Below are positions 1 through 64,000 of a stretch of DNA of 64,000 nt, in pieces (the first letter of the stretch is position 1; each line of letters begins with the position of its first letter). The notes under the pieces were generated by a model. The model had not been told where the DNA came from, ran no database searches, and saw nothing but the letters and a program-made list of their open reading frames with translations. The translations under genes and the position numbers were made by a program. This stretch comes from Alphaproteobacteria bacterium (lineage in GTDB: Bacteria; Pseudomonadota; Alphaproteobacteria; Ferrovibrionales; Ferrovibrionaceae): positions 434,001 through 498,000 of the forward strand of contig JAFKFH010000005.1 of assembly GCA_017307375.1 (NCBI GenBank), in the 5' to 3' direction.

Positions 1-516
1 CATCCCGGCGATCGTCCCGTCGGGCACCGCGGCGAAGGCCAGATTGTCGGCGACGTCCGCATGCGCCTCGGCGACGACGTCGAGCCCTTCGCGGGCGAAG
101 CCGGCGATCAGCTTCTTCTGATAGTCGCCGCGATAGGGTGTGACCAGCGCGATGCGCCGTGCCCCCATCGCCCGCAGCGCGGCTTCCAGTGCCAGGGTCG
201 AGGTCGTTGCCGGAATGCCGGTCTCGGCCGTCACCCGGCGGCAGAAGTCGCGGTCGACGTCGAAGCCCAGCGTCGCGCCCTTGGAGCCGTTCCAGGCGAT
301 CACGTCGGGCCGGGCATGGGCCAGCAGCCGGGCCGCCCCCATCATGCCCTCCCAGTCGTAGTCGTCGGGGAACAGATCGGCACTGCCGAACACCGGCGTG
401 CGCGAGAAATGGCCGGAGACCTCGGGGAAATCGGCAAGGATCGCCGTCGTCACCCGCTCGACCACCAGATTGGCCGACGGCGTGACCATGCCCAGCGCGC
501 GGTGCGGCCGGATCAT
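1..516 (-). CDS. Asp/Glu racemase superfamily enzyme, arylmalonate decarboxylase/maleate isomerase-like (3' end outside window)
   Basis: The first 172 residues are present; the rest lies left of base 1. The N-terminus (GMVTPSANLVVE) and the segment GIPATTSTLALEA followed by RRIALVTPY are typical of the family that includes maleate cis-trans isomerase and arylmalonate decarboxylase, cofactor-free enzymes acting on carboxylates. Where racemases carry the first catalytic Cys, this protein has Asn76-Gly77-Ser78, as in arylmalonate decarboxylase, which uses one Cys near residue 188; that residue would lie outside the window. The ATG overlaps the stop of the upstream ABC ATPase gene, so the enzyme is the last visible gene of that transporter operon and probably acts on the imported compound. 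The substrate is unknown. Confidence 0.8.
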   Translation of the reverse strand, partial: MIRPHRALGMVTPSANLVVERVTTAILADFPEVSGHFSRTPVFGSADLFPDDYDWEGMMGAARLLAHARPDVIAWNGSKGATLGFDVDRDFCRRVTAETGIPATTSTLALEAALRAMGARRIALVTPYRGDYQKKLIAGFAREGLDVVAEAHADVADNLAFAAVPDGTIAGM

Positions 517-1607
517 GCGGCGACGTCCCGGACGAGACGGTTGCGGGCGGCTTCCCAGCTTGCGATCACCGCGGTGCCGGGCTCGATCGTGTCGTGGCCG
601 TCGTCGTTCTGGCGCACGGCGATCAGCGGCTCGGCACCGGGACGGCGCAGGTAGTAATGAGTGTTGACCCCATGGTAGACGACCTGTTCGACCACCGTCG
701 CCGCCTGGTTGGGACCGGGTGCCGCGGCATCCGCCGGGGTAATGCGTACCGCCTCGGGCCGCAGGGCCACGGTCGCCCGGCCATCGGCCGGCGGCACGCC
801 GTCGAGCGCCAGGGTGACGCCATCGGCGGCGGCGACGAGAAAGCCGCCGCCCTCCCGCCGCGTCACCGTTCCCTCGAAGAAGTTCGAGGTGCCGATGAAG
901 CCGGCGACGAAGCGGGTGGCGGGATTCTCGTAGATCTCGCGCGGACTGCCGATCTGTTCGATGACGCCGTTGTTCATGATCGCGATGCGGTCGGACAGGG
1001 TCATCGCCTCGTCCTGGTCGTGGGTCACCATCAGCGTGGTGATGCCAAGGCGCTGCTGCAACTGCCGCATCTCGACCTGCATGCTCTCGCGCAGCTTCTT
1101 GTCGAGCGCGCCGAACGGTTCGTCGAGCAGCAGGACCGAGGGTTCGATCACCAGCGCGCGGGCCAGCCCGACGCGCTGCTGCTGGCCGCCGGACAGCTGG
1201 TGAGGCAGCCGGTCGCCGAACTGGGCCAGCCGGACCATCGCCAGCGCCCCCTCGACCCTGGCCGCGATCTCGGCCTTCGGCAGCTTCCGCATCTCCAGCC
1301 CGAAGGCCAGGTTGCCGGCGACCGTCAGATGCGGGAACAGCGCATAGTTCTGGAACAGCATGCCGATGTTGCGGCGATGGACCGGCACGCCGGTGATCTC
1401 GCGGCCGGCGACGACGATGTCGCCGTCGGTCGGCTCGATCAGTCCGGCGATCATCCGCATGATCGTCGTCTTGCCGCAGCCCGACGGGCCCAGCAGCGAC
1501 AGCACATGCCCACGCTCGACGCCGAAGGTCACGCCGCGCACCGCCTGGGTGGCGCCATAGCTCTTGTGGACGTCGATGACCTCGATATCGGCAGCCGCGC
1601 GGGTCAT
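513..1607 (-). CDS. ABC transporter ATPase, spermidine/putrescine-Fe3+ (PotA/FbpC) type
   Basis: This 364-residue protein has every ATPase motif: Walker A GPSGCGKTT at about residues 40-48, signature LSGGQQQR, Walker B VLLLDEPFGALD and switch THDQDEA. A C-terminal region of about 100 residues (from FFEGTV) fits the TOBE regulatory domain of the PotA/FbpC/CysA group. It would energise import through the two permeases and binding protein encoded just upstream on the same strand. The ATG is 5 bases after the binding-protein stop, and its own stop overlaps the racemase-like gene, so the genes are translationally coupled. Possible substrates are polyamines, iron or a small carboxylate; the linked racemase-like gene favours an organic substrate. 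Confidence 0.92.
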   Translation of the reverse strand: MTRAAADIEVIDVHKSYGATQAVRGVTFGVERGHVLSLLGPSGCGKTTIMRMIAGLIEPTDGDIVVAGREITGVPVHRRNIGMLFQNYALFPHLTVAGNLAFGLEMRKLPKAEIAARVEGALAMVRLAQFGDRLPHQLSGGQQQRVGLARALVIEPSVLLLDEPFGALDKKLRESMQVEMRQLQQRLGITTLMVTHDQDEAMTLSDRIAIMNNGVIEQIGSPREIYENPATRFVAGFIGTSNFFEGTVTRREGGGFLVAAADGVTLALDGVPPADGRATVALRPEAVRITPADAAAPGPNQAATVVEQVVYHGVNTHYYLRRPGAEPLIAVRQNDDGHDTIEPGTAVIASWEAARNRLVRDVAA

Positions 1608-1612
1608 CGCGG

Positions 1613-2695
1613 TCACGCCACGAAGATCTGGTTCATCTTCTCGATCCAGTCCGAGCGCACCGCGTTGATATGCGCCCAGTCCGGCGAGAAGAGGCCCAGT
1701 TCGTCCATCTTGCTTTCGGGATAGGCGAGCAGGCCGGCGATCTCGGGCTTGAACGACAGGCCGCCGATGGCCGGCGCGGCCAGCGCCGTTTCGGCCAGGC
1801 CCTGCTGGATCGCCGGATCGAGCATGCGGTTCATGAACTCGGCCCCGAGATCGGCATTCGGCGCATTCTTGACCAGCACCTGGCAGTTGACACCGGCAAA
1901 CGCCCCCTCCTTGGGGAAACACATGTCGATCGACGCGCCCTTGAGCTTGTAGGGATAGACGTATTTGGAATATTCCGGCCCGCCGATGGCGCCCTGCCCC
2001 TGGGCGACCAGCAGCGCGGCATCGTCGGTGCCGTAGAGGTTCAGGACATTGGGCTTCAGCTCGGCAAGCTTGGGCCAGGCGTGGTCGGCAAGGTACTGCG
2101 CCTCCTTGTAGGGCTTGCCGGTCGCCACCGCGGCGGCGGCGATCACGGTGAAGACGCTCGGCGTCGTCTTGGTGCCGACCAGCGAGATCTTGCGGGCAAA
2201 GCGCGGCTCCCACAGCTGGGCATAGCTTTCCAGGGGCTTCGTCGCGGCGGGATTGTAGAACAGCCCGGCCGACGAGATGGCGAGCGCCACGCCGTAACCT
2301 TCCTGGTAGATGAACCGGGGATAGACCTTGGCCAGGTTCGGCATCTTGTCCCTGGGCAGCGGATCGATCAGCCCCTCGCGCTTGGCGATCTCGACGCCCA
2401 GGTCGTCGACGAACATGACCGTGAACTTCGGCGCCTCCTTGGCGGCGCGCAGCAGCCCGATCTGGCCCAGCGTCGAACCCTGCTGGGCGTCGACCTTGCA
2501 GTCGAAGTCGCGCTGGAAGCCGGGCAACACCGACTTGCGGATGAACTCGCCCTGCGCCCCGCCCCAGATGCCGATCTGCATCGTCTTGCCGGCGGCCCAG
2601 GCATTGCGCACGAAGAAGGTCGGCGCGGCGAGCGCCGCGGCACCGGCCTTCAACAGGCCGCGGCGGCTGGCGAGAAGCGGGGAAACCTTGGTCAT
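1613..2695 (-). CDS. ABC transporter extracellular solute-binding protein, Tat-exported
   Basis: This 360-residue protein begins with a twin-arginine signal (SRRGLLKAGAAALAAPTF, residues 11-28), so it is probably folded before export to the periplasm. The mature part reads as a family 1/PotD-like binding protein: IGIWGGAQGEF near the start and a middle section with GLFYNP and TPSVF. It would capture the substrate and deliver it to the two adjoining permeases. Its order between permease and ATPase genes is usual for polyamine/Fe-type importers. Nothing in the sequence fixes the ligand. The 75-base gap to the upstream permease has only short, imperfect GC-rich inverted repeats. Confidence 0.88.
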   Translation of the reverse strand: MTKVSPLLASRRGLLKAGAAALAAPTFFVRNAWAAGKTMQIGIWGGAQGEFIRKSVLPGFQRDFDCKVDAQQGSTLGQIGLLRAAKEAPKFTVMFVDDLGVEIAKREGLIDPLPRDKMPNLAKVYPRFIYQEGYGVALAISSAGLFYNPAATKPLESYAQLWEPRFARKISLVGTKTTPSVFTVIAAAAVATGKPYKEAQYLADHAWPKLAELKPNVLNLYGTDDAALLVAQGQGAIGGPEYSKYVYPYKLKGASIDMCFPKEGAFAGVNCQVLVKNAPNADLGAEFMNRMLDPAIQQGLAETALAAPAIGGLSFKPEIAGLLAYPESKMDELGLFSPDWAHINAVRSDWIEKMNQIFVA

Positions 2696-2770
2696 CGGGC
2701 AAGCTCCGGGGTTTGCGCGCCGGCCCGGCCGGGCGCCGTTGCGGGGATCAGGCAGGCGGTCAGGCGGTCG

Positions 2771-3574
2771 TCAGAAGCTCATGGCCCGCCGGAGTCCGGC
2801 GAGGCGTTCGAGCAGCAGCACCATGAACAGCGAGAAGAAGATCATCAGCGAGGCGATGGCGGCGATCCCGGGATCGAACATCCGGCTGATCAGCGAGATC
2901 ATCATCATCGGCAGCGGCACGTGGCTCGCATCGAACAGCCACATCGAGATCGCGTAGTTGTCGAACGACGTCACGAAGGCGAACAGCGCCCCGGCGACCA
3001 GCCCCGGCATGATCTGCGGCCGGGTGACGCGCCAGAAGGCGGTGACCCGGTCGGCGCCCAGCGTGCGCGCGGCCTCCTCCAGCCCGGGATCGACGGTCAC
3101 CAGGCTGGCCGAGACAGTGCGGACCACATAGGGCGTGGTCACCAGCACATGCCCGACCAGCAGGTTGACGAAAGCATCGGTCGAGCCGAGCGAGGATGCC
3201 AGCCGCAGCAAGGCGATGCCGGTGACGAGGGTCGGAAAGATCAGCGGCGACAGGACCAGCGCCTGGATGAAAGCCTTGCCGCGGAACTGCAACCGCACGA
3301 GGCCGATGGCGGTCGGCGTGCCGAGCAGCACGGCGCCGCAGGCCGCCAGCGCCGACAGCGCGACACTGAACCCGAATGAGCCGGTGAAATCGGGATCGTC
3401 GAGCACGCGGCCATACCAGGCCAGGGTGAACCCCTTCGGCGGGAAGGTCACGAACGGCGTGTCCGACACCGACAGCACGATCGGAAAGATCAGCGGCAGC
3501 ATCAGGAACAGGACGATGACGGCGGTCAGGCCGTAGATCAGCGGAGCGCCCCGCCCCAGGCCGGTTTCGGACAT
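2771..3574 (-). CDS. ABC transporter permease (PotC-like)
   Basis: This 267-residue inner-membrane protein has about six hydrophobic segments. It has a good EAA loop for ATPase contact (EEAARTLGADRVTAFWRV, about residue 180) and the PotC-like segment GFTLAWYGRVLDDPDF near the N-terminus. It forms the channel with the permease encoded upstream. ATG was chosen because it overlaps the TGA of that gene by one base; longer open frames upstream are antisense or out-of-frame readings of the neighbouring permease. It belongs to the five-gene importer operon. Confidence 0.9.
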   Translation of the reverse strand: MSETGLGRGAPLIYGLTAVIVLFLMLPLIFPIVLSVSDTPFVTFPPKGFTLAWYGRVLDDPDFTGSFGFSVALSALAACGAVLLGTPTAIGLVRLQFRGKAFIQALVLSPLIFPTLVTGIALLRLASSLGSTDAFVNLLVGHVLVTTPYVVRTVSASLVTVDPGLEEAARTLGADRVTAFWRVTRPQIMPGLVAGALFAFVTSFDNYAISMWLFDASHVPLPMMMISLISRMFDPGIAAIASLMIFFSLFMVLLLERLAGLRRAMSF

Positions 3575-4518
3575 CACGCCACCTCCGTCGCGCGGCTGCG
3601 GAAGCGGCGTTCGACCAGTGCCATGTAGGCCAGGTTGATCGCCATCACGATCACCACCATGACGCTGGCGATCGCCGCGCCGAACGGCCAGTCGAATACC
3701 GACAGGATCTGTTCCTCGACCAGCGTGCCGAGCATCTTGGTGAAGCTGCCGCCCAGCAGGGCCGGCAGGATGAAGGAAGCCGCAGTCAGCGAGAAGACCA
3801 GCGTGCAGCCGACGCCCAGGCCGGGCAGGCTGAGCGGCAGGGTGACGCGCCGGAACACGGCAAAGCCGGTGGCACCGAGCGTGCGTGCCGCATCCTCGAC
3901 CGCGCGGTCGATGCGGCCGATCGCGGCGGCAAGCGGCAGGGTCATCATCGGCAGGAAGACCTGGACCGAACCGATGACGACGGCCCATTCGGTATAGAGC
4001 AGTTCGACCGGCCCCAGGCCGATCTGGGCCAGCGACCAGTTCAGCACGCCCCCATTGCCGTTGCCGAGGATGATGCGCCAGCCATAGGCGCGGACCACGA
4101 CATTGACCAGCAGCGGCGCAATCACCAGCACCGTCAGCAGCCGCCCCGCCATCGCCGGGCCGCGGGCGATCACCATTGCCAGCGGATAGGCCAGGACCGC
4201 AGCCGCCACGGTCGTGAGCAGGCTGATGCGCAGCGTGGTGAAGAGCACGGTGCGATAGAGGTCGACGGCACCGAGGCGGATGTAGTTGGCGAGCGTCAGA
4301 TCGCCGCCCAATGCGCCGTTCGGCAATTGCTGCAGGAACGAATACCGCACCATCAGTCCGACCGGCAGTACGAAGACGGCGACGAAGAACAGGACAGCCG
4401 GCCCGAGCAGCAGCAGGGCGGCGACAGGATTGCCGGCGAGGATGCGCGGCAGGAACGGCCGGCCGGGCAAGGCGGCAGTCAGCGGGGTCGGATTTCGGGT
4501 GGCCGGACTGGACGACAC
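3574..4518 (-). CDS. ABC transporter permease (PotB-like), first gene of importer operon
   Basis: This 314-residue membrane protein has a hydrophilic N-terminus of about 30 residues, then six predicted transmembrane segments and the EAA loop EDAARTLGATGFAVFRRV. Start is GTG with a GGGGGTG ribosome-binding stretch about 7 bases ahead. It is the first gene of the operon permease-permease-binding protein-ATPase-racemase-like enzyme. The GntR-type regulator is encoded divergently 195 bases away, and the shared intergenic region carries a perfect palindrome that could be its operator. Confidence 0.9.
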   Translation of the reverse strand: MSSSPATRNPTPLTAALPGRPFLPRILAGNPVAALLLLGPAVLFFVAVFVLPVGLMVRYSFLQQLPNGALGGDLTLANYIRLGAVDLYRTVLFTTLRISLLTTVAAAVLAYPLAMVIARGPAMAGRLLTVLVIAPLLVNVVVRAYGWRIILGNGNGGVLNWSLAQIGLGPVELLYTEWAVVIGSVQVFLPMMTLPLAAAIGRIDRAVEDAARTLGATGFAVFRRVTLPLSLPGLGVGCTLVFSLTAASFILPALLGGSFTKMLGTLVEEQILSVFDWPFGAAIASVMVVIVMAINLAYMALVERRFRSRATEVA

Positions 4519-4582
4519 GTCAACACCCCCTTGTCTGCCGGGCGGATCACACCGCCGCCCTGGTCGATAATGCTAAGCCAGA

Positions 4583-4592
4583 TTGTCGACAA
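4583..4592. promoter_or_regulatory. Palindrome TTGTCGACAA, candidate GntR operator
   Basis: A perfect 10-base palindrome lies in an AT-rich pocket between the divergent importer operon and the GntR gene. FCD-type GntR proteins commonly bind short palindromes with GT and AC half-sites, so this is the best operator candidate. The assignment is by position and form only. Confidence 0.45.
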
Positions 4593-4713
4593 AACAAGAG
4601 ATTTTTATGCACAAATTTTTACCTTCTCGTGCTACGAAACTAGGCATTTCGTATCGACAAGAGGCATGACCGGTGTCTACATTGCCGGCGACGTAGCTTG
4701 GTGAAGGGCCGAC

Positions 4714-5403
4714 ATGGCGCGGGCGGACGAAGGCAGCACCGACGACCTGATTTACGAGAAGATCCATGCCGCGATTGCCGCGCAGGACCTGCCGCCCGGC
4801 ATGCGTCTGCGCGAGGACGAGATGCGGCAGATCTTCGGGGTCAGCCGCGCGCGTATCCGCAAGGTCTTCGCCCGGCTCGCCTATGCCGGTCTGGTGACGA
4901 TCGAACCGAACAAGGGGGCGTCGGTCTTCCAGCCGACGCCGCGCGAGGCACGCGAGATCTTTGCCGCCAGGCGCGGCATCGAGGGCACGATCGTCAGGCT
5001 GCTGGCCGGCCGGCTCGACCGCGACCAGCGCCAACTGCTGGCCGACCATATCGCCGCCGAAGCGGCAGCCGACGAACGGCGCGACTGGCCCGAGATGGTC
5101 CGGCTATCCGGCGAATTCCACATCCGCCTGGCCGAGATCGCCGGGAATTCGATCCTGCTGCGCTTTCTGCGCGAACTGATCACGCGCGAGGCGCTGGTGA
5201 TCCTCGTCTATGAAAAACCGGGCAAACCGAGCTGCTCGCACCAGGAGCACAGCCGGGTCCTCGACGCCCTGATCGCCGGTGACGGCGACCGGGCGACCGC
5301 GCTGATGGACGAGCATCTCGCCAACATCGAGGACCGGCTGGACCTCGACCGCGAAAGCCGCAAGGAAGTCGATCTCGGCAAGCTGTTCGGCGCCCGGCGC
5401 TGA
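4714..5403 (+). CDS. GntR-family transcriptional regulator, FCD domain
   Basis: This 229-residue regulator has an N-terminal winged helix (about residues 10-75; LREDEMRQIFGVSRARIRKV is the recognition region) and a C-terminal all-helical FCD domain (about 85-215). The FCD metal or ligand His positions are visible in GEFHIRL, QEHSRV and DEHL. Such proteins are usually repressors released by a small organic acid. It is transcribed away from the ABC importer/racemase operon and probably controls it and itself. It converges with paaE, which ends 27 bases after this stop. The ligand is unknown, but could be the imported compound. Confidence 0.9.
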   Translation: MARADEGSTDDLIYEKIHAAIAAQDLPPGMRLREDEMRQIFGVSRARIRKVFARLAYAGLVTIEPNKGASVFQPTPREAREIFAARRGIEGTIVRLLAGRLDRDQRQLLADHIAAEAAADERRDWPEMVRLSGEFHIRLAEIAGNSILLRFLRELITREALVILVYEKPGKPSCSHQEHSRVLDALIAGDGDRATALMDEHLANIEDRLDLDRESRKEVDLGKLFGARR

Positions 5404-5430
5404 CCAGGCGGTGACGGACGTCGCGCGGGG

Positions 5431-6510
5431 TCAGGCCTCGTCGAAGTCGAGGATGACCTCGTCGCTCAATGGCCGGGTCTGGCAGGCCAGCACGTAGCCG
5501 GCATCGGTCTCCCACTGTTCCAGCGAGTAGTTCAGCATCATCTCGACCTCGCCGGCGCGGGTCATGCAGCGGCAGGTCGAGCAGACGCCGCCCTTGCAGG
5601 AATAAGGCAGGTCGACGCCCTGTTTCCCGGCGGCCTCGATCACGCTGATCCCGCCCTCGAAAGGCACGGCGATTTCGGTGCGCAGACCGTCGAGGATCAC
5701 GGTGACGCGGGCATTGCCGGCGCGGGTACCGGCCGGCGCGGCCGGTTTGCGCGGAGTCTGCGGCGCGGCGTCGGGGGCAAGGAACAGCTCGTGGCGGATA
5801 CGCGTCCGGTCGATGCCGGCTTTGGTCAGCACCTCCTCGACATCGGCCACCATCCGGGCCGGGCCGCAGATCAGCACGTCGTCGACCACGGCCGGATCGA
5901 ACAGCCGGCCGGTGAAGGCGCGCACCTTCCCGGCATCGAGCCGGCCGTTGAGCAGCGGCACGTCCTGCTTCTCGCGGCTGAGCACATGGGTGATCGAAAG
6001 GCGCGTCAGGTAACGGTTCTTGAGGTCTTCCAGCGCCTCGCGGAACAGGATCGAGCCGATGGTGCGATTGCCGTAGAACAGCATCACCCGCGTCTCGGGT
6101 TCACGCGCCAGCAGGTCGCGGATGATCGAGATGATCGGAGTGATGCCGCTGCCGGCGGCAAAACACAGCACCAGCCGCGGCCCCGTGGCCGGCGACAGGG
6201 TGAAACGCCCGGTCGGCGGCATCACCTCGATAACCTCTCCCGGCTTCAGGCCGGTATTGGCATGGCCGGAAAACCGGCCGCCCTCGACATGCTTGACCGC
6301 GACCCGCAACTCGCCGTCCTCGGGCCCGGCGCAAATCGAGTAAGACCGGCGCACATCCTCGCCATCGACCAGGGTCCGGAGCGTCAGGTACTGGCCGGGT
6401 TGCCAGGCGAAATCGGCAGCCAGTTCCGGCGGCACGACGAAGGCCAGCGACACCGCATCGGCCGTCTCGCGGCGCACATCCGACAGCGTCAGGGGATGGA
6501 ATCGGCTCAC
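5431..6510 (-). CDS. paaE: Phenylacetyl-CoA 1,2-epoxidase reductase subunit PaaE
   Basis: This 359-residue protein matches the usual PaaE length and layout. An FAD-binding ferredoxin-reductase domain comes first (RRSYSICAG near residue 60), then an NAD(P)H-binding domain (GSGITPIISI), and last a plant-type 2Fe-2S domain (CKGGVCSTCRC with a distant LACQ cysteine). It passes electrons from NADPH to the di-iron PaaA subunit for epoxidation of phenylacetyl-CoA. GTG was chosen as start: it has GAGGAG 9 bases ahead and leaves the conserved start SRFHPL. It is the last gene of paaABCDE, 13 bases after paaD. Confidence 0.95.
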   Translation of the reverse strand: MSRFHPLTLSDVRRETADAVSLAFVVPPELAADFAWQPGQYLTLRTLVDGEDVRRSYSICAGPEDGELRVAVKHVEGGRFSGHANTGLKPGEVIEVMPPTGRFTLSPATGPRLVLCFAAGSGITPIISIIRDLLAREPETRVMLFYGNRTIGSILFREALEDLKNRYLTRLSITHVLSREKQDVPLLNGRLDAGKVRAFTGRLFDPAVVDDVLICGPARMVADVEEVLTKAGIDRTRIRHELFLAPDAAPQTPRKPAAPAGTRAGNARVTVILDGLRTEIAVPFEGGISVIEAAGKQGVDLPYSCKGGVCSTCRCMTRAGEVEMMLNYSLEQWETDAGYVLACQTRPLSDEVILDFDEA

Positions 6511-6523
6511 CGGTCGAGGCTCC

Positions 6524-7030
6524 TCAGACACATTTGAAGTAGTGGAACGGTTCGGCACAGCTGCGGCAGCGATACATCGCCTTGCAGGCGGTCGAGCCGA
6601 ATTCGGCCAGCCGCTCGGTATCACGGCTGCCGCATTGCGGGCAGGCGACGACCGGCCCCTCGCCGAACAGCGCGCGCCGGCCGCCGGGGGTGCCGACCGG
6701 CGGCGCGATGCCCTGGGCGGCGAGCTTGGCCCGCGCACCGGGCGTCAGCCAGTCGGTGGTCCAGGCCGGGCTGTGGGTCAGCGAGACCCGGGCATCGGCA
6801 AAACCCGCCTCGGCCAGCGCACGCCCGACATCGATCGCGATCACACTCATCGCCGGGCAGCCGGAATAGGTCGGGGTGATCACGACCTCGACCTCGCCGT
6901 CGCGCCCCACGACGACCTGGCGGGCCACCCCCATCTCGACGATGTCGAGGCCGGGAATCTCCGGGTCGTGCACCCGGGTCAGCGCGTCCCAGACGCGCCG
7001 CTCGACCTCGCCGGCCGCAGGGCGGGCCAT
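6524..7030 (-). CDS. paaD: Phenylacetate degradation protein PaaD
   Basis: This 168-residue protein has an N-terminal MIP18/DUF59 domain (ALTRVHDPEIPG, then ITPTYSGCPAM) and a C-terminal CxxC...CxxC zinc-ribbon-like tail (CPQCGS and CRSCAEPF). PaaD is needed for phenylacetyl-CoA epoxidase activity, probably in Fe-S or di-iron maturation. The ATG at 7030 is preferred; a GTG one codon upstream is equally possible. It follows paaC directly and precedes paaE. Confidence 0.94.
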   Translation of the reverse strand: MARPAAGEVERRVWDALTRVHDPEIPGLDIVEMGVARQVVVGRDGEVEVVITPTYSGCPAMSVIAIDVGRALAEAGFADARVSLTHSPAWTTDWLTPGARAKLAAQGIAPPVGTPGGRRALFGEGPVVACPQCGSRDTERLAEFGSTACKAMYRCRSCAEPFHYFKCV

Positions 7031-7037
7031 CACAGCG

Positions 7038-7790
7038 CTACCAGCGCGCGCCGGGATAGGCGCGGGGCAGGAACTGCATCTCGGCCAGCAGATGGCCCAG
7101 CGCCTCGCCGTGCCGGCCCTTCAGCCCGCCCGACTGCATCCAGCCATCGGCCGGTCGGCGCAGCGTCGCCTCGGCCAGGACATCGGCGACGCGGGCATCC
7201 CATGCGGCCTTCAGTCCTCGATGGTCCGGGGCAATGCCACGCTCGACCAGCCCCGCGACCAGCGCGTCGCACTCGAACATCTCGCCGGTATAGGTCCACA
7301 GTTCGTCGATCGCTGCCTGCGCGCGCGCGTGGCTCTCGTCGGTCCCGTCGCCCAGCCGCACCAGCCATTCGCCCGAGAAACGCTCGTGATAGGTCGCCTC
7401 GCGCAGGCCCTTGGCGGCAAGCGCCGCCACGCGCTGATCCGACGACCGGGCCAGCGCGCCGTAGAACTCGACCTGCCAGGCATCGAACAGGAATTGGCGC
7501 GCGATCGTCAGGCCGAAATCCTCGTTCGGCAATTCGACCAGCAGCAGGTTGCGATAGTCGAGGACGTCGCGATGGAAGGCCAGCGCGTCGGCGTCCCGCC
7601 CCTGCCCTTCGACCTCGGCGGCGAGGCCCAGGAAGGCGTCGGCCTGGCCGGTCAGGTCCAGCGCGATGTTGGCCAGCGCAATATCGAGCTCCAGCTGCGG
7701 GGCATGGCCGCACCATTCCGACAGGCGGTGGCCGAGGATCAGGCAGGAATCGCCCTGGCGCAGCAGATAGGAAAACAAGCCCTGGTCCAT
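7038..7790 (-). CDS. paaC: Phenylacetyl-CoA epoxidase structural subunit PaaC
   Basis: At 250 residues it has the normal length for PaaC, an all-helical ferritin-like subunit that stabilises PaaA. Recognisable segments are LRQGDSCLILGHRLSEWCG near the start, DYRNLLLVELPNEDFG and EATYHERFSGEWLVRLGDGT. It forms the core PaaA-PaaC complex of the ring epoxidase. It starts 7 bases after paaB, and its stop lies within 10 bases of the paaD start, which indicates a compact operon. Confidence 0.95.
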   Translation of the reverse strand: MDQGLFSYLLRQGDSCLILGHRLSEWCGHAPQLELDIALANIALDLTGQADAFLGLAAEVEGQGRDADALAFHRDVLDYRNLLLVELPNEDFGLTIARQFLFDAWQVEFYGALARSSDQRVAALAAKGLREATYHERFSGEWLVRLGDGTDESHARAQAAIDELWTYTGEMFECDALVAGLVERGIAPDHRGLKAAWDARVADVLAEATLRRPADGWMQSGGLKGRHGEALGHLLAEMQFLPRAYPGARW

Positions 7791-7797
7791 GGCGGCC

Positions 7798-8085
7798 TCA
7801 GATGTTCTTCACGTCGGCCGGGATGTCGTAGAACGTCGGGTGACGATAGATCTTGTCGCCCATCGTCTCGAACATCACGTCCTTGTCGCGCGGATCGGAG
7901 GCGATGATCGCCGCCGAGGGCACCACCCAGAGCGACACCCCCTCGGACCGGCGGGTATAGACGTCGCGGGCCATCTCGACCGCCATTGCCGGATCGGCGG
8001 CATGGACGCTGCCGACATGGCGATGGCTCATGCCGTTGCGGGCGCGGACGAAAACTTCGTAGAGGGGCCAGTCGCGCTGGGACAT
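7798..8085 (-). CDS. paaB: Phenylacetyl-CoA epoxidase subunit PaaB
   Basis: A 95-residue protein with the typical PaaB start (WPLYEVFVRARNGMSHRHVG) and end (PTFYDIPADVKNI). PaaB bridges PaaAC heterodimers in the multicomponent oxygenase. The ATG at 8085 is chosen because GGAGAA lies about 8 bases ahead; a TTG two codons upstream would add only two residues. It is 15 bases downstream of paaA. Confidence 0.95.
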   Translation of the reverse strand: MSQRDWPLYEVFVRARNGMSHRHVGSVHAADPAMAVEMARDVYTRRSEGVSLWVVPSAAIIASDPRDKDVMFETMGDKIYRHPTFYDIPADVKNI

Positions 8086-8100
8086 CGCCAATTCTCCTGC

Positions 8101-9111
8101 TTACTCGGCCGCCGCGGCGGTCATGGCCTGGCGGGCGCGGCGCTTCTCCGCATGCGCCAGCGCCGCTTCGCGGACCCAGGCGCCATCGTCATGCGCCTTG
8201 CGGCGCTTCTTCATGCGGTCGCGATTGCACGGGCCGTTGCCGGCAAGGACCTGATTGAACTCGGTCCAGTCGATCTCGCCGAACTCGTAATGGCCGGTTT
8301 CCCCGTTCCAGCGCAGATCCGGGTCCGGTACGGTCAGGCCGAGAAACTCGGCCTGCGGCACGGTCACGTCGACGAACTTCTGGCGCAGTTCGTCGTTCGA
8401 CACGCGCTTGATCTTCCAGGCCATGTTCTGCGACGAGTGCAGCGAGGCGGCGTCCGACGGGCCGAACATCATCAGCGACGGCCACCACCAGCGGTTCAGC
8501 GCTTCCTGGGCCATCCGCTTCTGCTCGGCCGTCCCCTGCGACAGCGCGATCATGATCTCGTAGCCCTGGCGCTGATGGAAGCTTTCCTCCTTGCACACGC
8601 GAATCATCGCGCGCGCGTAAGGCCCATAGGAACAGCGGCACAGCGGCACCTGGTTCATGATCGCCGCGCCGTCGACCAGCCAGCCGATCGCGCCGACATC
8701 GGCCCAGGTCGGCGTCGGATAGTTGAAGATCGACGAATACTTGGCCTTGCCGGTCAGCAACTGGTCGATCAACTCGGCGCGCGAGATGCCGAGGGTCTCG
8801 GCCGCCGAGTAGAGATAGAGGCCATGCCCGCCTTCGTCCTGCACCTTGGCCAGCAGGATCATCTTGCGGCGCAGGCTGGGGGCGCGGGTGATCCAGTTGC
8901 CCTCGGGCAGCATGCCGACGATCTCGGAATGGGCGTGCTGGGAAATCTGCCGGATCAGCGTCTTGCGATAGCCTTCGGGCATCCAGTCGGTCGGTTCGAC
9001 CTTCTCTTCGGCATCGATGCGCGACTGGAAGCGCTGCATCAGCGCCGAATTGCGATCTTCCAGCGGAATCGACTTGTCGCCGGCCTCGATGTTGAGCCCC
9101 TGGGTATACAT
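8101..9111 (-). CDS. paaA: Phenylacetyl-CoA 1,2-epoxidase catalytic subunit PaaA
   Basis: This 336-residue protein is the di-iron oxygenase subunit that converts phenylacetyl-CoA to its ring 1,2-epoxide. The two E-x-x-H iron motifs are visible in [17 protein letters not shown] and [14 protein letters not shown]. The highly charged C-terminus ([17 protein letters not shown]) is usual for PaaA. It is the first gene of paaABCDE. The later pathway genes (paaG, paaZ, paaK, paaJ) and an obvious paa regulator are not in this window. Confidence 0.96.
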
Positions 9112-9153
9112 CGCCTTGCGCCCTCCCTCGGGATCTGCTTGGCGGCCATCATA

Positions 9154-9189
9154 TCACAGAAAAAATCAAATGATCCAATTTTCTTGTGA
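9154..9189. promoter_or_regulatory. AT-rich inverted repeat upstream of paaA
   Basis: On the paaA strand TCACAAGAAAA and TTTTCTGTGA form an inverted repeat with one extra base, separated by an AT-rich spacer, about 45-75 bases before the paaA ATG. TTGGAT and TATGAT within it could be -35 and -10 elements, though their 19-base spacing is long. The site is a candidate promoter/operator for paaABCDE; the regulator is not known. Confidence 0.4.
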
Positions 9190-9200
9190 CATGTCCGGGC

Positions 9201-9228
9201 AAAAAGAAGGCGGTCACAACGACCGCCT
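9201..9228 (-). terminator. Rho-independent terminator after the carbonic anhydrase gene
   Basis: On the minus strand an 8-base perfect stem (AGGCGGTC/GACCGCCT) with a 5-base loop is followed by TTCTTTTT. It starts 9 bases after the carbonic anhydrase stop and separates that gene from paaABCDE. Confidence 0.85.
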
Positions 9229-9236
9229 CCCTGAAG

Positions 9237-9941
9237 TCAGACGAGCTGGACGCGGCCCGTCGAGATCTCGTAGACCGCGCCGACGATGCGAATCTTACCG
9301 TCCCGCACCTTCTCGGTGATGATCGGCCGGGCCTGCTGCAGGCGATGCACGTTGAGGCGCACGTTCTCGACGATCGCTTCGTCCAGCAGGTTGGCCGGCT
9401 TGCGGCGCTTGGCCGATTCCACCGCCGGCTTGATCGAGCGGATCAGCTGCGGCAGGTGGCCCGGCAGCTTGGCGTTGTCCTGCAGCACCTTGATCGCGGC
9501 ATCGACCGCACCGCAGGCGCTGTGGCCGAGCACCATGACCAGCGGCGTGCCGAGGAAGCGCGTGGCGTATTCGAGCGAGGCAAGACCGTCGTCGTTGACG
9601 AAGTTGCCGGCCAGCCGCACCGAGAAGATGTCGCCCTGGCTCTGGTCGAAGGCCAGTTCCGCACCGACCCGGGCATCGGCGCAGGAAAGGACGGCGGCGA
9701 TCGGATACTGCGAGGTGGCACGCGCGGCACGACCGGCCGAGAAGTCACGCTCCTGCGGCGCGTTGGCGACATAGCGCGCATTCCCGTCCATCAGGCGCTT
9801 GAGCGCCTCGTCCGGCGAAATCGCATTCGGCGCCTGCGCCGCGGCAGGCAGGCTGAACAGTCCGGCTGCGGCAGCGGCACCGGCCGCGAGCTTGAGCATT
9901 CCACGGCGCGACGACGTCGCGGGCGGGCAGAGTTCACACAT
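9237..9941 (-). CDS. Beta-class carbonic anhydrase with Tat signal
   Basis: This 234-residue zinc enzyme interconverts CO2 and bicarbonate. The zinc ligands are visible in LSCADAR (Cys and Asp) and VLGHSACGA (His and Cys). In the catalytic motif, usually CxDSR, Ser is replaced by Ala (CADAR) while Asp and Arg are kept. The N-terminus holds a twin-arginine signal (SSRRGMLKLAAGAAAAAGL), so the enzyme is probably periplasmic, as in other Tat-tagged beta anhydrases. ATG at 9941 was chosen because the signal then starts at residue 11; a longer in-frame start adds a poor-quality N-terminus. It is followed by its own terminator. Confidence 0.93.
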   Translation of the reverse strand: MCELCPPATSSRRGMLKLAAGAAAAAGLFSLPAAAQAPNAISPDEALKRLMDGNARYVANAPQERDFSAGRAARATSQYPIAAVLSCADARVGAELAFDQSQGDIFSVRLAGNFVNDDGLASLEYATRFLGTPLVMVLGHSACGAVDAAIKVLQDNAKLPGHLPQLIRSIKPAVESAKRRKPANLLDEAIVENVRLNVHRLQQARPIITEKVRDGKIRIVGAVYEISTGRVQLV

Positions 9942-10024
9942 GTCCAAATACCCCCAAAGCGATGTAGAACAGTGACACCTTACGCAAGATGACACGAATG
10001 CCAATTGATAAGTAGCATTAGGGG

Positions 10025-12082
10025 TCAGGACTTCGCGTTATTGGACGATTGCTTCATCAGCCACTGATAAGCCGGCAGCGTCAGGAACTCGACAAAGTGC
10101 TCGGCCTCGATCAGATCGCGCAGGATCTTCGAGGCATCGCCATATTTGCCGCGGGCGAAGCGGTCGGGGCCGACCAGACGCTCGATCCGCGCCAGTTCCT
10201 CCTTCATCAGCTGCCGGACCAGCGGCTTCGTGACCTTGGTGCCGTCATCGAGCCGGGCACCATGGCGCAGCTGCTGCCAGATCTGGGCACGGCTGATCTC
10301 GGCCGTGGCCACATCCTCCATCAGGTTGTAGAGCGGCACGCAGCCGATGCCGCGCATCCAGGCCTCCAGATAGGCGATGCCGATCGTCAGGTTCAGGCGC
10401 AGCCCCGCCTCGGTCGCGACGCCGGCCGGCGGGGTCAGCAGATCGGCCGCCGCAACATTGACGTCCTGGCGCTTGCGGGCGATCTGGTTCGGCCCCTTCG
10501 CGACCTTCTCGAACTCGACGCGCGCGATCGGCACCAGCCCGGGATGGGCGATCCAGGTCCCGTCATAGCCTTCGCTGGCCTCACGCTCCTTGTCGGCACG
10601 CACCTTGACCATCGCCATGCCGTTGGCCACGGCGTCGTCCTTGATCGGGATCTGCGCCGCCATCCCGCCGATCGCGTGGACTTCGCGGCGATGGCAGGTC
10701 TTGATCAGCAACTGGCTCAACGCCCGCATCATCGGTACGGCCATCGTGATCTGCGCCCGGTCGGGCAACAGGCACTGCGGATCTTCGGCGAACTTCTTGA
10801 TATAGCTGAAGATGTAGTCCCAGCGGCCGCAGTTCAGCCCCGCGGCATGATCGCGCAGCTCCCACAGGATCTCGTCCATCTCGAAGGCGGCGGTGATCGT
10901 CTCGATCAGCACGGTAGCCCTGATCCTGCCCCGCTCGATCCCCAGCACGCTCTGAGCGTAGACGAACACGTCGTTCCACAATCTCGCCTCGAGATGGCTT
11001 TCGAGCTTGGGCAGATAGAAATATGGGCCGGAGCCGCGGGCGATCAGCCGCTTGTGATTGTGGAACAGGTAGAGCCCGAAATCGAACAGCGTCGCCGCCA
11101 GCGGTTTGCCGTCGACCACGACGTGCGCCTCGTCGAGATGCCAGCCGCGGGGCCGGACCATCAGCACGGCATGTTCGGAATTGAGGCGATAGAGGCGGCC
11201 GGTCGCGGGGTCGTCGTAACGGATCTGGCCACGCACCGCATCGCGCAGATTGATCTGGCCATCGATCAGGTTGCGCCAGAACGGGGCGGCACAATCCTCG
11301 AAATCGGCCATGAAAACCTTGGCGCCGGAATTCAGCGCATTGATGATCATCTTGCGATCGGTCGGGCCGGTGATCTCGACCCGCCGGTCGATCAGGTCGC
11401 GCGGTAGCGGCGCCACCTTCCAGTCACCGTCCCGGATTTCGGCCGTCTCGGCGAGGAAATCGGGCTTTTCACCCTTGTCGAGACGCTGCTGGCGCTTTTC
11501 GCGCAGCTTCAGCAACTCGATCCGGCGTGGCCCGAAACGGCGTTCGAGATCGGCGAGGAAGGCCAGCGCCTCGGGCGTCAGGATCTGCTCGTAGCCGGGC
11601 TTGAGCGGCCCGACGAGTTGCACCCCGGGGGGCAGCCGCTCCAACAGTGCCTCGGTCACTGCGACACGCGGCGCCGCGGCCTTGACCACACCATGCGCCT
11701 GGACCAGCGGTCGGACCGGCGGTTTAGCCACGGGCGGCCGAACCGGTGGCGGCGGGGTCACCAGGGCGGCGGCAATGATCGTCGCTGGTGCGGCCGGTTT
11801 CGATTTCGGCTTGGCAACGGGTTTCGCCGGGCGCTTGGGCTTTGCCGCGACCTTCGGCGCTGGCTTGGCGGCCTTGGGCGGTGGCATTTTGGTCTTGCCC
11901 GCCGCCGGCTTGGCCGCAGACTTCTTTGCTGCGGCGGGCTTGGCGGGTGGCGGCTTCTTCGGGGCGGCCGGCTTGCCGGTGGCCGGTTTCGGCTTCGGGA
12001 TGGCGGCCTTGGCGCTCACCCTGGCGGGGGCCGCCTTGCGGGCGGCGGCTTGGGCATTCCTGCTCTTGTTCTTGGCGGCCAT
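10025..12082 (-). CDS. aceB: Malate synthase A with Lys/Ala/Pro-rich N-terminal extension
   Basis: The C-terminal 540 residues or so match malate synthase A, which condenses glyoxylate and acetyl-CoA to malate in the glyoxylate shunt: [49 protein letters not shown] and [16 protein letters not shown]. The first 140 residues or so are unlike E. coli AceB: a basic PKPA/AAKK-rich stretch resembling histone H1, then a [15 protein letters not shown] linker. ATG at 12082 has GGGGAG close ahead. The only plausible internal start, a GTG near residue 142, has no visible ribosome-binding site. No isocitrate lyase gene is near. Role of the tail is unknown. Confidence 0.93.
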
Positions 12083-12233
12083 CGCACTCCCCAACGCTTC
12101 GACGGAAAGCTTCGAGACTGCGGGCCGACTTGCCGCCGGCGACTCGCGACGGCAGGGGTCGACCGCCCGGCTATTGTCGGAAAAGGCTGGGCAAGGTCAA
12201 TGGCGGGACAAGAAGATCGTCCCAATCAAGCAC

Positions 12234-13304
12234 TTAACTGGCGGATTTTGCTGCGAGAAGCTCGTAGATGCGCTCTTGCCTGGCACGGCCGTGCAGCGAC
12301 ACCAGGTCGATCTCGCGGAACTCGAACTCGCCCCCGGCGGCCAGGGCCGTCGCCTCGTTCACCAGGATCCGCGTCCCGTGCTGCTTGTTGGCTGCCTCGA
12401 GCCGGGCAGCGACGTTCACCGTGTCGCCCAGCACGGTGTAGTTGGTCGCAATCTCGGTCCCGACATTGCCGGCGACCACGTCACCGGTGGCGATACCGAC
12501 CCGGATGTCGATCCGGTCGAGGCGCTCCTGGTCGAGCCCGAGGGCATCCTTCAGCGCCAGGCGCAGTTCGTCGAGCCGGGCGCGCTGGGCCAGCGCCGCC
12601 GCGCAGGCCCGCCGCGCATGGTCGCCGCCGGTATGGAACGGGGCGCCCCAGAAGGCCATGATCGCGTCGCCGATATACTTGTCGATGATGCCGAGCTGGT
12701 CGAGCACCGGCGTCGACATCTGGCCGAGGTAGAGATTGACCAGGTCGATCACCTGCTCCGGCGCCAGATGCTCGGACATGCTGGTGAAGCCCTGCAGGTC
12801 GCAGAACAGGACCGACATGGCGCCGCGTTGGGCCCGCTGGTCGGTACCGCCGGCCAGGATCAGTTCGACGATCCGTGGATCGACATAGCGGTTGAACAGC
12901 TTCTTCAGCTTCTTGCGCTTGTAGCGCTCGCTGACGTCGGAGAACACGACGATCACGCCGATCTTGCGGCCGTCCTGCTCCTCGCCATCGCGCAGCAAGG
13001 TCGTCGATACCAGCAGATTGCGGTGCTCGCCCCCGACGTTGACATGGATCTCGGCGGAATCGCCGGACTCATCGTTCTCGTCGTCGTAGATCGCGCGCAG
13101 CACGAGGTCGTTGAACTCGTCGGACAGGTTTTCGGCGAAGAAGACTTCGGCGAAGGTCTGGCCCTTGGCCCCCTCCGGATCGATGCCGAGCAGTTGACCG
13201 GCAGCGCGGTTGAAGGTCGTGATGTGGCCTTCCAGGTCGAGGGTGATGACCCCCTCGGTCATGCCGGCGATGATGCGGCGATGGATCTCGATCTCGTCGG
13301 CCAT
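12234..13304 (-). CDS. PAS domain-containing class III adenylate/guanylate cyclase
   Basis: This 356-residue protein starts with a PAS domain (about residues 5-125; IIAGMTEGVITLDLEGHITT). A short linker with a KRKKLKKLF basic helix leads to a class III cyclase domain (about 165-345). Both metal-binding aspartates are present in VLFCDLQGFTSM and KYIGDAIMAFWG, and NYTVLGDTVNVAARLEA supplies the transition-state Asn/Arg, so catalysis looks intact. It has no membrane segment. It lies 9 bases after a STAS-domain gene and is probably co-transcribed, suggesting a signalling pair. ATP is more likely than GTP as substrate, but this cannot be fixed here. Confidence 0.9.
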   Translation of the reverse strand: MADEIEIHRRIIAGMTEGVITLDLEGHITTFNRAAGQLLGIDPEGAKGQTFAEVFFAENLSDEFNDLVLRAIYDDENDESGDSAEIHVNVGGEHRNLLVSTTLLRDGEEQDGRKIGVIVVFSDVSERYKRKKLKKLFNRYVDPRIVELILAGGTDQRAQRGAMSVLFCDLQGFTSMSEHLAPEQVIDLVNLYLGQMSTPVLDQLGIIDKYIGDAIMAFWGAPFHTGGDHARRACAAALAQRARLDELRLALKDALGLDQERLDRIDIRVGIATGDVVAGNVGTEIATNYTVLGDTVNVAARLEAANKQHGTRILVNEATALAAGGEFEFREIDLVSLHGRARQERIYELLAAKSAS

Positions 13305-13313
13305 CGGCCGGCC

Positions 13314-13646
13314 TCAGCCCGCGGCCAGCGCCTCGGCGCGGGTGCCGCGGATCTGCAGGATCTTGGAGAAGCCGGAGATATCGAACACTTCCCGGATCGA
13401 CGGCTTCATCCCGCACAGCACCAGGCTGCCGTTGCCCGACTTGAGCTGCTTGACCAGCATCAGCACGACGCGCAGCCCGGCCGAACTGATATACTCGATC
13501 TGCGAGAGATCGACGACGACCCGGGTCTCGCCGTTCCGGACGAAGTCGGTGACGGTCTTCTCGAAAACCGTGGCGTTGTTGCTGTCGAGGCGTCCCGCGG
13601 GGATGACCACGAACGTGGTGTCGACCTTTTCCGTCGTGATCTGCAT
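13314..13646 (-). CDS. STAS-domain protein (anti-sigma-factor-antagonist type)
   Basis: This 110-residue single-domain protein has the fold signature GRLDSNNATVFE and VVVDLSQIEYISSAGLRVL-like strand-helix pattern, where the serine in YISSAGLR is the one phosphorylated in SpoIIAA/RsbV. Such proteins switch partners on and off through phosphorylation. No sigma factor, anti-sigma kinase or phosphatase is nearby; the adjacent gene is a PAS-cyclase. The partner may therefore be the cyclase itself or an unlinked kinase. Confidence 0.88.
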   Translation of the reverse strand: MQITTEKVDTTFVVIPAGRLDSNNATVFEKTVTDFVRNGETRVVVDLSQIEYISSAGLRVVLMLVKQLKSGNGSLVLCGMKPSIREVFDISGFSKILQIRGTRAEALAAG

Positions 13647-13725
13647 CGCCCCTGACCGTGCTCCGCCTGCCGTCGTCGTGCCGCTTCGCTGCGCGCGGCT
13701 CGCGCGCCGCCAGGATGGATAGCCC

Positions 13726-14268
13726 TTAAGCGCTGCCTTTGTCTACCCCGCCCGTCGGCGCGGCCGGGGCCGGGGCCGGCGTCGCCGGGGCGACGCTCTG
13801 AACAGGGCCTCCCGTGCCCGAACCGGGGCGGCCGATGGTCACGCTGTCGCCCTGGCTGCCGACGGGACTGGCCGGCTGACCGGGGACAGGCTGACCGGGG
13901 ACAGGCTGACCGGCTGTCGGTTGACCGGCCGCCGTATCGACCCGCCCCCCGCTCGGCGACACCGAAGGTGGCTGCAGGTTGCGATACTCCCGCACCACCT
14001 TCTCGCTGGGATATTGTTGCTGCAATTCGCCGGTCGCGCTGTCCCGGTACTGCGTGATAACGAGACCCGAGGTCGGATCGATCGTTATGAAGGGCGACAC
14101 ATACTGTTCCCGTGGGGTCTCGGTGCCGCCGCTATTCGCAGTACCACCGCTGCCGCCGCCCTGCGCGGGCGTGGTCACAGGCGCGGCGGTGGGCCGCGAC
14201 GGCTCCGCCGTGGGCCGCTGGGCCGCCAGTGTCTCCGGCGGCAACGGCTGAATACGAAGATCCAACAC
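13726..14268 (-). CDS. FlaG-like domain protein with Gly/Pro-rich tail
   Basis: This protein of about 180 residues has one conserved-looking core, SPFITIDPTSGLVITQYRD followed by QQYPSEKVVREYR, which resembles the FlaG flagellar family (a DxxTG-then-IPxE pattern). The core is flanked by low-complexity Ser/Thr/Pro/Gly sequence, including tandem GQPVP units from bases 13873 to 13920. GTG at 14268 is preferred because AAGGAG lies 8 bases ahead; an ATG 48 bases upstream has no such site. No flagellar gene is near, so a role in flagella is tentative. Confidence 0.6.
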   Translation of the reverse strand: MLDLRIQPLPPETLAAQRPTAEPSRPTAAPVTTPAQGGGSGGTANSGGTETPREQYVSPFITIDPTSGLVITQYRDSATGELQQQYPSEKVVREYRNLQPPSVSPSGGRVDTAAGQPTAGQPVPGQPVPGQPASPVGSQGDSVTIGRPGSGTGGPVQSVAPATPAPAPAAPTGGVDKGSA

Positions 14269-14413
14269 GGCTGTCACTCCTTCTGGATAGCCGTTCGACT
14301 GGCGACAATCTATCATAGCCGTTGGCTACATGCAAATTTGTCTTGACATGCCCGATTTGTGGGCAGCACGAAGCCACGTTTACGAATCGTTTTGCACCTG
14401 TCCGGGAATTTCG

Positions 14414-14911
14414 ATGACCGTGCCCGCCTGGCGGCCGATGGCCGAGGTTGATATCGACGCCGTCGAACGGATCGCCGCCTTGATCCATCCCTCGTTCCAC
14501 GAACGCCCCGAAATCTTCGTCGAGCGCCTGGCCCTGTTTCCGGCCGGCAGCCTGATTGCCGATGACCGCGGGGAACCCGTCGGCTATGCCGTTGCCCATC
14601 CCTGGCGGCTGGGTAAGCCGCCAGCGCTGGACAGCCTGCTGGGCGCGATACCGTCCGAGGCGGACTGCCTTTATCTGCACGACGTCGCCATCCTGCCGCG
14701 GGCTCGCGGTCGCCAACTCACCGAGCGGCTGGTGCAGCGGCTGCGCGACCTGGCCGCGGCGCTGGATCTCGGGCGGCTGGCGCTGACCTCCGTCAACTCG
14801 ACCGCGGCGATGTGGGCGCGCTACGGGTTCGCGACGGTCGCGCCCGATGCGGCCCTGGCCGCGAAGCTTGCCACCTATGGCGAAGATGCCGTCTACATGG
14901 AGACGCCGTGA
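14414..14911 (+). CDS. GNAT-family N-acetyltransferase
   Basis: A 165-residue protein with the GNAT acetyl-CoA-binding pattern: LHDVAILPRARGRQLTERLV (motif A, V-x-P-x-x-R-x-x-x-L/G) at about residues 80-100, and a late ALTSVNSTAAMWARYGF motif B. It transfers an acetyl group from acetyl-CoA to an amine; the acceptor is unknown. ATG at 14414 is chosen because it begins the folded domain (VPAWRPM); upstream in-frame codons give an unconserved-looking stretch. It is divergent from the FlaG-like gene. Confidence 0.85.
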   Translation: MTVPAWRPMAEVDIDAVERIAALIHPSFHERPEIFVERLALFPAGSLIADDRGEPVGYAVAHPWRLGKPPALDSLLGAIPSEADCLYLHDVAILPRARGRQLTERLVQRLRDLAAALDLGRLALTSVNSTAAMWARYGFATVAPDAALAAKLATYGEDAVYMETP

Positions 14912-14985
14912 CGACGCGAAATTGCCGCGCGAACCTGGCCCGGTTTGCGAAATGACCGCGATCCCGGCAGCCTAGAGTTCCGGCC

Positions 14986-15948
14986 ATGACCGACGCCACA
15001 CCCGATCCGCAAGCGATCGCCGCCGCCGCGGCCGCGATCCTCCCCGAATTCCGCGCCACCCCGCTGGTCCGCCACGACACACTCGACGACGACACCGGCG
15101 CGCATGTGTGGGCCAAGGTGGAAAGCCTGACGCCGATCCGCTCGTTCAAGGGTCGCGGCGCCGACTGGTTCATGACGCGTGCCGCGAACGATGGCGACGA
15201 TCGCCCGCTGGTCGCCGCCTCGGCCGGCAATTTCGGCCAGGGCCTCGCCTACGTCGCCGCCCGTCGCGGCCGCAAGCTGACCGTGTTTGCCGCCGAGACC
15301 GCAAACCGCCTGAAGGTCGCGGCGATGCGGCGCCTGGGGGCCGAGATCCGCCTGGCCGGCCACGATTTCGACGCGGCCAAGGATGCGGCGCGCGCTTATG
15401 CCGACAAGATCGGCGGCCGCTTCGTCGAGGACGGCGCCGAAGCGGCGATCGCCGAGGGTGCGGGAACCATCGCCTGGGAAATCGACGCCGCGGGGGTGCA
15501 CCCCGATTTTATGCTGATCCCCCTCGGCAATGGCGCGCTGGCCACCGGCATGGGCGCCTGGATCAAGTCGACCGGCGCGGCAACCCGGGTCATCGCGGTG
15601 GCTGCCGCCGGGGCACCGGCAATGGCCCAGTCGTTCGCCGCCGGACGGTGTGTCGAGACGGCGGAAGCGGCCACCATCGCCGATGGCATCGCCGTGCGGG
15701 TGCCGGTACCGGCGGCAGTCGCGGCCATGACCGGCACGATCGACGAGGTGATGACCGTCGGCGAGCAGGCGATCCGCGATGCGATGCGACTGGTGCATCG
15801 CCGCCTCGGGCTGGTGGTCGAGCCTGCGGGGGTCGCAGGCCTCGCCGCACTGATCAGCCACCGCGACCGTTTCTCGGGATCCACGATCGCCACGCCGCTC
15901 TGCGGCGGCAACCTGACCGACGACCAGATCGCAAGCTGGCTGGCCTGA
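14986..15948 (+). CDS. PLP-dependent lyase of the threonine dehydratase/diaminopropionate ammonia-lyase fold
   Basis: This 320-residue fold-type II enzyme binds PLP through the lysine in PIRSFKGRGADWF (about residue 55). The phosphate-binding loop appears as LIPLGNGALATGMG, and the C-terminus has the typical AGVAGLAAL and CGGNLTDDQI. Relatives deaminate Ser, Thr or diaminopropionate. The motif SFKGRG rather than SFKxRGA hints at a divergent substrate. It is monocistronic and converges with the desaturase gene, whose stop lies 3 bases beyond its own. Confidence 0.85.
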   Translation: MTDATPDPQAIAAAAAAILPEFRATPLVRHDTLDDDTGAHVWAKVESLTPIRSFKGRGADWFMTRAANDGDDRPLVAASAGNFGQGLAYVAARRGRKLTVFAAETANRLKVAAMRRLGAEIRLAGHDFDAAKDAARAYADKIGGRFVEDGAEAAIAEGAGTIAWEIDAAGVHPDFMLIPLGNGALATGMGAWIKSTGAATRVIAVAAAGAPAMAQSFAAGRCVETAEAATIADGIAVRVPVPAAVAAMTGTIDEVMTVGEQAIRDAMRLVHRRLGLVVEPAGVAGLAALISHRDRFSGSTIATPLCGGNLTDDQIASWLA

Positions 15949-15951
15949 GCC

Positions 15952-16848
15952 TTACGCGCCTGGGTGGACGGGCCGGTGGTGCGGCGTCAACAGATGCTGG
16001 CGGGCCACGTCGACATAGCCGTCGTAGACCAGCCCGCCATTGCCGGCGATCAGCGCATCGCGATGGGCACGGTAGAGGCGTGGGATTTCGTACCAGGGCA
16101 GATTGGGGCGCTGGTGATGCACGACATGCAGGTTGTTGTGCAGGAACAGCAGGCCGAGGATCGGGGCATTCTCCACGATCGCGGTACGATGGGCCGGCAG
16201 GCTGGCGGCGCGATGCTCGGCAAACGACCGGATCAGCTGCAGCATGTAGGCCGGATAGATCACCAGGATCGCATAGGCCCATAGCGGCATCCGGCAGACC
16301 ACCACCAGCCACCAGACCACGACGGCGCAGGCCGCGAGATGCCTGGCCCAGATCGCCCGCGCCCGCCCCTCGCCGCGCCAGACCCGTCCGGCTTCGCGGA
16401 TCAGGAACGCGATGATCGAACGGGCGGGACCGATCAGGATGCGACCGGCCATCGTGTTGCACAGGACCGTCAGTGCCCGGTGCAGCCGCCCGCGACGAGC
16501 CCATTGGTCCGGCGTCAGATAGTAGCTCTCGGTATCCTCGAGCGGATCGGTCAGGTAGGGCTCGCGGTGGTGGCGAAGATGCTCGATCCGATAGATCTCG
16601 TAGGGCAGCCACAGGTTCAGCGGCACGCCGCCGATCAGGTCGTTGACCATCTGCGAGCGGGTCGGGTGGCCGTGCAGCACTTCGTGCTGCAGGCTCATAT
16701 GCCAGGCCGTGAACCAGGCGCCCGCCAGCAGCACCGCCCACCAGGGCAGCACCTGATAGTTGAAGGTCACCGCAAGCCACCCACCGTAGATGGCGGCAAT
16801 GAGAGCCCAGGTGGGCAGTTCGATCGAACGGATCCGGCGGCGGGGCAT
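15952..16848 (-). CDS. Membrane fatty acid desaturase/hydroxylase
   Basis: This 298-residue membrane protein has the three histidine boxes of the di-iron desaturase superfamily: HEVLHGH (about residue 55), HLRHH (about 90) and NNLHVVHH (about 241). Four hydrophobic segments surround them. It would introduce a double bond or hydroxyl into an acyl chain, using electrons from an unlinked ferredoxin or cytochrome. The order of boxes and the HEVLHGH start resemble bacterial acyl-lipid or beta-carotene-type desaturases; the exact substrate is uncertain. The divergent XRE regulator might control it. Confidence 0.9.
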   Translation of the reverse strand: MPRRRIRSIELPTWALIAAIYGGWLAVTFNYQVLPWWAVLLAGAWFTAWHMSLQHEVLHGHPTRSQMVNDLIGGVPLNLWLPYEIYRIEHLRHHREPYLTDPLEDTESYYLTPDQWARRGRLHRALTVLCNTMAGRILIGPARSIIAFLIREAGRVWRGEGRARAIWARHLAACAVVVWWLVVVCRMPLWAYAILVIYPAYMLQLIRSFAEHRAASLPAHRTAIVENAPILGLLFLHNNLHVVHHQRPNLPWYEIPRLYRAHRDALIAGNGGLVYDGYVDVARQHLLTPHHRPVHPGA

Positions 16849-16929
16849 CTGTCATATCCAGGCTGAAGCGCCCTGATATCAAAGACTTGCCGGGAAGTTG
16901 CGGCAACGCGGGAATGCGCACATTCCGCC

Positions 16930-16958
16930 TTACTTGGTAACTGAAATCTCTTTATGAT
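16930..16958 (+). promoter_or_regulatory. Candidate sigma-70 promoter of the XRE regulator gene
   Basis: TTACTT and TATGAT are separated by 17 bases. The predicted start of transcription would fall around 16965, giving a leader of about 24 bases before the ATG at 16989. The -10 box touches the first copy of the tandem operator. Confidence 0.55.
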
Positions 16959-16989
16959 GTGCTTTCACAACAAATGATGTGGAATCACA
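16958..16989. promoter_or_regulatory. Tandem TGTG-N4-CACA operator
   Basis: TGTGCTTTCACA (16958-16969) and TGTGGAATCACA (16978-16989) are two inverted repeats exactly 20 bases apart, about two helical turns, each preceded by ATGA. They overlap the -10 box, the transcript start and the start codon, so binding would block expression. The adjacent XRE protein is the likely binder (autorepression). Confidence 0.6.
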
Positions 16990-17834
16990 TGGACCGCCGA
17001 GATACCGTCAAGACCTTTCGTGACCGGCTGGCCGCCGTGATCGATCGGTCCGGCCTCAGCCAGACCGCCTACGCCCAGGCGGTGGGCATCGATCGCTCGA
17101 CCTTGTCGCAATTGCTGTCGGAAGCAAACGACCGGCTGCCGCGCGCCGATTCCCTGGTCGCGATCGCCGAGCAGTCCAAGGTTTCGCTCGACTGGCTGCT
17201 GGGGCTCACCCAGCGCGACCAGCTCGGCACCGATATCGTGGCGGAGGCGATGACGGTCGAGCACGACGCCCCCTCACCGATCGACGAGCGGTTGATGCGC
17301 TGGCATGTCGAAGCCGAGGGCTACAAGATCCGGACGGTACCGTCGAACTTCCCGGACCTGCTGAAGACGGAAGCGGTGCTGCGCTTCGAATATGACGAGT
17401 TTGCCGGCCGCGGGCCCCAGCGCGGCATCGAGACCGCACATGCCCGGCTCGCCTACATGCGGCGGCCCGACAGCGACATGGAGGCCTGCGACGAATTCCA
17501 GGCGCTCGAAGCCTTCGCCCGGGGCGAGGGACGATGGCGCGGACTCAGTGCCACCGTCCGCAAGGCCCAGATCGACCGGCTGATCGAACTGACCGAAGAA
17601 CTTTATCCTACCTTTCGCTGGTACCTCTATGACCGGCGCCAGGTCTATTCGGCACCGCTGACGATCTTCGGGCCGCTGCGGGCTGCGGTCTATATCGGGC
17701 AGATGTATTTCGTGTTCAACGCGACCGAGCAGATCCGCACGCTGTCGCGCCATTTCGACACGCTGATCCGTGCCGCCGTCTACCGCCCGACCGACGTGCC
17801 GCGCTTCCTGCGCCAGTTGCGCGGCGAGGTGTGA
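16989..17834 (+). CDS. XRE-family transcriptional regulator with C-terminal sensing domain
   Basis: This 281-residue protein has an N-terminal helix-turn-helix of the Cro/CI type (about residues 8-70; SQTAYAQAVGIDRSTLSQLL) and a C-terminal domain of about 200 residues with no recognised ligand motif (LYPTFRWYLYD, YIGQMYFVFN). ATG at 16989 is preferred because earlier ATGs at 16974 and 16977 lie inside the operator and would leave almost no leader. The last 105 codons or so recur as a broken copy at 18764-19078. Candidate targets are itself and the divergent desaturase gene 140 bases away. Confidence 0.85.
   Translation: MDRRDTVKTFRDRLAAVIDRSGLSQTAYAQAVGIDRSTLSQLLSEANDRLPRADSLVAIAEQSKVSLDWLLGLTQRDQLGTDIVAEAMTVEHDAPSPIDERLMRWHVEAEGYKIRTVPSNFPDLLKTEAVLRFEYDEFAGRGPQRGIETAHARLAYMRRPDSDMEACDEFQALEAFARGEGRWRGLSATVRKAQIDRLIELTEELYPTFRWYLYDRRQVYSAPLTIFGPLRAAVYIGQMYFVFNATEQIRTLSRHFDTLIRAAVYRPTDVPRFLRQLRGEV
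17518..17834 (+). repeat. Direct repeat, left copy (3' end of XRE gene)
   Basis: This segment recurs at 18764-19078 in the same orientation with seven substitutions and one 2-base deletion as counted by eye. Both copies end precisely at the XRE stop codon. Confidence 0.9.
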
Positions 17835-17844
17835 GGGCCGGATG

Positions 17845-18432
17845 CTACTTCTTCCACTTGCAGGTCTTGGAGATCAGATCAACCGCCTTGCCGCCACCGG
17901 AAAGATCAAAGGTCGCGGTGATCGGACTCTCGGAATAAGGCGTCACTTGAGCGACCAGTGTCTTAGCCGCGGCAATTTTCTTCATAAAGTCTACCGCATT
18001 GGGAGCAAATGATGCCTTCTTGTCGGTGGAAAGCCCCCAAGCCGCGGTGGTCGCTTTGGCATCATCGAAGCGCGTGGTCACGCGAATCATCTCTGAACCA
18101 AGGAAAGTGGACCAGATAAAATAAGCTTCGGATCTGTTGGACACGCAACGGATCATCAAGCGGATGGGGCCGCTGTAACGGCTCTCGCCGCTCGACGACT
18201 CCAGTATTGCGTAAGCACTCTCCGTATCGTCGAGCGGATTTTTCTGAGTAGAAAGGGCCCACTCCCCTTCGCTCTCCACCTTCGTTGCAGTCCGTCCGGA
18301 AGCAAGGTCGTAGCACGACAGGCGCTGTACCGGATCGTCTATCGCCCTGCATTTGCCGATCGAATCTTCGGCATGAGCAAAAGAAATCTGACAAGAAATT
18401 CCCGCCAGGACCAGAATCGCGGTCTTGCGCAT
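17845..18432 (-). CDS. Periplasmic protein of the VasI/TagO-like type
   Basis: This 195-residue protein has a signal peptide (residues 1-21, ending SFAHA). Its mature start, with a Cys followed 13 residues later by RLSCYD, is a pattern shared by type VI secretion accessory VasI/TagO and related periplasmic proteins. Two further cysteines (MIRCVSN and the C-terminal SKTCKWKK) could form disulfides. No type VI secretion genes are near. It uses more A/T-ending codons than its neighbours and lies between two copies of the XRE 3' end, so it may have arrived with the rearrangement. Function is not established. Confidence 0.7.
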   Translation of the reverse strand: MRKTAILVLAGISCQISFAHAEDSIGKCRAIDDPVQRLSCYDLASGRTATKVESEGEWALSTQKNPLDDTESAYAILESSSGESRYSGPIRLMIRCVSNRSEAYFIWSTFLGSEMIRVTTRFDDAKATTAAWGLSTDKKASFAPNAVDFMKKIAAAKTLVAQVTPYSESPITATFDLSGGGKAVDLISKTCKWKK

Positions 18433-18502
18433 CTCGCCCCCAAAAGCGCTGTCTTCCTCCTGGACAACCTATCGAAGTTTGTCCTGACGTCCAAGCCTCA
18501 GG

Positions 18503-18585
18503 TCAGGACGGCGGTTCGCGCAGGCCCGCGACGATCTGGTCGTTTTCGCCGGTGGCGCGCAGGTCGGCATAGGCCTGGCGCAGCC
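18503..18585 (-). pseudogene. 3' remnant of a solute-binding-protein gene
   Basis: The last 27 codons or so of a periplasmic binding protein remain, reading AYADLRATGENDQIVAGL and ending at TGA (18505-18503). The equivalent end of the intact gene at 19079 reads AFAALRASGEYDRIIAPL, so this is a related but not recent copy. No start or upstream portion is present; the frame runs straight into the LysR remnant. Confidence 0.7.
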
Positions 18586-18763
18586 GATACCGCCTCGGTG
18601 CCGGCCTGCAACTGGCGCAACGCCGCCTTGGCGATCTCGTACCAGCTCTCGCCCGCCGGCGTCAGCGCCACGGCGCACCGGGTGCGGCTGATCAGTTCCT
18701 GGCCGACCAGCGCCTCGACCGCCTGAACCGCCCGGGTGGGCGAGCTGGGCGTCGCGCCGAGGG
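18586..18763 (-). pseudogene. Internal remnant of a LysR-family regulator gene
   Basis: About 58 codons match the intact LysR gene at 19883-20818, from GATPSS through QAVEALVGQELISRT to the end of the first linker helix, with only three residue differences by eye. The first 35 codons and everything after the DNA-binding domain are missing. It is joined to the solute-binding-protein remnant on one side and the XRE remnant on the other, so it cannot make a working regulator. Confidence 0.85.
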
Positions 18764-19078
18764 GCCGGGGCGAAGGACGATGGCGCCGCCTCAGCGCCAC
18801 CGTCCGCAAGGCCCAGATCGACCGGCTGATCGAACTGACCGAAGAACTTTCTCCTACCTTTCGCTGGTACCTCTATGACCGGCGCTAGGTCTATTCGGCA
18901 CCGCTGACGATCTTCGGGCCGCTGCGGACTGCGGTCTATCGGGCAGATGTATTTCGTGTTCAACGCGACCGAGCAGATCCGCACGCTGTCGCGCCATTTC
19001 GACACGCTGATCCGTGCCGCCGTCTACCGCCCGACCGACGTGCCGCGCTTCCTGCGCCAGTTGCGCGGCGAGGTGTGA
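18764..19078 (+). pseudogene. Broken copy of the XRE regulator 3' end
   Basis: It duplicates 17518-17834 almost exactly but has no start or helix-turn-helix. A CAG codon has become TAG (18886-18888), and a 2-base deletion near 18937 shifts the frame. The copy ends at the same TGA (19076-19078) and abuts the stop of the next, minus-strand gene. It is non-functional. Confidence 0.92.
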
Positions 19079-19837
19079 TCAGAATTCGGAAGGCTGCTTC
19101 GTCGCGCGCAAGGGTGCGATGATCCGGTCGTACTCGCCCGAGGCGCGCAAGGCGGCAAAGGCCTTACCAAGCCGGTCGACGACGGCGGGCGGAACGTTGA
19201 GGGAGACCGCAACCCAGAACGACAGCGGTTCGACCGGCGCCGAAACCACCAGCAGCTTTTTGTCCAGCCCCAGCCCGTCCCAGGTGGCGCGCCCGACCGC
19301 GGCGGTGGCAAACCACGCATCGACCCGACCCGCCGCCAGCATCCGCGCATTGTCGATCTCGCTGTCGGCGGTGCGGAAATTCGCCAGCCCGGCCGTGCGC
19401 AGGACCGTCACCAGTTCGGACCCGCGCATCACCGTGATCGACCGGAAACGACCGGCATCGGCCAGATTGCCGGCAGGCATCGTCCCATTGCGGGTGAAAA
19501 GGACCGCGTCGTCGGCGAATACCTCGCCGATCCATTGAAACCGTGCTTCGCGATCGGCCGTGCGCAGCAGCGCCGGATAGAGCGTGTTGCCGCGATCGAG
19601 CGTCAGCAACGCCCGCTCGAAAGGAACGATCGAGACGGCAGGGTCGATGCCGGCCTCCAGCGCCAGGCGCTGGACCAGACGGACCGCCGGGCCATCGGCA
19701 ATGCCGTTGCCGCTATCGACGACATAAGGCGGGCGGACCGGCGTGACGATACGAATCGGTTCGTCGGCCAGGACCGGCACCGCCGCGTGCAGCACGGCAC
19801 CAAAACAAAAAAGGAGTAGCAGCGCGCGATGAAGCAT
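19079..19837 (-). CDS. Periplasmic substrate-binding protein, amino-acid (SBP_bac_3-like) family
   Basis: This 252-residue protein has a signal peptide (residues 1-24, ending PVLA) and the two-lobe pattern of family 3 binding proteins: RIVTPVRPPYVV at the start, WIGEVFADDAVLFTR in the middle and DAWFATAAVGRATW later. No permease or ATPase accompanies it, so it may serve an unlinked transporter, act as a sensor, or be an orphan. It lies downstream of and parallel to a LysR gene 45 bases away. A fragment of a paralogue lies to its left. Confidence 0.82.
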   Translation of the reverse strand: MLHRALLLLFCFGAVLHAAVPVLADEPIRIVTPVRPPYVVDSGNGIADGPAVRLVQRLALEAGIDPAVSIVPFERALLTLDRGNTLYPALLRTADREARFQWIGEVFADDAVLFTRNGTMPAGNLADAGRFRSITVMRGSELVTVLRTAGLANFRTADSEIDNARMLAAGRVDAWFATAAVGRATWDGLGLDKKLLVVSAPVEPLSFWVAVSLNVPPAVVDRLGKAFAALRASGEYDRIIAPLRATKQPSEF

Positions 19838-19882
19838 CCTGCCGCCTCCATCCCTGATGTATCCGGAATCATATACGGCTAT

Positions 19883-20818
19883 TCAGCCTGCCGATGCAGC
19901 AGGTGCTTTGTCACGAATTGCATTCAGGATCACCCGCGCCCGTCGGCTCAGCGCCCGGCTGCGATAAACCGCATGGATCTCCGGCTGACGGCCGGACGGC
20001 GGTATCACGATATAGCCGGGACAGACCCGGACCAGCCGCCCCGCCGCGATCAGCGGATCGGCGATCCAGCTGGCGATCCTTCCCACGCCCAGGCCACGCT
20101 GGACCAGCGCGACCAGGGCCTCGCCACTGTCGACCCGATGCGCCGGCGTGATGCGCAGCCGGTGACGCTCGTCGCCGCGGCGCAATGTCCAGTCGCTCAG
20201 GATGCGGGGACCGGTATGCATCACCACGCGATGCCGCGCAAGATCCCCGGGGACAATGGCCAGACCATGCGCCGCGACATAGCCGGGGCTGGCGCAGAGA
20301 TAGCGCTGATAGCGCCACAAGGTCTGACCGATCAGGTCGCTGTCGCTCGGGAATGCGCCACGGATGGCGAAGTCGAGGCCGGCCTGGGCCGGATCGAGGC
20401 GCGCGTCGGTATAGGTGACGTCGAGCCGCAGGTTCTCGTGCCGCCCGGCGATGTCGGCCAGCACCTCGGGCAGAAAAAAGCGCGCGAACACTGCCGGGGC
20501 GGAAAAGCGGACCCAGCCGCGCAGGTCGAGACCCGCGCGCGATACCGCCTCGGTGCCCGCCTGCAACTGTCGCAGTGCGGCCTTGGCGATTTCGTAATAG
20601 CTCTCGCCCGCCGGCGTCAGGGCGACGGCACGCCGGGTGCGGCTGATCAGTTCCTGCCCGACCAGCGCCTCGACCGCCTGGACCGCCCGGGTGGTCGAAC
20701 TGGGCGTGGCACCGAGCGCACGCGCGGCATCGACGAAAGACCGCTTCTCGGCCACCAGGCAGAAGGCGGCAAGCTCGGCGATGCGCAGGGATTCGAGCCG
20801 ATCCTTGGTGCGGGCCAT
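19883..20818 (-). CDS. LysR-family transcriptional regulator
   Basis: This 311-residue regulator has an N-terminal winged helix (about residues 10-70; VAEKRSFVDAARALGATPSS) and a periplasmic-binding-protein-like effector domain (about 95-300; WVRFSAPAVFARFFLPEVL). It is transcribed divergently from the threonine-dehydratase-like gene, with 87 bases between, and a T-N11-A palindrome lies 3 bases from its start codon. The usual arrangement would have it activate the divergent gene and repress itself. Confidence 0.92.
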   Translation of the reverse strand: MARTKDRLESLRIAELAAFCLVAEKRSFVDAARALGATPSSTTRAVQAVEALVGQELISRTRRAVALTPAGESYYEIAKAALRQLQAGTEAVSRAGLDLRGWVRFSAPAVFARFFLPEVLADIAGRHENLRLDVTYTDARLDPAQAGLDFAIRGAFPSDSDLIGQTLWRYQRYLCASPGYVAAHGLAIVPGDLARHRVVMHTGPRILSDWTLRRGDERHRLRITPAHRVDSGEALVALVQRGLGVGRIASWIADPLIAAGRLVRVCPGYIVIPPSGRQPEIHAVYRSRALSRRARVILNAIRDKAPAASAG

Positions 20819-20820
20819 CG

Positions 20821-20835
20821 TTGCAATTTATGCAA
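20821..20835. promoter_or_regulatory. LysR-type box TTGCA-N5-TGCAA
   Basis: A 15-base perfect palindrome containing the T-N11-A core lies directly ahead of the LysR start and in the divergent intergenic region. It fits a LysR recognition site for the adjacent regulator. Confidence 0.65.
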
Positions 20836-20905
20836 TATGACGTTGCGATACAACGGCACCGTCCCGGCATAGGCTCGCCGCCACCAGATCCATGCGAGGC
20901 TTCCG

Positions 20906-21874
20906 ATGTCCCTGACACTTCCGACCTATGACGACGTCGTCGCCGCAGCCGCGCGGCTCGCCGGCCAGGCGCACCGCACGCCGGTCCTGACCTCGCGGAC
21001 CGCCGATGCGCGAACCGGCGCCCGGCTGTTCTTCAAGGCCGAGAATTTCCAGCGGGCCGGCGCCTTCAAGTTCCGCGGCGCCTACAACGCGATCTCGGCC
21101 CTGCCGCCGGAGGCGCGGGCCCGCGGTGTCGTCACCTACTCCTCCGGCAACCATGCCCAGGCACTGGCCGCGGCGGGCGGGCTGCTGGGTGTCTCGGTCA
21201 CCATCGTCATGCCGCAGGATGCGCCGGCGATCAAACGTGCGGCAACCGCCGGTTACGGCGGGGAGATCGTCCTCTATGACCGCTATGGTGCCGACAGCCG
21301 CGAAGCGATCGCCGCGCGGATCTGCGCCGAGCGCGGGGCGACCTTGATTCCGCCCTACGATCACCCCGACGTCATCGCCGGCCAGGGTACCGCGGCGAAG
21401 GAACTGATCGAGGAGGTCGGCCCCCTCGATGTCTTGATCGTCTGCCTCGGCGGCGGCGGGTTCCTGTCGGGCTCGGCCCTGTCGGCGGCGGCGCTCAGCC
21501 CCGGCTGCGCGGTCGTCGGCGTCGAGCCGGAAGCCGGCAATGACGGCCAGCGCTCGTTCCGGTCGGGCGAGATCGTCCGGATCGCCATTCCGAAATCGAT
21601 CGCCGACGGGGCGCTGACCCCCTATCTCGGCGACTACACCTTCCCGATCATCCGCAAGCTGGCGAAGGACATCGTCACCGTCACCGACGACCAGCTCGTC
21701 CAGGCCATGCGCTTCTTTGCCGAGCGGATGAAGATGGTGGTCGAGCCCACCGGCTGCCTCGCCGCGGCCGCGGCGCTCGACGAGGTCTATCCGGTCAGGG
21801 GCAAGCGGGTCGGGGTGCTGCTGTCGGGCGGCAATGTCGACCTCGCCGCCTTCGCCAGGTTCATCGCCGACTAG
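20906..21874 (+). CDS. Threonine/serine dehydratase-family PLP enzyme (possibly threo-3-hydroxyaspartate ammonia-lyase)
   Basis: This 322-residue fold-type II enzyme has the PLP lysine in FQRAGAFKFRGAYNAIS (about residue 57), the motif YSSGNHAQA, and a glycine-rich phosphate loop LGGGGFLSGSA. Its length and lack of a regulatory domain match catabolic dehydratases, serine racemase and 3-hydroxyaspartate ammonia-lyase rather than biosynthetic IlvA. The divergent LysR gene probably controls it. It converges with an ornithine-cyclodeaminase-like gene; a dehydratase plus such an enzyme also occurs in hydroxyectoine (EutB/EutC) and beta-hydroxyaspartate (BhcB/BhcD) pathways, though not in this orientation. 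Confidence 0.88.
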   Translation: MSLTLPTYDDVVAAAARLAGQAHRTPVLTSRTADARTGARLFFKAENFQRAGAFKFRGAYNAISALPPEARARGVVTYSSGNHAQALAAAGGLLGVSVTIVMPQDAPAIKRAATAGYGGEIVLYDRYGADSREAIAARICAERGATLIPPYDHPDVIAGQGTAAKELIEEVGPLDVLIVCLGGGGFLSGSALSAAALSPGCAVVGVEPEAGNDGQRSFRSGEIVRIAIPKSIADGALTPYLGDYTFPIIRKLAKDIVTVTDDQLVQAMRFFAERMKMVVEPTGCLAAAAALDEVYPVRGKRVGVLLSGGNVDLAAFARFIAD

Positions 21875-21888
21875 AAATTTGGGAAAGT

Positions 21889-21927
21889 CGTCATTCTGGG
21901 CGGCGCCAGGCGGCGTCCGGAATGACG
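21889..21927. repeat. Extragenic palindrome CGTCATTC...GAATGACG, possible bidirectional terminator
   Basis: An 8-base perfect outer stem encloses a GC-rich, partly paired centre between two convergent genes. GTCATTC/GAATGAC-bounded palindromes of this kind recur between genes in many alphaproteobacterial genomes. It may help end transcription from both sides. Confidence 0.6.
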
Positions 21928-21948
21928 GTCGCGATCCTGCCGGTCAGG

Positions 21949-22953
21949 TCACGCGAACGGCAGGGTCTGACCGAGGCCTTGCCGGGCCGCCTTCGCCAGC
22001 AGCGCATGGCCGAGCGCGATATCGCTCAGCGACAGGCCGCGATGCCAGAACAGGATGGTCTCGTCGTCGCGCTCGCGGCCGGTCTTCCTGCCGGCGACGA
22101 TCTGGCCAAGCTCGGCATGCAGGTTGTGCTCGTTCAACTTGTCCTGGTCGACATGCTGGCGCAGCGCGCCGAACGGCAGGCCCTTGCGGCACTGCCCCCA
22201 GTCGTCGACGACCATCTTGTCCATGATGTCGGTCAGCGACAGTTCGACCGCGCTCATCGTGCCATAGGGCACCACGAACGCTCCCTTCTTGATCCACGAG
22301 GTCTTCAGCATCGGCGTCGGCTCGGGCAGGCGCGAGGCCTCGACGATGACGTCTGCGCCCCGAAGACAGCTCTCCCAATCCTCGGTCGCGACGACCTTCT
22401 TGCCGAGGTCCTGCGACAGCTTGTCGGCGAAGCTGTCGCGGCTTTCCTTGCGGCGGGAATGGACGCGAATCTCCTCGAAGTCGAAGAAGTGGTCGAGCAG
22501 CCGCACGTTCCAGTAGGCGGTGCCGCGCGCGCCGATATGCCCCAGCACCTTCGACCCCTTGCGGCCGAGATACTTGCCGCCCAGCGCGGTGATCGCGCCC
22601 GTCCGCATCTCGGTGATCGCGGTGGCGTCGATGATCGCCTTCGGCATGCCGGTCTCGGGGTCGAACAGGTTGAGCACCGCCATCTCGGAGGGCAGGCCCT
22701 GCTTATAGTTGTCGACGAAATCGCCGACGATCTTGACGCCGGCGAGGCCCAACGGCTTGACCACGCCGCGCAGCACGTTGAAGTGGCCCTTGTCCGAACT
22801 TTCCGGGATCAGGTGCATCCGCGGTTCGATTACCGTCTGGCCATTGCCCTGGGCGCGCAGGCCGTCCTCGACCGCGGCCAGGATTTCCTCGTCGGTCAGG
22901 GCCAGCTTCTCGACGTCGTGGCCGTTCAGATAGGTGATCGAAATCGCGGGCAT
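21949..22953 (-). CDS. Ornithine cyclodeaminase/mu-crystallin family protein
   Basis: This 334-residue protein has the family layout: an N-terminal substrate-binding segment (LNGHDVEKLALTDEEILAAV, then GLAGVKIVGDF) and a central NAD(P)-binding fold (LGHIGARGTAYWNVRLL). Members deaminate ornithine, reduce ketimines or iminosuccinate, or dehydrogenate alanine. Its GIGARGTA-like loop differs slightly from the classic GxGxQA (here GARGTA), so assignment to one reaction is unsafe. It is the last gene of the peptide-type ABC operon, starting 2 bases after oppF-like, and probably processes the imported compound. Confidence 0.85.
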   Translation of the reverse strand: MPAISITYLNGHDVEKLALTDEEILAAVEDGLRAQGNGQTVIEPRMHLIPESSDKGHFNVLRGVVKPLGLAGVKIVGDFVDNYKQGLPSEMAVLNLFDPETGMPKAIIDATAITEMRTGAITALGGKYLGRKGSKVLGHIGARGTAYWNVRLLDHFFDFEEIRVHSRRKESRDSFADKLSQDLGKKVVATEDWESCLRGADVIVEASRLPEPTPMLKTSWIKKGAFVVPYGTMSAVELSLTDIMDKMVVDDWGQCRKGLPFGALRQHVDQDKLNEHNLHAELGQIVAGRKTGRERDDETILFWHRGLSLSDIALGHALLAKAARQGLGQTLPFA

Positions 22954-22955
22954 GG

Positions 22956-23903
22956 CTACTCCTGGTCGGTCAGCGGGAAATGGCAGGCGACGTTCTGGCC
23001 CCGGCCGACGGGGCGCAAGTCGGGGGCTTCGGCGCGACAGCGATCCTGCGCCATCGGGCAGCGCGTCTGGAACCGGCAGCCCGGCGGCAGATTGAAGGGG
23101 CTGGGCACCTCGCCCTCGAGGATGACGTGCTTGCGCTTGCGCTCGGGATCGATCACCGGGTTGGCCGAGATCAGCGCGCGGGTATAGGGATGGGCCGGTG
23201 CCCGGAATACAGTGGGGGTCGGTCCGGTCTCGACCAGCTTGCCGAGATACATGACAGCGACACTGTCGGTCACCTTGCGCACGACGCTCAGGTTGTGGCT
23301 GACCATCAGGTAGGTCAGGCCCAGCCGCTGCTGCAGGTCGTGCATCAGGTTGAGCAGGTCGCCCTGGATCGATACGTCGAGGCCCGCAGTCGGTTCGTCG
23401 GCGACGACAAGACGCGGATTCAGGATCAGCGCCCGGGCAATGCCGACACGGCGGGCCTGACCGCCCGATACCTGATGGGGGTAGCGGTCGAGCTGGGCTT
23501 CCTTCAGCCCGATCGCCGACATCAGGTCGAGCACTCGCGGCCAATGGTCCTTGAGCTTGAGGCCGTGGATGACCAGCGGTTCCTCGAGAATGCGGCGGAG
23601 CGTCAGGCGCGGCGACAGGGACGAGGCCGGATCCTGGAAGATCATCTGGGCCTGGGCGCGGAACCACATGCGTTCCGGCCCCTTGAAGCCGGTCACGTCG
23701 CGCCCGTCGAAGCGCACCTGGCCCCGGGTCGGTGCGATCAGGCCGAGCACCACCTTGATCAGCGTGGTCTTGCCCGACCCGCTCTCCCCGACCAGGCCGA
23801 GCGTACCGCCCTGGTCCAGCGTGAAGGTCGCGCCGTCGACCGCATGGACGGTTCCGCCATAGACGACCGAGACGTCATCGATCTCGAGCAGCGGGGCGGT
23901 CAT
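22956..23903 (-). CDS. Peptide/opine-type ABC transporter ATPase (OppF/DppF-like)
   Basis: This 315-residue ATPase has Walker [11 protein letters not shown], signature VSGGQARR, Walker B LVVADEPTAGLD and switch VSHNLSV, plus the C-terminal oligopeptide/dipeptide extension with cysteines (PPGCRFQTRCPMAQDRC) that often binds a 4Fe-4S cluster in OppD/F. It pairs with the adjacent OppD-like ATPase; their genes overlap by 4 bases. The substrate could be a dipeptide, opine or other amino compound. Confidence 0.93.
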   Translation of the reverse strand: MTAPLLEIDDVSVVYGGTVHAVDGATFTLDQGGTLGLVGESGSGKTTLIKVVLGLIAPTRGQVRFDGRDVTGFKGPERMWFRAQAQMIFQDPASSLSPRLTLRRILEEPLVIHGLKLKDHWPRVLDLMSAIGLKEAQLDRYPHQVSGGQARRVGIARALILNPRLVVADEPTAGLDVSIQGDLLNLMHDLQQRLGLTYLMVSHNLSVVRKVTDSVAVMYLGKLVETGPTPTVFRAPAHPYTRALISANPVIDPERKRKHVILEGEVPSPFNLPPGCRFQTRCPMAQDRCRAEAPDLRPVGRGQNVACHFPLTDQE

Positions 23904-24871
23904 GCGAGCACGCAGGCGGCGCGGTGGCCCGGCGCCAGTTCGCGCAGCGGCGGGACGGCCTGGCGGCAGCGCGGCTCGGCCTGGCCGCAGCGGGCGGCAA
24001 AGATACAGGCGGGTTCGAGGTCGAACAGATCGGGGACGTTGCCGGGGATCGAGCGCAGCGCCGTGTCCCCACCATCCTCCTCGCTGATCTCGCAGGACAG
24101 CAGGGCGCGGGTATAGGGATGGCGCGGCGACAGGAAAAGGTCGCGCGACGAGGCCTGCTCGACCACGCTGCCGGCATACATGACCACCACCTCGTCGCAC
24201 AGGGTCGAGATGACGCCGAGGCTGTGCGAGATGAACAGGATCGAGCCGGAGAAATTCTCGCGGATCTGTTCGAGCAGCCGGATGATCTGGGCCTCGATGG
24301 TGACGTCGAGTGCCGTCGTCGGCTCGTCGGCGATCAGCAGGTCGGGTTCGACCAGCAGCGCCATCGCGATCATGATGCGCTGGCGCATGCCGCCGGAGAA
24401 CTGATGGGGATAGGCGGCGATCCGGCGCACCGGATCGGGAATGCCGACCTTGGCCATCATCTCGAGCGCGCGGTCGCGCAACTCGCGCTTCGAGCGGCCG
24501 GGAAACTTGCCGCGCTGGATATCGACCATCTGGGTCTCGATGGTGAAGACCGGGTTCAGCGCGGTCATCGGATCCTGGAAGATCATCGCGACCTTGTTGC
24601 CGCGCACCCTGGCCATGCCGGCGGGGTCGAGGCCAAGCAGGTCGGTGCCGTCCAGCCGCACCTCGCCCGACAGCCGCGACAGATTGGGCGGCAGCAGCCG
24701 CATGATGACGGATGCCAGCGTCGACTTGCCCGATCCGCTTTCGCCGACCACGCCGACGATGCGGTTGCGCGGGATCGTCAGGTTGACCTGGCGCAGCACC
24801 TGGGCGGTACCTCGGGCCGTGGCGTAGTCGAGGTCGAGATTGCGGACCTCGAGCAGCGGACTGGTGGTCAT
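23900..24871 (-). CDS. Peptide/opine-type ABC transporter ATPase (OppD/DppD-like)
   Basis: This protein of about 323 residues has Walker [11 protein letters not shown], signature FSGGMRQR, Walker [13 protein letters not shown] and switch ISHSLGV. Its C-terminus carries the Cys-rich oligopeptide extension ([15 protein letters not shown]). The start MTTSPLLEV is chosen for its match to family N-termini; an ATG six codons upstream overlaps the permease stop and would also be translationally coupled. It works with the OppF-like ATPase and two permeases. Confidence 0.92.
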
Positions 24872-24885
24872 CGTGCCGCCCCCGT

Positions 24886-25722
24886 TCATCGATCGGTCTT
24901 CAGCTTGGGGTCGATGGCGTCGCGCAGCGCTTCGCCGAACAGGGTGAAGCCGAGGGTCGCGAGGGTCAGCATCAGGCCCGCGAAGGCCACCGGCCAGATC
25001 GTCTCGGTCAGGTTGGCATAGCCGTCGTTCAGCAGCGTGCCCCAACTGGCCAAGGGGGGCGGCACGCCGACGCCGAGAAAGGACAGGCCGGCCTCGATGG
25101 TGATGACGACCGGAATGTCCATCGAGGCGAGCACGACCAGCGGCCCCATGATGTTGGGCACGATATGGACCAGCACCAGCCGAGCGCGCGAGGCGCCGAG
25201 CACGCGCTCGGCCTCGAGGAATGGCGCATTCTTCAGCGACAGCACCTGGGCGCGGGCGACGCGCCCGAAATGCGGCAGCAGCGTGATCGAGACGATCAGT
25301 ACGACCTTGCCTAGCCCGGGCCCCAGCAGGGCGACGACCGCCAGGGCGAAGACCAGGCTCGGGAACGACGAGATGATGTCGAACAGGATCAGGATCGCCC
25401 GCTCGACCTCGCGCGGCGCATAGGCCGCGCCGATGCCCATCAGCGTGCCGACGACCAGCGAGACGATGATGGTCGAGACCGCGACCAGCAGCGCGGTCTG
25501 GGTGCCGTAGAGCATCCGGCTGAACAGGTCGCGGCCGAGATGGTCGGTGCCCATCGGGTGGATCCAGGTCGGATCCGAGAAACGGTTGAGAATGTCGAGT
25601 TCGTTGGGATCGTAGGGCGAGATCACCTGGGCGCCGAGGCCCATGATCAGGATCAGCACCACCAGGATCAGCCCGAGCCGGCCGGTCGAGCGGCCCCAGA
25701 TCTGCGCGATGACGCCGCGCAT
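24886..25722 (-). CDS. Peptide-type ABC transporter permease (DppC/OppC-like)
   Basis: This 278-residue membrane protein has the DppC start (a first transmembrane segment then HPMGTDHLGRDLFSRMLYG), five further hydrophobic segments and the ATPase-contacting loop EAERVLGASRARLVLVHIVP. It pairs with the OppB-like permease; the two genes share one base at the junction. Confidence 0.94.
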   Translation of the reverse strand: MRGVIAQIWGRSTGRLGLILVVLILIMGLGAQVISPYDPNELDILNRFSDPTWIHPMGTDHLGRDLFSRMLYGTQTALLVAVSTIIVSLVVGTLMGIGAAYAPREVERAILILFDIISSFPSLVFALAVVALLGPGLGKVVLIVSITLLPHFGRVARAQVLSLKNAPFLEAERVLGASRARLVLVHIVPNIMGPLVVLASMDIPVVITIEAGLSFLGVGVPPPLASWGTLLNDGYANLTETIWPVAFAGLMLTLATLGFTLFGEALRDAIDPKLKTDR

Positions 25723-26693
25723 CAGTGGCCACCGCCGGCGCGCGCCGACTGGCGCATGCGCGGATCGAGCCAGCCATAGGACATGTCGACCAGCAGATTG
25801 GTCAGCACGAACAGCAGGACGACGACCAGCACGCCGGCCTGCACGACGGGATAGTTGCGGGTCAGGATCGCATCGTAGACCAGCTTGCCGATGCCCGGCC
25901 GGGCGAAGATGATCTCGGCGAAGATCGCGCCGCCCAGCAGGCGTCCGATGCCCAGGCCGAGAATGGCGACGGTCGGAATGGCCGCGTTCTTCAGGGCATA
26001 TTTGTAGATGATCTTGGTATCCGACACGCCATAGGCGCGCGCCGTGCGGATATAGGGTTCGCCCATCACTTCGAGCAGCGACGAGCGCACGAGCCTGGCG
26101 ATGTAGCCGACCCAGCCCAGCGCCAGCGACACTGAGGGCAGGATCAGCCGCACCAGCTGGTCGAGATAGTTGCCGGGCTCGCCGGCGCCCAGCACCGGCA
26201 GCCAGTCGAGCCAGATCGAGAAGATCAGCAGCAGGAAGATCGCCACGACGAAATTCGGCATCGCGATGAACGACACCGAGAACACGGCGCCGATGCGGTC
26301 ACCGATCGAATCCGGATGGGTCGCGGCATAGGCGCCGAGCGGCAGGCCGACGAGAATGGCAAGGCCGATCGAGGCGAAGGTCAGGGTGACGGTGAAGGGC
26401 AGCACTTCCATCACCATCGTCAGGATCGGACGACCCGAGATCACGTCGGTGCCGAGATTGCCCTGCAGCACATTGCCGAAGAAGATCGCCAGCCGCCGCC
26501 AGACCGGCAGGTCGAGACCCATCTGCTTGGAAAAGGCGGCCACCGCCTCAGGGGTGGCACGCGGCCCCAGCAGCACGTCGGCCGGATTGCCGGGCACCAG
26601 CAGCGTCAGGCAGAACAGCAGCGCCACCGCGCCGACGATCACCAGGATCGTGGTCAGGAGGCGATTGGCAAGGAAGCGCAACGAAGCTGGCAC
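25722..26693 (-). CDS. Peptide-type ABC transporter permease (DppB/OppB-like)
   Basis: This 323-residue membrane protein begins with the DppB-type segment (LANRLLTTILVIVGAVALLF), continues with a loop carrying DLPVWRRLAIFFGNVLQGNL, and has a conserved IRTARAYGVSD loop for ATPase contact. GTG is chosen because it directly precedes the conserved N-terminus; no in-frame ATG is close. A strong stem-loop lies between it and the binding-protein gene. Confidence 0.93.
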   Translation of the reverse strand: MPASLRFLANRLLTTILVIVGAVALLFCLTLLVPGNPADVLLGPRATPEAVAAFSKQMGLDLPVWRRLAIFFGNVLQGNLGTDVISGRPILTMVMEVLPFTVTLTFASIGLAILVGLPLGAYAATHPDSIGDRIGAVFSVSFIAMPNFVVAIFLLLIFSIWLDWLPVLGAGEPGNYLDQLVRLILPSVSLALGWVGYIARLVRSSLLEVMGEPYIRTARAYGVSDTKIIYKYALKNAAIPTVAILGLGIGRLLGGAIFAEIIFARPGIGKLVYDAILTRNYPVVQAGVLVVVLLFVLTNLLVDMSYGWLDPRMRQSARAGGGH

Positions 26694-26725
26694 GGGCTGG
26701 CATCCATTCCGGGAACGACAAGGGC

Positions 26726-26758
26726 GCCGGCGGCTCGCACGCAGCGCGAGCCGCCGGC
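26726..26758. other. 13-base-pair intercistronic stem-loop
   Basis: GCCGGCGGCTCGC and GCGAGCCGCCGGC pair perfectly around a 7-base loop, 12 bases after the binding-protein stop. No U-run follows, so it is probably not a full terminator; such hairpins often protect the binding-protein mRNA end and lower permease expression. Confidence 0.75.
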
Positions 26759-26770
26759 CACCGGACCGGA

Positions 26771-28324
26771 TCAGGCTTCGCGGAACAGGCCGAGCTGGAG
26801 ATCGTCGCCGTTCGGCAGGATAGCCGGCCGCAGCCACTTCTTCGAGGCGAAGACGTTGACCTCATGGGTCAGCCAGATATAGGCCGCCGACTGGTCCATC
26901 ACCTTCTGCAGCTCGATGTAGAGCTTGGCACGCTCATTGGCGTCGTCGGTCGAGGCCGCGGCGACGTTGAGCTTGTCGAACTCGGGGCTGGCCCAGCGCT
27001 GCCAGTTCCAGACGCCGACCTGCTCGGAGACGAACCACTGGGTCTGGAAGGCCGGATCGGCCTTGCCGCCGAAGCGCTGGATCGACAGGTCGAGATTCTT
27101 GCCCGCGTCGCCCTTGCCGGCCGACCAGAACGTGCCGCCGTCGAGCACTTCGAGGTTCAGCTTGATGCCGAGATTGGCCAGCATGGCCTGCACGACGAGG
27201 CCGGCGGCCTGGAAAGCCGGGCGGTTGAGCAGGGTCAGCTTGCATTCGAAGCCCTTCTCGTGGCCGGCTTCGGCCATCAGCTTCTTCGCCGCATCGATGT
27301 CGCGCTTGTACTTCGGCGCATCGGCCCAATAGCCGAGCAGGCCCGGCGCGATCAGCGAGTAGGCGCGGGTGACCGCGCCGTTATAGGCGGCGAGGATGAC
27401 GCGGTCGACGTCGATGGCGAGCCGGATCGCCTGGCGCACCTTGAGATTGTCGAACGGCGGCTTGGAGACGTTGATGCCGATCCAGACGAAATTGATGGAA
27501 TCGAGCGAGATGACGTCGGTATCCGCCAGCTTCGCCATTTCCTTGGCGGCGGCCGGCTCGATCACGGTGAAGTCGAGCTCGCCCGAGCGGAAGGCGAGTT
27601 CCGCGGTCTTCGGATCGGCGACGGGCTTCAGGATGACTTCGTTGAACGCGACCTTCTGGCCCTTCCACTCGGGATTGGCCTTGAGGATGATGCGCTGGTT
27701 CGGCTCCCACTTCTCGAGGATATAGGGACCCGAGCCGATCAGGCTCTTGGTCGCCTGGTCGCCCAGCTTCTCGTAAGCCGCCTTGGACAGGATCGAACCC
27801 GAGCCGTCCGGCAGGTTGACCAGCCAGATCGCCGGGGCCGGATTCTTCAGGTGGATCTTGCCGGTATACTTGCCGGTGACCTCGACCTCCTTCAGCGCCT
27901 CCCAATCCTTGGCGTATTGGGCCATCTGGCCGTTCGCCATCGGCTTGATGTAGCGCTCGAACGAGAACTTGACGTCCTCGGCGGTCACTTCGCCGTAGCC
28001 GCCATGGAACATCAGGCCCGGCTTCAGCTCGAACTCGATCAGTGTCGGCGAGACCTGGGTGATCGACTTGGCGGCGTCGAGTTCCCACTCGAACTTGCCG
28101 GGCTTGAACGAGATCAGCCCCTGCAGCACCGCGCGCATGACGTTGCCTTCCACGTAGGAAACGCGGTTGGCCGGATCGAGCGACTGGATGTCGCGCATCA
28201 TGCGGACGGTGATGCGCTCGCGGGCGGCCTGGGCGGGGCCGGCGAAAATCGGGAACAAGGCGGCACCGCCGGCGGCGGCAGCCCCCGCCTTCAGCATGGA
28301 ACGCCGTGAGAACTTGCCAGCCAT
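26771..28324 (-). CDS. Peptide-type ABC transporter substrate-binding protein, Tat-exported
   Basis: This 517-residue family 5 binding protein starts with a twin-arginine signal (KFSRRSMLKAGAAAAGGAAL). The mature part has the usual DppA/OppA sequence LDPANRVSYVEGNVMRAVLQ, then AEDVKFSFERYI and a C-terminal YIELQKVMDQSAAYIW. It captures the ligand for the OppBCDF-like transporter that follows. ATG at 28324 has GGGGGAAGA 6 bases ahead; an earlier in-frame start would place the Tat motif unusually deep. The downstream cyclodeaminase-like enzyme and upstream M24 enzyme suggest an amino-compound ligand. Confidence 0.92.
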   Translation of the reverse strand: MAGKFSRRSMLKAGAAAAGGAALFPIFAGPAQAARERITVRMMRDIQSLDPANRVSYVEGNVMRAVLQGLISFKPGKFEWELDAAKSITQVSPTLIEFELKPGLMFHGGYGEVTAEDVKFSFERYIKPMANGQMAQYAKDWEALKEVEVTGKYTGKIHLKNPAPAIWLVNLPDGSGSILSKAAYEKLGDQATKSLIGSGPYILEKWEPNQRIILKANPEWKGQKVAFNEVILKPVADPKTAELAFRSGELDFTVIEPAAAKEMAKLADTDVISLDSINFVWIGINVSKPPFDNLKVRQAIRLAIDVDRVILAAYNGAVTRAYSLIAPGLLGYWADAPKYKRDIDAAKKLMAEAGHEKGFECKLTLLNRPAFQAAGLVVQAMLANLGIKLNLEVLDGGTFWSAGKGDAGKNLDLSIQRFGGKADPAFQTQWFVSEQVGVWNWQRWASPEFDKLNVAAASTDDANERAKLYIELQKVMDQSAAYIWLTHEVNVFASKKWLRPAILPNGDDLQLGLFREA

Positions 28325-28423
28325 CGTGGTCTTCCCCCTGTTTGCGCGCACAGGCCGGCGCGCGGATGAAATCAACTATCCCCGAATGCGTTCATCGTGT
28401 TTTGTTGCTTGAAGCGTACATGC

Positions 28424-28442
28424 CTAGACAACATCAGACAAC
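28424..28442. promoter_or_regulatory. Direct AGACAAC repeats upstream of the peptide ABC operon
   Basis: CTAGACAAC (28424-28432) and CAGACAAC (28435-28442) lie in the 126-base gap between the M24 gene and the binding-protein gene. CTAGACAAC is identical to the right half of the palindrome before the ammonia-lyase gene at 33363-33376, so the HutC-type regulator may bind both. Inference only. Confidence 0.4.
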
Positions 28443-28450
28443 TACAAATT

Positions 28451-29647
28451 TCAGATCGTCCGGCCGAGCAACTGGTCGTCGAAACGGTAGCGGCTGAGCG
28501 TTTCGGTACCCGCCTCGGTGACCAGCAACTGATCCTCGAGCTTGACGCCCTGGCCGCTGCTCGCCGAACCGACATAGCTCTCGACGCAGATGACCATGCC
28601 GGGCTCGACGCAGCCCGCCAGCGGATAGGGCTTGCCGGGCTCGATATGGGGAATATTGGGATGTTCGCCCGAGAGCCCCAGGCCATGCCCGACGCAGTAA
28701 TAGCGGCTCTGTCGGTGCTCCTCCGGCACCGGCCAGGCGCGGGCCGCGATATCGGCGAAGGCCACGCCGGGCCGGATCAGATCGGCGTTCCAGGCCAATT
28801 GCTCGCGCGCCCGGCCGTAGAGCATGCGTTGCTCGCCACCGGGCCGTCCGCCACCGACGCGGAAAGTGCGTGAGAAATCCACGGCATAGCCGGCGTAGCC
28901 GGTAACGTCCGTATCGAAGCAGATCAGGTCGCCCGGCTCGACCCGGCGCTCGCCGGCTTCACGGAAGTAGGGAAACGTTGCCGATCCGCTTTGCAACAGC
29001 CGGGTCGAGACGTAGTGGCCCCCGCCGGCGATGAAGCGGCGATGGAATTCGGCCCAGATCTCGACTTCGGCCAAGCCTGGGCGGATCGCCGCCTCCAACT
29101 CGCCGGCCGCCCGCTCGACCCGGGCCACCGCCTCCCGGATATAGGGCAGTTCGACCGCCAGCTTGATTCGGCGCGCTGCCGCAAAAACGGCATCCGCATC
29201 GCTCAAGGAGATACCGCGGGCGCGCAGCGCATCGACCGTATGGAACGGCAACCGGTCGATGCCCAGCCGCCGCTCGCCCGGCGCGTGCTCGGCCATGGCG
29301 GCGGCAATAGCCGCGGCGAAGCGCGCCGCGGCCGCGGCCGGCTCGCCCCCCGAGGAGACATGGTCGAGGCCTTCCGCCTGGCGGATGTCGTCGATCGTCG
29401 GCAGGCCGGCCGCCAGATGCGCACAGCCGCGGAAATCGTAGAGGATCGACGGGCCGTCGGCGAACATCAGCAGATAGCGCGCCGGGGTGCGCATGCTCCA
29501 GACACTCATGTTGGTCGCGCCGGTCGCGTAGAGAATGTTGACAGGATCGACGATGACCAGGGCCGGGCAATTGGCCCGGCGCATCATGTCGCGCACGCGG
29601 GCGGCACGGGCGAGCAGCAGATCGGGGGAGACGGACGAGAAGCTCAT
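28451..29647 (-). CDS. M24-family metalloenzyme, DddP-like subgroup
   Basis: This 398-residue protein has the creatinase/aminopeptidase two-domain layout. Metal ligands are readable as Asp245, Asp247 (FDTD), Asp257 (DFSRTF), His321, Glu356 and Glu371 (KLEDQ). The spacing 10/64/35/15 equals that recalled for the DMSP lyase DddP and differs from aminopeptidase P. Sequence around NILYATGATNMSVW and TRLLQSG is also DddP-like. However, the position of DddP's catalytic Asp (6 residues after His) is Gly327, so DMSP cleavage is doubtful. It is divergent from a LysR gene and lies upstream of the peptide ABC operon. Xaa-Pro peptidase is the cautious label. Confidence 0.85.
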   Translation of the reverse strand: MSFSSVSPDLLLARAARVRDMMRRANCPALVIVDPVNILYATGATNMSVWSMRTPARYLLMFADGPSILYDFRGCAHLAAGLPTIDDIRQAEGLDHVSSGGEPAAAAARFAAAIAAAMAEHAPGERRLGIDRLPFHTVDALRARGISLSDADAVFAAARRIKLAVELPYIREAVARVERAAGELEAAIRPGLAEVEIWAEFHRRFIAGGGHYVSTRLLQSGSATFPYFREAGERRVEPGDLICFDTDVTGYAGYAVDFSRTFRVGGGRPGGEQRMLYGRAREQLAWNADLIRPGVAFADIAARAWPVPEEHRQSRYYCVGHGLGLSGEHPNIPHIEPGKPYPLAGCVEPGMVICVESYVGSASSGQGVKLEDQLLVTEAGTETLSRYRFDDQLLGRTI

Positions 29648-29659
29648 GGACCGAATGTT

Positions 29660-29694
29660 GATCTCCCGATTGCATCACATCAAATATGGAGATC
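29660..29694. promoter_or_regulatory. Inverted repeat GATCTCC-N21-GGAGATC between M24 and LysR genes
   Basis: A 7-base inverted repeat spans most of the 69-base divergent intergenic region. Its position suits a LysR binding site controlling both genes, but the arms lack an obvious T-N11-A core. Confidence 0.35.
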
Positions 29695-29716
29695 TGATAC
29701 GAATGGATCAGGAAAC

Positions 29717-30628
29717 ATGATTCCTTTCTCGCTTCGCCAGCTCGGTCATGTCGTCGCGGCCGCGCGGCATGAAAACGTGACGGCCGCCGCCCGCGCCCTG
29801 CATGTCTCGCAACCCTCGATCTCGGCCTCGATCGCGCGGATCGAAAACCATTACGGCCGGCCGCTGTTCGTGCGCCATACCGGCCAGGGCGTGTCGCTGA
29901 CCCCGTTCGGCCGGCAATTCGTCCGCGAAGCCACCGCCCTCGTTGCGTCGGCCCGCAACCTCGCCGACCTCGACAGGGATGATGGCGGGGTCGCCGGCGA
30001 GTTGATCGTCGGCTGCTACGAGGGGATCGCACCGATCTATCTGCCGCGGCTGATGCAGGCCTTTCGCGCGCGGCACCCGGGCGGCACCCTGCATTTCCGC
30101 GAGGCCGCGTTCGATGGCCTGTCGCGCCTGCTGGAGCAAGGCTCGGTCGATCTGGCACTTGGTTACCAGGCGGCGCTGAACGGGCCGTATGCCCGGACCG
30201 TCCTGATCGAACGGCAGCCCTATGCGATGATGCCGAAAGGTCATCCGCTGACCGCGCTGCGCCGCCTGCGGCTGCGCGACATCGCCGCGCATCCGCTGGT
30301 GTTCTCGGGCCAGCCGACGACCTGGACCAACACCCACCAGTTGTTTCGGTCCCAAGGGCTGGAACCGATGGTCGCGATGCGGGCGCGCTCGTTCGAATTG
30401 CAGCGGGCGCTGGTCGCCCGCGGTTTCGGGGTCGGCATCGCCACCACGAAGCCGATTTCCGACAAGACATATGACGGCGCGCGCCTCATCTATCGCGAGA
30501 TCGACGAGGTTCTGCCGCGGCAGGCGATCGTTGCCGCCTATGACCAGGCCGGGCTGACCCGTACCGGCCAGGCCTTCATCGACACGGCGGTGGCCTGCCT
30601 GACCGAAACGCCAAGGAGCAAGACGTGA
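29717..30628 (+). CDS. LysR-family transcriptional regulator
   Basis: This 303-residue protein has the N-terminal helix-turn-helix (FSLRQLGHVVAAARHENVTA, recognition part ALHVSQPSISASI) and a LysR effector domain (about residues 90-295). It is divergent from the M24 gene, the usual position for its activator. ATG at 29717 has AGGAAA directly ahead. The stop overlaps the start of the YbaK-like gene, so the two are co-translated. Confidence 0.92.
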   Translation: MIPFSLRQLGHVVAAARHENVTAAARALHVSQPSISASIARIENHYGRPLFVRHTGQGVSLTPFGRQFVREATALVASARNLADLDRDDGGVAGELIVGCYEGIAPIYLPRLMQAFRARHPGGTLHFREAAFDGLSRLLEQGSVDLALGYQAALNGPYARTVLIERQPYAMMPKGHPLTALRRLRLRDIAAHPLVFSGQPTTWTNTHQLFRSQGLEPMVAMRARSFELQRALVARGFGVGIATTKPISDKTYDGARLIYREIDEVLPRQAIVAAYDQAGLTRTGQAFIDTAVACLTETPRSKT

Positions 30629-31089
30629 GCCCGATGATCCAGACCTGGCTGACCGCCCGCGGACTGACGTTCCGGCTGCACGGCCATGAAGCCCTCAAGT
30701 CCTTCGAGGAATTGTCGGCCGCGCTGAACTTCCCGCCCGAGGCGATGGTCAAGACACTCGCCTTCATGGATCCGGCCGGTCGCTGCATCCTCGCGGCGAT
30801 GCCCGGGGCGGCGAAGGCCGACTACAAGCGGATCGCCGATGCCGCCGGGATAGCGCGGTCGCAACTGCGTGCGGCGACGCCGGCGGAACTGGGCGAGACC
30901 CTCGACGCCGAGGCCGGCGGTGTCGGCCCCTTCCCCCTGGCCGGCAGCCAGTTGCTGATCGACCGGAGCGTCGAGGCGCTCGCACGGATCTATTGCGGCA
31001 CCGGCCGTGTCGGTTCGACACTGGAAATCGACGGTGCCGCCTATCTGGCCGCGGCCGCCGGGATCATCGGAGATTTCGCCAAACGATGA
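30625..31089 (+). CDS. YbaK/EbsC-family aminoacyl-tRNA deacylase
   Basis: This 154-residue single-domain protein matches the YbaK fold: FEELSAALNFPPEAMVKTLAF contains the conserved lysine, and AGSQLLIDRSVEAL and YCGTGRVGSTLEI follow. Relatives hydrolyse mischarged tRNAs such as Cys- or Ala-tRNA(Pro). The GTG start overlaps the LysR stop in a GTGA arrangement; an ATG three codons later is a weaker alternative. Linkage to a LysR regulator is unusual and may be incidental. Confidence 0.88.
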   Translation: MSPMIQTWLTARGLTFRLHGHEALKSFEELSAALNFPPEAMVKTLAFMDPAGRCILAAMPGAAKADYKRIADAAGIARSQLRAATPAELGETLDAEAGGVGPFPLAGSQLLIDRSVEALARIYCGTGRVGSTLEIDGAAYLAAAAGIIGDFAKR

Positions 31090-31120
31090 TCCGGCGGCGC
31101 GGCGAGCGGAGATCGCCCCG

Positions 31121-31849
31121 TCAGCTGCCCCGCTTCATGAAGCGGCCGCCCAGGCGATAGCGGGCGCCGGGATAGAGCAGCCGGGCCGCCGAGATGATCT
31201 GCCCGTTCGACCAGGTGCGGCGGCGGATCAGCAGGCAAGGCTCGGTCTTGTCGATCTGCAGGTGCTTGCGCTCCCACGGTTCGGCCAGCACCGCCTCGAT
31301 GATGTGTTCGCCTTCCGACAGCGGCGCCTGCTGCATCAGGTAGTGATGCGGCGTCACCCGCGCCGGATCGATCTCGAGATAACGCGGTACGGCGGCCGGG
31401 TTGACCCAGCGATCCTCGAGCTGGATCGGCACCTCGTTCTCGAGATTGGTCAGGACCGTATGGTAGAGCTGGGTGCCCGGCATCACGCTGAACTGGCTGG
31501 CGACGTCGGCCGGCGCCTCCTCGACCTGATGCCAGATCACCTCGGCACGATGCTCGTGCCCGCGCTCGCGGATCTCGTCGGCGATCGAGCGAATCTCCAT
31601 CAGCGGCGCCTGCGGCTTGGCACCGGCCACGAAGGTGCCGACCCCATGCACCCGCACCAGCATCCCTTCCGACGTCAATTCGCGCAGGGCGCGGTGAACG
31701 GTCATCCGGCTGATGCCGAGATCCCGGACCAGTTCGTTCTCCGACGGAATCTTGTGGTCGGGCCCCCAGGCCCCGCTGGCGACGTTCTGCACGATCAGTT
31801 GCTTGACGCGCTGGTAGAGCGGGGCCGGACCATCGTCGAGAACAATCAT
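31121..31849 (-). CDS. GntR-family regulator, HutC/FarR subfamily
   Basis: This 242-residue regulator has an N-terminal winged helix (PLYQRVKQLIVQNVASGAWG, then ENELVRDLGISRMTVHRAL) and a C-terminal UTRA ligand-binding domain (about residues 90-235). Its overall sequence, including PQAPLMEIRSIADEI, is very close to histidine-utilisation repressors, which respond to urocanate. It follows the ammonia-lyase-like gene 29 bases downstream on the same strand. The palindrome ahead of that gene is its likely operator. Confidence 0.9.
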   Translation of the reverse strand: MIVLDDGPAPLYQRVKQLIVQNVASGAWGPDHKIPSENELVRDLGISRMTVHRALRELTSEGMLVRVHGVGTFVAGAKPQAPLMEIRSIADEIRERGHEHRAEVIWHQVEEAPADVASQFSVMPGTQLYHTVLTNLENEVPIQLEDRWVNPAAVPRYLEIDPARVTPHHYLMQQAPLSEGEHIIEAVLAEPWERKHLQIDKTEPCLLIRRRTWSNGQIISAARLLYPGARYRLGGRFMKRGS

Positions 31850-31878
31850 TTTCCGCGGACTCCTTCGATCGCCCTTGT

Positions 31879-33327
31879 CTATACCAAGGGCGCAGCGGGG
31901 GCGAGGTCCTGAAAGGTCGCAACCGCCGGGCCAAGGTCGAAAGGCACCTCGCCTTCGCGGCCGATCGGCAAAAGCGGCGTCAGCGCCTCGGCGGCGGCGC
32001 GCAGGCCATGTCCCAGACCGGCAGGTTCCAGGCCGCGGCGGCGAATCGCCCAGCTGGCGACGATCGCCTCGATCGTGACCGCAACCCAGGCAGCCCCGGC
32101 CTGGCGCTCGCCCTCGGTCACCGCGACCGGGGCAAGGCCCGCGACATCCTCGACGCCATCGCAGATCTGACCCCGGTAGAGGGTGGTGACCGGCTGGGCC
32201 GCATGGGTTGCCGCGGCAAGCTTGGCTGTGGCGATATGGGCGATATTGAGGAACTGGACCCCGCCGCTCGCCCCGGCCTCGGCGGCGAGCCCGACCGGCA
32301 AGCCGGAGAATTGCGGCCATTGCAGCTTGTGCACGCGCTCGTTGCCTGCCTGGAGCGCCTTGGCGATCGCCAGCCGCACCGCATCGAGCGACAAGGTCAA
32401 CAGCGTGCTTTCCATGCTGCCGTGGGACACCGGCCGCCGGGCCTCCAGATCGATCACCGGGTTGTCGACGACCGCGTTGAGCTCGGCTTCCCAGATGCCC
32501 CAGGCCCAGCCCAGAGCGGCATAAAGGGCACCGTGGATCTGGGGCACGCAACGGAAGGACAGCGGGTCCTGCAGGAAGCGCGGCTCGCCCGAATGCCAGA
32601 GGGCGCTGCCCTCCAGCAGCCCGCGCAGATGATGGCCCGCCGCCCGGTGCCCGGGCTGCGGGTGCGCGATCTCGACGGCCGCGCTCCAGGCCCCGGGATT
32701 GCCGCGGAGGCCTTCGAGCGAGAGGGCCGCCGCAAGGTCGAGGGCACCGAGCAGCCGGCGACACTCCAGAAGAAACAGCGCGCCGTGCCCCAGCGTCAGG
32801 CTGTTCGAATTGAGCAGCGACATCGCTTCCTTCGGCCCGAGTTCCCGGCCCTCCAGCAGCGGCAGGGCCGCCTGCGACAGCGCGACGATATCCGACGCGC
32901 CGACCGAGCAGCCGAGGCGGACCGGCGGCAGGTCGGCGCCCGCCAGCCGCTCGACCAGCGCCGACACCAGCTCGGGCCGCACCCCGGACATCCCCGTGGC
33001 GAACTGATTGAGCTGCACGCCCAGGGCCGCGCGCAGCACCGCTTCGCCAGCCGCTTCGCCGGGGGCGAAGCTCGCATGGGCGGTGAGGACCCGGCGATTG
33101 AACGTCGCCATCTCGGCCGGCTGAAGGGCATAGTCCTTTTGCGAGCCAAAGCCGGTAGTGATTCCGTACGACGGTTCGCCGCGCGTCACCATGTCGTCGA
33201 CAACCGCGCGCCCCGCTTCGATGCGGGACCACGCGCCGGGGGCGATGCGCACGGCGGCACCGGCGGCGATCCGCCCCACGGCCTCCAGGGTGAGCCCCCG
33301 ACCGTCGACCTCGACCGCCTCGACCAT
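31879..33327 (-). CDS. Histidine/aromatic ammonia-lyase homologue with Ala-Ser-Asp in place of the MIO triad
   Basis: This 482-residue protein is clearly a HAL/PAL-family member: YGITTGFGSQ (Tyr54), PKEAMSLLNSNSLT, SFRCVPQIHGAL and AELNAVVDNPVI. These lyases form the MIO cofactor from Ala-Ser-Gly. Here the sequence reads CSVGASDIVAL: Ala144, Ser145, Asp146. The usual HGGNFHG-type segment is also altered (VSHGSMES). It may lack MIO, form a variant cofactor, or have another role. ATG has GAGGAG 8 bases ahead. No hutU, hutI or hutG is nearby, so histidine breakdown here is unproven. Confidence 0.85.
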   Translation of the reverse strand: MVEAVEVDGRGLTLEAVGRIAAGAAVRIAPGAWSRIEAGRAVVDDMVTRGEPSYGITTGFGSQKDYALQPAEMATFNRRVLTAHASFAPGEAAGEAVLRAALGVQLNQFATGMSGVRPELVSALVERLAGADLPPVRLGCSVGASDIVALSQAALPLLEGRELGPKEAMSLLNSNSLTLGHGALFLLECRRLLGALDLAAALSLEGLRGNPGAWSAAVEIAHPQPGHRAAGHHLRGLLEGSALWHSGEPRFLQDPLSFRCVPQIHGALYAALGWAWGIWEAELNAVVDNPVIDLEARRPVSHGSMESTLLTLSLDAVRLAIAKALQAGNERVHKLQWPQFSGLPVGLAAEAGASGGVQFLNIAHIATAKLAAATHAAQPVTTLYRGQICDGVEDVAGLAPVAVTEGERQAGAAWVAVTIEAIVASWAIRRRGLEPAGLGHGLRAAAEALTPLLPIGREGEVPFDLGPAVATFQDLAPAAPLV

Positions 33328-33362
33328 GCCGCCTCCTCGTTAAGCCCGACCACTGTTATAGT

Positions 33363-33376
33363 GTTGTCTAGACAAC
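33363..33376. promoter_or_regulatory. 14-base palindrome GTTGTCTAGACAAC, candidate HutC-type operator
   Basis: A perfect palindrome lies 36-49 bases before the ammonia-lyase ATG, just upstream of a TATAAC -10-like box (33355-33360 on the minus strand). Its position suits repression by the HutC-type regulator encoded downstream in the same operon. Confidence 0.65.
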
Positions 33377-33403
33377 TATGAGGCAAGGCAATTCGACCGG
33401 TCC

Positions 33404-34027
33404 CTATCCCGCAGGACGCAGGGCGCAACCGTCAAGGTAGCGCAGCACGGCATCACGCAGATCCTCGCCCAGATCGTGGACGGCAACATGCAGGTCGACC
33501 CGATCGTCCGCGCCGATGGTGATCGAACGCGGCTTGTGGCCAGGTTGCTTGACGGTAATCACGAGGTTGCGCACGCGCCGGCTGCCGATCACCTGCTGCG
33601 GCAGCTTGGTGACCAGCACGATCTCGGCCAGCGGCCTGATCCGGTTGTCGGGGTTTTCCGTGCCGTCGATCTTCAACCGCGCGTGATAGTCGGCAAAACC
33701 GAGACTGCCGAGCGAGCGGGTTTCGGTCTGATGGACGATCTCGCAACGCGTTTCGCCGCGATAGGCGTGCACCTTGGCCTGGCGATAGGCAGTGATGATG
33801 CCGTCCAGCTTGGCACGCAGATAGTCGGTGACCGCCTGGCCGATCAGCACCAGCGCCGTGTCGGCCGGAATTCTGCCGGCACCACGCAGCTCGAAGATCG
33901 AGCGGATCGCGGCGTCGGTCGATTCCTGGCCGGCGGTATCGTCCCATGCCCTGTTGACCAGGGCATTCACGCTCGATGTGTCGGGGGTGGGCACGCGGTA
34001 CGCGATATCCGGCGCGACGAGCGACAT
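33404..34027 (-). CDS. Hypothetical protein
   Basis: This protein of about 207 residues matches no family I recognise. It has no signal peptide or membrane segment, is fairly polar, and contains a central helix-like stretch (AVTDYLRAKLDGIITAYRQA) followed by a beta-rich half (EIVLVTKLPQQVIG, RNLVITVKQPGHKPRSITIG). ATG at 34027 is preferred, with GAGAA about 7 bases ahead; a longer open frame upstream has poor codon use. It is separated from the ammonia-lyase operon by 76 bases that contain the operator-like palindrome. Confidence 0.6.
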   Translation of the reverse strand: MSLVAPDIAYRVPTPDTSSVNALVNRAWDDTAGQESTDAAIRSIFELRGAGRIPADTALVLIGQAVTDYLRAKLDGIITAYRQAKVHAYRGETRCEIVHQTETRSLGSLGFADYHARLKIDGTENPDNRIRPLAEIVLVTKLPQQVIGSRRVRNLVITVKQPGHKPRSITIGADDRVDLHVAVHDLGEDLRDAVLRYLDGCALRPAG

Positions 34028-34256
34028 GTTCGTTCTCTTTGTTGGCCATGCGTCGCTCGTCGAACGCGCGTCCCAGCCTTCCCGTTTCTTCACGCCCGTT
34101 ATTGTCACAACCGTACGATCAGCTGTGCTGTTCGATTCCTGTCCCACTCTTTTTTCGCGAACCGGTCAGCGAGCGGTAAGCGTGCGGGTGGATAATGATG
34201 GGTACGGATGGAATGCATCCGCGGCTTTCAGATCAGAAGATCCAAGGAACGAACCC

Positions 34257-34448
34257 ATGGTTACCTCCGCCATCTCCGCCACTACCCCGCGTATCCCGCA
34301 GCGCCTGCCGGAAGCCAGCCCGGCCGAGGAGCGCGCGGAAACCCCCGCGCAGGACGCCCTGGAGGCCGGCGAAAGCAGCGCCTCGGCACCCCGCCCGCAG
34401 GCATCGTTGCCGGCCTATCTCGGCCGCAACGTCAACCAGACGGCCTGA
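34257..34448 (+). CDS. Small hypothetical protein
   Basis: A 63-residue ORF with a well-placed AAGGAA ribosome-binding site 7 bases before ATG. The sequence is Ala/Pro/Glu-rich and probably disordered (PEASPAEERAETPAQDALEA), ending LPAYLGRNVNQTA. Its last 17 bases overlap the convergent histidine-kinase gene. No homologue is recognised; coding status rests on the start context and codon pattern. Confidence 0.5.
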   Translation: MVTSAISATTPRIPQRLPEASPAEERAETPAQDALEAGESSASAPRPQASLPAYLGRNVNQTA

Positions 34449-35817
34449 CCTCTCCCCCTTGACCTCGGGCCGTCGCGGTGGGCGGCGGCAGGGTGATCAC
34501 GATCACCGCGCCGCCGCCCGCTGCGTCCTGGATATCGATACGACCGCCATGGGCGGCGATCGTCCGCGATACGATCGCCAGGCCTAGCCCGGCGCCGGCA
34601 GCGCCGCTGCGGTTGCCGCGCCAGAACCGATGGAAGACGGTTTCGCGCAGTTCGCGCGGAATGCCCGGACCATGATCGCGGACCGCCAGGCTGCCCTGCT
34701 CGCCGACGGCAATCGATACCGTGCTGCCTTCGGGCGTATGGGCCAATGCGTTTTCCGCGAGGTTGCGCAGCGCGCGGAACAGGAAGTCGCTGATCCCGCG
34801 AACAAGCACGGGCCGCCCCGCGCCCGTCACCTCGATCGAGCGCCCGCGCTCGACCGCCACGGGGGCCAGAAGCGTCGCCACGTCGACGGCAATCGCCGCA
34901 AGGTCGGCGACATCCCCATCCCCGACCCGCATGCCGTCGAGGCGCGCGGAATCGAGCAATTGGCCGACCAGCCGTTCCATCGCCGCGACATCGGGCAGCA
35001 GATCGGCGGCGGCCCGCGGGTCGAGAACCACCTCGAGATGGGTCTTGAGCACTGCCAGCGGCGTGCGCAGTTCGTGGGCGGCATCGGCGATGAATTCGCG
35101 CTCGGCGCGATAGCCATCCTCGACCCGGCCCAGCGCCAGGTTCACCGCCTGCACGAAGGGCAGGATCTCGCGCGGCATGCCGCCCTCGGGCAAACGCCGA
35201 GACAGGGTGTCCGGGCCGATCGCCGCCGCGCTTGCCGCCGCGGCCCGCAGCGGCCGCAATGCCACATGAACCACCAGCAGATTGACCACCAGCAGCAGCA
35301 GGACGAACGGCCCCCAGATCCAGGCCCATTCGGAAATGAACTCGTCCATCAGCGCGTCGACATACATCTCCCGGTCGTCGGAGACGACCTGGATCCAGTA
35401 ACGCTGCCCCATCACGGTAATCGGACGCGTGATGCCGTAGGCTTCCTCGACACCCGCCGGCGAGCGAAAGACGAAGTAGTCGCTCTGATGTGGATCGTCG
35501 GCGTCGAACAAGGGGCCGGTCACCCCTTCCGATCCGATGATCAGCCGACGGGCATCGTCGAAGACCGCGAAGCGAGAGGCGGCGGCCTTCAGCGACCGGT
35601 TGACGTTCTCGGCCGCCCGCGGCGGCAGCACGCCGCCTTCCTCGTTGAGGAAATGCTCGATGAGCCGCGCCTGGCTGAGCAGCGTCTGCTCGCGAACCCG
35701 GTCGTCGGCCGCGTCATACTGGATATAGAGCAGCGCCGCCGCGCCGATAAGGGCCAGCACGCTGACCACGACGAGGGCTGCGGCGAGACGGCCGACAAGC
35801 GAAGACGTCCCCCTCAT
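34432..35817 (-). CDS. Membrane sensor histidine kinase
   Basis: This 461-residue kinase has a first transmembrane segment (about residues 10-30), a periplasmic sensor region of about 130 residues, a second segment (WGPFVLLLLVVNLLVV) and a HAMP-like stretch. The phosphoacceptor box is FIADAAHELRTPLAVLKTH, and the ATPase domain shows NLAENALAHTP, DHGPGIP and GLGLAIV. It would phosphorylate the response regulator encoded just upstream, whose stop overlaps its start by 4 bases. The signal is unknown; layout resembles QseC/TctE-type kinases. Confidence 0.93.
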   Translation of the reverse strand: MRGTSSLVGRLAAALVVVSVLALIGAAALLYIQYDAADDRVREQTLLSQARLIEHFLNEEGGVLPPRAAENVNRSLKAAASRFAVFDDARRLIIGSEGVTGPLFDADDPHQSDYFVFRSPAGVEEAYGITRPITVMGQRYWIQVVSDDREMYVDALMDEFISEWAWIWGPFVLLLLVVNLLVVHVALRPLRAAAASAAAIGPDTLSRRLPEGGMPREILPFVQAVNLALGRVEDGYRAEREFIADAAHELRTPLAVLKTHLEVVLDPRAAADLLPDVAAMERLVGQLLDSARLDGMRVGDGDVADLAAIAVDVATLLAPVAVERGRSIEVTGAGRPVLVRGISDFLFRALRNLAENALAHTPEGSTVSIAVGEQGSLAVRDHGPGIPRELRETVFHRFWRGNRSGAAGAGLGLAIVSRTIAAHGGRIDIQDAAGGGAVIVITLPPPTATARGQGGEVRPSG

Positions 35818-36491
35818 GGGACGCGATCGGACAGGAGGTAGCCGACACCCCGCAACGTATGGACATGCACGGTCGCGCCGGCCTGCATCATCCGCTTGCG
35901 CAGGCGATGGATCAGCACCTCGATGGCATTCGAGCTGAGTTCATCGTCGAAGGCATAGATCGCCGCCTCGATGGCATCCTTTGTCACCACCTTGCCGAAG
36001 CGGCGCAGCAGCAGTTCCAGCGCATCGCGCTCGCGCCGGCTCAGCGATACCGGCTCACCGCCGACGCGCACCTCGCGCGTCGTGCTGTCGAAGGCGACGT
36101 TGCCGCGCACGAGGACCGAATCGAGGCTGTCGCCAGGCCGGCGCAACAGCGCCCGCAGCCGGGCCACCAGTTCTTCCATGGCAAAGGGTTTCAGCAGGTA
36201 ATCGTCGGCCCCACGATTGAGCGCGCCCACCCGGTCCTCGATGCCGTCGCGGGCCGAAAGGACCAGCACGGGAATCGAATCGCCGCGTTCGCGCAGGCCG
36301 GTCAGAATCGACAAGCCAGAGACATCGGGCAGACCGATATCGAGAACGACGACGTCATAGCGTGTGGCCCCCAGCGCCGCCTGCGCGTCGGCCGCCGTAT
36401 GCATCACGTCTACCGTGAATCCCGCCTTGTCGAGGCCCAGCCCGACGAAACCCGCCAGCCGGACATTGTCCTCGATCAGTAAGACGCGCAT
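35814..36491 (-). CDS. OmpR/PhoB-family response regulator
   Basis: This 225-residue protein has a receiver domain (about residues 1-115; acidic ED pair in LLIEDN, phospho-Asp in VVVLDIGLPDVSG, Lys in LLKPFAMEEL) and a winged-helix DNA-binding domain (about 125-220; VSLSRRERDALELL). ATG at 36491 is chosen because it begins the first strand. It is paired with the downstream kinase. No target operon is evident; autoregulation is common for this type. Confidence 0.94.
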   Translation of the reverse strand: MRVLLIEDNVRLAGFVGLGLDKAGFTVDVMHTAADAQAALGATRYDVVVLDIGLPDVSGLSILTGLRERGDSIPVLVLSARDGIEDRVGALNRGADDYLLKPFAMEELVARLRALLRRPGDSLDSVLVRGNVAFDSTTREVRVGGEPVSLSRRERDALELLLRRFGKVVTKDAIEAAIYAFDDELSSNAIEVLIHRLRKRMMQAGATVHVHTLRGVGYLLSDRVP

Positions 36492-36682
36492 CGCATTTTC
36501 CACGGCCTGCCGGTGCCATCCCGTTCACGATCCGGCTGTTCGCCGCACGATGCAAGCATCGCGAGAACTATGGTGCGGCTTCCCTTACGGCTCGCTGACG
36601 GCAGCGCGATTTCGCGGTCGGGCCGTAAGCGGTCGGTCAGGCGGCTCCACTACGGTCGCCGGCAGTTTTCAGGAGTACCCCG

Positions 36683-37627
36683 ATGCGACCGGACATCATC
36701 GCAACCCATCCCCCGAGACAGGCTCATCGACCCGACTGGCTGCTGCCGCTGGCCTATGCCGCAGGCATGCTGGCAAGCGGCGGCATCCGCCGGGCCATCC
36801 GCTTCCTGGGCCGCGCCGCAACCTGCCCCCGCGCGACGATCGGCTGGCTTGCCTATATCGATGCCGGGCCGCTGCGTGCCGTACCGCTTGCCGCCCGGCT
36901 CGACCTCGCACAGAAGATCTATCGACCCTATGCGCGCCGCGATGCCGATCTGGCTGGGCGGATCGCCCTGCTGCGGGCCCATTACGACGGCCTGGCGATA
37001 CGGCTTTCGGTGGCGGCGATCGCACGGCTTGCATCCGGGCAATCGCTGATCGTCGGGACCCTGACGGGGCGCAGCGGCCGCCGCTACGACGTGACGATGA
37101 TGCGCGACTGCCGCTTCGGCAAGGAGGGCGAGATCACCCTGGCCCTGCAGGCCTGCGACCCGAACATCGTCCTGGCCGCTGTCACGTTCTCGTTCGCGCG
37201 GGCCGGGGACGGGTCGACGCTGTTGTCGCTGGGCGGCCTGCAGGGGCCGCCGCGACCGCATGGTCGCGACGAGGTGGTCGCAGCCACCCGCGATCTGCAC
37301 GGCGAGCGGCCGAAGCGGGCGGTGATCGCCGCCGCCGGCGCGCTGGGGCACTGGCTTGGGGCCGGCGGCATCGCGGCCGTCTCGAACGCCAATCATGTCA
37401 GTCACAGCATGAACCGCCGCGGCGCATTTCATGCCGACTACGACGGCTTCTGGGAAGAACTGGGCGGATCCCGGCGCGCCGACGGCGACTACGACCTGCC
37501 GATCGACCCGCCGCGCCGGTCGCCGGACGAGGTGCCGGCCAAGCGCCGCAAGGAATGGCTGCGCCGCACTGCCGCGATCGACGATCTCGTCGGGCAGGTG
37601 CGGCGCAGCCTCGATGCCGCGCTCTAG
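36683..37627 (+). CDS. DUF535 (VirK/YbjX-like) family protein
   Basis: This 314-residue protein shows the DUF535 C-terminal signature: NHVSHSMNRRGAFHADYDGF with WEELGG, then YDLPIDPPRR and AKRRKEWLRR. YbjX/VirK proteins are linked to cell-envelope changes and resistance to antimicrobial peptides in enterobacteria; the biochemical activity is unknown. It is transcribed away from the two-component system, 190 bases off, and so could be a target of that system. Confidence 0.85.
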   Translation: MRPDIIATHPPRQAHRPDWLLPLAYAAGMLASGGIRRAIRFLGRAATCPRATIGWLAYIDAGPLRAVPLAARLDLAQKIYRPYARRDADLAGRIALLRAHYDGLAIRLSVAAIARLASGQSLIVGTLTGRSGRRYDVTMMRDCRFGKEGEITLALQACDPNIVLAAVTFSFARAGDGSTLLSLGGLQGPPRPHGRDEVVAATRDLHGERPKRAVIAAAGALGHWLGAGGIAAVSNANHVSHSMNRRGAFHADYDGFWEELGGSRRADGDYDLPIDPPRRSPDEVPAKRRKEWLRRTAAIDDLVGQVRRSLDAAL

Positions 37628-37629
37628 CG

Positions 37630-39567
37630 CTATTTTGCTGCGGTCTTGGCCCGGGCCGCCTCGATCGAGTTCTGCAGGTCCTCGATCACCTGCTCGCCAA
37701 AGCGGGTGACGACCGCGCCTTTCTGGGCGGCAACCAGACCGGCATTGGCATCGATCGCCTTGCAGTAGGCGAGGATCAGCGCGTCGGCGATATCGGCCGG
37801 CCGCGCCTTCGCCTGGCCCGACCACATCGCGGCCGTCAGATCGGCGATCGCCGGGGCCGGGACCCGCGGTCCCACGGTTGCCACCAGCGGCGTGGCCGCG
37901 GCGACCAGCGGCTGGGCGACCAGCTTGCCGTCATCGGCCGGGCAGGCAAACGGAACCGTGCCATCGGGCAGGTGCGCGACAAGCGAGTTGCCGGCCGCCG
38001 TAGCCCAGACGATGCCGAGCTGCGGTCCCGGCGCCGGCGTCGCCTGACCGGCGACATAGGCGGCAACATCGTTGGCGAAGCGGCCCAGCGCGGCGCGCTT
38101 GGCGGCATTGTCCTGCGGCCCCTTGGCCAGTATCGGGCAATAGGCGCCGACCAGCGCGTTGACGGTATCGGCCAGCCCGGCACCCTGGTTGGCGTTCTGG
38201 TAGGTATCGACCAGCTTGGAAATGTTGAGTGCCGCCCCACCCGACATCTGCTCGTTCAACAGCTTGGTCGTAGCGGCATCGAGATCGGTTGCCGACGGCC
38301 CGCCACCAACCTGCGGACAATCCAGTGCACGGGCTGCGTCGGTGCCGGCCGGCGCCACCGCCACGGCGGCGCGGAAGCCCGAGGCCATTTCCGGCGTGGC
38401 ATTCGGCGCGGCTGTGTTGCCCCAGCTGGTCCTGACATAGTTCGCGACATCGGCGACATCACGGTCGCTGAGCGCGCCGGCAAAGCCAGGCATGGCCCCG
38501 AACTTACCGGTCGCCGCGATGCCCTGCAGCACCACACGGATCACGTCGCCGGGACCAGCGGCCAGCACGGCCGGATTGCCGGCAAGCGGCGGGATGGCGC
38601 CTGCCATGCCGGCGCCCTTGTCCTGGTGGCAGGCGATACAGTTGTCGACATAGAGCTTGGCGCCCCGGTCGTGCGCGCCAGCCGTCATCTTCGATGCCGC
38701 CTGCGGCGGGCGCGTCTTGTAGGTGCGCGGCTGGTCCAGCAGGTAGGCGGCCAGCGCCGTCAGGTCCTGGTCGGTCAGATAGGCCAGGCTGTCATGCACC
38801 ACCTCGTACATCGGACCAAAAACTGTCGTCTGCTTGGCCGAGCCGTTCTTGAGATACGCGGCCAGCGTCGGCTTGGTCCAGCCGTCGAGGCTCTTCAGCG
38901 TGTCGGTGGTGAGGTCCGGGGCATACCAGTTGTCGATCGGGGCGCCGGCCAGGGCCTTCGACGATTCGGTCGCTCCCAGGACATTGCGGGGCGTGTGGCA
39001 ATCGCCGCAATGGCCAAGCGCGTCGACCAGATAGGCGCCGCGATTCCATTCGGCATCCTTGGCCGGATTGGGCTTGAAGCGGCCGTTCTCGAAGAACAGC
39101 TCGCGCCACCCGATCAGCGAATAGCGGATATTGAACGGGAACGGCAGGGCATTGGGATCATTCGGCCGCTCGACCGCCGGGATCGTGCGGACATAGGCCC
39201 ACAGGGCCTTGATGTCGTCGTCGGTGATCTGCGTGTACGAATCGAAGGGCATGGCGGGGTAGAGGAACTTGTGCCCCTTGCCGATGCCGTTGCGCACCGC
39301 CCCGTCGAAATCGGAAAACGTCCAGTCGCCGATCCCAGTCTTCCTGTCCGAGGTGATGTTGGGCGAGTAGATCGCGCCGAACGGCGTGTTCAGTGCCAGG
39401 CCGCCCGCGAAAGGCGCCCCGCTCGGACCGGTGTGGCAGGGCATGCAGTCCGCGGCCTTGGCCAGATAGGCCCCGCGCTGGACCAGCGCCGCATCATCCT
39501 GCGCCCTGGCACCGTCCGTCATCAGCGTCGCGGCCGCCACGGCGACCACCCCCAACACTGCCCGCAT
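37630..39567 (-). CDS. Tri-haem cytochrome c (alcohol-dehydrogenase cytochrome subunit-like) with C-terminal repeat extension
   Basis: This 645-residue protein has a signal peptide (to about residue 22) and three CxxCH haem sites: CMPCH, CGDCH and CIACH, arranged as in the AdhB-like subunit of membrane dehydrogenases. The first 400 residues or so fit that family. The remaining 240 residues are an extension not usual for it, made of two similar helical units, each with an A-Y-C pattern (ALVGAYCPILAKG and ALILAYCKAIDAN), plus two more cysteines. No dehydrogenase gene adjoins it, so its electron donor is unknown. Confidence 0.9.
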   Translation of the reverse strand: MRAVLGVVAVAAATLMTDGARAQDDAALVQRGAYLAKAADCMPCHTGPSGAPFAGGLALNTPFGAIYSPNITSDRKTGIGDWTFSDFDGAVRNGIGKGHKFLYPAMPFDSYTQITDDDIKALWAYVRTIPAVERPNDPNALPFPFNIRYSLIGWRELFFENGRFKPNPAKDAEWNRGAYLVDALGHCGDCHTPRNVLGATESSKALAGAPIDNWYAPDLTTDTLKSLDGWTKPTLAAYLKNGSAKQTTVFGPMYEVVHDSLAYLTDQDLTALAAYLLDQPRTYKTRPPQAASKMTAGAHDRGAKLYVDNCIACHQDKGAGMAGAIPPLAGNPAVLAAGPGDVIRVVLQGIAATGKFGAMPGFAGALSDRDVADVANYVRTSWGNTAAPNATPEMASGFRAAVAVAPAGTDAARALDCPQVGGGPSATDLDAATTKLLNEQMSGGAALNISKLVDTYQNANQGAGLADTVNALVGAYCPILAKGPQDNAAKRAALGRFANDVAAYVAGQATPAPGPQLGIVWATAAGNSLVAHLPDGTVPFACPADDGKLVAQPLVAAATPLVATVGPRVPAPAIADLTAAMWSGQAKARPADIADALILAYCKAIDANAGLVAAQKGAVVTRFGEQVIEDLQNSIEAARAKTAAK

Positions 39568-39685
39568 GCAATCCCCCCGAGGTGAGCATTCGTTTCAAAC
39601 CCGGACGATAGCATATCGGCGGGACATGACGAGCCTGTGGTGCATTGTGTTAAGGTCGGCCAAAATCAGGCGTGGAGGAAAGACG

Positions 39686-41215
39686 ATGGCGGAAATGATC
39701 GCCGGCGACCGCAGGGTCGACATGGCCGAGGTAAACCGGCGCGCCGCCCAGGCGGCAAGCGGACTGCTGGACCTTGGCCTGGGCGACGGCGACGCCATCG
39801 CGCTCTACCTGCGCAACGACATCGCGTTTTTCGAAGCGTCCCTGGCCGCCGGATTGATCGGTGCCTACGCGACCCCGATCAACTGGCATTTCACCGCCGA
39901 CGAGGCGGGCTATATCCTGCGCGATTGTGGGGCCAGGGCGCTGCTGGTCCACAGCGACCTGTGGCCGATGCTCGCCAGGGCGGTGCCTGACGGCATTACC
40001 GTCTTTGTCGTGCCGACCCCTGCCGAGATTCGCTCGGCCTACCATCTGCCGGACGTACCGGTCGCGCCCGGCATGACGTCGTGGGCGGACTGGGTCGCCG
40101 CGCAGCAGCCGCTGACGGGCGTCGTCCCGCCGCCACGGGCCTCCATGATCTACACCTCGGGTACCACCGGACGCCCGAAGGGCGTGCGGCGCCAGCGCCC
40201 GACCGCGGAACAGGCCGCGCGCCAGCTCGATTTCGGCGGCCGCACCTACGGTCTCAAGCCTGACGGGAATACCGTGGCCCTGATGAATGGACCGATGTAC
40301 CACTCGGCACCGAATGCCTATGCGATGCTGGCGGCACGCACCGGTGCCAGCATCGTGCTGCAGCCGCGCTTCGACCCTGAGGAATTGCTGGCGCTGATCG
40401 AGCGGTATCTCGTCACCCACATGCATATCGTGCCGACGATGTTCGTGCGCCTGCTGAAGCTGCCCGAGGCGGTGAAGCGGCGCTACGACCTGTCGTCGCT
40501 GCGCTGGGTCATCCATGGCGCGGCCCCCTGCCCGCCCGCGATCAAGCGGGCGATGATCGACTGGTGGGGGCCGGTCATCAACGAGTACTACGGCGCCACC
40601 GAAACCGGCATTACCGTCTGGCACTCCTCGGCCGAGGCGCTGGCCAGGCCGGGTACCGTCGGGCGCGTCATGGATTTTGCCGAAGTCCGCGTGCTGGACG
40701 AAAACGGGGTGGTCCTGCCCCCCGGCCAGATCGGCGAGATCTACATGCGCATACCCGACCTGCCCGACTTCACCTATCAGGGTGCCGACGACAAACGGCG
40801 CGAAGTCGGCCACGAGGATCTGGTCACCGTCGGCGATGTCGGCTGGGTCGACGAGGACGGCTATGTCTTCCTGTGCGACCGCAAGCGCGACATGGTGATC
40901 TCGGGCGGGGTCAACATCTACCCGGCGGAGATCGAGGCGGTGCTGATCGGCATGCCCGGCGTGAAGGACTGTGCCGTCTTCGGCATCCCCGACGAGGAAT
41001 TCGGCGAAAGCCTCTGCGCCTATGTCGAGCCCGACGATCCCGGCGACGCCCCGGCGCCGGCGGCAATCCGCGGCTTTCTGGGCGAACGGCTGGCGAAATA
41101 CAAACTGCCACGCGTGGTCGAGATCGCCGCCAGCCTGCCGCGCGAGGATTCCGGGAAGATCTTCAAACGCAAGCTGCGCGCCCCCTACTGGGAAGCCGCC
41201 GGCCGCAACATCTGA
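39686..41215 (+). CDS. AMP-forming acyl-CoA synthetase/ligase
   Basis: This 509-residue adenylate-forming enzyme has motif MIYTSGTTGRPKGVRR (about residue 155), YYGATETG, VGDVGWVDEDGYVFL and a C-terminal ligase lysine in REDSGKIFKRKL. It activates a carboxylic acid with ATP and joins it to CoA. The sequence resembles bile-acid or medium/long-chain ligases, but the substrate cannot be fixed. ATG has GGAGGAAAG 5 bases ahead. It is followed 13 bases later by a rhodanese-like gene, so they may be co-transcribed. Confidence 0.92.
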   Translation: MAEMIAGDRRVDMAEVNRRAAQAASGLLDLGLGDGDAIALYLRNDIAFFEASLAAGLIGAYATPINWHFTADEAGYILRDCGARALLVHSDLWPMLARAVPDGITVFVVPTPAEIRSAYHLPDVPVAPGMTSWADWVAAQQPLTGVVPPPRASMIYTSGTTGRPKGVRRQRPTAEQAARQLDFGGRTYGLKPDGNTVALMNGPMYHSAPNAYAMLAARTGASIVLQPRFDPEELLALIERYLVTHMHIVPTMFVRLLKLPEAVKRRYDLSSLRWVIHGAAPCPPAIKRAMIDWWGPVINEYYGATETGITVWHSSAEALARPGTVGRVMDFAEVRVLDENGVVLPPGQIGEIYMRIPDLPDFTYQGADDKRREVGHEDLVTVGDVGWVDEDGYVFLCDRKRDMVISGGVNIYPAEIEAVLIGMPGVKDCAVFGIPDEEFGESLCAYVEPDDPGDAPAPAAIRGFLGERLAKYKLPRVVEIAASLPREDSGKIFKRKLRAPYWEAAGRNI

Positions 41216-41228
41216 CGGGGGATCGCGG

Positions 41229-41621
41229 ATGGCCGGATGGTGGCAGCGCCTGTTCGGCGGCGCACGGGAGCAGGATGGCGTGCAATGGACGACGACCGAG
41301 GCCCTGGCCACGGCGCTGGACCAGGGCGACCCCGTGCTGATCCTCGATGTTCGCGGGGCCGACGAGGTGCGGGGACCGCTCGGCGCCATTCCCGGCATGC
41401 TGAACCTGCCGCTGGACGAACTGCCCCGGGAGCTCGGCAAGCTGCCACGCGAGCGGCCGATCGTCGTCGTCTGCAGGACAGACAGGCGGTCGGCCCGCGC
41501 CGCCGCGATGCTGCGGGACGCAGGGTTCAAGACCGTGGCCGTCCTGGCCGGCGGGATGGAGCGCTGGTCGGCAGAGGGGCGTCCATGCCGGCCGGAACCG
41601 TCGGCCGGCAACGGCAGTTGA
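41229..41621 (+). CDS. Rhodanese-like domain protein
   Basis: This 130-residue single-domain protein has the rhodanese start (ILDVRGADEVRGPLGAIPG) and an active-site loop VVCRTDRRSARAA with the catalytic Cys. It handles sulfane sulfur or acts as a phosphatase-like relative; acceptor unknown. It follows the acyl-CoA ligase closely and precedes the YdbH-like gene by 34 bases. Confidence 0.88.
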   Translation: MAGWWQRLFGGAREQDGVQWTTTEALATALDQGDPVLILDVRGADEVRGPLGAIPGMLNLPLDELPRELGKLPRERPIVVVCRTDRRSARAAAMLRDAGFKTVAVLAGGMERWSAEGRPCRPEPSAGNGS

Positions 41622-41655
41622 AGGGGACCGATTCCGGGGGTCTGAAGGATCACGC

Positions 41656-43356
41656 TTGCGCCGCTTCTTGCTTGTCATCGCTGCAGTGATCGGCCTGGTT
41701 GCGGCGGGCGCCGGCATCGGCTGGACGATGCGTCACCCGCTTGCCCGATGGGCGACCCTGCGTCTGCTCGACGACCAGGGCCTTGGACCGGCGGCATTCA
41801 CCATCGACCGCATCGGCCTCGACGGGTTTGGCGCCCGCGATGTCTCGCTGCGCGGCGGTGCGCTGCGGCTCGACAGGCTCGATGTGACCGCCGATCCCCG
41901 CGCCCTCGCCCGCGGCCAGATCGGCACCGTCGTGCTCGATGGGCTCAACCTGACCATCGCGGCAAAGGATGGCGCCCTGACCCTGGGGGGACAAGGATTT
42001 GGTTCCTCAGGCGGCGGTGGTCCGAGTGGCAGTCTTGCGGTCGACCGGTTGCGACTGACCAACGCCACCGTCACGGTCAAGGGTTTCGGATCGCCTGACA
42101 CGCTGCACATCGCCACAGCCGATCTCGGCCTCAAACTGGCATCCGGCGGCGGCATCGATGCGTCGCTCGGCAACGCGGCCCTGTCGGCGCCTGGCCTGCC
42201 GTGGACCATCGCCGACGGGTCAGGCGCGCTCGTCTGGGCCGATGGCCAAGGCAGTTTCGAGCTCGATATCGGCAAGGCGTCGAGCACTGCGCGGCCAGCC
42301 GTCGTGCAGCCCGTGTCGATCAGGCTTGCCGGCAAACTCAGGCCCGGCCGAGTCGACTTCACGATGCAGGCGAAGATCGCGGCCAAGGCGCCACTTGCCG
42401 TCTCCGCCACCGGCCGCCACGATCTCGCCACCAATGCCGGCGAGGCTAGCCTCGTGATCGCACCCGTTACCTTCGAGCCGGACGGGCCGCAACCCGCCGA
42501 TTTGTTTCCCGTGCTGGGCGTGTTGCCGCTGCCGGCCGGCGGCACCGTGTCCGCCGACGGCAAGCTCGCCTGGCGGGGCGGCAGGGTTACGCCGGACATC
42601 ACGCTTCATCTGGCCGGGGGACAGGCCCGTCCGCCCGGGGCCGACATCGACGGGATCGCGACCGCGATACGCATCGTGTCGCTGTCGCCTCCGGCCACGG
42701 CGCCGGGTCAGGTTCTCGTCGCCACGGTCACCGGCGGCGGCTTGCCGCCGACCCCGATCACGCTCGGTTTTGCGTGGCGCGGCGACCGGCTCGATATCGA
42801 GCGGCTCGAAGCCGGCTTGGCCGGCGGTCGCCTGACGACCAGCCCGTTCGCCGTGTCCGCCGCCGGCCGGCTGTCGGTCGAAACCACGCTCGATCTTGCG
42901 GATGTCGACCTGGCCGAGGTGTTCAAGCTGATCGACGTCGAAGGCCTGGCCGGCACCGGCAAGCTCGGCGGTACGATCCCGCTGCGCTGGGCCGAAGGCC
43001 GGCTTGCCGTTGCCGGCGGGCAGTTGGCGACGGCGGGTCCCGGCCGTCTCAGCCTGGCGCGCGACCGGTTGCCCGCGGCATTGAACCAGGCGGGCGAGGA
43101 AGTGGCGCTGGCTTTGACGGCACTGGCCGACTTCCATTACGACTCGCTGTCGCTGACGCTCGACAAGAGCGCCGGCGGACAGGGCAGCATCCGCGTCACC
43201 ATCCGCGGCTCGAACCCGCAGGTGATGGACGGCCAACCCTTCGTCTTCAACATCAACGTGGAAAGCGATTTCGATCGCCTCACCGAACTGGCCCTGCACA
43301 GCATGACCGCGACCCAGGAACTGCTGCGCCGGGCCGAAAGGAGCCTCTCTCCATGA
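41656..43356 (+). CDS. ydbH: YdbH-family AsmA-like lipid-transport protein
   Basis: This 566-residue protein has an N-terminal membrane anchor (LLVIAAVIGLVAAGAGIGW) then a long beta-rich body, as in YdbH, a member of the bridge-like AsmA family that moves phospholipids to the outer membrane with TamB and YhdP. Assignment rests mainly on its partners: the YnbE- and YdbL-like genes follow with overlaps, as in enterobacteria. TTG is taken as start because GAAGGA precedes it; the next in-frame ATG would remove the anchor. It is shorter than E. coli YdbH (about 880). Confidence 0.8.
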   Translation: MRRFLLVIAAVIGLVAAGAGIGWTMRHPLARWATLRLLDDQGLGPAAFTIDRIGLDGFGARDVSLRGGALRLDRLDVTADPRALARGQIGTVVLDGLNLTIAAKDGALTLGGQGFGSSGGGGPSGSLAVDRLRLTNATVTVKGFGSPDTLHIATADLGLKLASGGGIDASLGNAALSAPGLPWTIADGSGALVWADGQGSFELDIGKASSTARPAVVQPVSIRLAGKLRPGRVDFTMQAKIAAKAPLAVSATGRHDLATNAGEASLVIAPVTFEPDGPQPADLFPVLGVLPLPAGGTVSADGKLAWRGGRVTPDITLHLAGGQARPPGADIDGIATAIRIVSLSPPATAPGQVLVATVTGGGLPPTPITLGFAWRGDRLDIERLEAGLAGGRLTTSPFAVSAAGRLSVETTLDLADVDLAEVFKLIDVEGLAGTGKLGGTIPLRWAEGRLAVAGGQLATAGPGRLSLARDRLPAALNQAGEEVALALTALADFHYDSLSLTLDKSAGGQGSIRVTIRGSNPQVMDGQPFVFNINVESDFDRLTELALHSMTATQELLRRAERSLSP

Positions 43357-43544
43357 GCGTCAGATCCGGGCCGTGGATCCTGGCCATGCTAGCCCTGGGC
43401 GTTGCCGGCTGCACGCCGACCGTGCAGGTGGCGGCCCCGAAGGAACCGATCACCATCAACCTGAACATCAAGCTCGACGCCGACGTGCGGCTGCGGATCG
43501 AAGAGAAGGCCAAGGAAGATGTCGAACAGAAGCCGATTTTTTAG
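43353..43544 (+). CDS. ynbE: YnbE-like outer-membrane lipoprotein
   Basis: A 63-residue lipoprotein with the lipobox ALGVAGC (Cys at about residue 20). The mature part has the YnbE pattern EPITINLNIKLDADVRLRI, a strand thought to stack on YdbH to complete the intermembrane bridge. It overlaps YdbH by 4 bases and YdbL by 26 bases. Confidence 0.9.
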   Translation: MSVRSGPWILAMLALGVAGCTPTVQVAAPKEPITINLNIKLDADVRLRIEEKAKEDVEQKPIF

Positions 43545-43875
43545 TCTCCTGACCGCGCTTTGCCTGGCCCTGGGCCTGCTGACGTCTGCCGGCATCGCCT
43601 CCGCGCAGTCGCGCCTGCTCGATGCGCCGCGCGCCGCCGGCATGGTCGGCGAGCGCGACGACGGCTTTGCCGTGGTCCGTGGCACCGTCCCGCCGGAGAT
43701 CACCGCCCTGGTCAATCAGGTCAATACCGAGCGCCGCGCGCTCTACGCCGAACGGGCCAAGAAGGACGGCGTGCCGGTCGAGGCGATCGGCAAGATCTAC
43801 GCCGCCGAGATCATGAAGGCGGCGCCAGCGGGGACCTGGTTCCTAGACTCGTCGGGCAAGTGGACGCAACGCTGA
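43519..43875 (+). CDS. ydbL: YdbL-family (DUF1318) periplasmic protein
   Basis: This 118-residue protein has a signal peptide (to about residue 29, ASA) and the DUF1318 core VRGTVPPEITALVNQVN, then AERAKKDGVPVEAIGKIYA and a C-terminal WFLDSSGKW. In enterobacteria YdbL is thought to assist proper YdbH-YnbE assembly. It ends the three-gene operon. Confidence 0.92.
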   Translation: MSNRSRFFSLLTALCLALGLLTSAGIASAQSRLLDAPRAAGMVGERDDGFAVVRGTVPPEITALVNQVNTERRALYAERAKKDGVPVEAIGKIYAAEIMKAAPAGTWFLDSSGKWTQR

Positions 43876-43999
43876 CGTCCGTCCAGCCATGGCTTCCTCC
43901 CCGTCGCCGGAGCCACCGTGGCGCCGGTCACAGACGAAGCGCACGAAATCGGCGATGACGATGTGGTAATCTCCGATTTCGCTTGCTTGGGGGAGTGCC

Positions 44000-45028
44000 A
44001 TGAACGTTTCTCTAGTCCGGAAACGCGATGTCGACGACGGGACGGGGCCACGAGACTCCGATGCACGGCTGGCGACACGGTCGGCGGGGGCCAGCCTCGC
44101 CGCCAAGCTGCGGCTGACCTCGCGGGCGCTGGGCTGCACCACGTCGAAAGAACTATGCGCACGCTTCGCCGCGGTTAACCCGGGTACCGCCTTCACCACG
44201 CAGAACGCCTACAAGTGGCTGGGCGGCAAGGCGATGCCGCGGATGTCGAGCGTCTACGACGACTGGGCCCGCGTCCTCGGCCCCGATGTCTCCGCCTCCT
44301 TCGTCGCCGCGGCCTCGTTCGACGAATTTGCGGCCACCCTCATCGCCCAGTTCGACCTGCCCGAAGCGACGGTCGCCGAGTTGCGGCCGGAGGCGCCGCC
44401 ATCGCCCGAACGCCGGGCCGCCCCGGCGGACGCCTGCTGGCAGGCCCGGCCCCTGTTCGTCGGCAGCTATCTCGCGGTGTCGCCGGCCTGGTCGCGGGCC
44501 GAGCGGGGCAAGCTGATCCTGGGTCATGCCGAAATCGCCGACGACGGCCAGGACGGCCTGGAATGCCGCTATAGCGAACGGCTGTTCGGCCGCGTCGTGA
44601 CGATGGCAGGCCGCATGGTATCGGACGGACGCACCGCCCAGGCATCGCTGGTCTGCAGCGCGACCCAACGGCTGATGTTCCTGGGCCTGCACGCCCCGGC
44701 CCCGCCGGCCAACGTGATCGGCGGGATGCTGGCCGGCGCGGTGCTGCACGATGTCGAGGCACGGACCACGGCATCACGCATCCTGCTGCTGCGCGACCAT
44801 TCCGCGACCCAGGATCCGCTGGCCCGAGGCCGCTACGCCGATGCCAGCGGCGAGATCATCGACCAGGAGATCGGCCTGCTCGGCTATCGCCCGGCCGGCG
44901 ACCGCCGGCCGGCGGCCGACCACATCGTCGCCTTCCTGATGGCGGCGACCGAGGGCGGCATCTTCGACATCCGTCCTGACGGCATCGCCGCGCTGGCCGG
45001 CGCACTCGACCGTCTCGCCCCCGATTGA
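44000..45028 (+). CDS. Protein of unknown function with helix-turn-helix-like N-terminus
   Basis: This 342-residue protein is not recognised. Residues 30-95 (LAAKLRLTSRALGCTTSKEL, then TTQNAYKWLGGKAMPR) look like a DNA-binding helix-turn-helix of the type found in transposon or phage-related regulators. The rest is mixed alpha/beta without known motif (LFVGSYLAVSPAWSRAERGK, RLMFLGLHAPAP). It begins 124 bases after ydbL with GGGGGAG ahead of ATG and ends at a hairpin terminator, so it is its own transcription unit. A regulator or sensor is possible. Confidence 0.7.
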   Translation: MNVSLVRKRDVDDGTGPRDSDARLATRSAGASLAAKLRLTSRALGCTTSKELCARFAAVNPGTAFTTQNAYKWLGGKAMPRMSSVYDDWARVLGPDVSASFVAAASFDEFAATLIAQFDLPEATVAELRPEAPPSPERRAAPADACWQARPLFVGSYLAVSPAWSRAERGKLILGHAEIADDGQDGLECRYSERLFGRVVTMAGRMVSDGRTAQASLVCSATQRLMFLGLHAPAPPANVIGGMLAGAVLHDVEARTTASRILLLRDHSATQDPLARGRYADASGEIIDQEIGLLGYRPAGDRRPAADHIVAFLMAATEGGIFDIRPDGIAALAGALDRLAPD

Positions 45029-45029
45029 G

Positions 45030-45065
45030 AGCCATGCTCATTTCGCATGGCTGGGTATTTATTTG
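45030..45065 (+). terminator. Intrinsic terminator after the unknown gene
   Basis: AGCCATGC and GCATGGCT form an 8-base stem with a 7-base loop directly after the stop codon, followed by a T-rich but interrupted stretch (TATTTATTTG). Confidence 0.65.
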
Positions 45066-45077
45066 TGACCTAGCTTA

Positions 45078-45096
45078 ATATAAGCATGCTTATAAT
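45078..45096 (+). promoter_or_regulatory. ATAAGCATGCTTAT palindrome overlapping a TATAAT -10 box
   Basis: The 14-base perfect palindrome (45080-45093) overlaps a consensus TATAAT (45091-45096) just before the MarR gene. MarR proteins bind such sites on their own promoters, so this is the likely operator for the whole efflux operon. Confidence 0.7.
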
Positions 45097-45104
45097 ATCC
45101 GGGC

Positions 45105-45548
45105 ATGTCTTCGTCGCCCGTCGACCCGTCGTTCGGCCTGCTGATCTATGAAATCTCGCACCAGATGCGGAAGCGTCTGGAACAGCGGGCGAAGGGCCTG
45201 GGCCTGACCCGCGCCCAATGGCAGGCGCTGGGCAAGCTGAAGCGCCACACCGAACTGAGCCAGGCGCAGTTGGCCGACATGCTCGACCTGGAGCCGATCA
45301 CGATCAGCCGGCTGCTCGACCGGATGGAGGAAGCCGGGCTGATCAGCCGCCGCCCTCACCCGACCGACCGCCGCATCCGGCTGGTGTCCGTGACCGAGAC
45401 CGCCAAGCCGATCCTGGATGAATTCCGCGTGCTGGTGGACGAGTTGCACGAAGAAGTCCTTGGCCACCTCAGCGCGGCCGAGCGTACCGAGCTGATCGAC
45501 CGCCTGACTGCCATCCGCGCCATCCTCGCCGAACCGACATCGAACTGA
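45105..45548 (+). CDS. MarR-family transcriptional regulator
   Basis: This 147-residue winged-helix protein has the MarR pattern LTRAQWQALGKLKRHTELSQ, recognition helix LEPITISRLLDRMEEAG, and wing RRPHPTDRRIRLVSVT. It probably represses the downstream HlyD-DHA2-TolC efflux genes until an aromatic or drug ligand binds. The gene lies 19 bases ahead of the HlyD gene, and a palindromic operator overlaps its promoter. Confidence 0.94.
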   Translation: MSSSPVDPSFGLLIYEISHQMRKRLEQRAKGLGLTRAQWQALGKLKRHTELSQAQLADMLDLEPITISRLLDRMEEAGLISRRPHPTDRRIRLVSVTETAKPILDEFRVLVDELHEEVLGHLSAAERTELIDRLTAIRAILAEPTSN

Positions 45549-45567
45549 TTTCCCCGGAGTTCGCGCC

Positions 45568-46653
45568 ATGACCTCGTCCCATCCCCGCTCGCCCGCCGGC
45601 CGCCGCCTGCGCCGGCTGTTCCTGCTGGTCGCCGTCCCCGCGGCTGCGCTTGCCGGTGGCGCCTATTTCTATCTGCATGGCGGTCGCGTGGTCGAAACCG
45701 ACAACGCCTACGTCCAGCAGACCAAGCTGATGATCTCGGCCGAAGTCTCGGGCCAGCTGGCCAGCATCGCGGTACGCGAGAACCAGACGGTCAAGCCCGG
45801 CGACCTGCTGTTCACGCTGGACGACCGCAGCTTTCGTGCCGCCGTCGATCGGGCCGAGGCCGACCTTGCCGCCGCGCGCCTGAACATACGCGCCTTGCAG
45901 GCGAGTGTCCGGGCCAAGCAGGCCGAGATTCGCACCGCTCAGGAGACGCTGGCCTACCAGTCGAAGGAAATGGGCCGCCAGCAACGGCTCGTCGCCGCCG
46001 ATGCCGGCGCGCAGACCGCGCTCGACGCCGCCCGGCACCAGCAGGATGTGGCCCGCGGCCAGGTCGCGGCTCTCGAACAGCAGTTGCAGAACCTGCTGGC
46101 CCAACTCGGCGGCCAGCCGGACGGCGACGTGGAACGTCATCCGCTGGTCGAGGAGGCGCGCGCAGCCCTTGCCCGCGCGCGCATCGATCTTGATCATACC
46201 GTGGTCCGCGCCCCGGCGCCGGGCATCCTGGCCAAGGTCGATCAGGTTTCCCCCGGCGCGCATGTTTCGGCCGGCGCGGCGATGTTCGCCCTGATCGCCG
46301 ACGATCGCACCTGGGTAGAAGCGAATTTCAAGGAAACCGACCTGACCTACATGCAGGTCGGCCAGGCGGCAACCGTCGTGGTCGATGCCTATCCCGACCT
46401 CACCTTCAAGGGGCATGTCGAATCGGTCAGCCCCGGCGCGGGGAATATCTTCAGCCTGCTGCCGGCCCAGAACGCGACGGGCAACTGGGTCAAGGTGGTC
46501 CAGCGCGTGCCGGTGCGCGTCGTGCTCGATTCCGTCGATGCCGCCCATCCGCTTCGCGCCGGCATGAGCGTGACGGCCGAGGTCGACACCGGGCACGAGC
46601 GCCAGCTGTTCGGCGGGATCCGCACCGCATTGGCGGCTACGGACAAGCGCTGA
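45568..46653 (+). CDS. HlyD/EmrA-family efflux periplasmic adaptor
   Basis: This 361-residue protein has an N-terminal membrane anchor (LFLLVAVPAAALAGGAYFYL), a biotinyl-lipoyl-like segment split around a long coiled coil (about residues 85-200), and a beta-barrel region (DRTWVEANFKETDLTYMQVG). It links the DHA2 pump to the outer-membrane channel. Its stop and the pump start overlap by one base. Confidence 0.93.
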   Translation: MTSSHPRSPAGRRLRRLFLLVAVPAAALAGGAYFYLHGGRVVETDNAYVQQTKLMISAEVSGQLASIAVRENQTVKPGDLLFTLDDRSFRAAVDRAEADLAAARLNIRALQASVRAKQAEIRTAQETLAYQSKEMGRQQRLVAADAGAQTALDAARHQQDVARGQVAALEQQLQNLLAQLGGQPDGDVERHPLVEEARAALARARIDLDHTVVRAPAPGILAKVDQVSPGAHVSAGAAMFALIADDRTWVEANFKETDLTYMQVGQAATVVVDAYPDLTFKGHVESVSPGAGNIFSLLPAQNATGNWVKVVQRVPVRVVLDSVDAAHPLRAGMSVTAEVDTGHERQLFGGIRTALAATDKR

Positions 46654-48194
46654 TGTCGGCCGTGGCCGCCACCGCCCCGGGCGGCGCCGAAGTCCGCCAC
46701 CGCGGTGCCATCACCGTCTCGATCATGCTGGCGACGATCATGCAGGCGCTGGACACCACCATCGCCAACGTCGCCCTGCCCCACATGCAGGGCAGCCTGG
46801 GCGCCGCCCAGGACCAGGTATCCTGGGTGCTGACCTCCTACATCGTCGCGGCCGCAATCGCCACGCCGCTTACCGGCTGGCTGACCGGCCGGCTCGGCCG
46901 CAAGCGGCTGTTCATGGTCTCGGTCACCGGTTTCACCATCGCCTCGATGCTGTGCGGCCTGGCGCAGAGCCTGGAGCAGATGGTGGTCTACCGACTTTTG
47001 CAGGGCCTGTTCGGCGCGGCGCTGGTTCCGCTGTCGCAGGCCGTGCTGCTCGACATCAATCCGCGCGAGAACCACGGCAAGGCGATGGCGATCTGGGGCG
47101 CCGGCATCATGGTCGGCCCGATCCTGGGGCCGTCGCTGGGCGGCTGGCTGACCGACAATTTCGACTGGCGCTGGGTGTTCTACATCAACCTGCCGGTCGG
47201 CATCCTGGCGCTGGGCGGGATCGCGGCCTTCGTCGCCGAGACGCCGCGCAGGCTCGACCAGTATTTCGACATACTGGGGTTCACGCTGCTGGCGGTGGCT
47301 ATCGGCGCGTTCCAGATGATGCTGGACCGCGGCCAGCACAAGGATTGGTTCGGCTCGCCCGAGATCGTCATCGAGGCGGCGCTGGCAGGCGGCGCCTTCT
47401 ATATGTTCCTGGCCCATTCGGTGACCACGGCGCGGCCGTTCTTCAGCCCCGGGCTGTTCAAGGACGCCAACCTGATGGCGGGCAACTGCTTCGTCTTCGT
47501 CATCGGCGTGATCCTATTCGCCACCATGGCGCTGTTGCCGCCGCTGATGCAGAGCCTGCTGGAATACCCCGTCGTCACCGCCGGGATGATGCTGGCGCCC
47601 CGCGGGGTCGGGACGATGGCGGCGATGATGATCGTCGGCCGGCTGGTGGGACGCTTCGACACCCGCATCCTGCTCGCCGCCGGCTTCCTGGCGATCGCCT
47701 TCTCGCTGTGGCAGATGACCCGGCTGCTGTCGTTGCAGATGGATTGGGGCCCGTTCATCTGGACCGGCATCATCCAGGGCGTCGGTATCGGCCTGGTCTA
47801 CGTGCCGCTCTCTGCCGCCACCTTCGCCACCCTGGCGCCGGAACTGCGCGGCGAAGGCACCGCGCTGTTCAGCCTGCTGCGCAACATCGGCTCGTCGGTC
47901 GGCATCTCGTTCGTCGAGACGATGCTGAGCCGCAACACCCAGACGATGCACGAGGATCTGGGCGGGCATATCACCGCGCTCAACCCGCTGACCGGCCTGC
48001 CGCCGGCCGGTGCCCAGGGATTGACCGGGGCGCTGGCCGCGATGAACGGCGAGATCACGCGGCAGGCCGCGATGGTCGCCTATGTCGACGATTTCAAGCT
48101 GATGATGCTGATGACGCTGGCCGTCGTGCCGCTGATCGTGCTGCTGCGGCCTAGCCGCAAGGCGCCTTCGGCCGAACATGCCGTCATGGAATGA
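46653..48194 (+). CDS. DHA2-family MFS multidrug efflux pump (EmrB-like)
   Basis: This 513-residue protein has the 14-segment DHA2 layout with motif IMQALDTTIANVALPHMQG in the first segment and LTGWLTGRLGRKRLF in the cytoplasmic loop. It exports hydrophobic toxic compounds using the proton gradient, as one part of a tripartite EmrAB-TolC-like complex with its neighbours. Confidence 0.94.
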   Translation: MSAVAATAPGGAEVRHRGAITVSIMLATIMQALDTTIANVALPHMQGSLGAAQDQVSWVLTSYIVAAAIATPLTGWLTGRLGRKRLFMVSVTGFTIASMLCGLAQSLEQMVVYRLLQGLFGAALVPLSQAVLLDINPRENHGKAMAIWGAGIMVGPILGPSLGGWLTDNFDWRWVFYINLPVGILALGGIAAFVAETPRRLDQYFDILGFTLLAVAIGAFQMMLDRGQHKDWFGSPEIVIEAALAGGAFYMFLAHSVTTARPFFSPGLFKDANLMAGNCFVFVIGVILFATMALLPPLMQSLLEYPVVTAGMMLAPRGVGTMAAMMIVGRLVGRFDTRILLAAGFLAIAFSLWQMTRLLSLQMDWGPFIWTGIIQGVGIGLVYVPLSAATFATLAPELRGEGTALFSLLRNIGSSVGISFVETMLSRNTQTMHEDLGGHITALNPLTGLPPAGAQGLTGALAAMNGEITRQAAMVAYVDDFKLMMLMTLAVVPLIVLLRPSRKAPSAEHAVME

Positions 48195-48210
48195 CGTTGG
48201 AGTAACCGAG

Positions 48211-49647
48211 ATGCTGCGTCCCCTTCTTGCGGCAACCGCGATGGTCGCCCTGTTGTCCGGCTGCGCCCTGGGCCCGGATTTCCTGCGCCCGGCCGATCCG
48301 CGGACCGCCGCCTACACGGCCGAGCCGCTGCCGCCCACCGTCGGCGAGGCCGACCGGACCCAGGCCCTGGCCATCGGTGCCGAGGTGACGGCGAGCTGGT
48401 GGTCGCTGTTCCAGTCCGAAGCCCTCGACCAGATCGTGCGCGACGCCATTGCCGGCAGCCCGACACTGGCGATGGCGCAGGCCAAGGTGACGGCGGCACG
48501 CGCCGCGGCCGACGTTGCCCGCGGCGGCACTGCACCGCAGGTCGAGGTGCTCGGCAATGCGAATCGGGCCAAGGCCAATCTGGAATCCTTCGGGCTGCCG
48601 GGCGATTCCAACCCGATCAACCTGTTCCTCGTCGGACCGCGCGTGTCCTACGACCTCGACGTCTTCGGCCGCACCCGCCGGCAGGTCGAACAGAAGACGG
48701 CCGAGGCCGACCGGGCCGAGCACCAGCTGGCCGCGGCCTATCTCAGCCTGACGGGCAATGCCGTCCGCCAGGCCATCGCGATCGCGGCCTACAACGACGA
48801 GATCAAGACGCTGCAGACCGTCATCGCCGACGACGAGCGCACGATCGCGCTGGTCCGCACGCGGCTCGACAACGGCGCGGCATCGCGGGCCGATCTGTTG
48901 CGGGCACAGAGCCAGCTCGATTCCGACCGCGCCCTGCTGCCACCGCTGAACCAGGGCCGGGCCGCCGCGCGCAACGCGCTGGCCGTCCTGACCGGCCGGG
49001 CGCCGGGCGACTGGCTGCCGCCGGATTTCAGCCTGGCGCAGTTCACCCTGCCGGCCGAACTGCCGGTCGCCCTGCCCTCGACCCTCGCGCGCCGGCGCCC
49101 CGACATCGCGGTGGCCGAGGCCGAATTGCATGCGGCCTCGGCCGCGATCGGCGTGGCCGAGGCCGCGCGCTACCCCGACATAACTTTGAGCGCCGCGATG
49201 CTGCCGCTGGCCGCCACCCCGGCCGGGCTGTTCGAAGCCTCGAACCTGTTGTGGACCTTCGGCGGCAGCCTCGCCGCCCCGGTCTACAAGGGTGGCGCAC
49301 TCGAGGCGCGCGAGCGCCAGGCCAAGGCCGAATACGATGCCGCGATGGCCAATTACCGCGACACGGTGGTCAAGGCCTTCGGTCAGGTCGCCGACGTGCT
49401 GAACGCCCTGCAGAACGACGCTGCCCTGACGGCGGCCCAGCGCCGGACCGTCGCCAGTGCCGGGGAGGCGACCGAGCTGGCCCGCATCCGCTATCGCGAC
49501 GGCGCCGCCAGCCTCAACGATGTGCTGGATGCCGAGCGGGTCTACCAGCAGGCCAAGCTGAGCCTGGTCGACGCCGAGGCGCGTCGCTATCGCGACAGCG
49601 CCGACCTGATGGCCGCTCTCGGCGGCGGTTGGAAGGCCCGCGGATAG
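48211..49647 (+). CDS. NodT-family outer-membrane efflux lipoprotein (TolC-like)
   Basis: This 478-residue lipoprotein (lipobox LLSGC, Cys at about residue 21) starts CALGPDFLRPADP, the classic NodT/OprM beginning. Two repeated coiled-coil halves follow, with SYDLDVFGRTRRQ and the later RRPDIAVAEAELHAASAAIG. It provides the exit channel for the HlyD-DHA2 pump. ATG has TTGGAG 9 bases ahead. Confidence 0.94.
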   Translation: MLRPLLAATAMVALLSGCALGPDFLRPADPRTAAYTAEPLPPTVGEADRTQALAIGAEVTASWWSLFQSEALDQIVRDAIAGSPTLAMAQAKVTAARAAADVARGGTAPQVEVLGNANRAKANLESFGLPGDSNPINLFLVGPRVSYDLDVFGRTRRQVEQKTAEADRAEHQLAAAYLSLTGNAVRQAIAIAAYNDEIKTLQTVIADDERTIALVRTRLDNGAASRADLLRAQSQLDSDRALLPPLNQGRAAARNALAVLTGRAPGDWLPPDFSLAQFTLPAELPVALPSTLARRRPDIAVAEAELHAASAAIGVAEAARYPDITLSAAMLPLAATPAGLFEASNLLWTFGGSLAAPVYKGGALEARERQAKAEYDAAMANYRDTVVKAFGQVADVLNALQNDAALTAAQRRTVASAGEATELARIRYRDGAASLNDVLDAERVYQQAKLSLVDAEARRYRDSADLMAALGGGWKARG

Positions 49648-49651
49648 GGGC

Positions 49652-51637
49652 TCAGGACACCGCGCGCGCCGGCAGCGGCCCCACCGTCTCGGCCTCCGGC
49701 GCGGCTTCCAGGCAGAAGCGGGCCGCATCGCGCAGCGTGACGGCCTCGGCATCGGCGTTGACGCGGGCGGCATCGGCGGCGGCGTCCAGCGGCGCCCAGC
49801 AGGCCAGCAGAACGCGGACGTCCGGCGCCAGATGGCGGATGCGGCGGACCGCATAGCGGATGTGAATGCGCATCGACGGATCGAGATAGCAGAGGCAGAC
49901 GGTCGTCACGCCGTCGAAATCGAGCTCGCCGATCCGGGCGCCGGCCAGCGCGTCGGGCGCACCACGCCGGGTCTGCAGCCCATATTTGCCGAGGACCTGG
50001 GTCAGCATCATTGCCGCCAGCGGGTCGAAGGCGCCGGGGCCGGGCAGGCACAGCGCGATGCCCGCCTCGGGCGGTGGTGCCACCACCGCGCCCGGCGGCA
50101 TTTCATCGGCATCCGCCAGATCCTCGATCAGCTGTTCGCCGGCCTGGCAGATGCCGTCGATGCGCGTCTGGTCCAGCACGCCACGCGCGGCATCGAGCTG
50201 GGCGAGGCGCAGACCCTCGATCGCCACCTCGTCGTAATATCGCGACAACGGATTTGCCTTGAGGAAGATCTCCGCGCGCTCGGCCGCCTCGTCGGGATCG
50301 GACGATAGCAGGCGCTGGTAGAAGGTTTCCGGCGGGGTTAGCGGCGGGCGATCGCCCAGCAGCACGTCGAGGAATTCCAGCTGATCGACATGCCGCCCCA
50401 GCACGACGAGACAGATTGTCAGCGGCACCGCCATGATCAGCCCGACCGGTCCCCAGACCCAGGCCCAGAATGTTGCCGACAGGATCACGGCAATCGGCGA
50501 CAACCCGGTATTGCGCCCGTAAACCAGCGGCTCGACCACCTGTCCGACCAGCGGCTCGACGACGACGAACAGGACCAGCGTGCCGAGAAACATGGTCCAG
50601 CCGGGATCGACTGCGGCAGCAAGCATCAGTGGCAAGCCGGCTGCGATCAGGCCGCCGACATAGGGCACGAAACGCAGCACCGCCGCCAGCATGCCCCACA
50701 GCACGGCCGAGGGCACGCCGATCACGACGAGCCCGATGGCGATCACGACGCCGAAGCCGGAGTTGATCGCCAGTTGCAACAGGAACATCCGGCTCAGGCG
50801 CCGTGCGGCATCGTCGATCGCGGCGGTCGTGCGCTGCAGGTCGTGCGAGCCGGCCAGCCGGATCAGGCGGTTCCGCAGATCCTCGCGCTGGACCAGGATG
50901 AAGATCACGAAGACCAGGATGATACCGGTGGTCGCAAGCGGATAGAGCAGCGGGTCGACCAGGTTGCGCACCGTGCTCAACGGACCGGGTAGTGGCTGGC
51001 GGATCTCGACGGGCACCGGCATCAGCTCGCCGTCGGGGCTACGATTCGCCAGCCTGTTCTCGTCGCTCGTCTTGGCGGCCGCGGCGGCTTTCGCCCGACC
51101 CTGCGCCTGGATCGCCTCGGCCGCCGTGGCCGATCCGGCCGCCGCCGGCTCTTCTTTCGGCGCGCTGTCGAGGGCGCGGCCGAGCCGCCCGAACATGTCG
51201 GCGGCGCGCTTCAACGTGCGGCTTTCGACCGCCGCCCCGCGCAGCGTCTCGATCTTCCGCAGCATTGTCGCTTCGTAACTCGGCAGATCGCGCGCAAGGC
51301 CGTCGATCTCGCGCACCATCACACCGGTCAGGCCGAACAGCACGGTGAACGCCAGTGCCACGACCGCCACGACGGCCGGCCCGCGCCCGAAACGCCAGCC
51401 CTGCAACAGGCGGACCGCCGGCGCCAGGACGAAGGAAAGCAGTGCCGCCAGCGCGATCGGCACCAGCACTTCGCGGCCGAAATAGAGGGCGGCCACCACG
51501 ACCACGGCAATGTTGAGCGCATTCGCCCCGGGAACGATCAGCCGCCGACGGGCCTCGGGCTGGGGCGGCGCAATGGCTGGCACGGCTGGGCGGACCTTTC
51601 CCCCGGAGCGATATCGGGCATCCGGAAGAACCGGCAA
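49652..51637 (-). CDS. AI-2E/PerM-family membrane protein with C-terminal soluble domain
   Basis: The first 440 residues or so form a PerM-like core of eight hydrophobic segments with FVPYVGGLIAAGLPL and GRNTGLSPIAVILSATFW. Members of this family export small molecules or ions; the AI-2 role is proven for few. A soluble domain of about 220 residues follows (from LLGDRPPLTPPETFYQRLL), ending in an alpha/beta fold with ALCLPGPGAFDPLAAMMLTQ, reminiscent of B12-binding-type folds but without its DxHxxG motif. The TTG start is uncertain; a GTG at 51583 is an alternative. The gene converges with the NodT gene. Confidence 0.85.
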   Translation of the reverse strand: MPVLPDARYRSGGKVRPAVPAIAPPQPEARRRLIVPGANALNIAVVVVAALYFGREVLVPIALAALLSFVLAPAVRLLQGWRFGRGPAVVAVVALAFTVLFGLTGVMVREIDGLARDLPSYEATMLRKIETLRGAAVESRTLKRAADMFGRLGRALDSAPKEEPAAAGSATAAEAIQAQGRAKAAAAAKTSDENRLANRSPDGELMPVPVEIRQPLPGPLSTVRNLVDPLLYPLATTGIILVFVIFILVQREDLRNRLIRLAGSHDLQRTTAAIDDAARRLSRMFLLQLAINSGFGVVIAIGLVVIGVPSAVLWGMLAAVLRFVPYVGGLIAAGLPLMLAAAVDPGWTMFLGTLVLFVVVEPLVGQVVEPLVYGRNTGLSPIAVILSATFWAWVWGPVGLIMAVPLTICLVVLGRHVDQLEFLDVLLGDRPPLTPPETFYQRLLSSDPDEAAERAEIFLKANPLSRYYDEVAIEGLRLAQLDAARGVLDQTRIDGICQAGEQLIEDLADADEMPPGAVVAPPPEAGIALCLPGPGAFDPLAAMMLTQVLGKYGLQTRRGAPDALAGARIGELDFDGVTTVCLCYLDPSMRIHIRYAVRRIRHLAPDVRVLLACWAPLDAAADAARVNADAEAVTLRDAARFCLEAAPEAETVGPLPARAVS

Positions 51638-51661
51638 TGCGGCGCTAAGGTTCCGTGCCGA

Positions 51662-52360
51662 TCAGACCTCCAGCCACTCCCGGCGGATGTCGTCCCGTGC
51701 CTTCAACTCGGCCGGCGTGCCTTCGAAGACCATGCGGCCATGACCCATCACATAGAGCCGGCGGCTGATCTTCAGGGCGATGGTCAGCTTCTGCTCGACC
51801 AGCAGGATGGCGACGCCGCGGGCGGCAATTTCTTCCAGCAGGCGGGCCACCGCCTCGACCATCTTGGGCGCCAGTCCCTCGGTCGGCTCGTCGATCATCA
51901 CGAGGTCGGGGTCGCCCATCAGCGTCCGGCACATCGTCAGCATCTGCTGCTCGCCCCCGGACAGGACGCCGCCCGGCGCATCCGCGCGCGCGCGCAGATT
52001 GGGGAACAGCTCGAACATGTCCTCCATCGACCAGCGGGTCCGGTTCTTCGGCGCCTTCTGGCCGAGCATCAGGTTCTCGCGCACCGTCAGCGTCGGGAAG
52101 ATGTCGCGATTCTCCGGCACGTAGCCGAGCCCCATCAGCGCGATCTCGTGCGGCTTGCGGCCGGCAATCTCGGCGCCCTTGAACCGGATCGACCCGTGCG
52201 GCGGCACGTCGCCCATGATCGCCTTGACGGTGGTCGAGCGGCCGACGCCGTTGCGGCCCAGCAGCGCAACGATCTCGCCGGCATCGACCCGGAAGTCGAC
52301 GCCGTGCAGGATGTGGCTCTTGCCGTAATAGGCGTGGAGATCGGTGACCTCCAGCATCAA
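51662..52360 (-). CDS. livF: Branched-chain amino acid-type ABC ATPase (LivF-like)
   Basis: This 232-residue ATPase has LSGGEQQMLTMCR, LVMIDEPTEGLAP and the switch VEQKL. Its Walker A reads GRNGVGRST: the usual Lys is Arg. I recall the same change in some LivF groups, so it may be a subfamily trait rather than damage. It completes the LivHMGF transporter with the adjoining genes; its start lies within 4 bases of the livG stop. Confidence 0.92.
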   Translation of the reverse strand: MMLEVTDLHAYYGKSHILHGVDFRVDAGEIVALLGRNGVGRSTTVKAIMGDVPPHGSIRFKGAEIAGRKPHEIALMGLGYVPENRDIFPTLTVRENLMLGQKAPKNRTRWSMEDMFELFPNLRARADAPGGVLSGGEQQMLTMCRTLMGDPDLVMIDEPTEGLAPKMVEAVARLLEEIAARGVAILLVEQKLTIALKISRRLYVMGHGRMVFEGTPAELKARDDIRREWLEV

Positions 52361-53106
52361 TGCGCCTCCTCGCCGAGATAGGCCTCGCGCACGGCGGCGT
52401 TGCCGCGGATGCGCTCGGGCGTGTCGGTCGCGATCACCTCGCCGTAGACCAGCACCGAGATGCGGTCGGCCAGGTTGAACACCACGCCCATGTCATGCTC
52501 GACCATCACGAGCGTCTTGCCGACCGAGACCTTGCGGATCAGTTCGACCGCATGGTCGGTTTCCGAGGCGCTCATCCCGGCCGTCGGTTCGTCGAGCAGG
52601 ATGACCTCGGCCCCGCCGGCGATCGCCAGCCCGATTTCGAGCGCGCGCTGCTCGGCATAGGTCAGGACGCCGGCCGGCAGATGCGCGCGATGGCCGAGGC
52701 CGATCAGGTCGAGCACCTCTTCGGTGCGCGCGCGCACGTCCGCCATGCCTTCGACCGGGCGCCAGAACGCGTAGCCCGCGCCCTTCGACCACAACACGCC
52801 GCAGCGCAGGTTCTCGAAGACGCTCAGCCTCGGGAACAGGTTGGTCACTTGGAACGATCGCGACAGGCCGCGGCGATAGATGCGGTTGGGCGGCAATCCG
52901 ACGACGCTTTCGCCATTCAGCAGGATGTCGCCCTCGTTGGGCCTGATGCGGCCGGAGATCAGGTGGAAGGTGGTCGACTTGCCGGCGCCGTTCGGGCCGA
53001 TGATCGCATGCCGCTCGCCCTTGGCGATATCGAGGGTCAGACCGCGGATGATCGCGGTCTGGCCGAAGCGCTTGTGTACGTCGCGCAGGCTCAGCGCCGC
53101 GGTCAT
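52357..53106 (-). CDS. livG: Branched-chain amino acid-type ABC ATPase (LivG-like)
   Basis: This 249-residue ATPase has an intact Walker A (GPNGAGKSTTF), LTYAEQRALEIG at the signature position, Walker B VILLDEPTAGMS and switch VEHDMGV. It powers import with LivF. Start overlaps the livM stop by 4 bases. Confidence 0.94.
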   Translation of the reverse strand: MTAALSLRDVHKRFGQTAIIRGLTLDIAKGERHAIIGPNGAGKSTTFHLISGRIRPNEGDILLNGESVVGLPPNRIYRRGLSRSFQVTNLFPRLSVFENLRCGVLWSKGAGYAFWRPVEGMADVRARTEEVLDLIGLGHRAHLPAGVLTYAEQRALEIGLAIAGGAEVILLDEPTAGMSASETDHAVELIRKVSVGKTLVMVEHDMGVVFNLADRISVLVYGEVIATDTPERIRGNAAVREAYLGEEAH

Positions 53107-54401
53107 GCGCCGACCCTCGCCAGTGCCTCGGCCCGCGTGGCCGCCACCGCCTCGGCAATGCCGGGACCGAGCCGGCGCAGCGTCCAGGCCCCCGCGGCCA
53201 GCAGGATCACCGCGGCGATCCAGGGCAACGCCGTCTTTGCGTCGAGCTGGAGCAGGCCGAGATTGAGCACCGTGGTCTTGGCCCGTTCGACCGTCAGCTT
53301 GTAGGTCAGCTCGATGATCAGCGCCCCGCCGCCGACCAGCAGCAGGCCGGGCACAAGCGCCTTGGCATAAGGGACGGCAAGCCGGGGCAGCAGGCCGGCA
53401 CGCGCGATCGGGCCGTGCAGCGTGATCAGGCCGGCAAGCCCGCCCGGCACGAACATCACGACCAGGATGAACATGATGCCGAAATAGAGCTGCCAGGCCC
53501 CGGTGATGTCGGACAGCGAGCTCTGCAGCAGGGTGATCAGCACCGCACCGACGATGGGTCCGGCAAAATGGCCGGCCCCGCCGATATAGGCCATCAGCAG
53601 CACCGTGCCCGATTGTTGCGCGCCCAGCATCGAGTTCGAGGCAATCTCGAAATTGATTGCCGCCAGCGCACCGGCAATGCCGGCAAAGGCCCCCGACAGG
53701 CAGAAGGCGATGAAGCGGATGCCCTGCGTCGAATAGCCGACAAAGGCCGCACGCTCCGGGTTTTCGCGCACGGCGAGGCACATCCGGCCGAACGGCGTGC
53801 GGGTGATGAAGTACATGGCGATCATCGACACGAAGCACCAGCCGGCGATCAGGTAGTAGACCTGGATCTGCGGGCCGAACTTCCACCCGAACAGGGCAAG
53901 CGCCTTGGTGCGATTGAACGAGACGCCCTGCTCGCCGCCGAAGAAGCCAGTCATGACCAATGCCAGCGCCGCCACCAGTTCGACGATGCCAAGCGAGATC
54001 ATCGCAAAAGCGGTACCGGCGCGCCGGGTCGAGGCGGCGCCGAAGATGACGCCGAAGACCAGGCCGGTCAGGGCGCCGACCAGCGGCACGGCGGCAAGCG
54101 GCACGGCCAGCTTCTCGCCGCTGATGATCATCATCGCATGGGCGGCGAAGAAGCCGCCCAGCCCGTAGTAGACGGCATGGCCGAAGGACAGCATGCCGGT
54201 CTGGCCGAGCAGCATGTTATAGGCGAGGGCGAAGATGACCATGATGCCCATCAGGCACAGCTTGGTCAGCGACGCGCCGGACGAGAACACCTGCGGCAGC
54301 AGCAGCATGACGAGGCCGGCGGCAAGCCAGATGCCGACCGAGGCCAGCAGCGGGCTTATCGTGCGGTGGCGTGGGGTGGTCCCGGCGATCGACTGGGTCA
54401 T
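53103..54401 (-). CDS. livM: Branched-chain amino acid-type ABC permease (LivM-like)
   Basis: This 432-residue membrane protein has the LivM signature NMLLGQTGMLSFGHAVYYGLGG and about ten hydrophobic segments. The C-terminal 100 residues or so after the last core segments (LITLHGPIARAGLLPRLAVP onward) are longer than in typical LivM and hold a further hydrophobic pair. It pairs with LivH. Confidence 0.93.
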   Translation of the reverse strand: MTQSIAGTTPRHRTISPLLASVGIWLAAGLVMLLLPQVFSSGASLTKLCLMGIMVIFALAYNMLLGQTGMLSFGHAVYYGLGGFFAAHAMMIISGEKLAVPLAAVPLVGALTGLVFGVIFGAASTRRAGTAFAMISLGIVELVAALALVMTGFFGGEQGVSFNRTKALALFGWKFGPQIQVYYLIAGWCFVSMIAMYFITRTPFGRMCLAVRENPERAAFVGYSTQGIRFIAFCLSGAFAGIAGALAAINFEIASNSMLGAQQSGTVLLMAYIGGAGHFAGPIVGAVLITLLQSSLSDITGAWQLYFGIMFILVVMFVPGGLAGLITLHGPIARAGLLPRLAVPYAKALVPGLLLVGGGALIIELTYKLTVERAKTTVLNLGLLQLDAKTALPWIAAVILLAAGAWTLRRLGPGIAEAVAATRAEALARVGA

Positions 54402-55354
54402 GTTTCACGCGTTCCCATCAGGCCGGTCGGGCGGAAGACCAGCATCAGCACCAGAAGCAGGTAGGGTATGACCGGTCCGAGCTGGGCCAGCGTCGCATTC
54501 CACAGGTCGCCCAGCACGGCGGGTGCCGGCAGGCTGATCCCGAGCGGCAGGAAGACGTCGTTGAGCGAAACGTTGACGGCGATGGCAAAGGTCTGGACGA
54601 GGCCGATGATCAGCGAGGCGATGAAGGCCCCGGCAAGCGACCCCAGGCCGCCGAACACCACCACGACGAACAGGATCGGGCCGAGCAGCGCGGCCATCGA
54701 CGGCTGGGTGACGAGCGCGGGGCCGGCAATGGCACCTGCAAGCCCGGCCAGGGCGGCACCGGCGCCGAACACCATCATGAAGATGCGCGGGACGTTGTGG
54801 CCGAGCATCGCCACCATGTTCGGATGGGTCAGCGAGGCCTGGATGATCAGCCCGACCCGGGTGCGGGTCAGCAGCAGCAGCAACGCGACGAAGATCGCCA
54901 CCGAGATCACCAGCATGAACAGCTTGTAGGCCGGATAGGTGGTGTCCCACAGCGTGAAGGCGGGGAAGTCGAGCAGCGCGGGCACGCGGTAGTCGAGCGG
55001 CACGCGCCCCCACAGCACGACCACGACTTCCTCGATGACGAAGGCCAGGCCGAAGGTGAACAGCAGCTCGGCCACATGGCCGTGGCGATGGACCAGACGC
55101 AGGCAGAAGCGCTCGACCCCCGCACCGAGCAGACCGACCGCCAGCGGCGCGATCAGCAGCCCCGGCCAGTAGCCGATCGTGCGGGTGATCTGGTAGCCGA
55201 GATAGGCGCCCAGCATGTAGAAGCTTGCATGGGCGAAGTTCAGCACGCCCATCATCGAGAATATCAGCGTCAGGCCCGAGGCGAGCAGGAACAGCAGAAC
55301 GCCGTACTGCAGGCCGTTCAGGGTCGAGAAGACAACCAGCTCAAGCATCGGCAC
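54398..55354 (-). CDS. livH: Branched-chain amino acid-type ABC permease (LivH-like)
   Basis: This 318-residue membrane protein starts with the LivH pattern TLNGLQYGVLLFLLASGLTL and has MGVLNFAHASFYMLGAYLG. It is the first permease gene after the binding protein, separated from it by 77 bases that hold a strong stem-loop. Confidence 0.94.
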   Translation of the reverse strand: MPMLELVVFSTLNGLQYGVLLFLLASGLTLIFSMMGVLNFAHASFYMLGAYLGYQITRTIGYWPGLLIAPLAVGLLGAGVERFCLRLVHRHGHVAELLFTFGLAFVIEEVVVVLWGRVPLDYRVPALLDFPAFTLWDTTYPAYKLFMLVISVAIFVALLLLLTRTRVGLIIQASLTHPNMVAMLGHNVPRIFMMVFGAGAALAGLAGAIAGPALVTQPSMAALLGPILFVVVVFGGLGSLAGAFIASLIIGLVQTFAIAVNVSLNDVFLPLGISLPAPAVLGDLWNATLAQLGPVIPYLLLVLMLVFRPTGLMGTRET

Positions 55355-55379
55355 CGCCCAATCGTTGCCGGGAGAGTTC

Positions 55380-55404
55380 GCCGGTGCCGCAGGGCGGCAC
55401 CGGC
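55380..55404. other. 11-base-pair intercistronic stem-loop
   Basis: GCCGGTGCCGC and GCGGCACCGGC pair perfectly around a 3-base loop between the binding-protein and livH genes. With no U-run beyond it, it is likely an mRNA-stabilising hairpin that keeps binding-protein expression above that of the membrane parts. Confidence 0.75.
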
Positions 55405-55431
55405 CTCGTCAGGCAGGCAGGCGTCGGACCG

Positions 55432-56682
55432 TCAGCTCGGCCGGTCCATCTTGCAGACGGTCTTGGTGATGGTGTCCTTCGCGTCGACCTTGGCGACAGT
55501 CTTCCAGCCCCAGCCGGTGCCTTCCTCGTCGACCGCGACACCGGGGCCGAACGAGGAGATGTAGAGGTCCTGGAACAGCTGGTGATCGTCCTTGCGCATC
55601 CAGACCTCGGCGCCGATCGCATCCTTGAAGCGCATGTCCTCGAGTGCGGCGGCGACCTTGGCCGCATCGACCGACTTGGCCTGCTCGATCGCCTTGACCA
55701 GCATGTCCATCTCGTTCTTGGCGCGCAGATACCACCAACCCGACCCCGAGTACTTCTTGCGGAAATCGGCGTTCAGGTTCTGCATCTCGGCCCCCTCGAC
55801 GTTGGAGTGCCATTCGGAAATCTGGAAGACGCGGTGCTCGAGGCCGGTCTGACGAACCGAAGTCGGGCCGCCGGCACCGCCGGCATAATAGGTGTACCAG
55901 TTGGCCTGCAGCCCGGCATCGGCAGCCGCCTTCAGCAGCAGCGCCAGGTCCTGCGCCCAGTTGCCGGTGATGACGGAATCTGCGCCGGACGCCTTGATCT
56001 TGGCGATATACGGCGAGAAGTCGGTGACCTTCAGCACGGGGTGCAGTTCATCGCCGACGAACTCGATGTCGGGACGCTTTTCCTTGAGCATCGAGCGGGC
56101 GGAAACGCGCACCGCCTGGCCGAACGAATAGTCCTGGCCGATGACGTAGACCTTCTTGATCTCCGGCCTGGTCTTCATGAAGCTGGTCAGCGCCTGCATC
56201 TTGATGTCGGCATCGGCGTCCCAGCGGAAATGCCAGTAGTTGCACTTCGCGTTGGTCAGCGCCGGATCGACCGCCGCATAGTTCAGGAACAGGACCTGCT
56301 TGTCGGGATTGCGTTCGTTATGCTTGGCGACGAAATCGGTCAGTGCCAGCGCGACGTTCGAGCCGTTGCCCTGGGTGATGAACTTCGCGCCGCTGTCGAT
56401 CGCCTTCTGGGCCTGCAGCAGCGTCTCCTGCGGGCTCGACTTGTTGTCGTAGGTGATCAGTTCGAGCTTCTTGCCGCCCAGCACGCCGCCTGCGGCGTTG
56501 ACCTTGTCGACGAGAAACTGGAAGTGATGAACCCCGTGCTCGCCGACCGTCGCACCGCCACCCGACAGGGGGTCGATATAGGCGATCTTGATCGTATCCT
56601 GGGCTCGAACCGGCATGGCCAGTGCCGTCAGGCCAGCCAAGGCCACGCCAAAAACCGTACGACGCGCAATCATCCGGATCAT
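55432..56682 (-). CDS. Branched-chain amino acid-type ABC substrate-binding protein
   Basis: This 416-residue protein has a signal peptide (to about residue 25, MPVRAQ) and a family 4 layout: IKIAYIDPLSGGGATVGEHG, then AAGGVLGGKKLELITYDNKS and FLNYAAVDPALTN. Its ligand could be a branched-chain amino acid, amide or another small molecule; LivHMGF-like systems vary widely. It is the first gene of the operon; ATG at 56682 has GGGAGG 7 bases ahead. Confidence 0.93.
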   Translation of the reverse strand: MIRMIARRTVFGVALAGLTALAMPVRAQDTIKIAYIDPLSGGGATVGEHGVHHFQFLVDKVNAAGGVLGGKKLELITYDNKSSPQETLLQAQKAIDSGAKFITQGNGSNVALALTDFVAKHNERNPDKQVLFLNYAAVDPALTNAKCNYWHFRWDADADIKMQALTSFMKTRPEIKKVYVIGQDYSFGQAVRVSARSMLKEKRPDIEFVGDELHPVLKVTDFSPYIAKIKASGADSVITGNWAQDLALLLKAAADAGLQANWYTYYAGGAGGPTSVRQTGLEHRVFQISEWHSNVEGAEMQNLNADFRKKYSGSGWWYLRAKNEMDMLVKAIEQAKSVDAAKVAAALEDMRFKDAIGAEVWMRKDDHQLFQDLYISSFGPGVAVDEEGTGWGWKTVAKVDAKDTITKTVCKMDRPS

Positions 56683-56720
56683 TGGTATCCTCCCATTGTG
56701 GTCTTTTGATTCATTCGTTG

Positions 56721-56760
56721 TCCCGAGCCTGTGGGACGGCGGGTATCCAGTCAAGCGACG
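56721..56760. repeat. Possible dispersed extragenic repeat (REP-like)
   Basis: GTCCCGAGCCTGTGGGAC has a 5-base stem and is followed by GGCGGGTATCCAG, a layout typical of small repeats scattered between genes in GC-rich proteobacteria. Only one copy lies in this window, so the assignment rests on appearance. Confidence 0.35.
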
Positions 56761-56813
56761 ACTTTGGTTCCGCAACCGAAAAACCAGTATGGAAAAGTAA
56801 GGAGACGACGACC

Positions 56814-57203
56814 GTGACGCTGATCATGCGCAATCCTGCGACCGCCGCCCCGCCGACCGGCATGTACAGCCATGGCATCGAGGTGCCGCCGCAGGCCCGC
56901 TGGCTCTACATCACCGGCCAGGTCGGCATCGATGCCGAGGGACGCACCGCGACCACGATCGAGGAGCAGTGCCGGCTGGCCTTCTGGAACGTCGAGCAGG
57001 TGCTGGCCTCGGCCGGCATGGGCATCGCCGACCTTGTGCGGGTCAATGCCTATCTGATCGACCCGCGCTACATCGAACCTTATCGAGTAGCCCGCGACGC
57101 GATCCTCGGCGATGCCAGACCGGCGTCAACCGTGCTGGTCGTGTCGATGCTGGCCCTGCCGGAATTCTGGGTCGAGATCGAGGCGGTCGCAGCGAAGGTC
57201 TAG
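56814..57203 (+). CDS. RidA-family deaminase
   Basis: This 129-residue protein has the RidA start GMYSHGIEVPPQARWLYITG and the C-terminal ARPASTVLVVSMLALPEFWV with the reactive Arg, then VEIEAV. RidA proteins hydrolyse reactive enamine/imine intermediates such as 2-aminoacrylate. GTG at 56814 has GGAGACGACG ahead; an ATG 12 bases later is possible. It is divergent from the Liv-type operon, which may link it to amino-acid metabolism. Confidence 0.9.
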   Translation: MTLIMRNPATAAPPTGMYSHGIEVPPQARWLYITGQVGIDAEGRTATTIEEQCRLAFWNVEQVLASAGMGIADLVRVNAYLIDPRYIEPYRVARDAILGDARPASTVLVVSMLALPEFWVEIEAVAAKV

Positions 57204-57305
57204 ATCGTAGGACGTGGGGACATTCGGGCAATCGCTGCCACCGGGTAGCGCTTGCCCTCCTGTCCTGAGGTGCAGTCACCCGCGCCTTTCAAATTCCGGC
57301 CACTG

Positions 57306-57803
57306 CTACGCGCCCCTAAGAAGCGCCGCCTTGCGCAGATAGGCGGTCGCTTGGCCGATGAAGATGCCGCCCGACACCCCGGACAGCCCGGTGACGAGCA
57401 GCGCATGGGGATAGCCATCCAACAACCCTGGCGACCGCGCCCGCAGATAGCCGAACATGTAGTTCATCGCAAAGATTGCCACGATGAGGCACAGCGTCAG
57501 CCAAGTCCCCGGCACGACGATCAACTCGGCATCCGTATGCCGCGTGACCCTGGCCGAACGGAACATCAAATAGCCGATCGAGGCCCCGAGAATGACCCCG
57601 CCCGCCCAGGCTCCGACTGTCGGGACCAAATTCCTCGCGTTCAGCCAAATATTCAGAATCGACCAGACGACGAAGATACATGGCAGCCTGATCAGGGCGA
57701 AACGGCTACGGGTGCGTTGTCGGGATGCGGAAAAGCCCAGCCAGAGCAGAAGCAGGAACAGCGGATAAACCCAAATGGGCGTCCCCGTCAGGATCTCGAT
57801 CAT
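57306..57803 (-). CDS. Small membrane protein (DUF6622-like)
   Basis: A 165-residue protein with four predicted membrane segments (WVYPLFLLLLWLGFSAS near the start; LIRLPCIFVVWSILNIWL; LTLCLIVAIFAMNYMFG; and a last glycine-rich one). This matches an uncharacterised family of four-helix inner-membrane proteins (I believe DUF6622). ATG at 57803 has AAAAGG ahead. Function is unknown. It is divergent from the TetR gene across 103 bases containing a palindromic operator. Confidence 0.75.
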   Translation of the reverse strand: MIEILTGTPIWVYPLFLLLLWLGFSASRQRTRSRFALIRLPCIFVVWSILNIWLNARNLVPTVGAWAGGVILGASIGYLMFRSARVTRHTDAELIVVPGTWLTLCLIVAIFAMNYMFGYLRARSPGLLDGYPHALLVTGLSGVSGGIFIGQATAYLRKAALLRGA

Positions 57804-57873
57804 GCACCTTTTCCCTACTTCGGTATAAGCCCGCATCATACCCTGCAACCGCGCACCACCAAGAAACGAATTG

Positions 57874-57893
57874 CCGACCAACCAGTTGGTCGG
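57874..57893. promoter_or_regulatory. TetR-type operator CCGACCAA-N4-TTGGTCGG
   Basis: An 8-base perfect inverted repeat with 4 bases between lies 13 bases before the TetR start. The form, a CCGACCAA-type inverted repeat, is typical of TetR sites, so autoregulation by the adjacent gene is likely. Confidence 0.75.
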
Positions 57894-57906
57894 TAAAATC
57901 AGCTCC

Positions 57907-58542
57907 ATGTCGATCCACAAGCGGAAGCCATCTGATCCGACCGTCCACGGCTCGCGCGGGCGCCTGCTGGACGAAGCGGAAGCCCGCTTTGCCGCAGACG
58001 GCTTCCACGGCGCGGCGCTGGGCGCCATTGCGGGGGCCTGCGGCCTGGGCAATGCCGGGCTGCTGCATCATTTCCCCAGCAAGGCGAAGCTCTATCTCGC
58101 CGTGCTCGACCGGCTCGCCGCCGAGCTCGAGCAACGGCTGGCATCGGGACTGGGGGCCGCAACCGATCCGGCGGCGAGAGTCGAGGCGGCCCTGTCTGCC
58201 CAACTCGCCTGGACGGTGGAGCGACCGCAGGCGGCGCGGCTGGTGCTGCGCGAACTGCTCGACAATCTGGGCCGGGTCGAACAGGCGCGCCACCTGCCCC
58301 TCGTCACCTATGTCGAGACGATGACCGGCGTGATCGAGCAAGGCCAGCGCGCCGGCTGCCTGCGCGAAGGGGCGCCGCTGGTCCTGCTGACGCAGTATCT
58401 CGGCGCCCTGGCCTACGCCCTGGCGGCGCGCCCGACTTTCGCCCGGATGCAACCCGGCACCAGGCTGCTGGACGACGAGGCCGCCTGGATCGCGGCCGTC
58501 GCCATCGACGCCGGCGCGGCGTTGAAGCGGGGTAGACCATGA
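57907..58542 (+). CDS. TetR-family transcriptional regulator
   Basis: This 211-residue protein has the TetR DNA-binding part (LLDEAEARFAADGFHGAALG, recognition helix CGLGNAGLLHHFPSKAKLY, about residues 18-65) and an all-helical ligand domain with a C-terminal TetR-C-like section. It probably represses itself and the Rieske oxygenase, whose ATG overlaps its stop. Ligand unknown; related regulators respond to acyl-CoA or aromatic compounds. Confidence 0.92.
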   Translation: MSIHKRKPSDPTVHGSRGRLLDEAEARFAADGFHGAALGAIAGACGLGNAGLLHHFPSKAKLYLAVLDRLAAELEQRLASGLGAATDPAARVEAALSAQLAWTVERPQAARLVLRELLDNLGRVEQARHLPLVTYVETMTGVIEQGQRAGCLREGAPLVLLTQYLGALAYALAARPTFARMQPGTRLLDDEAAWIAAVAIDAGAALKRGRP

Positions 58543-59678
58543 TGAGCGCGGCTGCAGCGATCGGGGCCGGTCTTTACCGGCGCGCGCAGACGGTCCTCCG
58601 CACGGGCAGGCCCGAAATGGCCGACCGCACCTTCGTCTCGCCGGTTTGCCGCTATGTCGATGACGGCAGGGTGGCGGCCGAACGCGCCCTGTTCCGCCGT
58701 TTTCCCCAGGTCCTGTGCCCGGCGGCCGACCTGCCTGCGGACGGCTGGTGCGCCCGCGACATCGGAGGCGTGCCGGTACTGGCGACCCGCTCGGCAGCCG
58801 GCGAGGTCCGCGCCTTTCTCAATGTCTGCCGCCACCGCGGCGCCCGCCTGGTGGCCGAGGGGACAGGTTGCGGCCGGCGCGCTTTCGCCTGCCCCTATCA
58901 CGCCTGGAGCTACGGTACCGACGGCGCGCTGCGCGGCCTGCCCCAGGACTGGGGTTTTCCGGGGCTCGACCGGACGGCCAACGGGCTGCGCCCCCTGGCG
59001 GTTGCCGAGCGTGCCGGGGTGATCTGGGTCGCGACCGATCCGCACGTCGCGGATCTGGCGCTCGGCCCATTGGCCGACGAACTGGAAACCCTCGGTTTCG
59101 CCGACCACGTATCCTTCATGCCGCGATCGTTCGAGCTGGCGGCGAACTGGAAGCTGATGCTGGACGCCTCGTTCGAGGGCTATCATTTCAAGACGGCCCA
59201 TCGCGACACCATCGCGGCGATGTTTGCCGACAACGTGCAGTTGATCGACGAATACGGGCTGAATCGCCGCCTCTATCTCGTCCGGTCCAACCTGTCGGCG
59301 GCAACGACGGAGGCCGAGTTCGCGTTTCGCGAACACGGCAATGCGATCTACCACTTCTTTCCGGCGACGATCCTGCTGGTCCAGCGCGACCACGCGCAGC
59401 TGACCTGGCTCGAGCCGCTGTCGCCTGGTCGCACACGCGTTTTCGATGTGGCCCTGATACCGGCCCCTCCGGACAGCGAGAAGGCGGCCGGACATTGGCG
59501 GCGCAACGTCGCCCTCTATCGCCGGACGCTCGCCGAAGACTACGCCCTGATGGAGTCGATGCAGTGCACAATGACCTCAGGGGCAAACGAGGCGCTGACA
59601 TTTGGTGCGTTTGAGTTCGCAGCGGCGCGATTCCACACGCAACTCGAAAGTGAACTGAAACATCCGGCGAAGAGTTAG
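58539..59678 (+). CDS. Rieske non-haem iron oxygenase, alpha subunit-like
   Basis: This 379-residue protein has the Rieske ligands in CRHRGARL and CPYHAWSY (about residues 97-125). The mononuclear iron site is seen in NWKLMLDASFEGYHFKTAH. Such enzymes dihydroxylate aromatics, demethylate or hydroxylate. No reductase, ferredoxin or beta subunit is adjacent, so partners must be encoded elsewhere. It is co-transcribed with TetR (4-base overlap). The substrate is unknown. Confidence 0.9.
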   Translation: MMSAAAAIGAGLYRRAQTVLRTGRPEMADRTFVSPVCRYVDDGRVAAERALFRRFPQVLCPAADLPADGWCARDIGGVPVLATRSAAGEVRAFLNVCRHRGARLVAEGTGCGRRAFACPYHAWSYGTDGALRGLPQDWGFPGLDRTANGLRPLAVAERAGVIWVATDPHVADLALGPLADELETLGFADHVSFMPRSFELAANWKLMLDASFEGYHFKTAHRDTIAAMFADNVQLIDEYGLNRRLYLVRSNLSAATTEAEFAFREHGNAIYHFFPATILLVQRDHAQLTWLEPLSPGRTRVFDVALIPAPPDSEKAAGHWRRNVALYRRTLAEDYALMESMQCTMTSGANEALTFGAFEFAAARFHTQLESELKHPAKS

Positions 59679-59808
59679 CGTTACCATCGGCTGACCGCCC
59701 TGAAATGGTCACGTGACACCCTTCCTTTAGTCCCCGCAGGCAATTGCATTCCTGACGGTTCTATTGCAAAAGCCTGGGGTCTTAGAATTCCGGAGGAGGA
59801 AAACGCCG

Positions 59809-61638
59809 ATGTCGCATCCGGCCAACCATCGCACCAAGAATGCCAAGCTGCTGGCCTGGGTCGACGAGATGGTGGCGCTGTGCCGGCCTGACCGCGTGCA
59901 TTGGTGCGACGGCTCGCAGGACGAGTATGACCGGCTGTGCGCCGACATGGTCGCCGCCGGCACGCTGATCAAGCTGAACCCGGAAAAGCGCGAGAACTGC
60001 TTCCTGGCCCGTTCCGACGCCTCGGATGTCGCCCGCGTCGAGGATCGCACCTTCATCTGCACGACCAAGGCCGAGGATGCCGGCCCGACCAACAACTGGA
60101 TCGATCCGGTCGAGATGAAGGAGACGCTGAAGGGCCTGTTCGCCGGCTGCATGCGCGGCCGCACGATGTATGTCGTGCCGTTCTCGATGGGTCCGCTCGG
60201 CTCGCCCATCGCGCATCTCGGCGTGCAGCTGACCGACAGCCCCTATGCCGTCGTCAACATGAAGATCATGACCCGCATGGGCCAGCCGGCGCTGGACGTG
60301 CTCGGCGACAGCGGCGATTTCGTGCCCTGCCTGCATTCGGTCGGCGCCCCGCTGGAACCCGGCCAGGCCGACGTCGCCTGGCCGTGCAACGAGACCAAGT
60401 ACATCGTCCATTTCCCCGAGGAACGGACGATCTGGTCCTACGGCTCGGGCTATGGCGGCAATGCGCTGCTCGGCAAGAAGTGCTTCGCGCTGCGCATCGC
60501 CTCGGCGATTGCCAAGGACGAGGGCTGGCTGGCCGAACACATGCTTATCCTCGGCGTCGAAAACCCGCGCGGCGAGAAGACTTATGTCGCGGCGGCCTTC
60601 CCGTCGGCCTGCGGCAAGACCAATTTCGCGATGCTGATCCCGCCCCAGGGCTTCGACGGCTGGAAGGTCACGACGATCGGCGACGACATCGCCTGGATCA
60701 AGCCGGGTCCGGATGGTCGCCTGCGCGCGATCAACCCGGAAGCCGGCTATTTCGGGGTCGCCCCGGGTACCTCGCGCTCGTCGAACCCGAATGCGATGAA
60801 GATGCTCTACAGGAACTGCATCTTTACCAATGTCGCGCTGACCGATGACGGCGACGTCTGGTGGGAAGGCATGGAAGGCCCGGCCCCCGCCCATGCGATC
60901 GACTGGCAAGGCAAGGACTGGACGCCGGCAAGCGGCACCAAGGCCGCGCATCCCAACGCCCGGTTCACCGCCCCGGCCAGCGAATGCCCGTCGATCGACG
61001 CGGCGTGGGAAGACCCCGCCGGCGTGCCGATCTCGGCCTTCATCTTCGGCGGCCGCCTCTCCAAGACCTTCCCGCTGGTGTTCCAGTCCTTCGACTGGAA
61101 CCATGGCGTCTACCTCGCCGCGACGATGGGGTCGGAGGCGACCGCCGCCGCCGTCGGCCAGGCGGCGATCCGCCACGATCCGATGGCGATGCTGCCGTTC
61201 TGCGGCTACAACATGGCCGATTATTGGGGCCACTGGCTCAAGATGGGCCAGTCGGTGACGCAGGCACCGCTGATCTTCCGCGTCAACTGGTTCCGCAAGG
61301 ACGAAGACGGCAAGTTCATCTGGCCGGGCTTCGGCGAGAACATGCGGGTCCTGAAGTGGATCGTCGAGCGCGTCGCCGGCAAGGCCGAGGCGGTGGAAAG
61401 CCCGCTGGGCCTGATGCCGCGCCACCAGGACCTGACCTGGGCGGGGCTGGATTTCGCGTCCGACCGCTTCCACGGCATCATGGCGATCGACCGGGCCGAG
61501 GCGATGGGCGAGGTCGAGAACCAGGCCAAGCTTTTCGGCAAGTTCGGCGCCCGCCTGCCGGCCGAACTGGAACGCCAGCGCCAGGATCTGGCCGGCCGCC
61601 TGACCGCCGCTCCGGCGGTGTGGAAACTGGCAAGCTGA
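59809..61638 (+). CDS. pckG: Phosphoenolpyruvate carboxykinase (GTP)
   Basis: This 609-residue enzyme converts oxaloacetate and GTP to PEP, CO2 and GDP. GTP-type motifs are clear: [13 protein letters not shown] (catalytic Cys and P-loop), [15 protein letters not shown] near the start, and [17 protein letters not shown]. The C-terminus has [10 protein letters not shown]-type ending. ATG has GGAGGAGG 9 bases ahead. With malate synthase in this window it suggests growth on acetate or amino acids through gluconeogenesis. It is a single gene. Confidence 0.97.
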
Positions 61639-61696
61639 ACACAGCTGAACAACCGGGGGCTTTGCCGGCTGGCATTTCCCCCGCAGCCGCGCGATG

Positions 61697-61727
61697 ATCG
61701 GGCCTGTATGCCAAGTACAGGCCCGAT
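61697..61727. other. 12-base-pair hairpin between pckG and ilvD
   Basis: ATCGGGCCTGTA and TACAGGCCCGAT pair perfectly around 7 bases. There is no U-run, so it may be a factor-assisted terminator for pckG or a structured leader for ilvD, whose ATG is 32 bases beyond. Confidence 0.65.
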
Positions 61728-61758
61728 TGCATGTCGGGGTCCCAAGGAGAGGAAGACG

Positions 61759-63621
61759 ATGCCTGCCTACCGTTCCCGCACCACCACCCATGGCCGCAAC
61801 ATGGCCGGCGCCCGCGGCCTGTGGCGCGCCACAGGCATGAAGGACGGCGATTTCGGCAAGCCGATCATCGCGGTGGTCAATTCGTTCACCCAGTTCGTAC
61901 CCGGCCATGTCCATCTGAAGGACCTGGGCCAGCTGGTCGCGCGGGAAATCGAGAAGGCGGGCGGCGTCGCCAAGGAGTTCAACACGATCGCCGTCGACGA
62001 CGGCATCGCCATGGGCCATGACGGCATGCTCTACAGCCTGCCGTCGCGCGAGATCATCGCCGACTCGGTCGAGTACATGGTGAATGCCCATTGCGCCGAC
62101 GCGATGGTCTGCATCTCCAACTGCGACAAGATCACGCCGGGCATGCTGATGGCCGCGCTGCGGCTGAACATTCCCGCCGTGTTCGTCTCGGGCGGCCCGA
62201 TGGAGGCCGGCAAGGTCAAGCTGCACGGCAAGGAATTGTCGCTCGATCTGGTCGACGCCATGGTCGCGGCGGCCGACGACACGGTCTCGGACGAAGATAC
62301 CGCGGTCATCGAGCGCTCGGCTTGCCCGACCTGCGGCTCGTGCTCGGGCATGTTCACCGCAAACTCGATGAACTGCCTGACCGAGGCGCTGGGCCTGTCG
62401 CTACCGGGCAATGGCACGATCGTCGCAACCCATGCCGACCGCAAGAACCTGTTCCTCGAGGCCGGGCGCCTGTCGGTCGAACTGGCGAAACGCTATTACG
62501 AAGGGGACGACGCCTCGGTCCTGCCGCGCTCCATCGCCTCCTTCAAGGCATTCGAGAACGCGATCACGCTCGACATCGCGATGGGTGGGTCCACCAACAC
62601 CGTGCTGCACCTGCTGGCCGCCGCCCACGAGGCGGAGGTCGATTTCACGATGCACGACATCGACCGGCTGTCGCGTCGGGTGCCGGTGCTGTGCAAGGTC
62701 GCCCCGGCGGTCTCGACCGTGCATATCGAAGACGTCCACCGCGCCGGCGGCATCCTCGCGATTCTCGGCGAACTCGACCGCGCCGGGCTGCTGAACCGCG
62801 ACGTCCATTCGGTTCATGCCGCCAGCCTGACCGAGGCACTCGACCGCTGGGACGTCAAGCGCAGCCAGGCCGAGGACGTCGTCACGCTGTTCCGCGCCTC
62901 GCCCGGCGGCATCCCGACCCAGGTCGCCTTCAGCCAGCAGCGCCGTTATGACAGCCTCGACCTCGATCGCGAAAAGGGCGTGATCCGCGATGCCGCCCAT
63001 GCCTTCTCCAAGGACGGCGGCCTTGCGGTGCTCTACGGCAACATTGCCGAACGCGGCTGCATCGTGAAGACCGCGGGCGTCGACGAGAGCATCCTGAAGT
63101 TCTCGGGTCCTGCCCGCGTCTATGAAAGCCAGGATGCCGCGGTCGCGGGCATCCTCGGCAACGAGGTGAAGGCCGGCGATGTCGTGGTGATCCGCTACGA
63201 AGGACCGCGCGGCGGGCCGGGCATGCAGGAAATGCTCTACCCCACCAGCTATCTGAAGTCGAAGGGGCTGGGCAAAGCCTGCGCCCTGATCACCGACGGG
63301 CGCTTCTCCGGCGGAACGTCCGGCCTGTCGATCGGCCATGTCTCGCCGGAAGCGGCCGAAGGCGGGCTGATCGCGCTGGTGCAGGATGGCGACACGGTCG
63401 AGATCGACATCCCGAACCGCAAGATCAATCTGGCGGTGGAACCGGAGGAACTGACCCGGCGCATGGTCGCCGAGGACAAGAAGGGGGCATCTGGCTGGAT
63501 GCCGGCGACGGCACGCCAGCGCAAGGTTTCGCCGGCCCTGCAAGCCTATGCGCTGATGGCCACCTCGGCCGACAAGGGCGCCGTGCGCGACGTCAGCCAG
63601 GTCGTGCGCAAGCCGCGCTGA
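61759..63621 (+). CDS. ilvD: Dihydroxy-acid dehydratase
   Basis: This 620-residue Fe-S enzyme carries out the third step of valine/isoleucine (and leucine/pantothenate precursor) synthesis, dehydrating dihydroxy acids. Iron-sulfur ligands are visible in [12 protein letters not shown] and [15 protein letters not shown], and the family segment [12 protein letters not shown] follows. Length is that of E. coli IlvD (616). ATG has AAGGAGAGGA 8 bases ahead. It is a single gene behind a hairpin and ends before a strong GC stem. Confidence 0.97.
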
Positions 63622-63631
63622 CCACAAGCCG

Positions 63632-63655
63632 GGCGGGGGCGCGTGCGCCCCCGCC
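63632..63655. terminator. GC-rich hairpin between ilvD and the convergent proline-rich gene
   Basis: GGCGGGGGCGC and GCGCCCCCGCC form an 11-base stem 10 bases after the ilvD stop. The U-run is absent on both strands, so termination efficiency is uncertain. Confidence 0.6.
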
Positions 63656-63672
63656 TTGCGACATCCCGCCGC

Positions 63673-64000
63673 CTACTGGCCGGTCGTGCCGGCGATACGG
63701 CGCAATCTCGACAACTGTTCGTAAAGTCGTGGCGCCACGTCGCCGACCGGTGCGGCCTCGGCCGCCGAGGGCGGCGGCGGCGGTGCCGGCCGCGCCGGCG
63801 GCACGCCATAGGAGGGAGCGCCGAACGGACCCGAAGGCGCGGCCGGCGCCGCGGGCGGCGGGCTGACCGGCGGTGGCACCGGAGCCGCCGCGGGCGCCGC
63901 AGACGCCGGCGGCGGAGCGCTCGGCGCGCTGAGCCAATCGAAATTCGACGCCGGCTTGGCCCTCGGCTTGGGCGGCGGGGGTGGCGGCGGTATGGGCGGG
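63673..64000 (-). CDS. Proline/alanine-rich protein, C-terminal part (5' end outside window)
   Basis: The frame is open to the window edge and gives at least 108 residues. It is dominated by Pro/Ala (PPPPPPKPRAKP, then APAAAPVPPPVSPPP), with one less repetitive end, VGDVAPRLYEQLSRLRRIAG. Such tails occur in periplasmic, TonB-like or scaffold proteins. No domain is visible in this part, so function cannot be given. Confidence 0.6.
   Translation of the reverse strand, partial: PPIPPPPPPPKPRAKPASNFDWLSAPSAPPPASAAPAAAPVPPPVSPPPAAPAAPSGPFGAPSYGVPPARPAPPPPPSAAEAAPVGDVAPRLYEQLSRLRRIAGTTGQ

Follow-up and report, generated by a model that had tools for sequence, protein, structure and literature searches.

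The window, a stretch of 64,000 nucleotides, contains on its reverse strand a gene for a PF00221-family lyase (positions 31879–33327; 482 amino acids), and the next gene downstream on the same strand encodes the histidine utilisation repressor HutC (31121–31849). The PF00221 fold of the lyase was indicated by the family profile (E 2.3e-85), by an AlphaFold model (pLDDT 89.6, pTM 0.92) and by a fold search, in agreement with an earlier note on this DNA that had described the family fold as kept. The same note had given the lyase a HutC-type repressor of its own, and this was confirmed: HutC reached 299.9 bits against TIGR02018 (cut-off 220) and nothing else encoded in the 7.54 Mb genome passed this cut-off, the runner-up scoring 113. 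Two HutC-type, operator-like sites (no strand assigned) accompany the gene pair. One is a perfect palindrome, GTTGTCTAGACAAC (33363–33376), located 35 bp before the lyase start, with its 12-base core 36 bp before it; the other, TTGTCTATACCA (31875–31886), has one mismatch, lies 25 bp before the hutC start and overlaps the lyase stop codon.

Three further features occupy the same strand: an OCD/mu-crystallin family dehydrogenase gene (21949–22953; PF02423), an ABC transporter block (22956–28297) with two ATPases, two permeases (assigned by clustering or by eye) and an SBP_bac_5 binding protein (Pfam), and a gene for a DddP-like M24 protein (28451–29647) that scored 277 bits against NF043017, below the cut-off of 600, and is 34–36% identical to four M24 proteins encoded beside lyases of the clade described below. 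The dehydrogenase and the M24 protein are possible associates of the lyase, and we infer a tie for the transporter block located between them; all three may operate in the same metabolism as the lyase.

The shortened MIO loop

Alignment with Pseudomonas putida histidine ammonia-lyase (HAL), seven other enzymes of the ASG type and further relatives revealed that the loop of the window lyase (SVGAS-DIVALSQ) is one residue shorter than that of HAL (SVGASGDLAPLAH). The codons for S-V-G-A-S-D-I, residues 141–147, are found at 32887–32907 on the reverse strand. The tripeptide Ala144-Ser145-Asp146 does occupy the MIO position, as the earlier note had stated, but Asp146 is not a replacement for the glycine: it aligns to HAL Asp145, and the residue deleted is HAL Gly144, the MIO glycine. 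A simple Gly-to-Asp substitution was ruled out by this alignment. In a 33-row alignment of the clade (A2), the Gly of the Ala-Ser-Gly triad from which MIO is formed is missing in all members and the Ser in 11, which have Ala at the position equivalent to Ser143; exactly two residues separate the loop Gly from the Asp in every member, versus three in HAL. Since Ser and Gly are both missing in some relatives, MIO should not form in those, and since the remaining ones have the same short loop, it is very unlikely there too.

The rest of the active site is largely preserved. Tyr54, Lys64, Asp146, Gln253, Arg259, Met305 and Glu393 are invariant in A2, His84 is kept in 28 of the 33 rows and Asn173 in 29. 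Tyr54, His84, Gln253, Arg259 and Glu393 are equivalent to HAL Tyr53, His83, Gln277, Arg283 and Glu414, respectively, so that the Tyr loop is retained, as previously claimed. The alteration claimed for the HGGNFHG-type segment was also found, the window lyase having SHGSMES in place of the GGNF-type segment and all 33 proteins having Met at the position of HAL Phe329. Against the HutH equivalog model TIGR01225, the window lyase scored 194 bits, far below the cut-off of 539. Judged from sequence, the MIO-less status of this protein is well supported: it is very probably a MIO-less lyase, and the folded protein would be expected to lack the cofactor. The proposal that it represents a cofactor-altered branch of the family is thus supported: the MIO glycine is gone from the loop, and 11 of 33 members are without the serine as well. 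The alternative proposal of a non-lyase branch found no support, because the catalytic positions are conserved and because ergothionase, the closest relative with a solved structure, is itself a lyase that expels trimethylamine.

Relatives, phylogeny and genomic contexts

A contig-level genome scan with the window protein alone as query gave no match; repeated with a three-member alignment (A1), it yielded 35 loci. A2 comprises the window protein and 32 of these loci. Of the three omitted, L026 has a lyase gene that the gene finder did not call, L036 has a shorter frame and L058 is a fragment that does not include the loop; the short loop is also seen in L026 and L036. The 32 relatives with the identical deletion show 39–63% identity to the window lyase. 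An ASG-type HutH with the Gly kept is also present at 8 of the 35 loci. The clade is sparse. A search of 18 genomes of the same order gave no match below 1e-40 besides the window's own gene, and one of 385 genomes of the same class gave matches below 1e-42 in five, the window's own included; clade members besides the latter came from two genomes (L008, 52% identity; L009, 41%), L010 belongs to another branch and L011 does not figure in the tree. The L011 gene (L021:8797–10002) is a PF00221 gene with an in-frame stop codon, the open part of which is without the MIO-loop segment; its neighbours, an MttB-family gene and sarcosine-oxidase-type genes, correspond to methylated-amine metabolism.

The tree was built from 50 rows with the loop columns excluded, and included the window lyase and 29 of its 32 relatives in A2, the near duplicates L042, L054 and L056 being omitted. 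In it, 42 MIO-less rows were split from 8 MIO rows at 100/100, the MIO side consisting of HAL-like rows only. The 30 clade rows formed a single group (100/100), in which the window lyase was placed with L027 and L031 (100/99). Treponema denticola ergothionase grouped with L016 and L017 (100/98), and these joined the ErtA-type rows at 92/93; "ErtA-type" is our own label, with no family model, for L080, L081 and the second lyase of L032. Closest to the clade stood L012 (93/79, long branch), from an ergothioneine-type operon, but L013, L080 and L012 were flagged as long rows and their positions are therefore unsure. The earlier note had regarded a known characterised group with Ala-Ser-Asp as telling against its case. 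This applies in part: a characterised MIO-less group does exist, since ergothionase is a known MIO-less trimethylamine-lyase, but the window clade appears in the tree as a branch separate from it. Two record titles look wrong: the lyase of L027 ("Mycobacterium sp. KBS0706") very closely resembles the Inquilinus lyase, and L024 (a "Mesoflavibacter" MAG) has a gene order in common with L018, from the class of the window.

The genes accompanying the clade lyases are varied. Using context labels that rest on one tested member each and were extended through BLAST clusters, we found a HalD-like 2OG oxygenase, a DddP-like M24 gene or both at 10 of the 35 loci (eight with each), Rieske oxygenases at 5, and UbiD, UbiX and dimethylglycine-dehydrogenase-like genes at 4 each; several loci had none of these. 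All five members of the Rieske group have Glu at the His84 position and four have Asp at that of Asn173. These varied partners and active-site changes indicated that substrates probably differ across the clade. At L025, L028, L032 and L046 the clade lyase is followed by UbiD, with UbiX too in the last three, suggesting decarboxylation of an aryl acrylate product at these loci.

Several MIO-less lyases outside the clade were also observed. Dehydrogenases of the OCD subfamily, 71–78% identical to that of the window, occur beside or near such lyases in L014 (L014:8390–9394), L017 (L017:8705–9709) and L020 (L020:867–1868), whose lyases belong in the tree to other branches than the window clade. 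The genes of L014, L015 and L016 (plasmid records) are annotated hutH, histidine ammonia-lyase, and their loops are without the MIO Gly; that of L016 (S. meliloti plasmid pCpl) is located about 2.7 kb from an annotated dimethylsulfoniopropionate lyase gene, and ABC transporter genes are present. A compact ergothioneine-utilisation-like operon in a Deinococcus sp. plasmid (L012:378–7428) contains a MIO-less lyase, amidohydrolase pieces, an ErtE over the cut-off, and thiourocanate-hydratase-like and thiohydantoin-desulfurase-like genes, both below their cut-offs. An ASG-type HAL-like gene (L082:6090–7700) lies near a thiourocanate hydratase over the cut-off and a gene that is desulfurase-like by eye; this MIO-bearing enzyme may act on a thiohistidine rather than on a betaine.

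HutC-type sites and hut genes

The consensus of HutC sites in Pseudomonas is given as TGTA-N2-TACA, and a low level of urocanate abolished protection at one HutC site described in the same source (PMC12977541). Compared with this Pseudomonas consensus, the core before the lyase (TGTC-TA-GACA) matches at 6 of 8 positions, with two symmetric departures. If one mismatch at most is allowed, chance would give 0.04 matches in the window. Exact copies of TTGTNTANACAA occur at three places in the 7.54 Mb genome, versus one for a reversed control: before the lyase, before the operon of a second MIO-less lyase, and in a region that has neither hut nor lyase genes. When one mismatch was tolerated, the count rose to 19 places, versus 18 for the reversed pattern, so the site count by itself proves nothing and only the positions of the sites speak for them. 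Six of these sites are nevertheless found no more than 60 bp upstream of called starts, namely those of the lyase, hutC, hutH, hutU-hutI, hutG-hutF and the operon of an SDR gene and the second lyase. The lyase and the hut promoters of this genome thus have a putative operator in common by sequence match. Of 3000 random 210-base stretches drawn from the window, 25 reached 9/10, a number that counts stretches over both real sites. The second ASG-type HutH gene of the genome had no HutC-type site upstream (best 5/10). None of 13 other clade promoters reached 9/10 site positions, three reaching 8 (L024, L035 and L037), and the closest relatives, L027 and L031, had no site before the lyase itself.

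Twelve of the 19 sites were examined in their genomic context. One, C20:216039, directly precedes the called operon of an ABC transporter whose binding protein is SsuA-like, C13:105601 is about 100 bp in front of a gene weakly assigned to a phosphonate-type binding protein, and C35:43799 is beside a GntR-type gene and genes that are phosphonate-related by eye. C20:212919 falls within a called gene, and C38:337967 and C38:338002 precede no hut or lyase gene, in a stretch that is phage-like or toxin-antitoxin-like by eye only. The second MIO-less lyase (L003, contig C13) has an exact site 57 bp before its operon. The related lyase of Martelella (L014) comes after a gene that carries the annotation hutC, and an exact site is present there too.

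The earlier note had seen no other hut genes. This is correct for the window, which contains neither a second PF00221 gene nor a urocanase, but hutH, hutU, hutI, hutG and hutF are located elsewhere in the genome and were confirmed by family models, with two ASG-type HutH genes over the cut-off of their model. The single urocanase of the genome is a true HutU (948 bits; 683 against the thiourocanate hydratase model, cut-off 930). Among the 35 relatives, 8 have hut genes within the fetched stretch, in three separate subclades of the tree, and the other 27 have none there. In six of the eight the lyase directly follows hutU, with gaps of -1 to 65 bases as called, and the HutU neighbours in L019, L031 and L041 are true HutU proteins, below the thiourocanate-hydratase cut-off. 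If a HutU gene occurs once per 4.5 Mb, the 0.55 Mb of loci should contain about 0.12; counted as four lineages, the chance of this context is about 8e-6, a rough figure in which relatedness is only partly allowed for. These results indicated that the lyase probably forms urocanate and belongs to the hut regulon. The link to urocanate is fairly well supported, and the argument from hut genes fits best for the window, Inquilinus, Nisaea, Aestuariivirgaceae and L051.

Candidate reaction and comparison with known systems

In HAL, a His and a Glu serve the imidazole, a Tyr takes the beta proton and an Arg holds the carboxylate, while MIO turns ammonia into a good leaving group. Without MIO, a neutral or secondary amine leaves poorly. 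Since the imidazole-binding residues are retained in the window lyase, a histidine betaine was inferred as its substrate, and hercynine (N-alpha-trimethylhistidine), the plain quaternary amine derived from histidine, is the simplest such compound. In the reaction that we propose, Tyr54 would remove the beta proton, Arg259 would hold the carboxylate, His84 and Glu393 would hold the imidazole, and the quaternary trimethylammonium group would leave unaided, giving urocanate and trimethylamine. The electrophilic MIO, needed elsewhere in the family for ammonia, would be dispensable with such a leaving group. HutU and the later hut enzymes would then consume the urocanate formed, which, being the inducer of HutC, would also derepress the lyase-hutC pair and the scattered hut operons. 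Regulation and relatives together suggest that trimethylamine is stripped from a histidine betaine, feeding ordinary histidine breakdown. A cofactor-free trimethylamine-lyase on the HAL scaffold that converts hercynine, as the most likely substrate, into urocanate has in our estimation about an even chance of being the right description, and the odds on hercynine as the substrate stand equally balanced. Histidine betaine has been reported in a cyanobacterium (PMC3826126). A limited open-access literature search found no hercynine lyase, and no EgtD, the enzyme of hercynine synthesis, was found in the window genome, so that hercynine would have to be of external origin. Against this reading, the OCD and DddP-like neighbours are unexplained by a step from hercynine to urocanate. 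Hercynine might instead be the substrate of the second HutC-linked MIO-less lyase. That protein has different active-site residues, and a separate substrate is likely for it.

Other readings were weighed against hercynine. That the window lyase is an ergothionase, converting ergothioneine into thiourocanate and trimethylamine, draws on the T. denticola enzyme being its best PDB match with the short loop and Lys64 in common, on L025 and L026 adjoining ErtD- and ErtE-type genes of ergothioneine utilisation, and on the placement of L012 next to the clade. An ergothioneine pathway was sought in the window genome, but the only urocanase there is the true HutU and a search for ErtD at E 1e-60 gave no match; regulation by HutC is a pointer to urocanate, and T. 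denticola ergothionase falls with L016/L017 and the ErtA-type rows, outside the clade. Furthermore, L032 holds a clade member and another MIO-less lyase in one stretch, the latter 61% identical to the L081 lyase beside a thiourocanate hydratase, so the two probably differ in substrate. We consider this reading improbable. Somewhat less doubtful, though still unlikely, is a MIO-less C-N lyase acting on a different substituted histidine (an S-oxidised or ring-methylated betaine, or an N-alkylated compound of opine or metallophore type) giving urocanate or a close analogue. In its favour are the two MIO-less lyases of this genome, which both have HutC-type sites yet differ in their active-site residues, so that hercynine by itself would not explain the pair, the nearby OCD with its counterparts beside three other MIO-less lyases, and the peptide-type binding protein and DddP-like gene next to this OCD. 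On the other hand, neutral or secondary amines are expected on chemical grounds to be poor leaving groups without MIO, the OCD block lies about 9 kb from the lyase, and none of the 19 HutC-type sites is in front of it.

A catalytically dead HutH paralogue with a regulatory or structural role was judged very unlikely. A MIO-deficient PAL mutant is described as having lost hydroamination activity on two test substrates (PMC12535398), but the conservation of Tyr54, Lys64, Gln253, Arg259 and Glu393 throughout the clade, and of Asn173 in most of it, and the existence of a characterised enzyme with the same deletion, ergothionase, argue for activity. A spare copy could in principle decay in a genome with two ASG-type HutH genes over the cut-off; nevertheless, a decaying ordinary HutH gene, or a sequencing error that hides the Gly, has practically no chance of explaining the data and is already refuted. 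The open reading frame is intact, the short loop is common to all 33 members in spite of their divergence, which excludes such an error, and the HAL-type genes at the same loci keep SVGASGD.

Returning to betaines as substrates, we propose tentatively, at slightly less than even chances, that the MIO-less members of PF00221 form a broad class of onium lyases, the loss of MIO being paired with a change from ammonia to trimethylamine or another onium leaving group. Different branches would have come to serve histidine betaine (hut, the window gene), ergothioneine (Ert) and other betaines (at loci with Rieske and dimethylglycine-dehydrogenase-like, DMSP-lyase-like or UbiD partners). Since the only HutC over the cut-off in the window genome is encoded with the MIO-less lyase, a betaine would be an entry point to the hut regulon. 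Should MIO-less genes of the kind annotated hutH prove to encode betaine lyases, a number of such annotations would be wrong, bacteria would have an overlooked route from histidine betaine to glutamate and an overlooked source of trimethylamine, and the family would offer a clean test of the purpose of MIO, which would be dispensable once the leaving group is quaternary.

Among known systems, ergothionase is the closest. The absence of MIO and the release of trimethylamine are described for this enzyme in PMC13405746, which cites Maurer 2019. T. denticola ergothionase (PDB 6s7j, 6s7q) was the best PDB match by sequence (2.2e-34), scored 1.1e-85 in a profile search versus 1.6e-64 for P. putida HAL, and came first in the fold search (6.4e-25, TM 0.87), HAL being next (3.3e-23). 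The window lyase and ergothionase have in common the PF00221 fold, the one-residue loop deletion (SIGEG-D in ergothionase), the active-site Tyr, Arg, Gln, Glu and His, as well as the Lys in the Y-G loop. They differ in that identity is only about 25%, they occupy separate branches, and the window lyase has Met305 and Asn173 where ergothionase has Phe and Ser; moreover, HutC adjoins the window lyase, its relatives have hut contexts, and no ergothioneine pathway was found in its genome. The ErtA-type lyases also have a MIO-less short loop (SIGC[AG]-D), but they belong to a different branch, and L080 and L081 have Ser in place of Met305 and an ergothioneine operon with thiourocanate hydratase. 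With HutH, the MIO-dependent HAL, the window lyase has in common the fold, most catalytic positions and, within this genome, a HutC-type site; unlike HutH it is without the MIO glycine, and its TIGR01225 score is far under the cut-off. Finally, the second lyase of the same genome (L003, L022:10149–11633) resembles it in the short loop (SIGAG-D) and in the HutC-type site, but is 32% identical, has no Lys64, has Arg and Val at the positions of His84 and Asn173, and is encoded in a called operon with an SDR gene and an SsuA-like ABC transporter.
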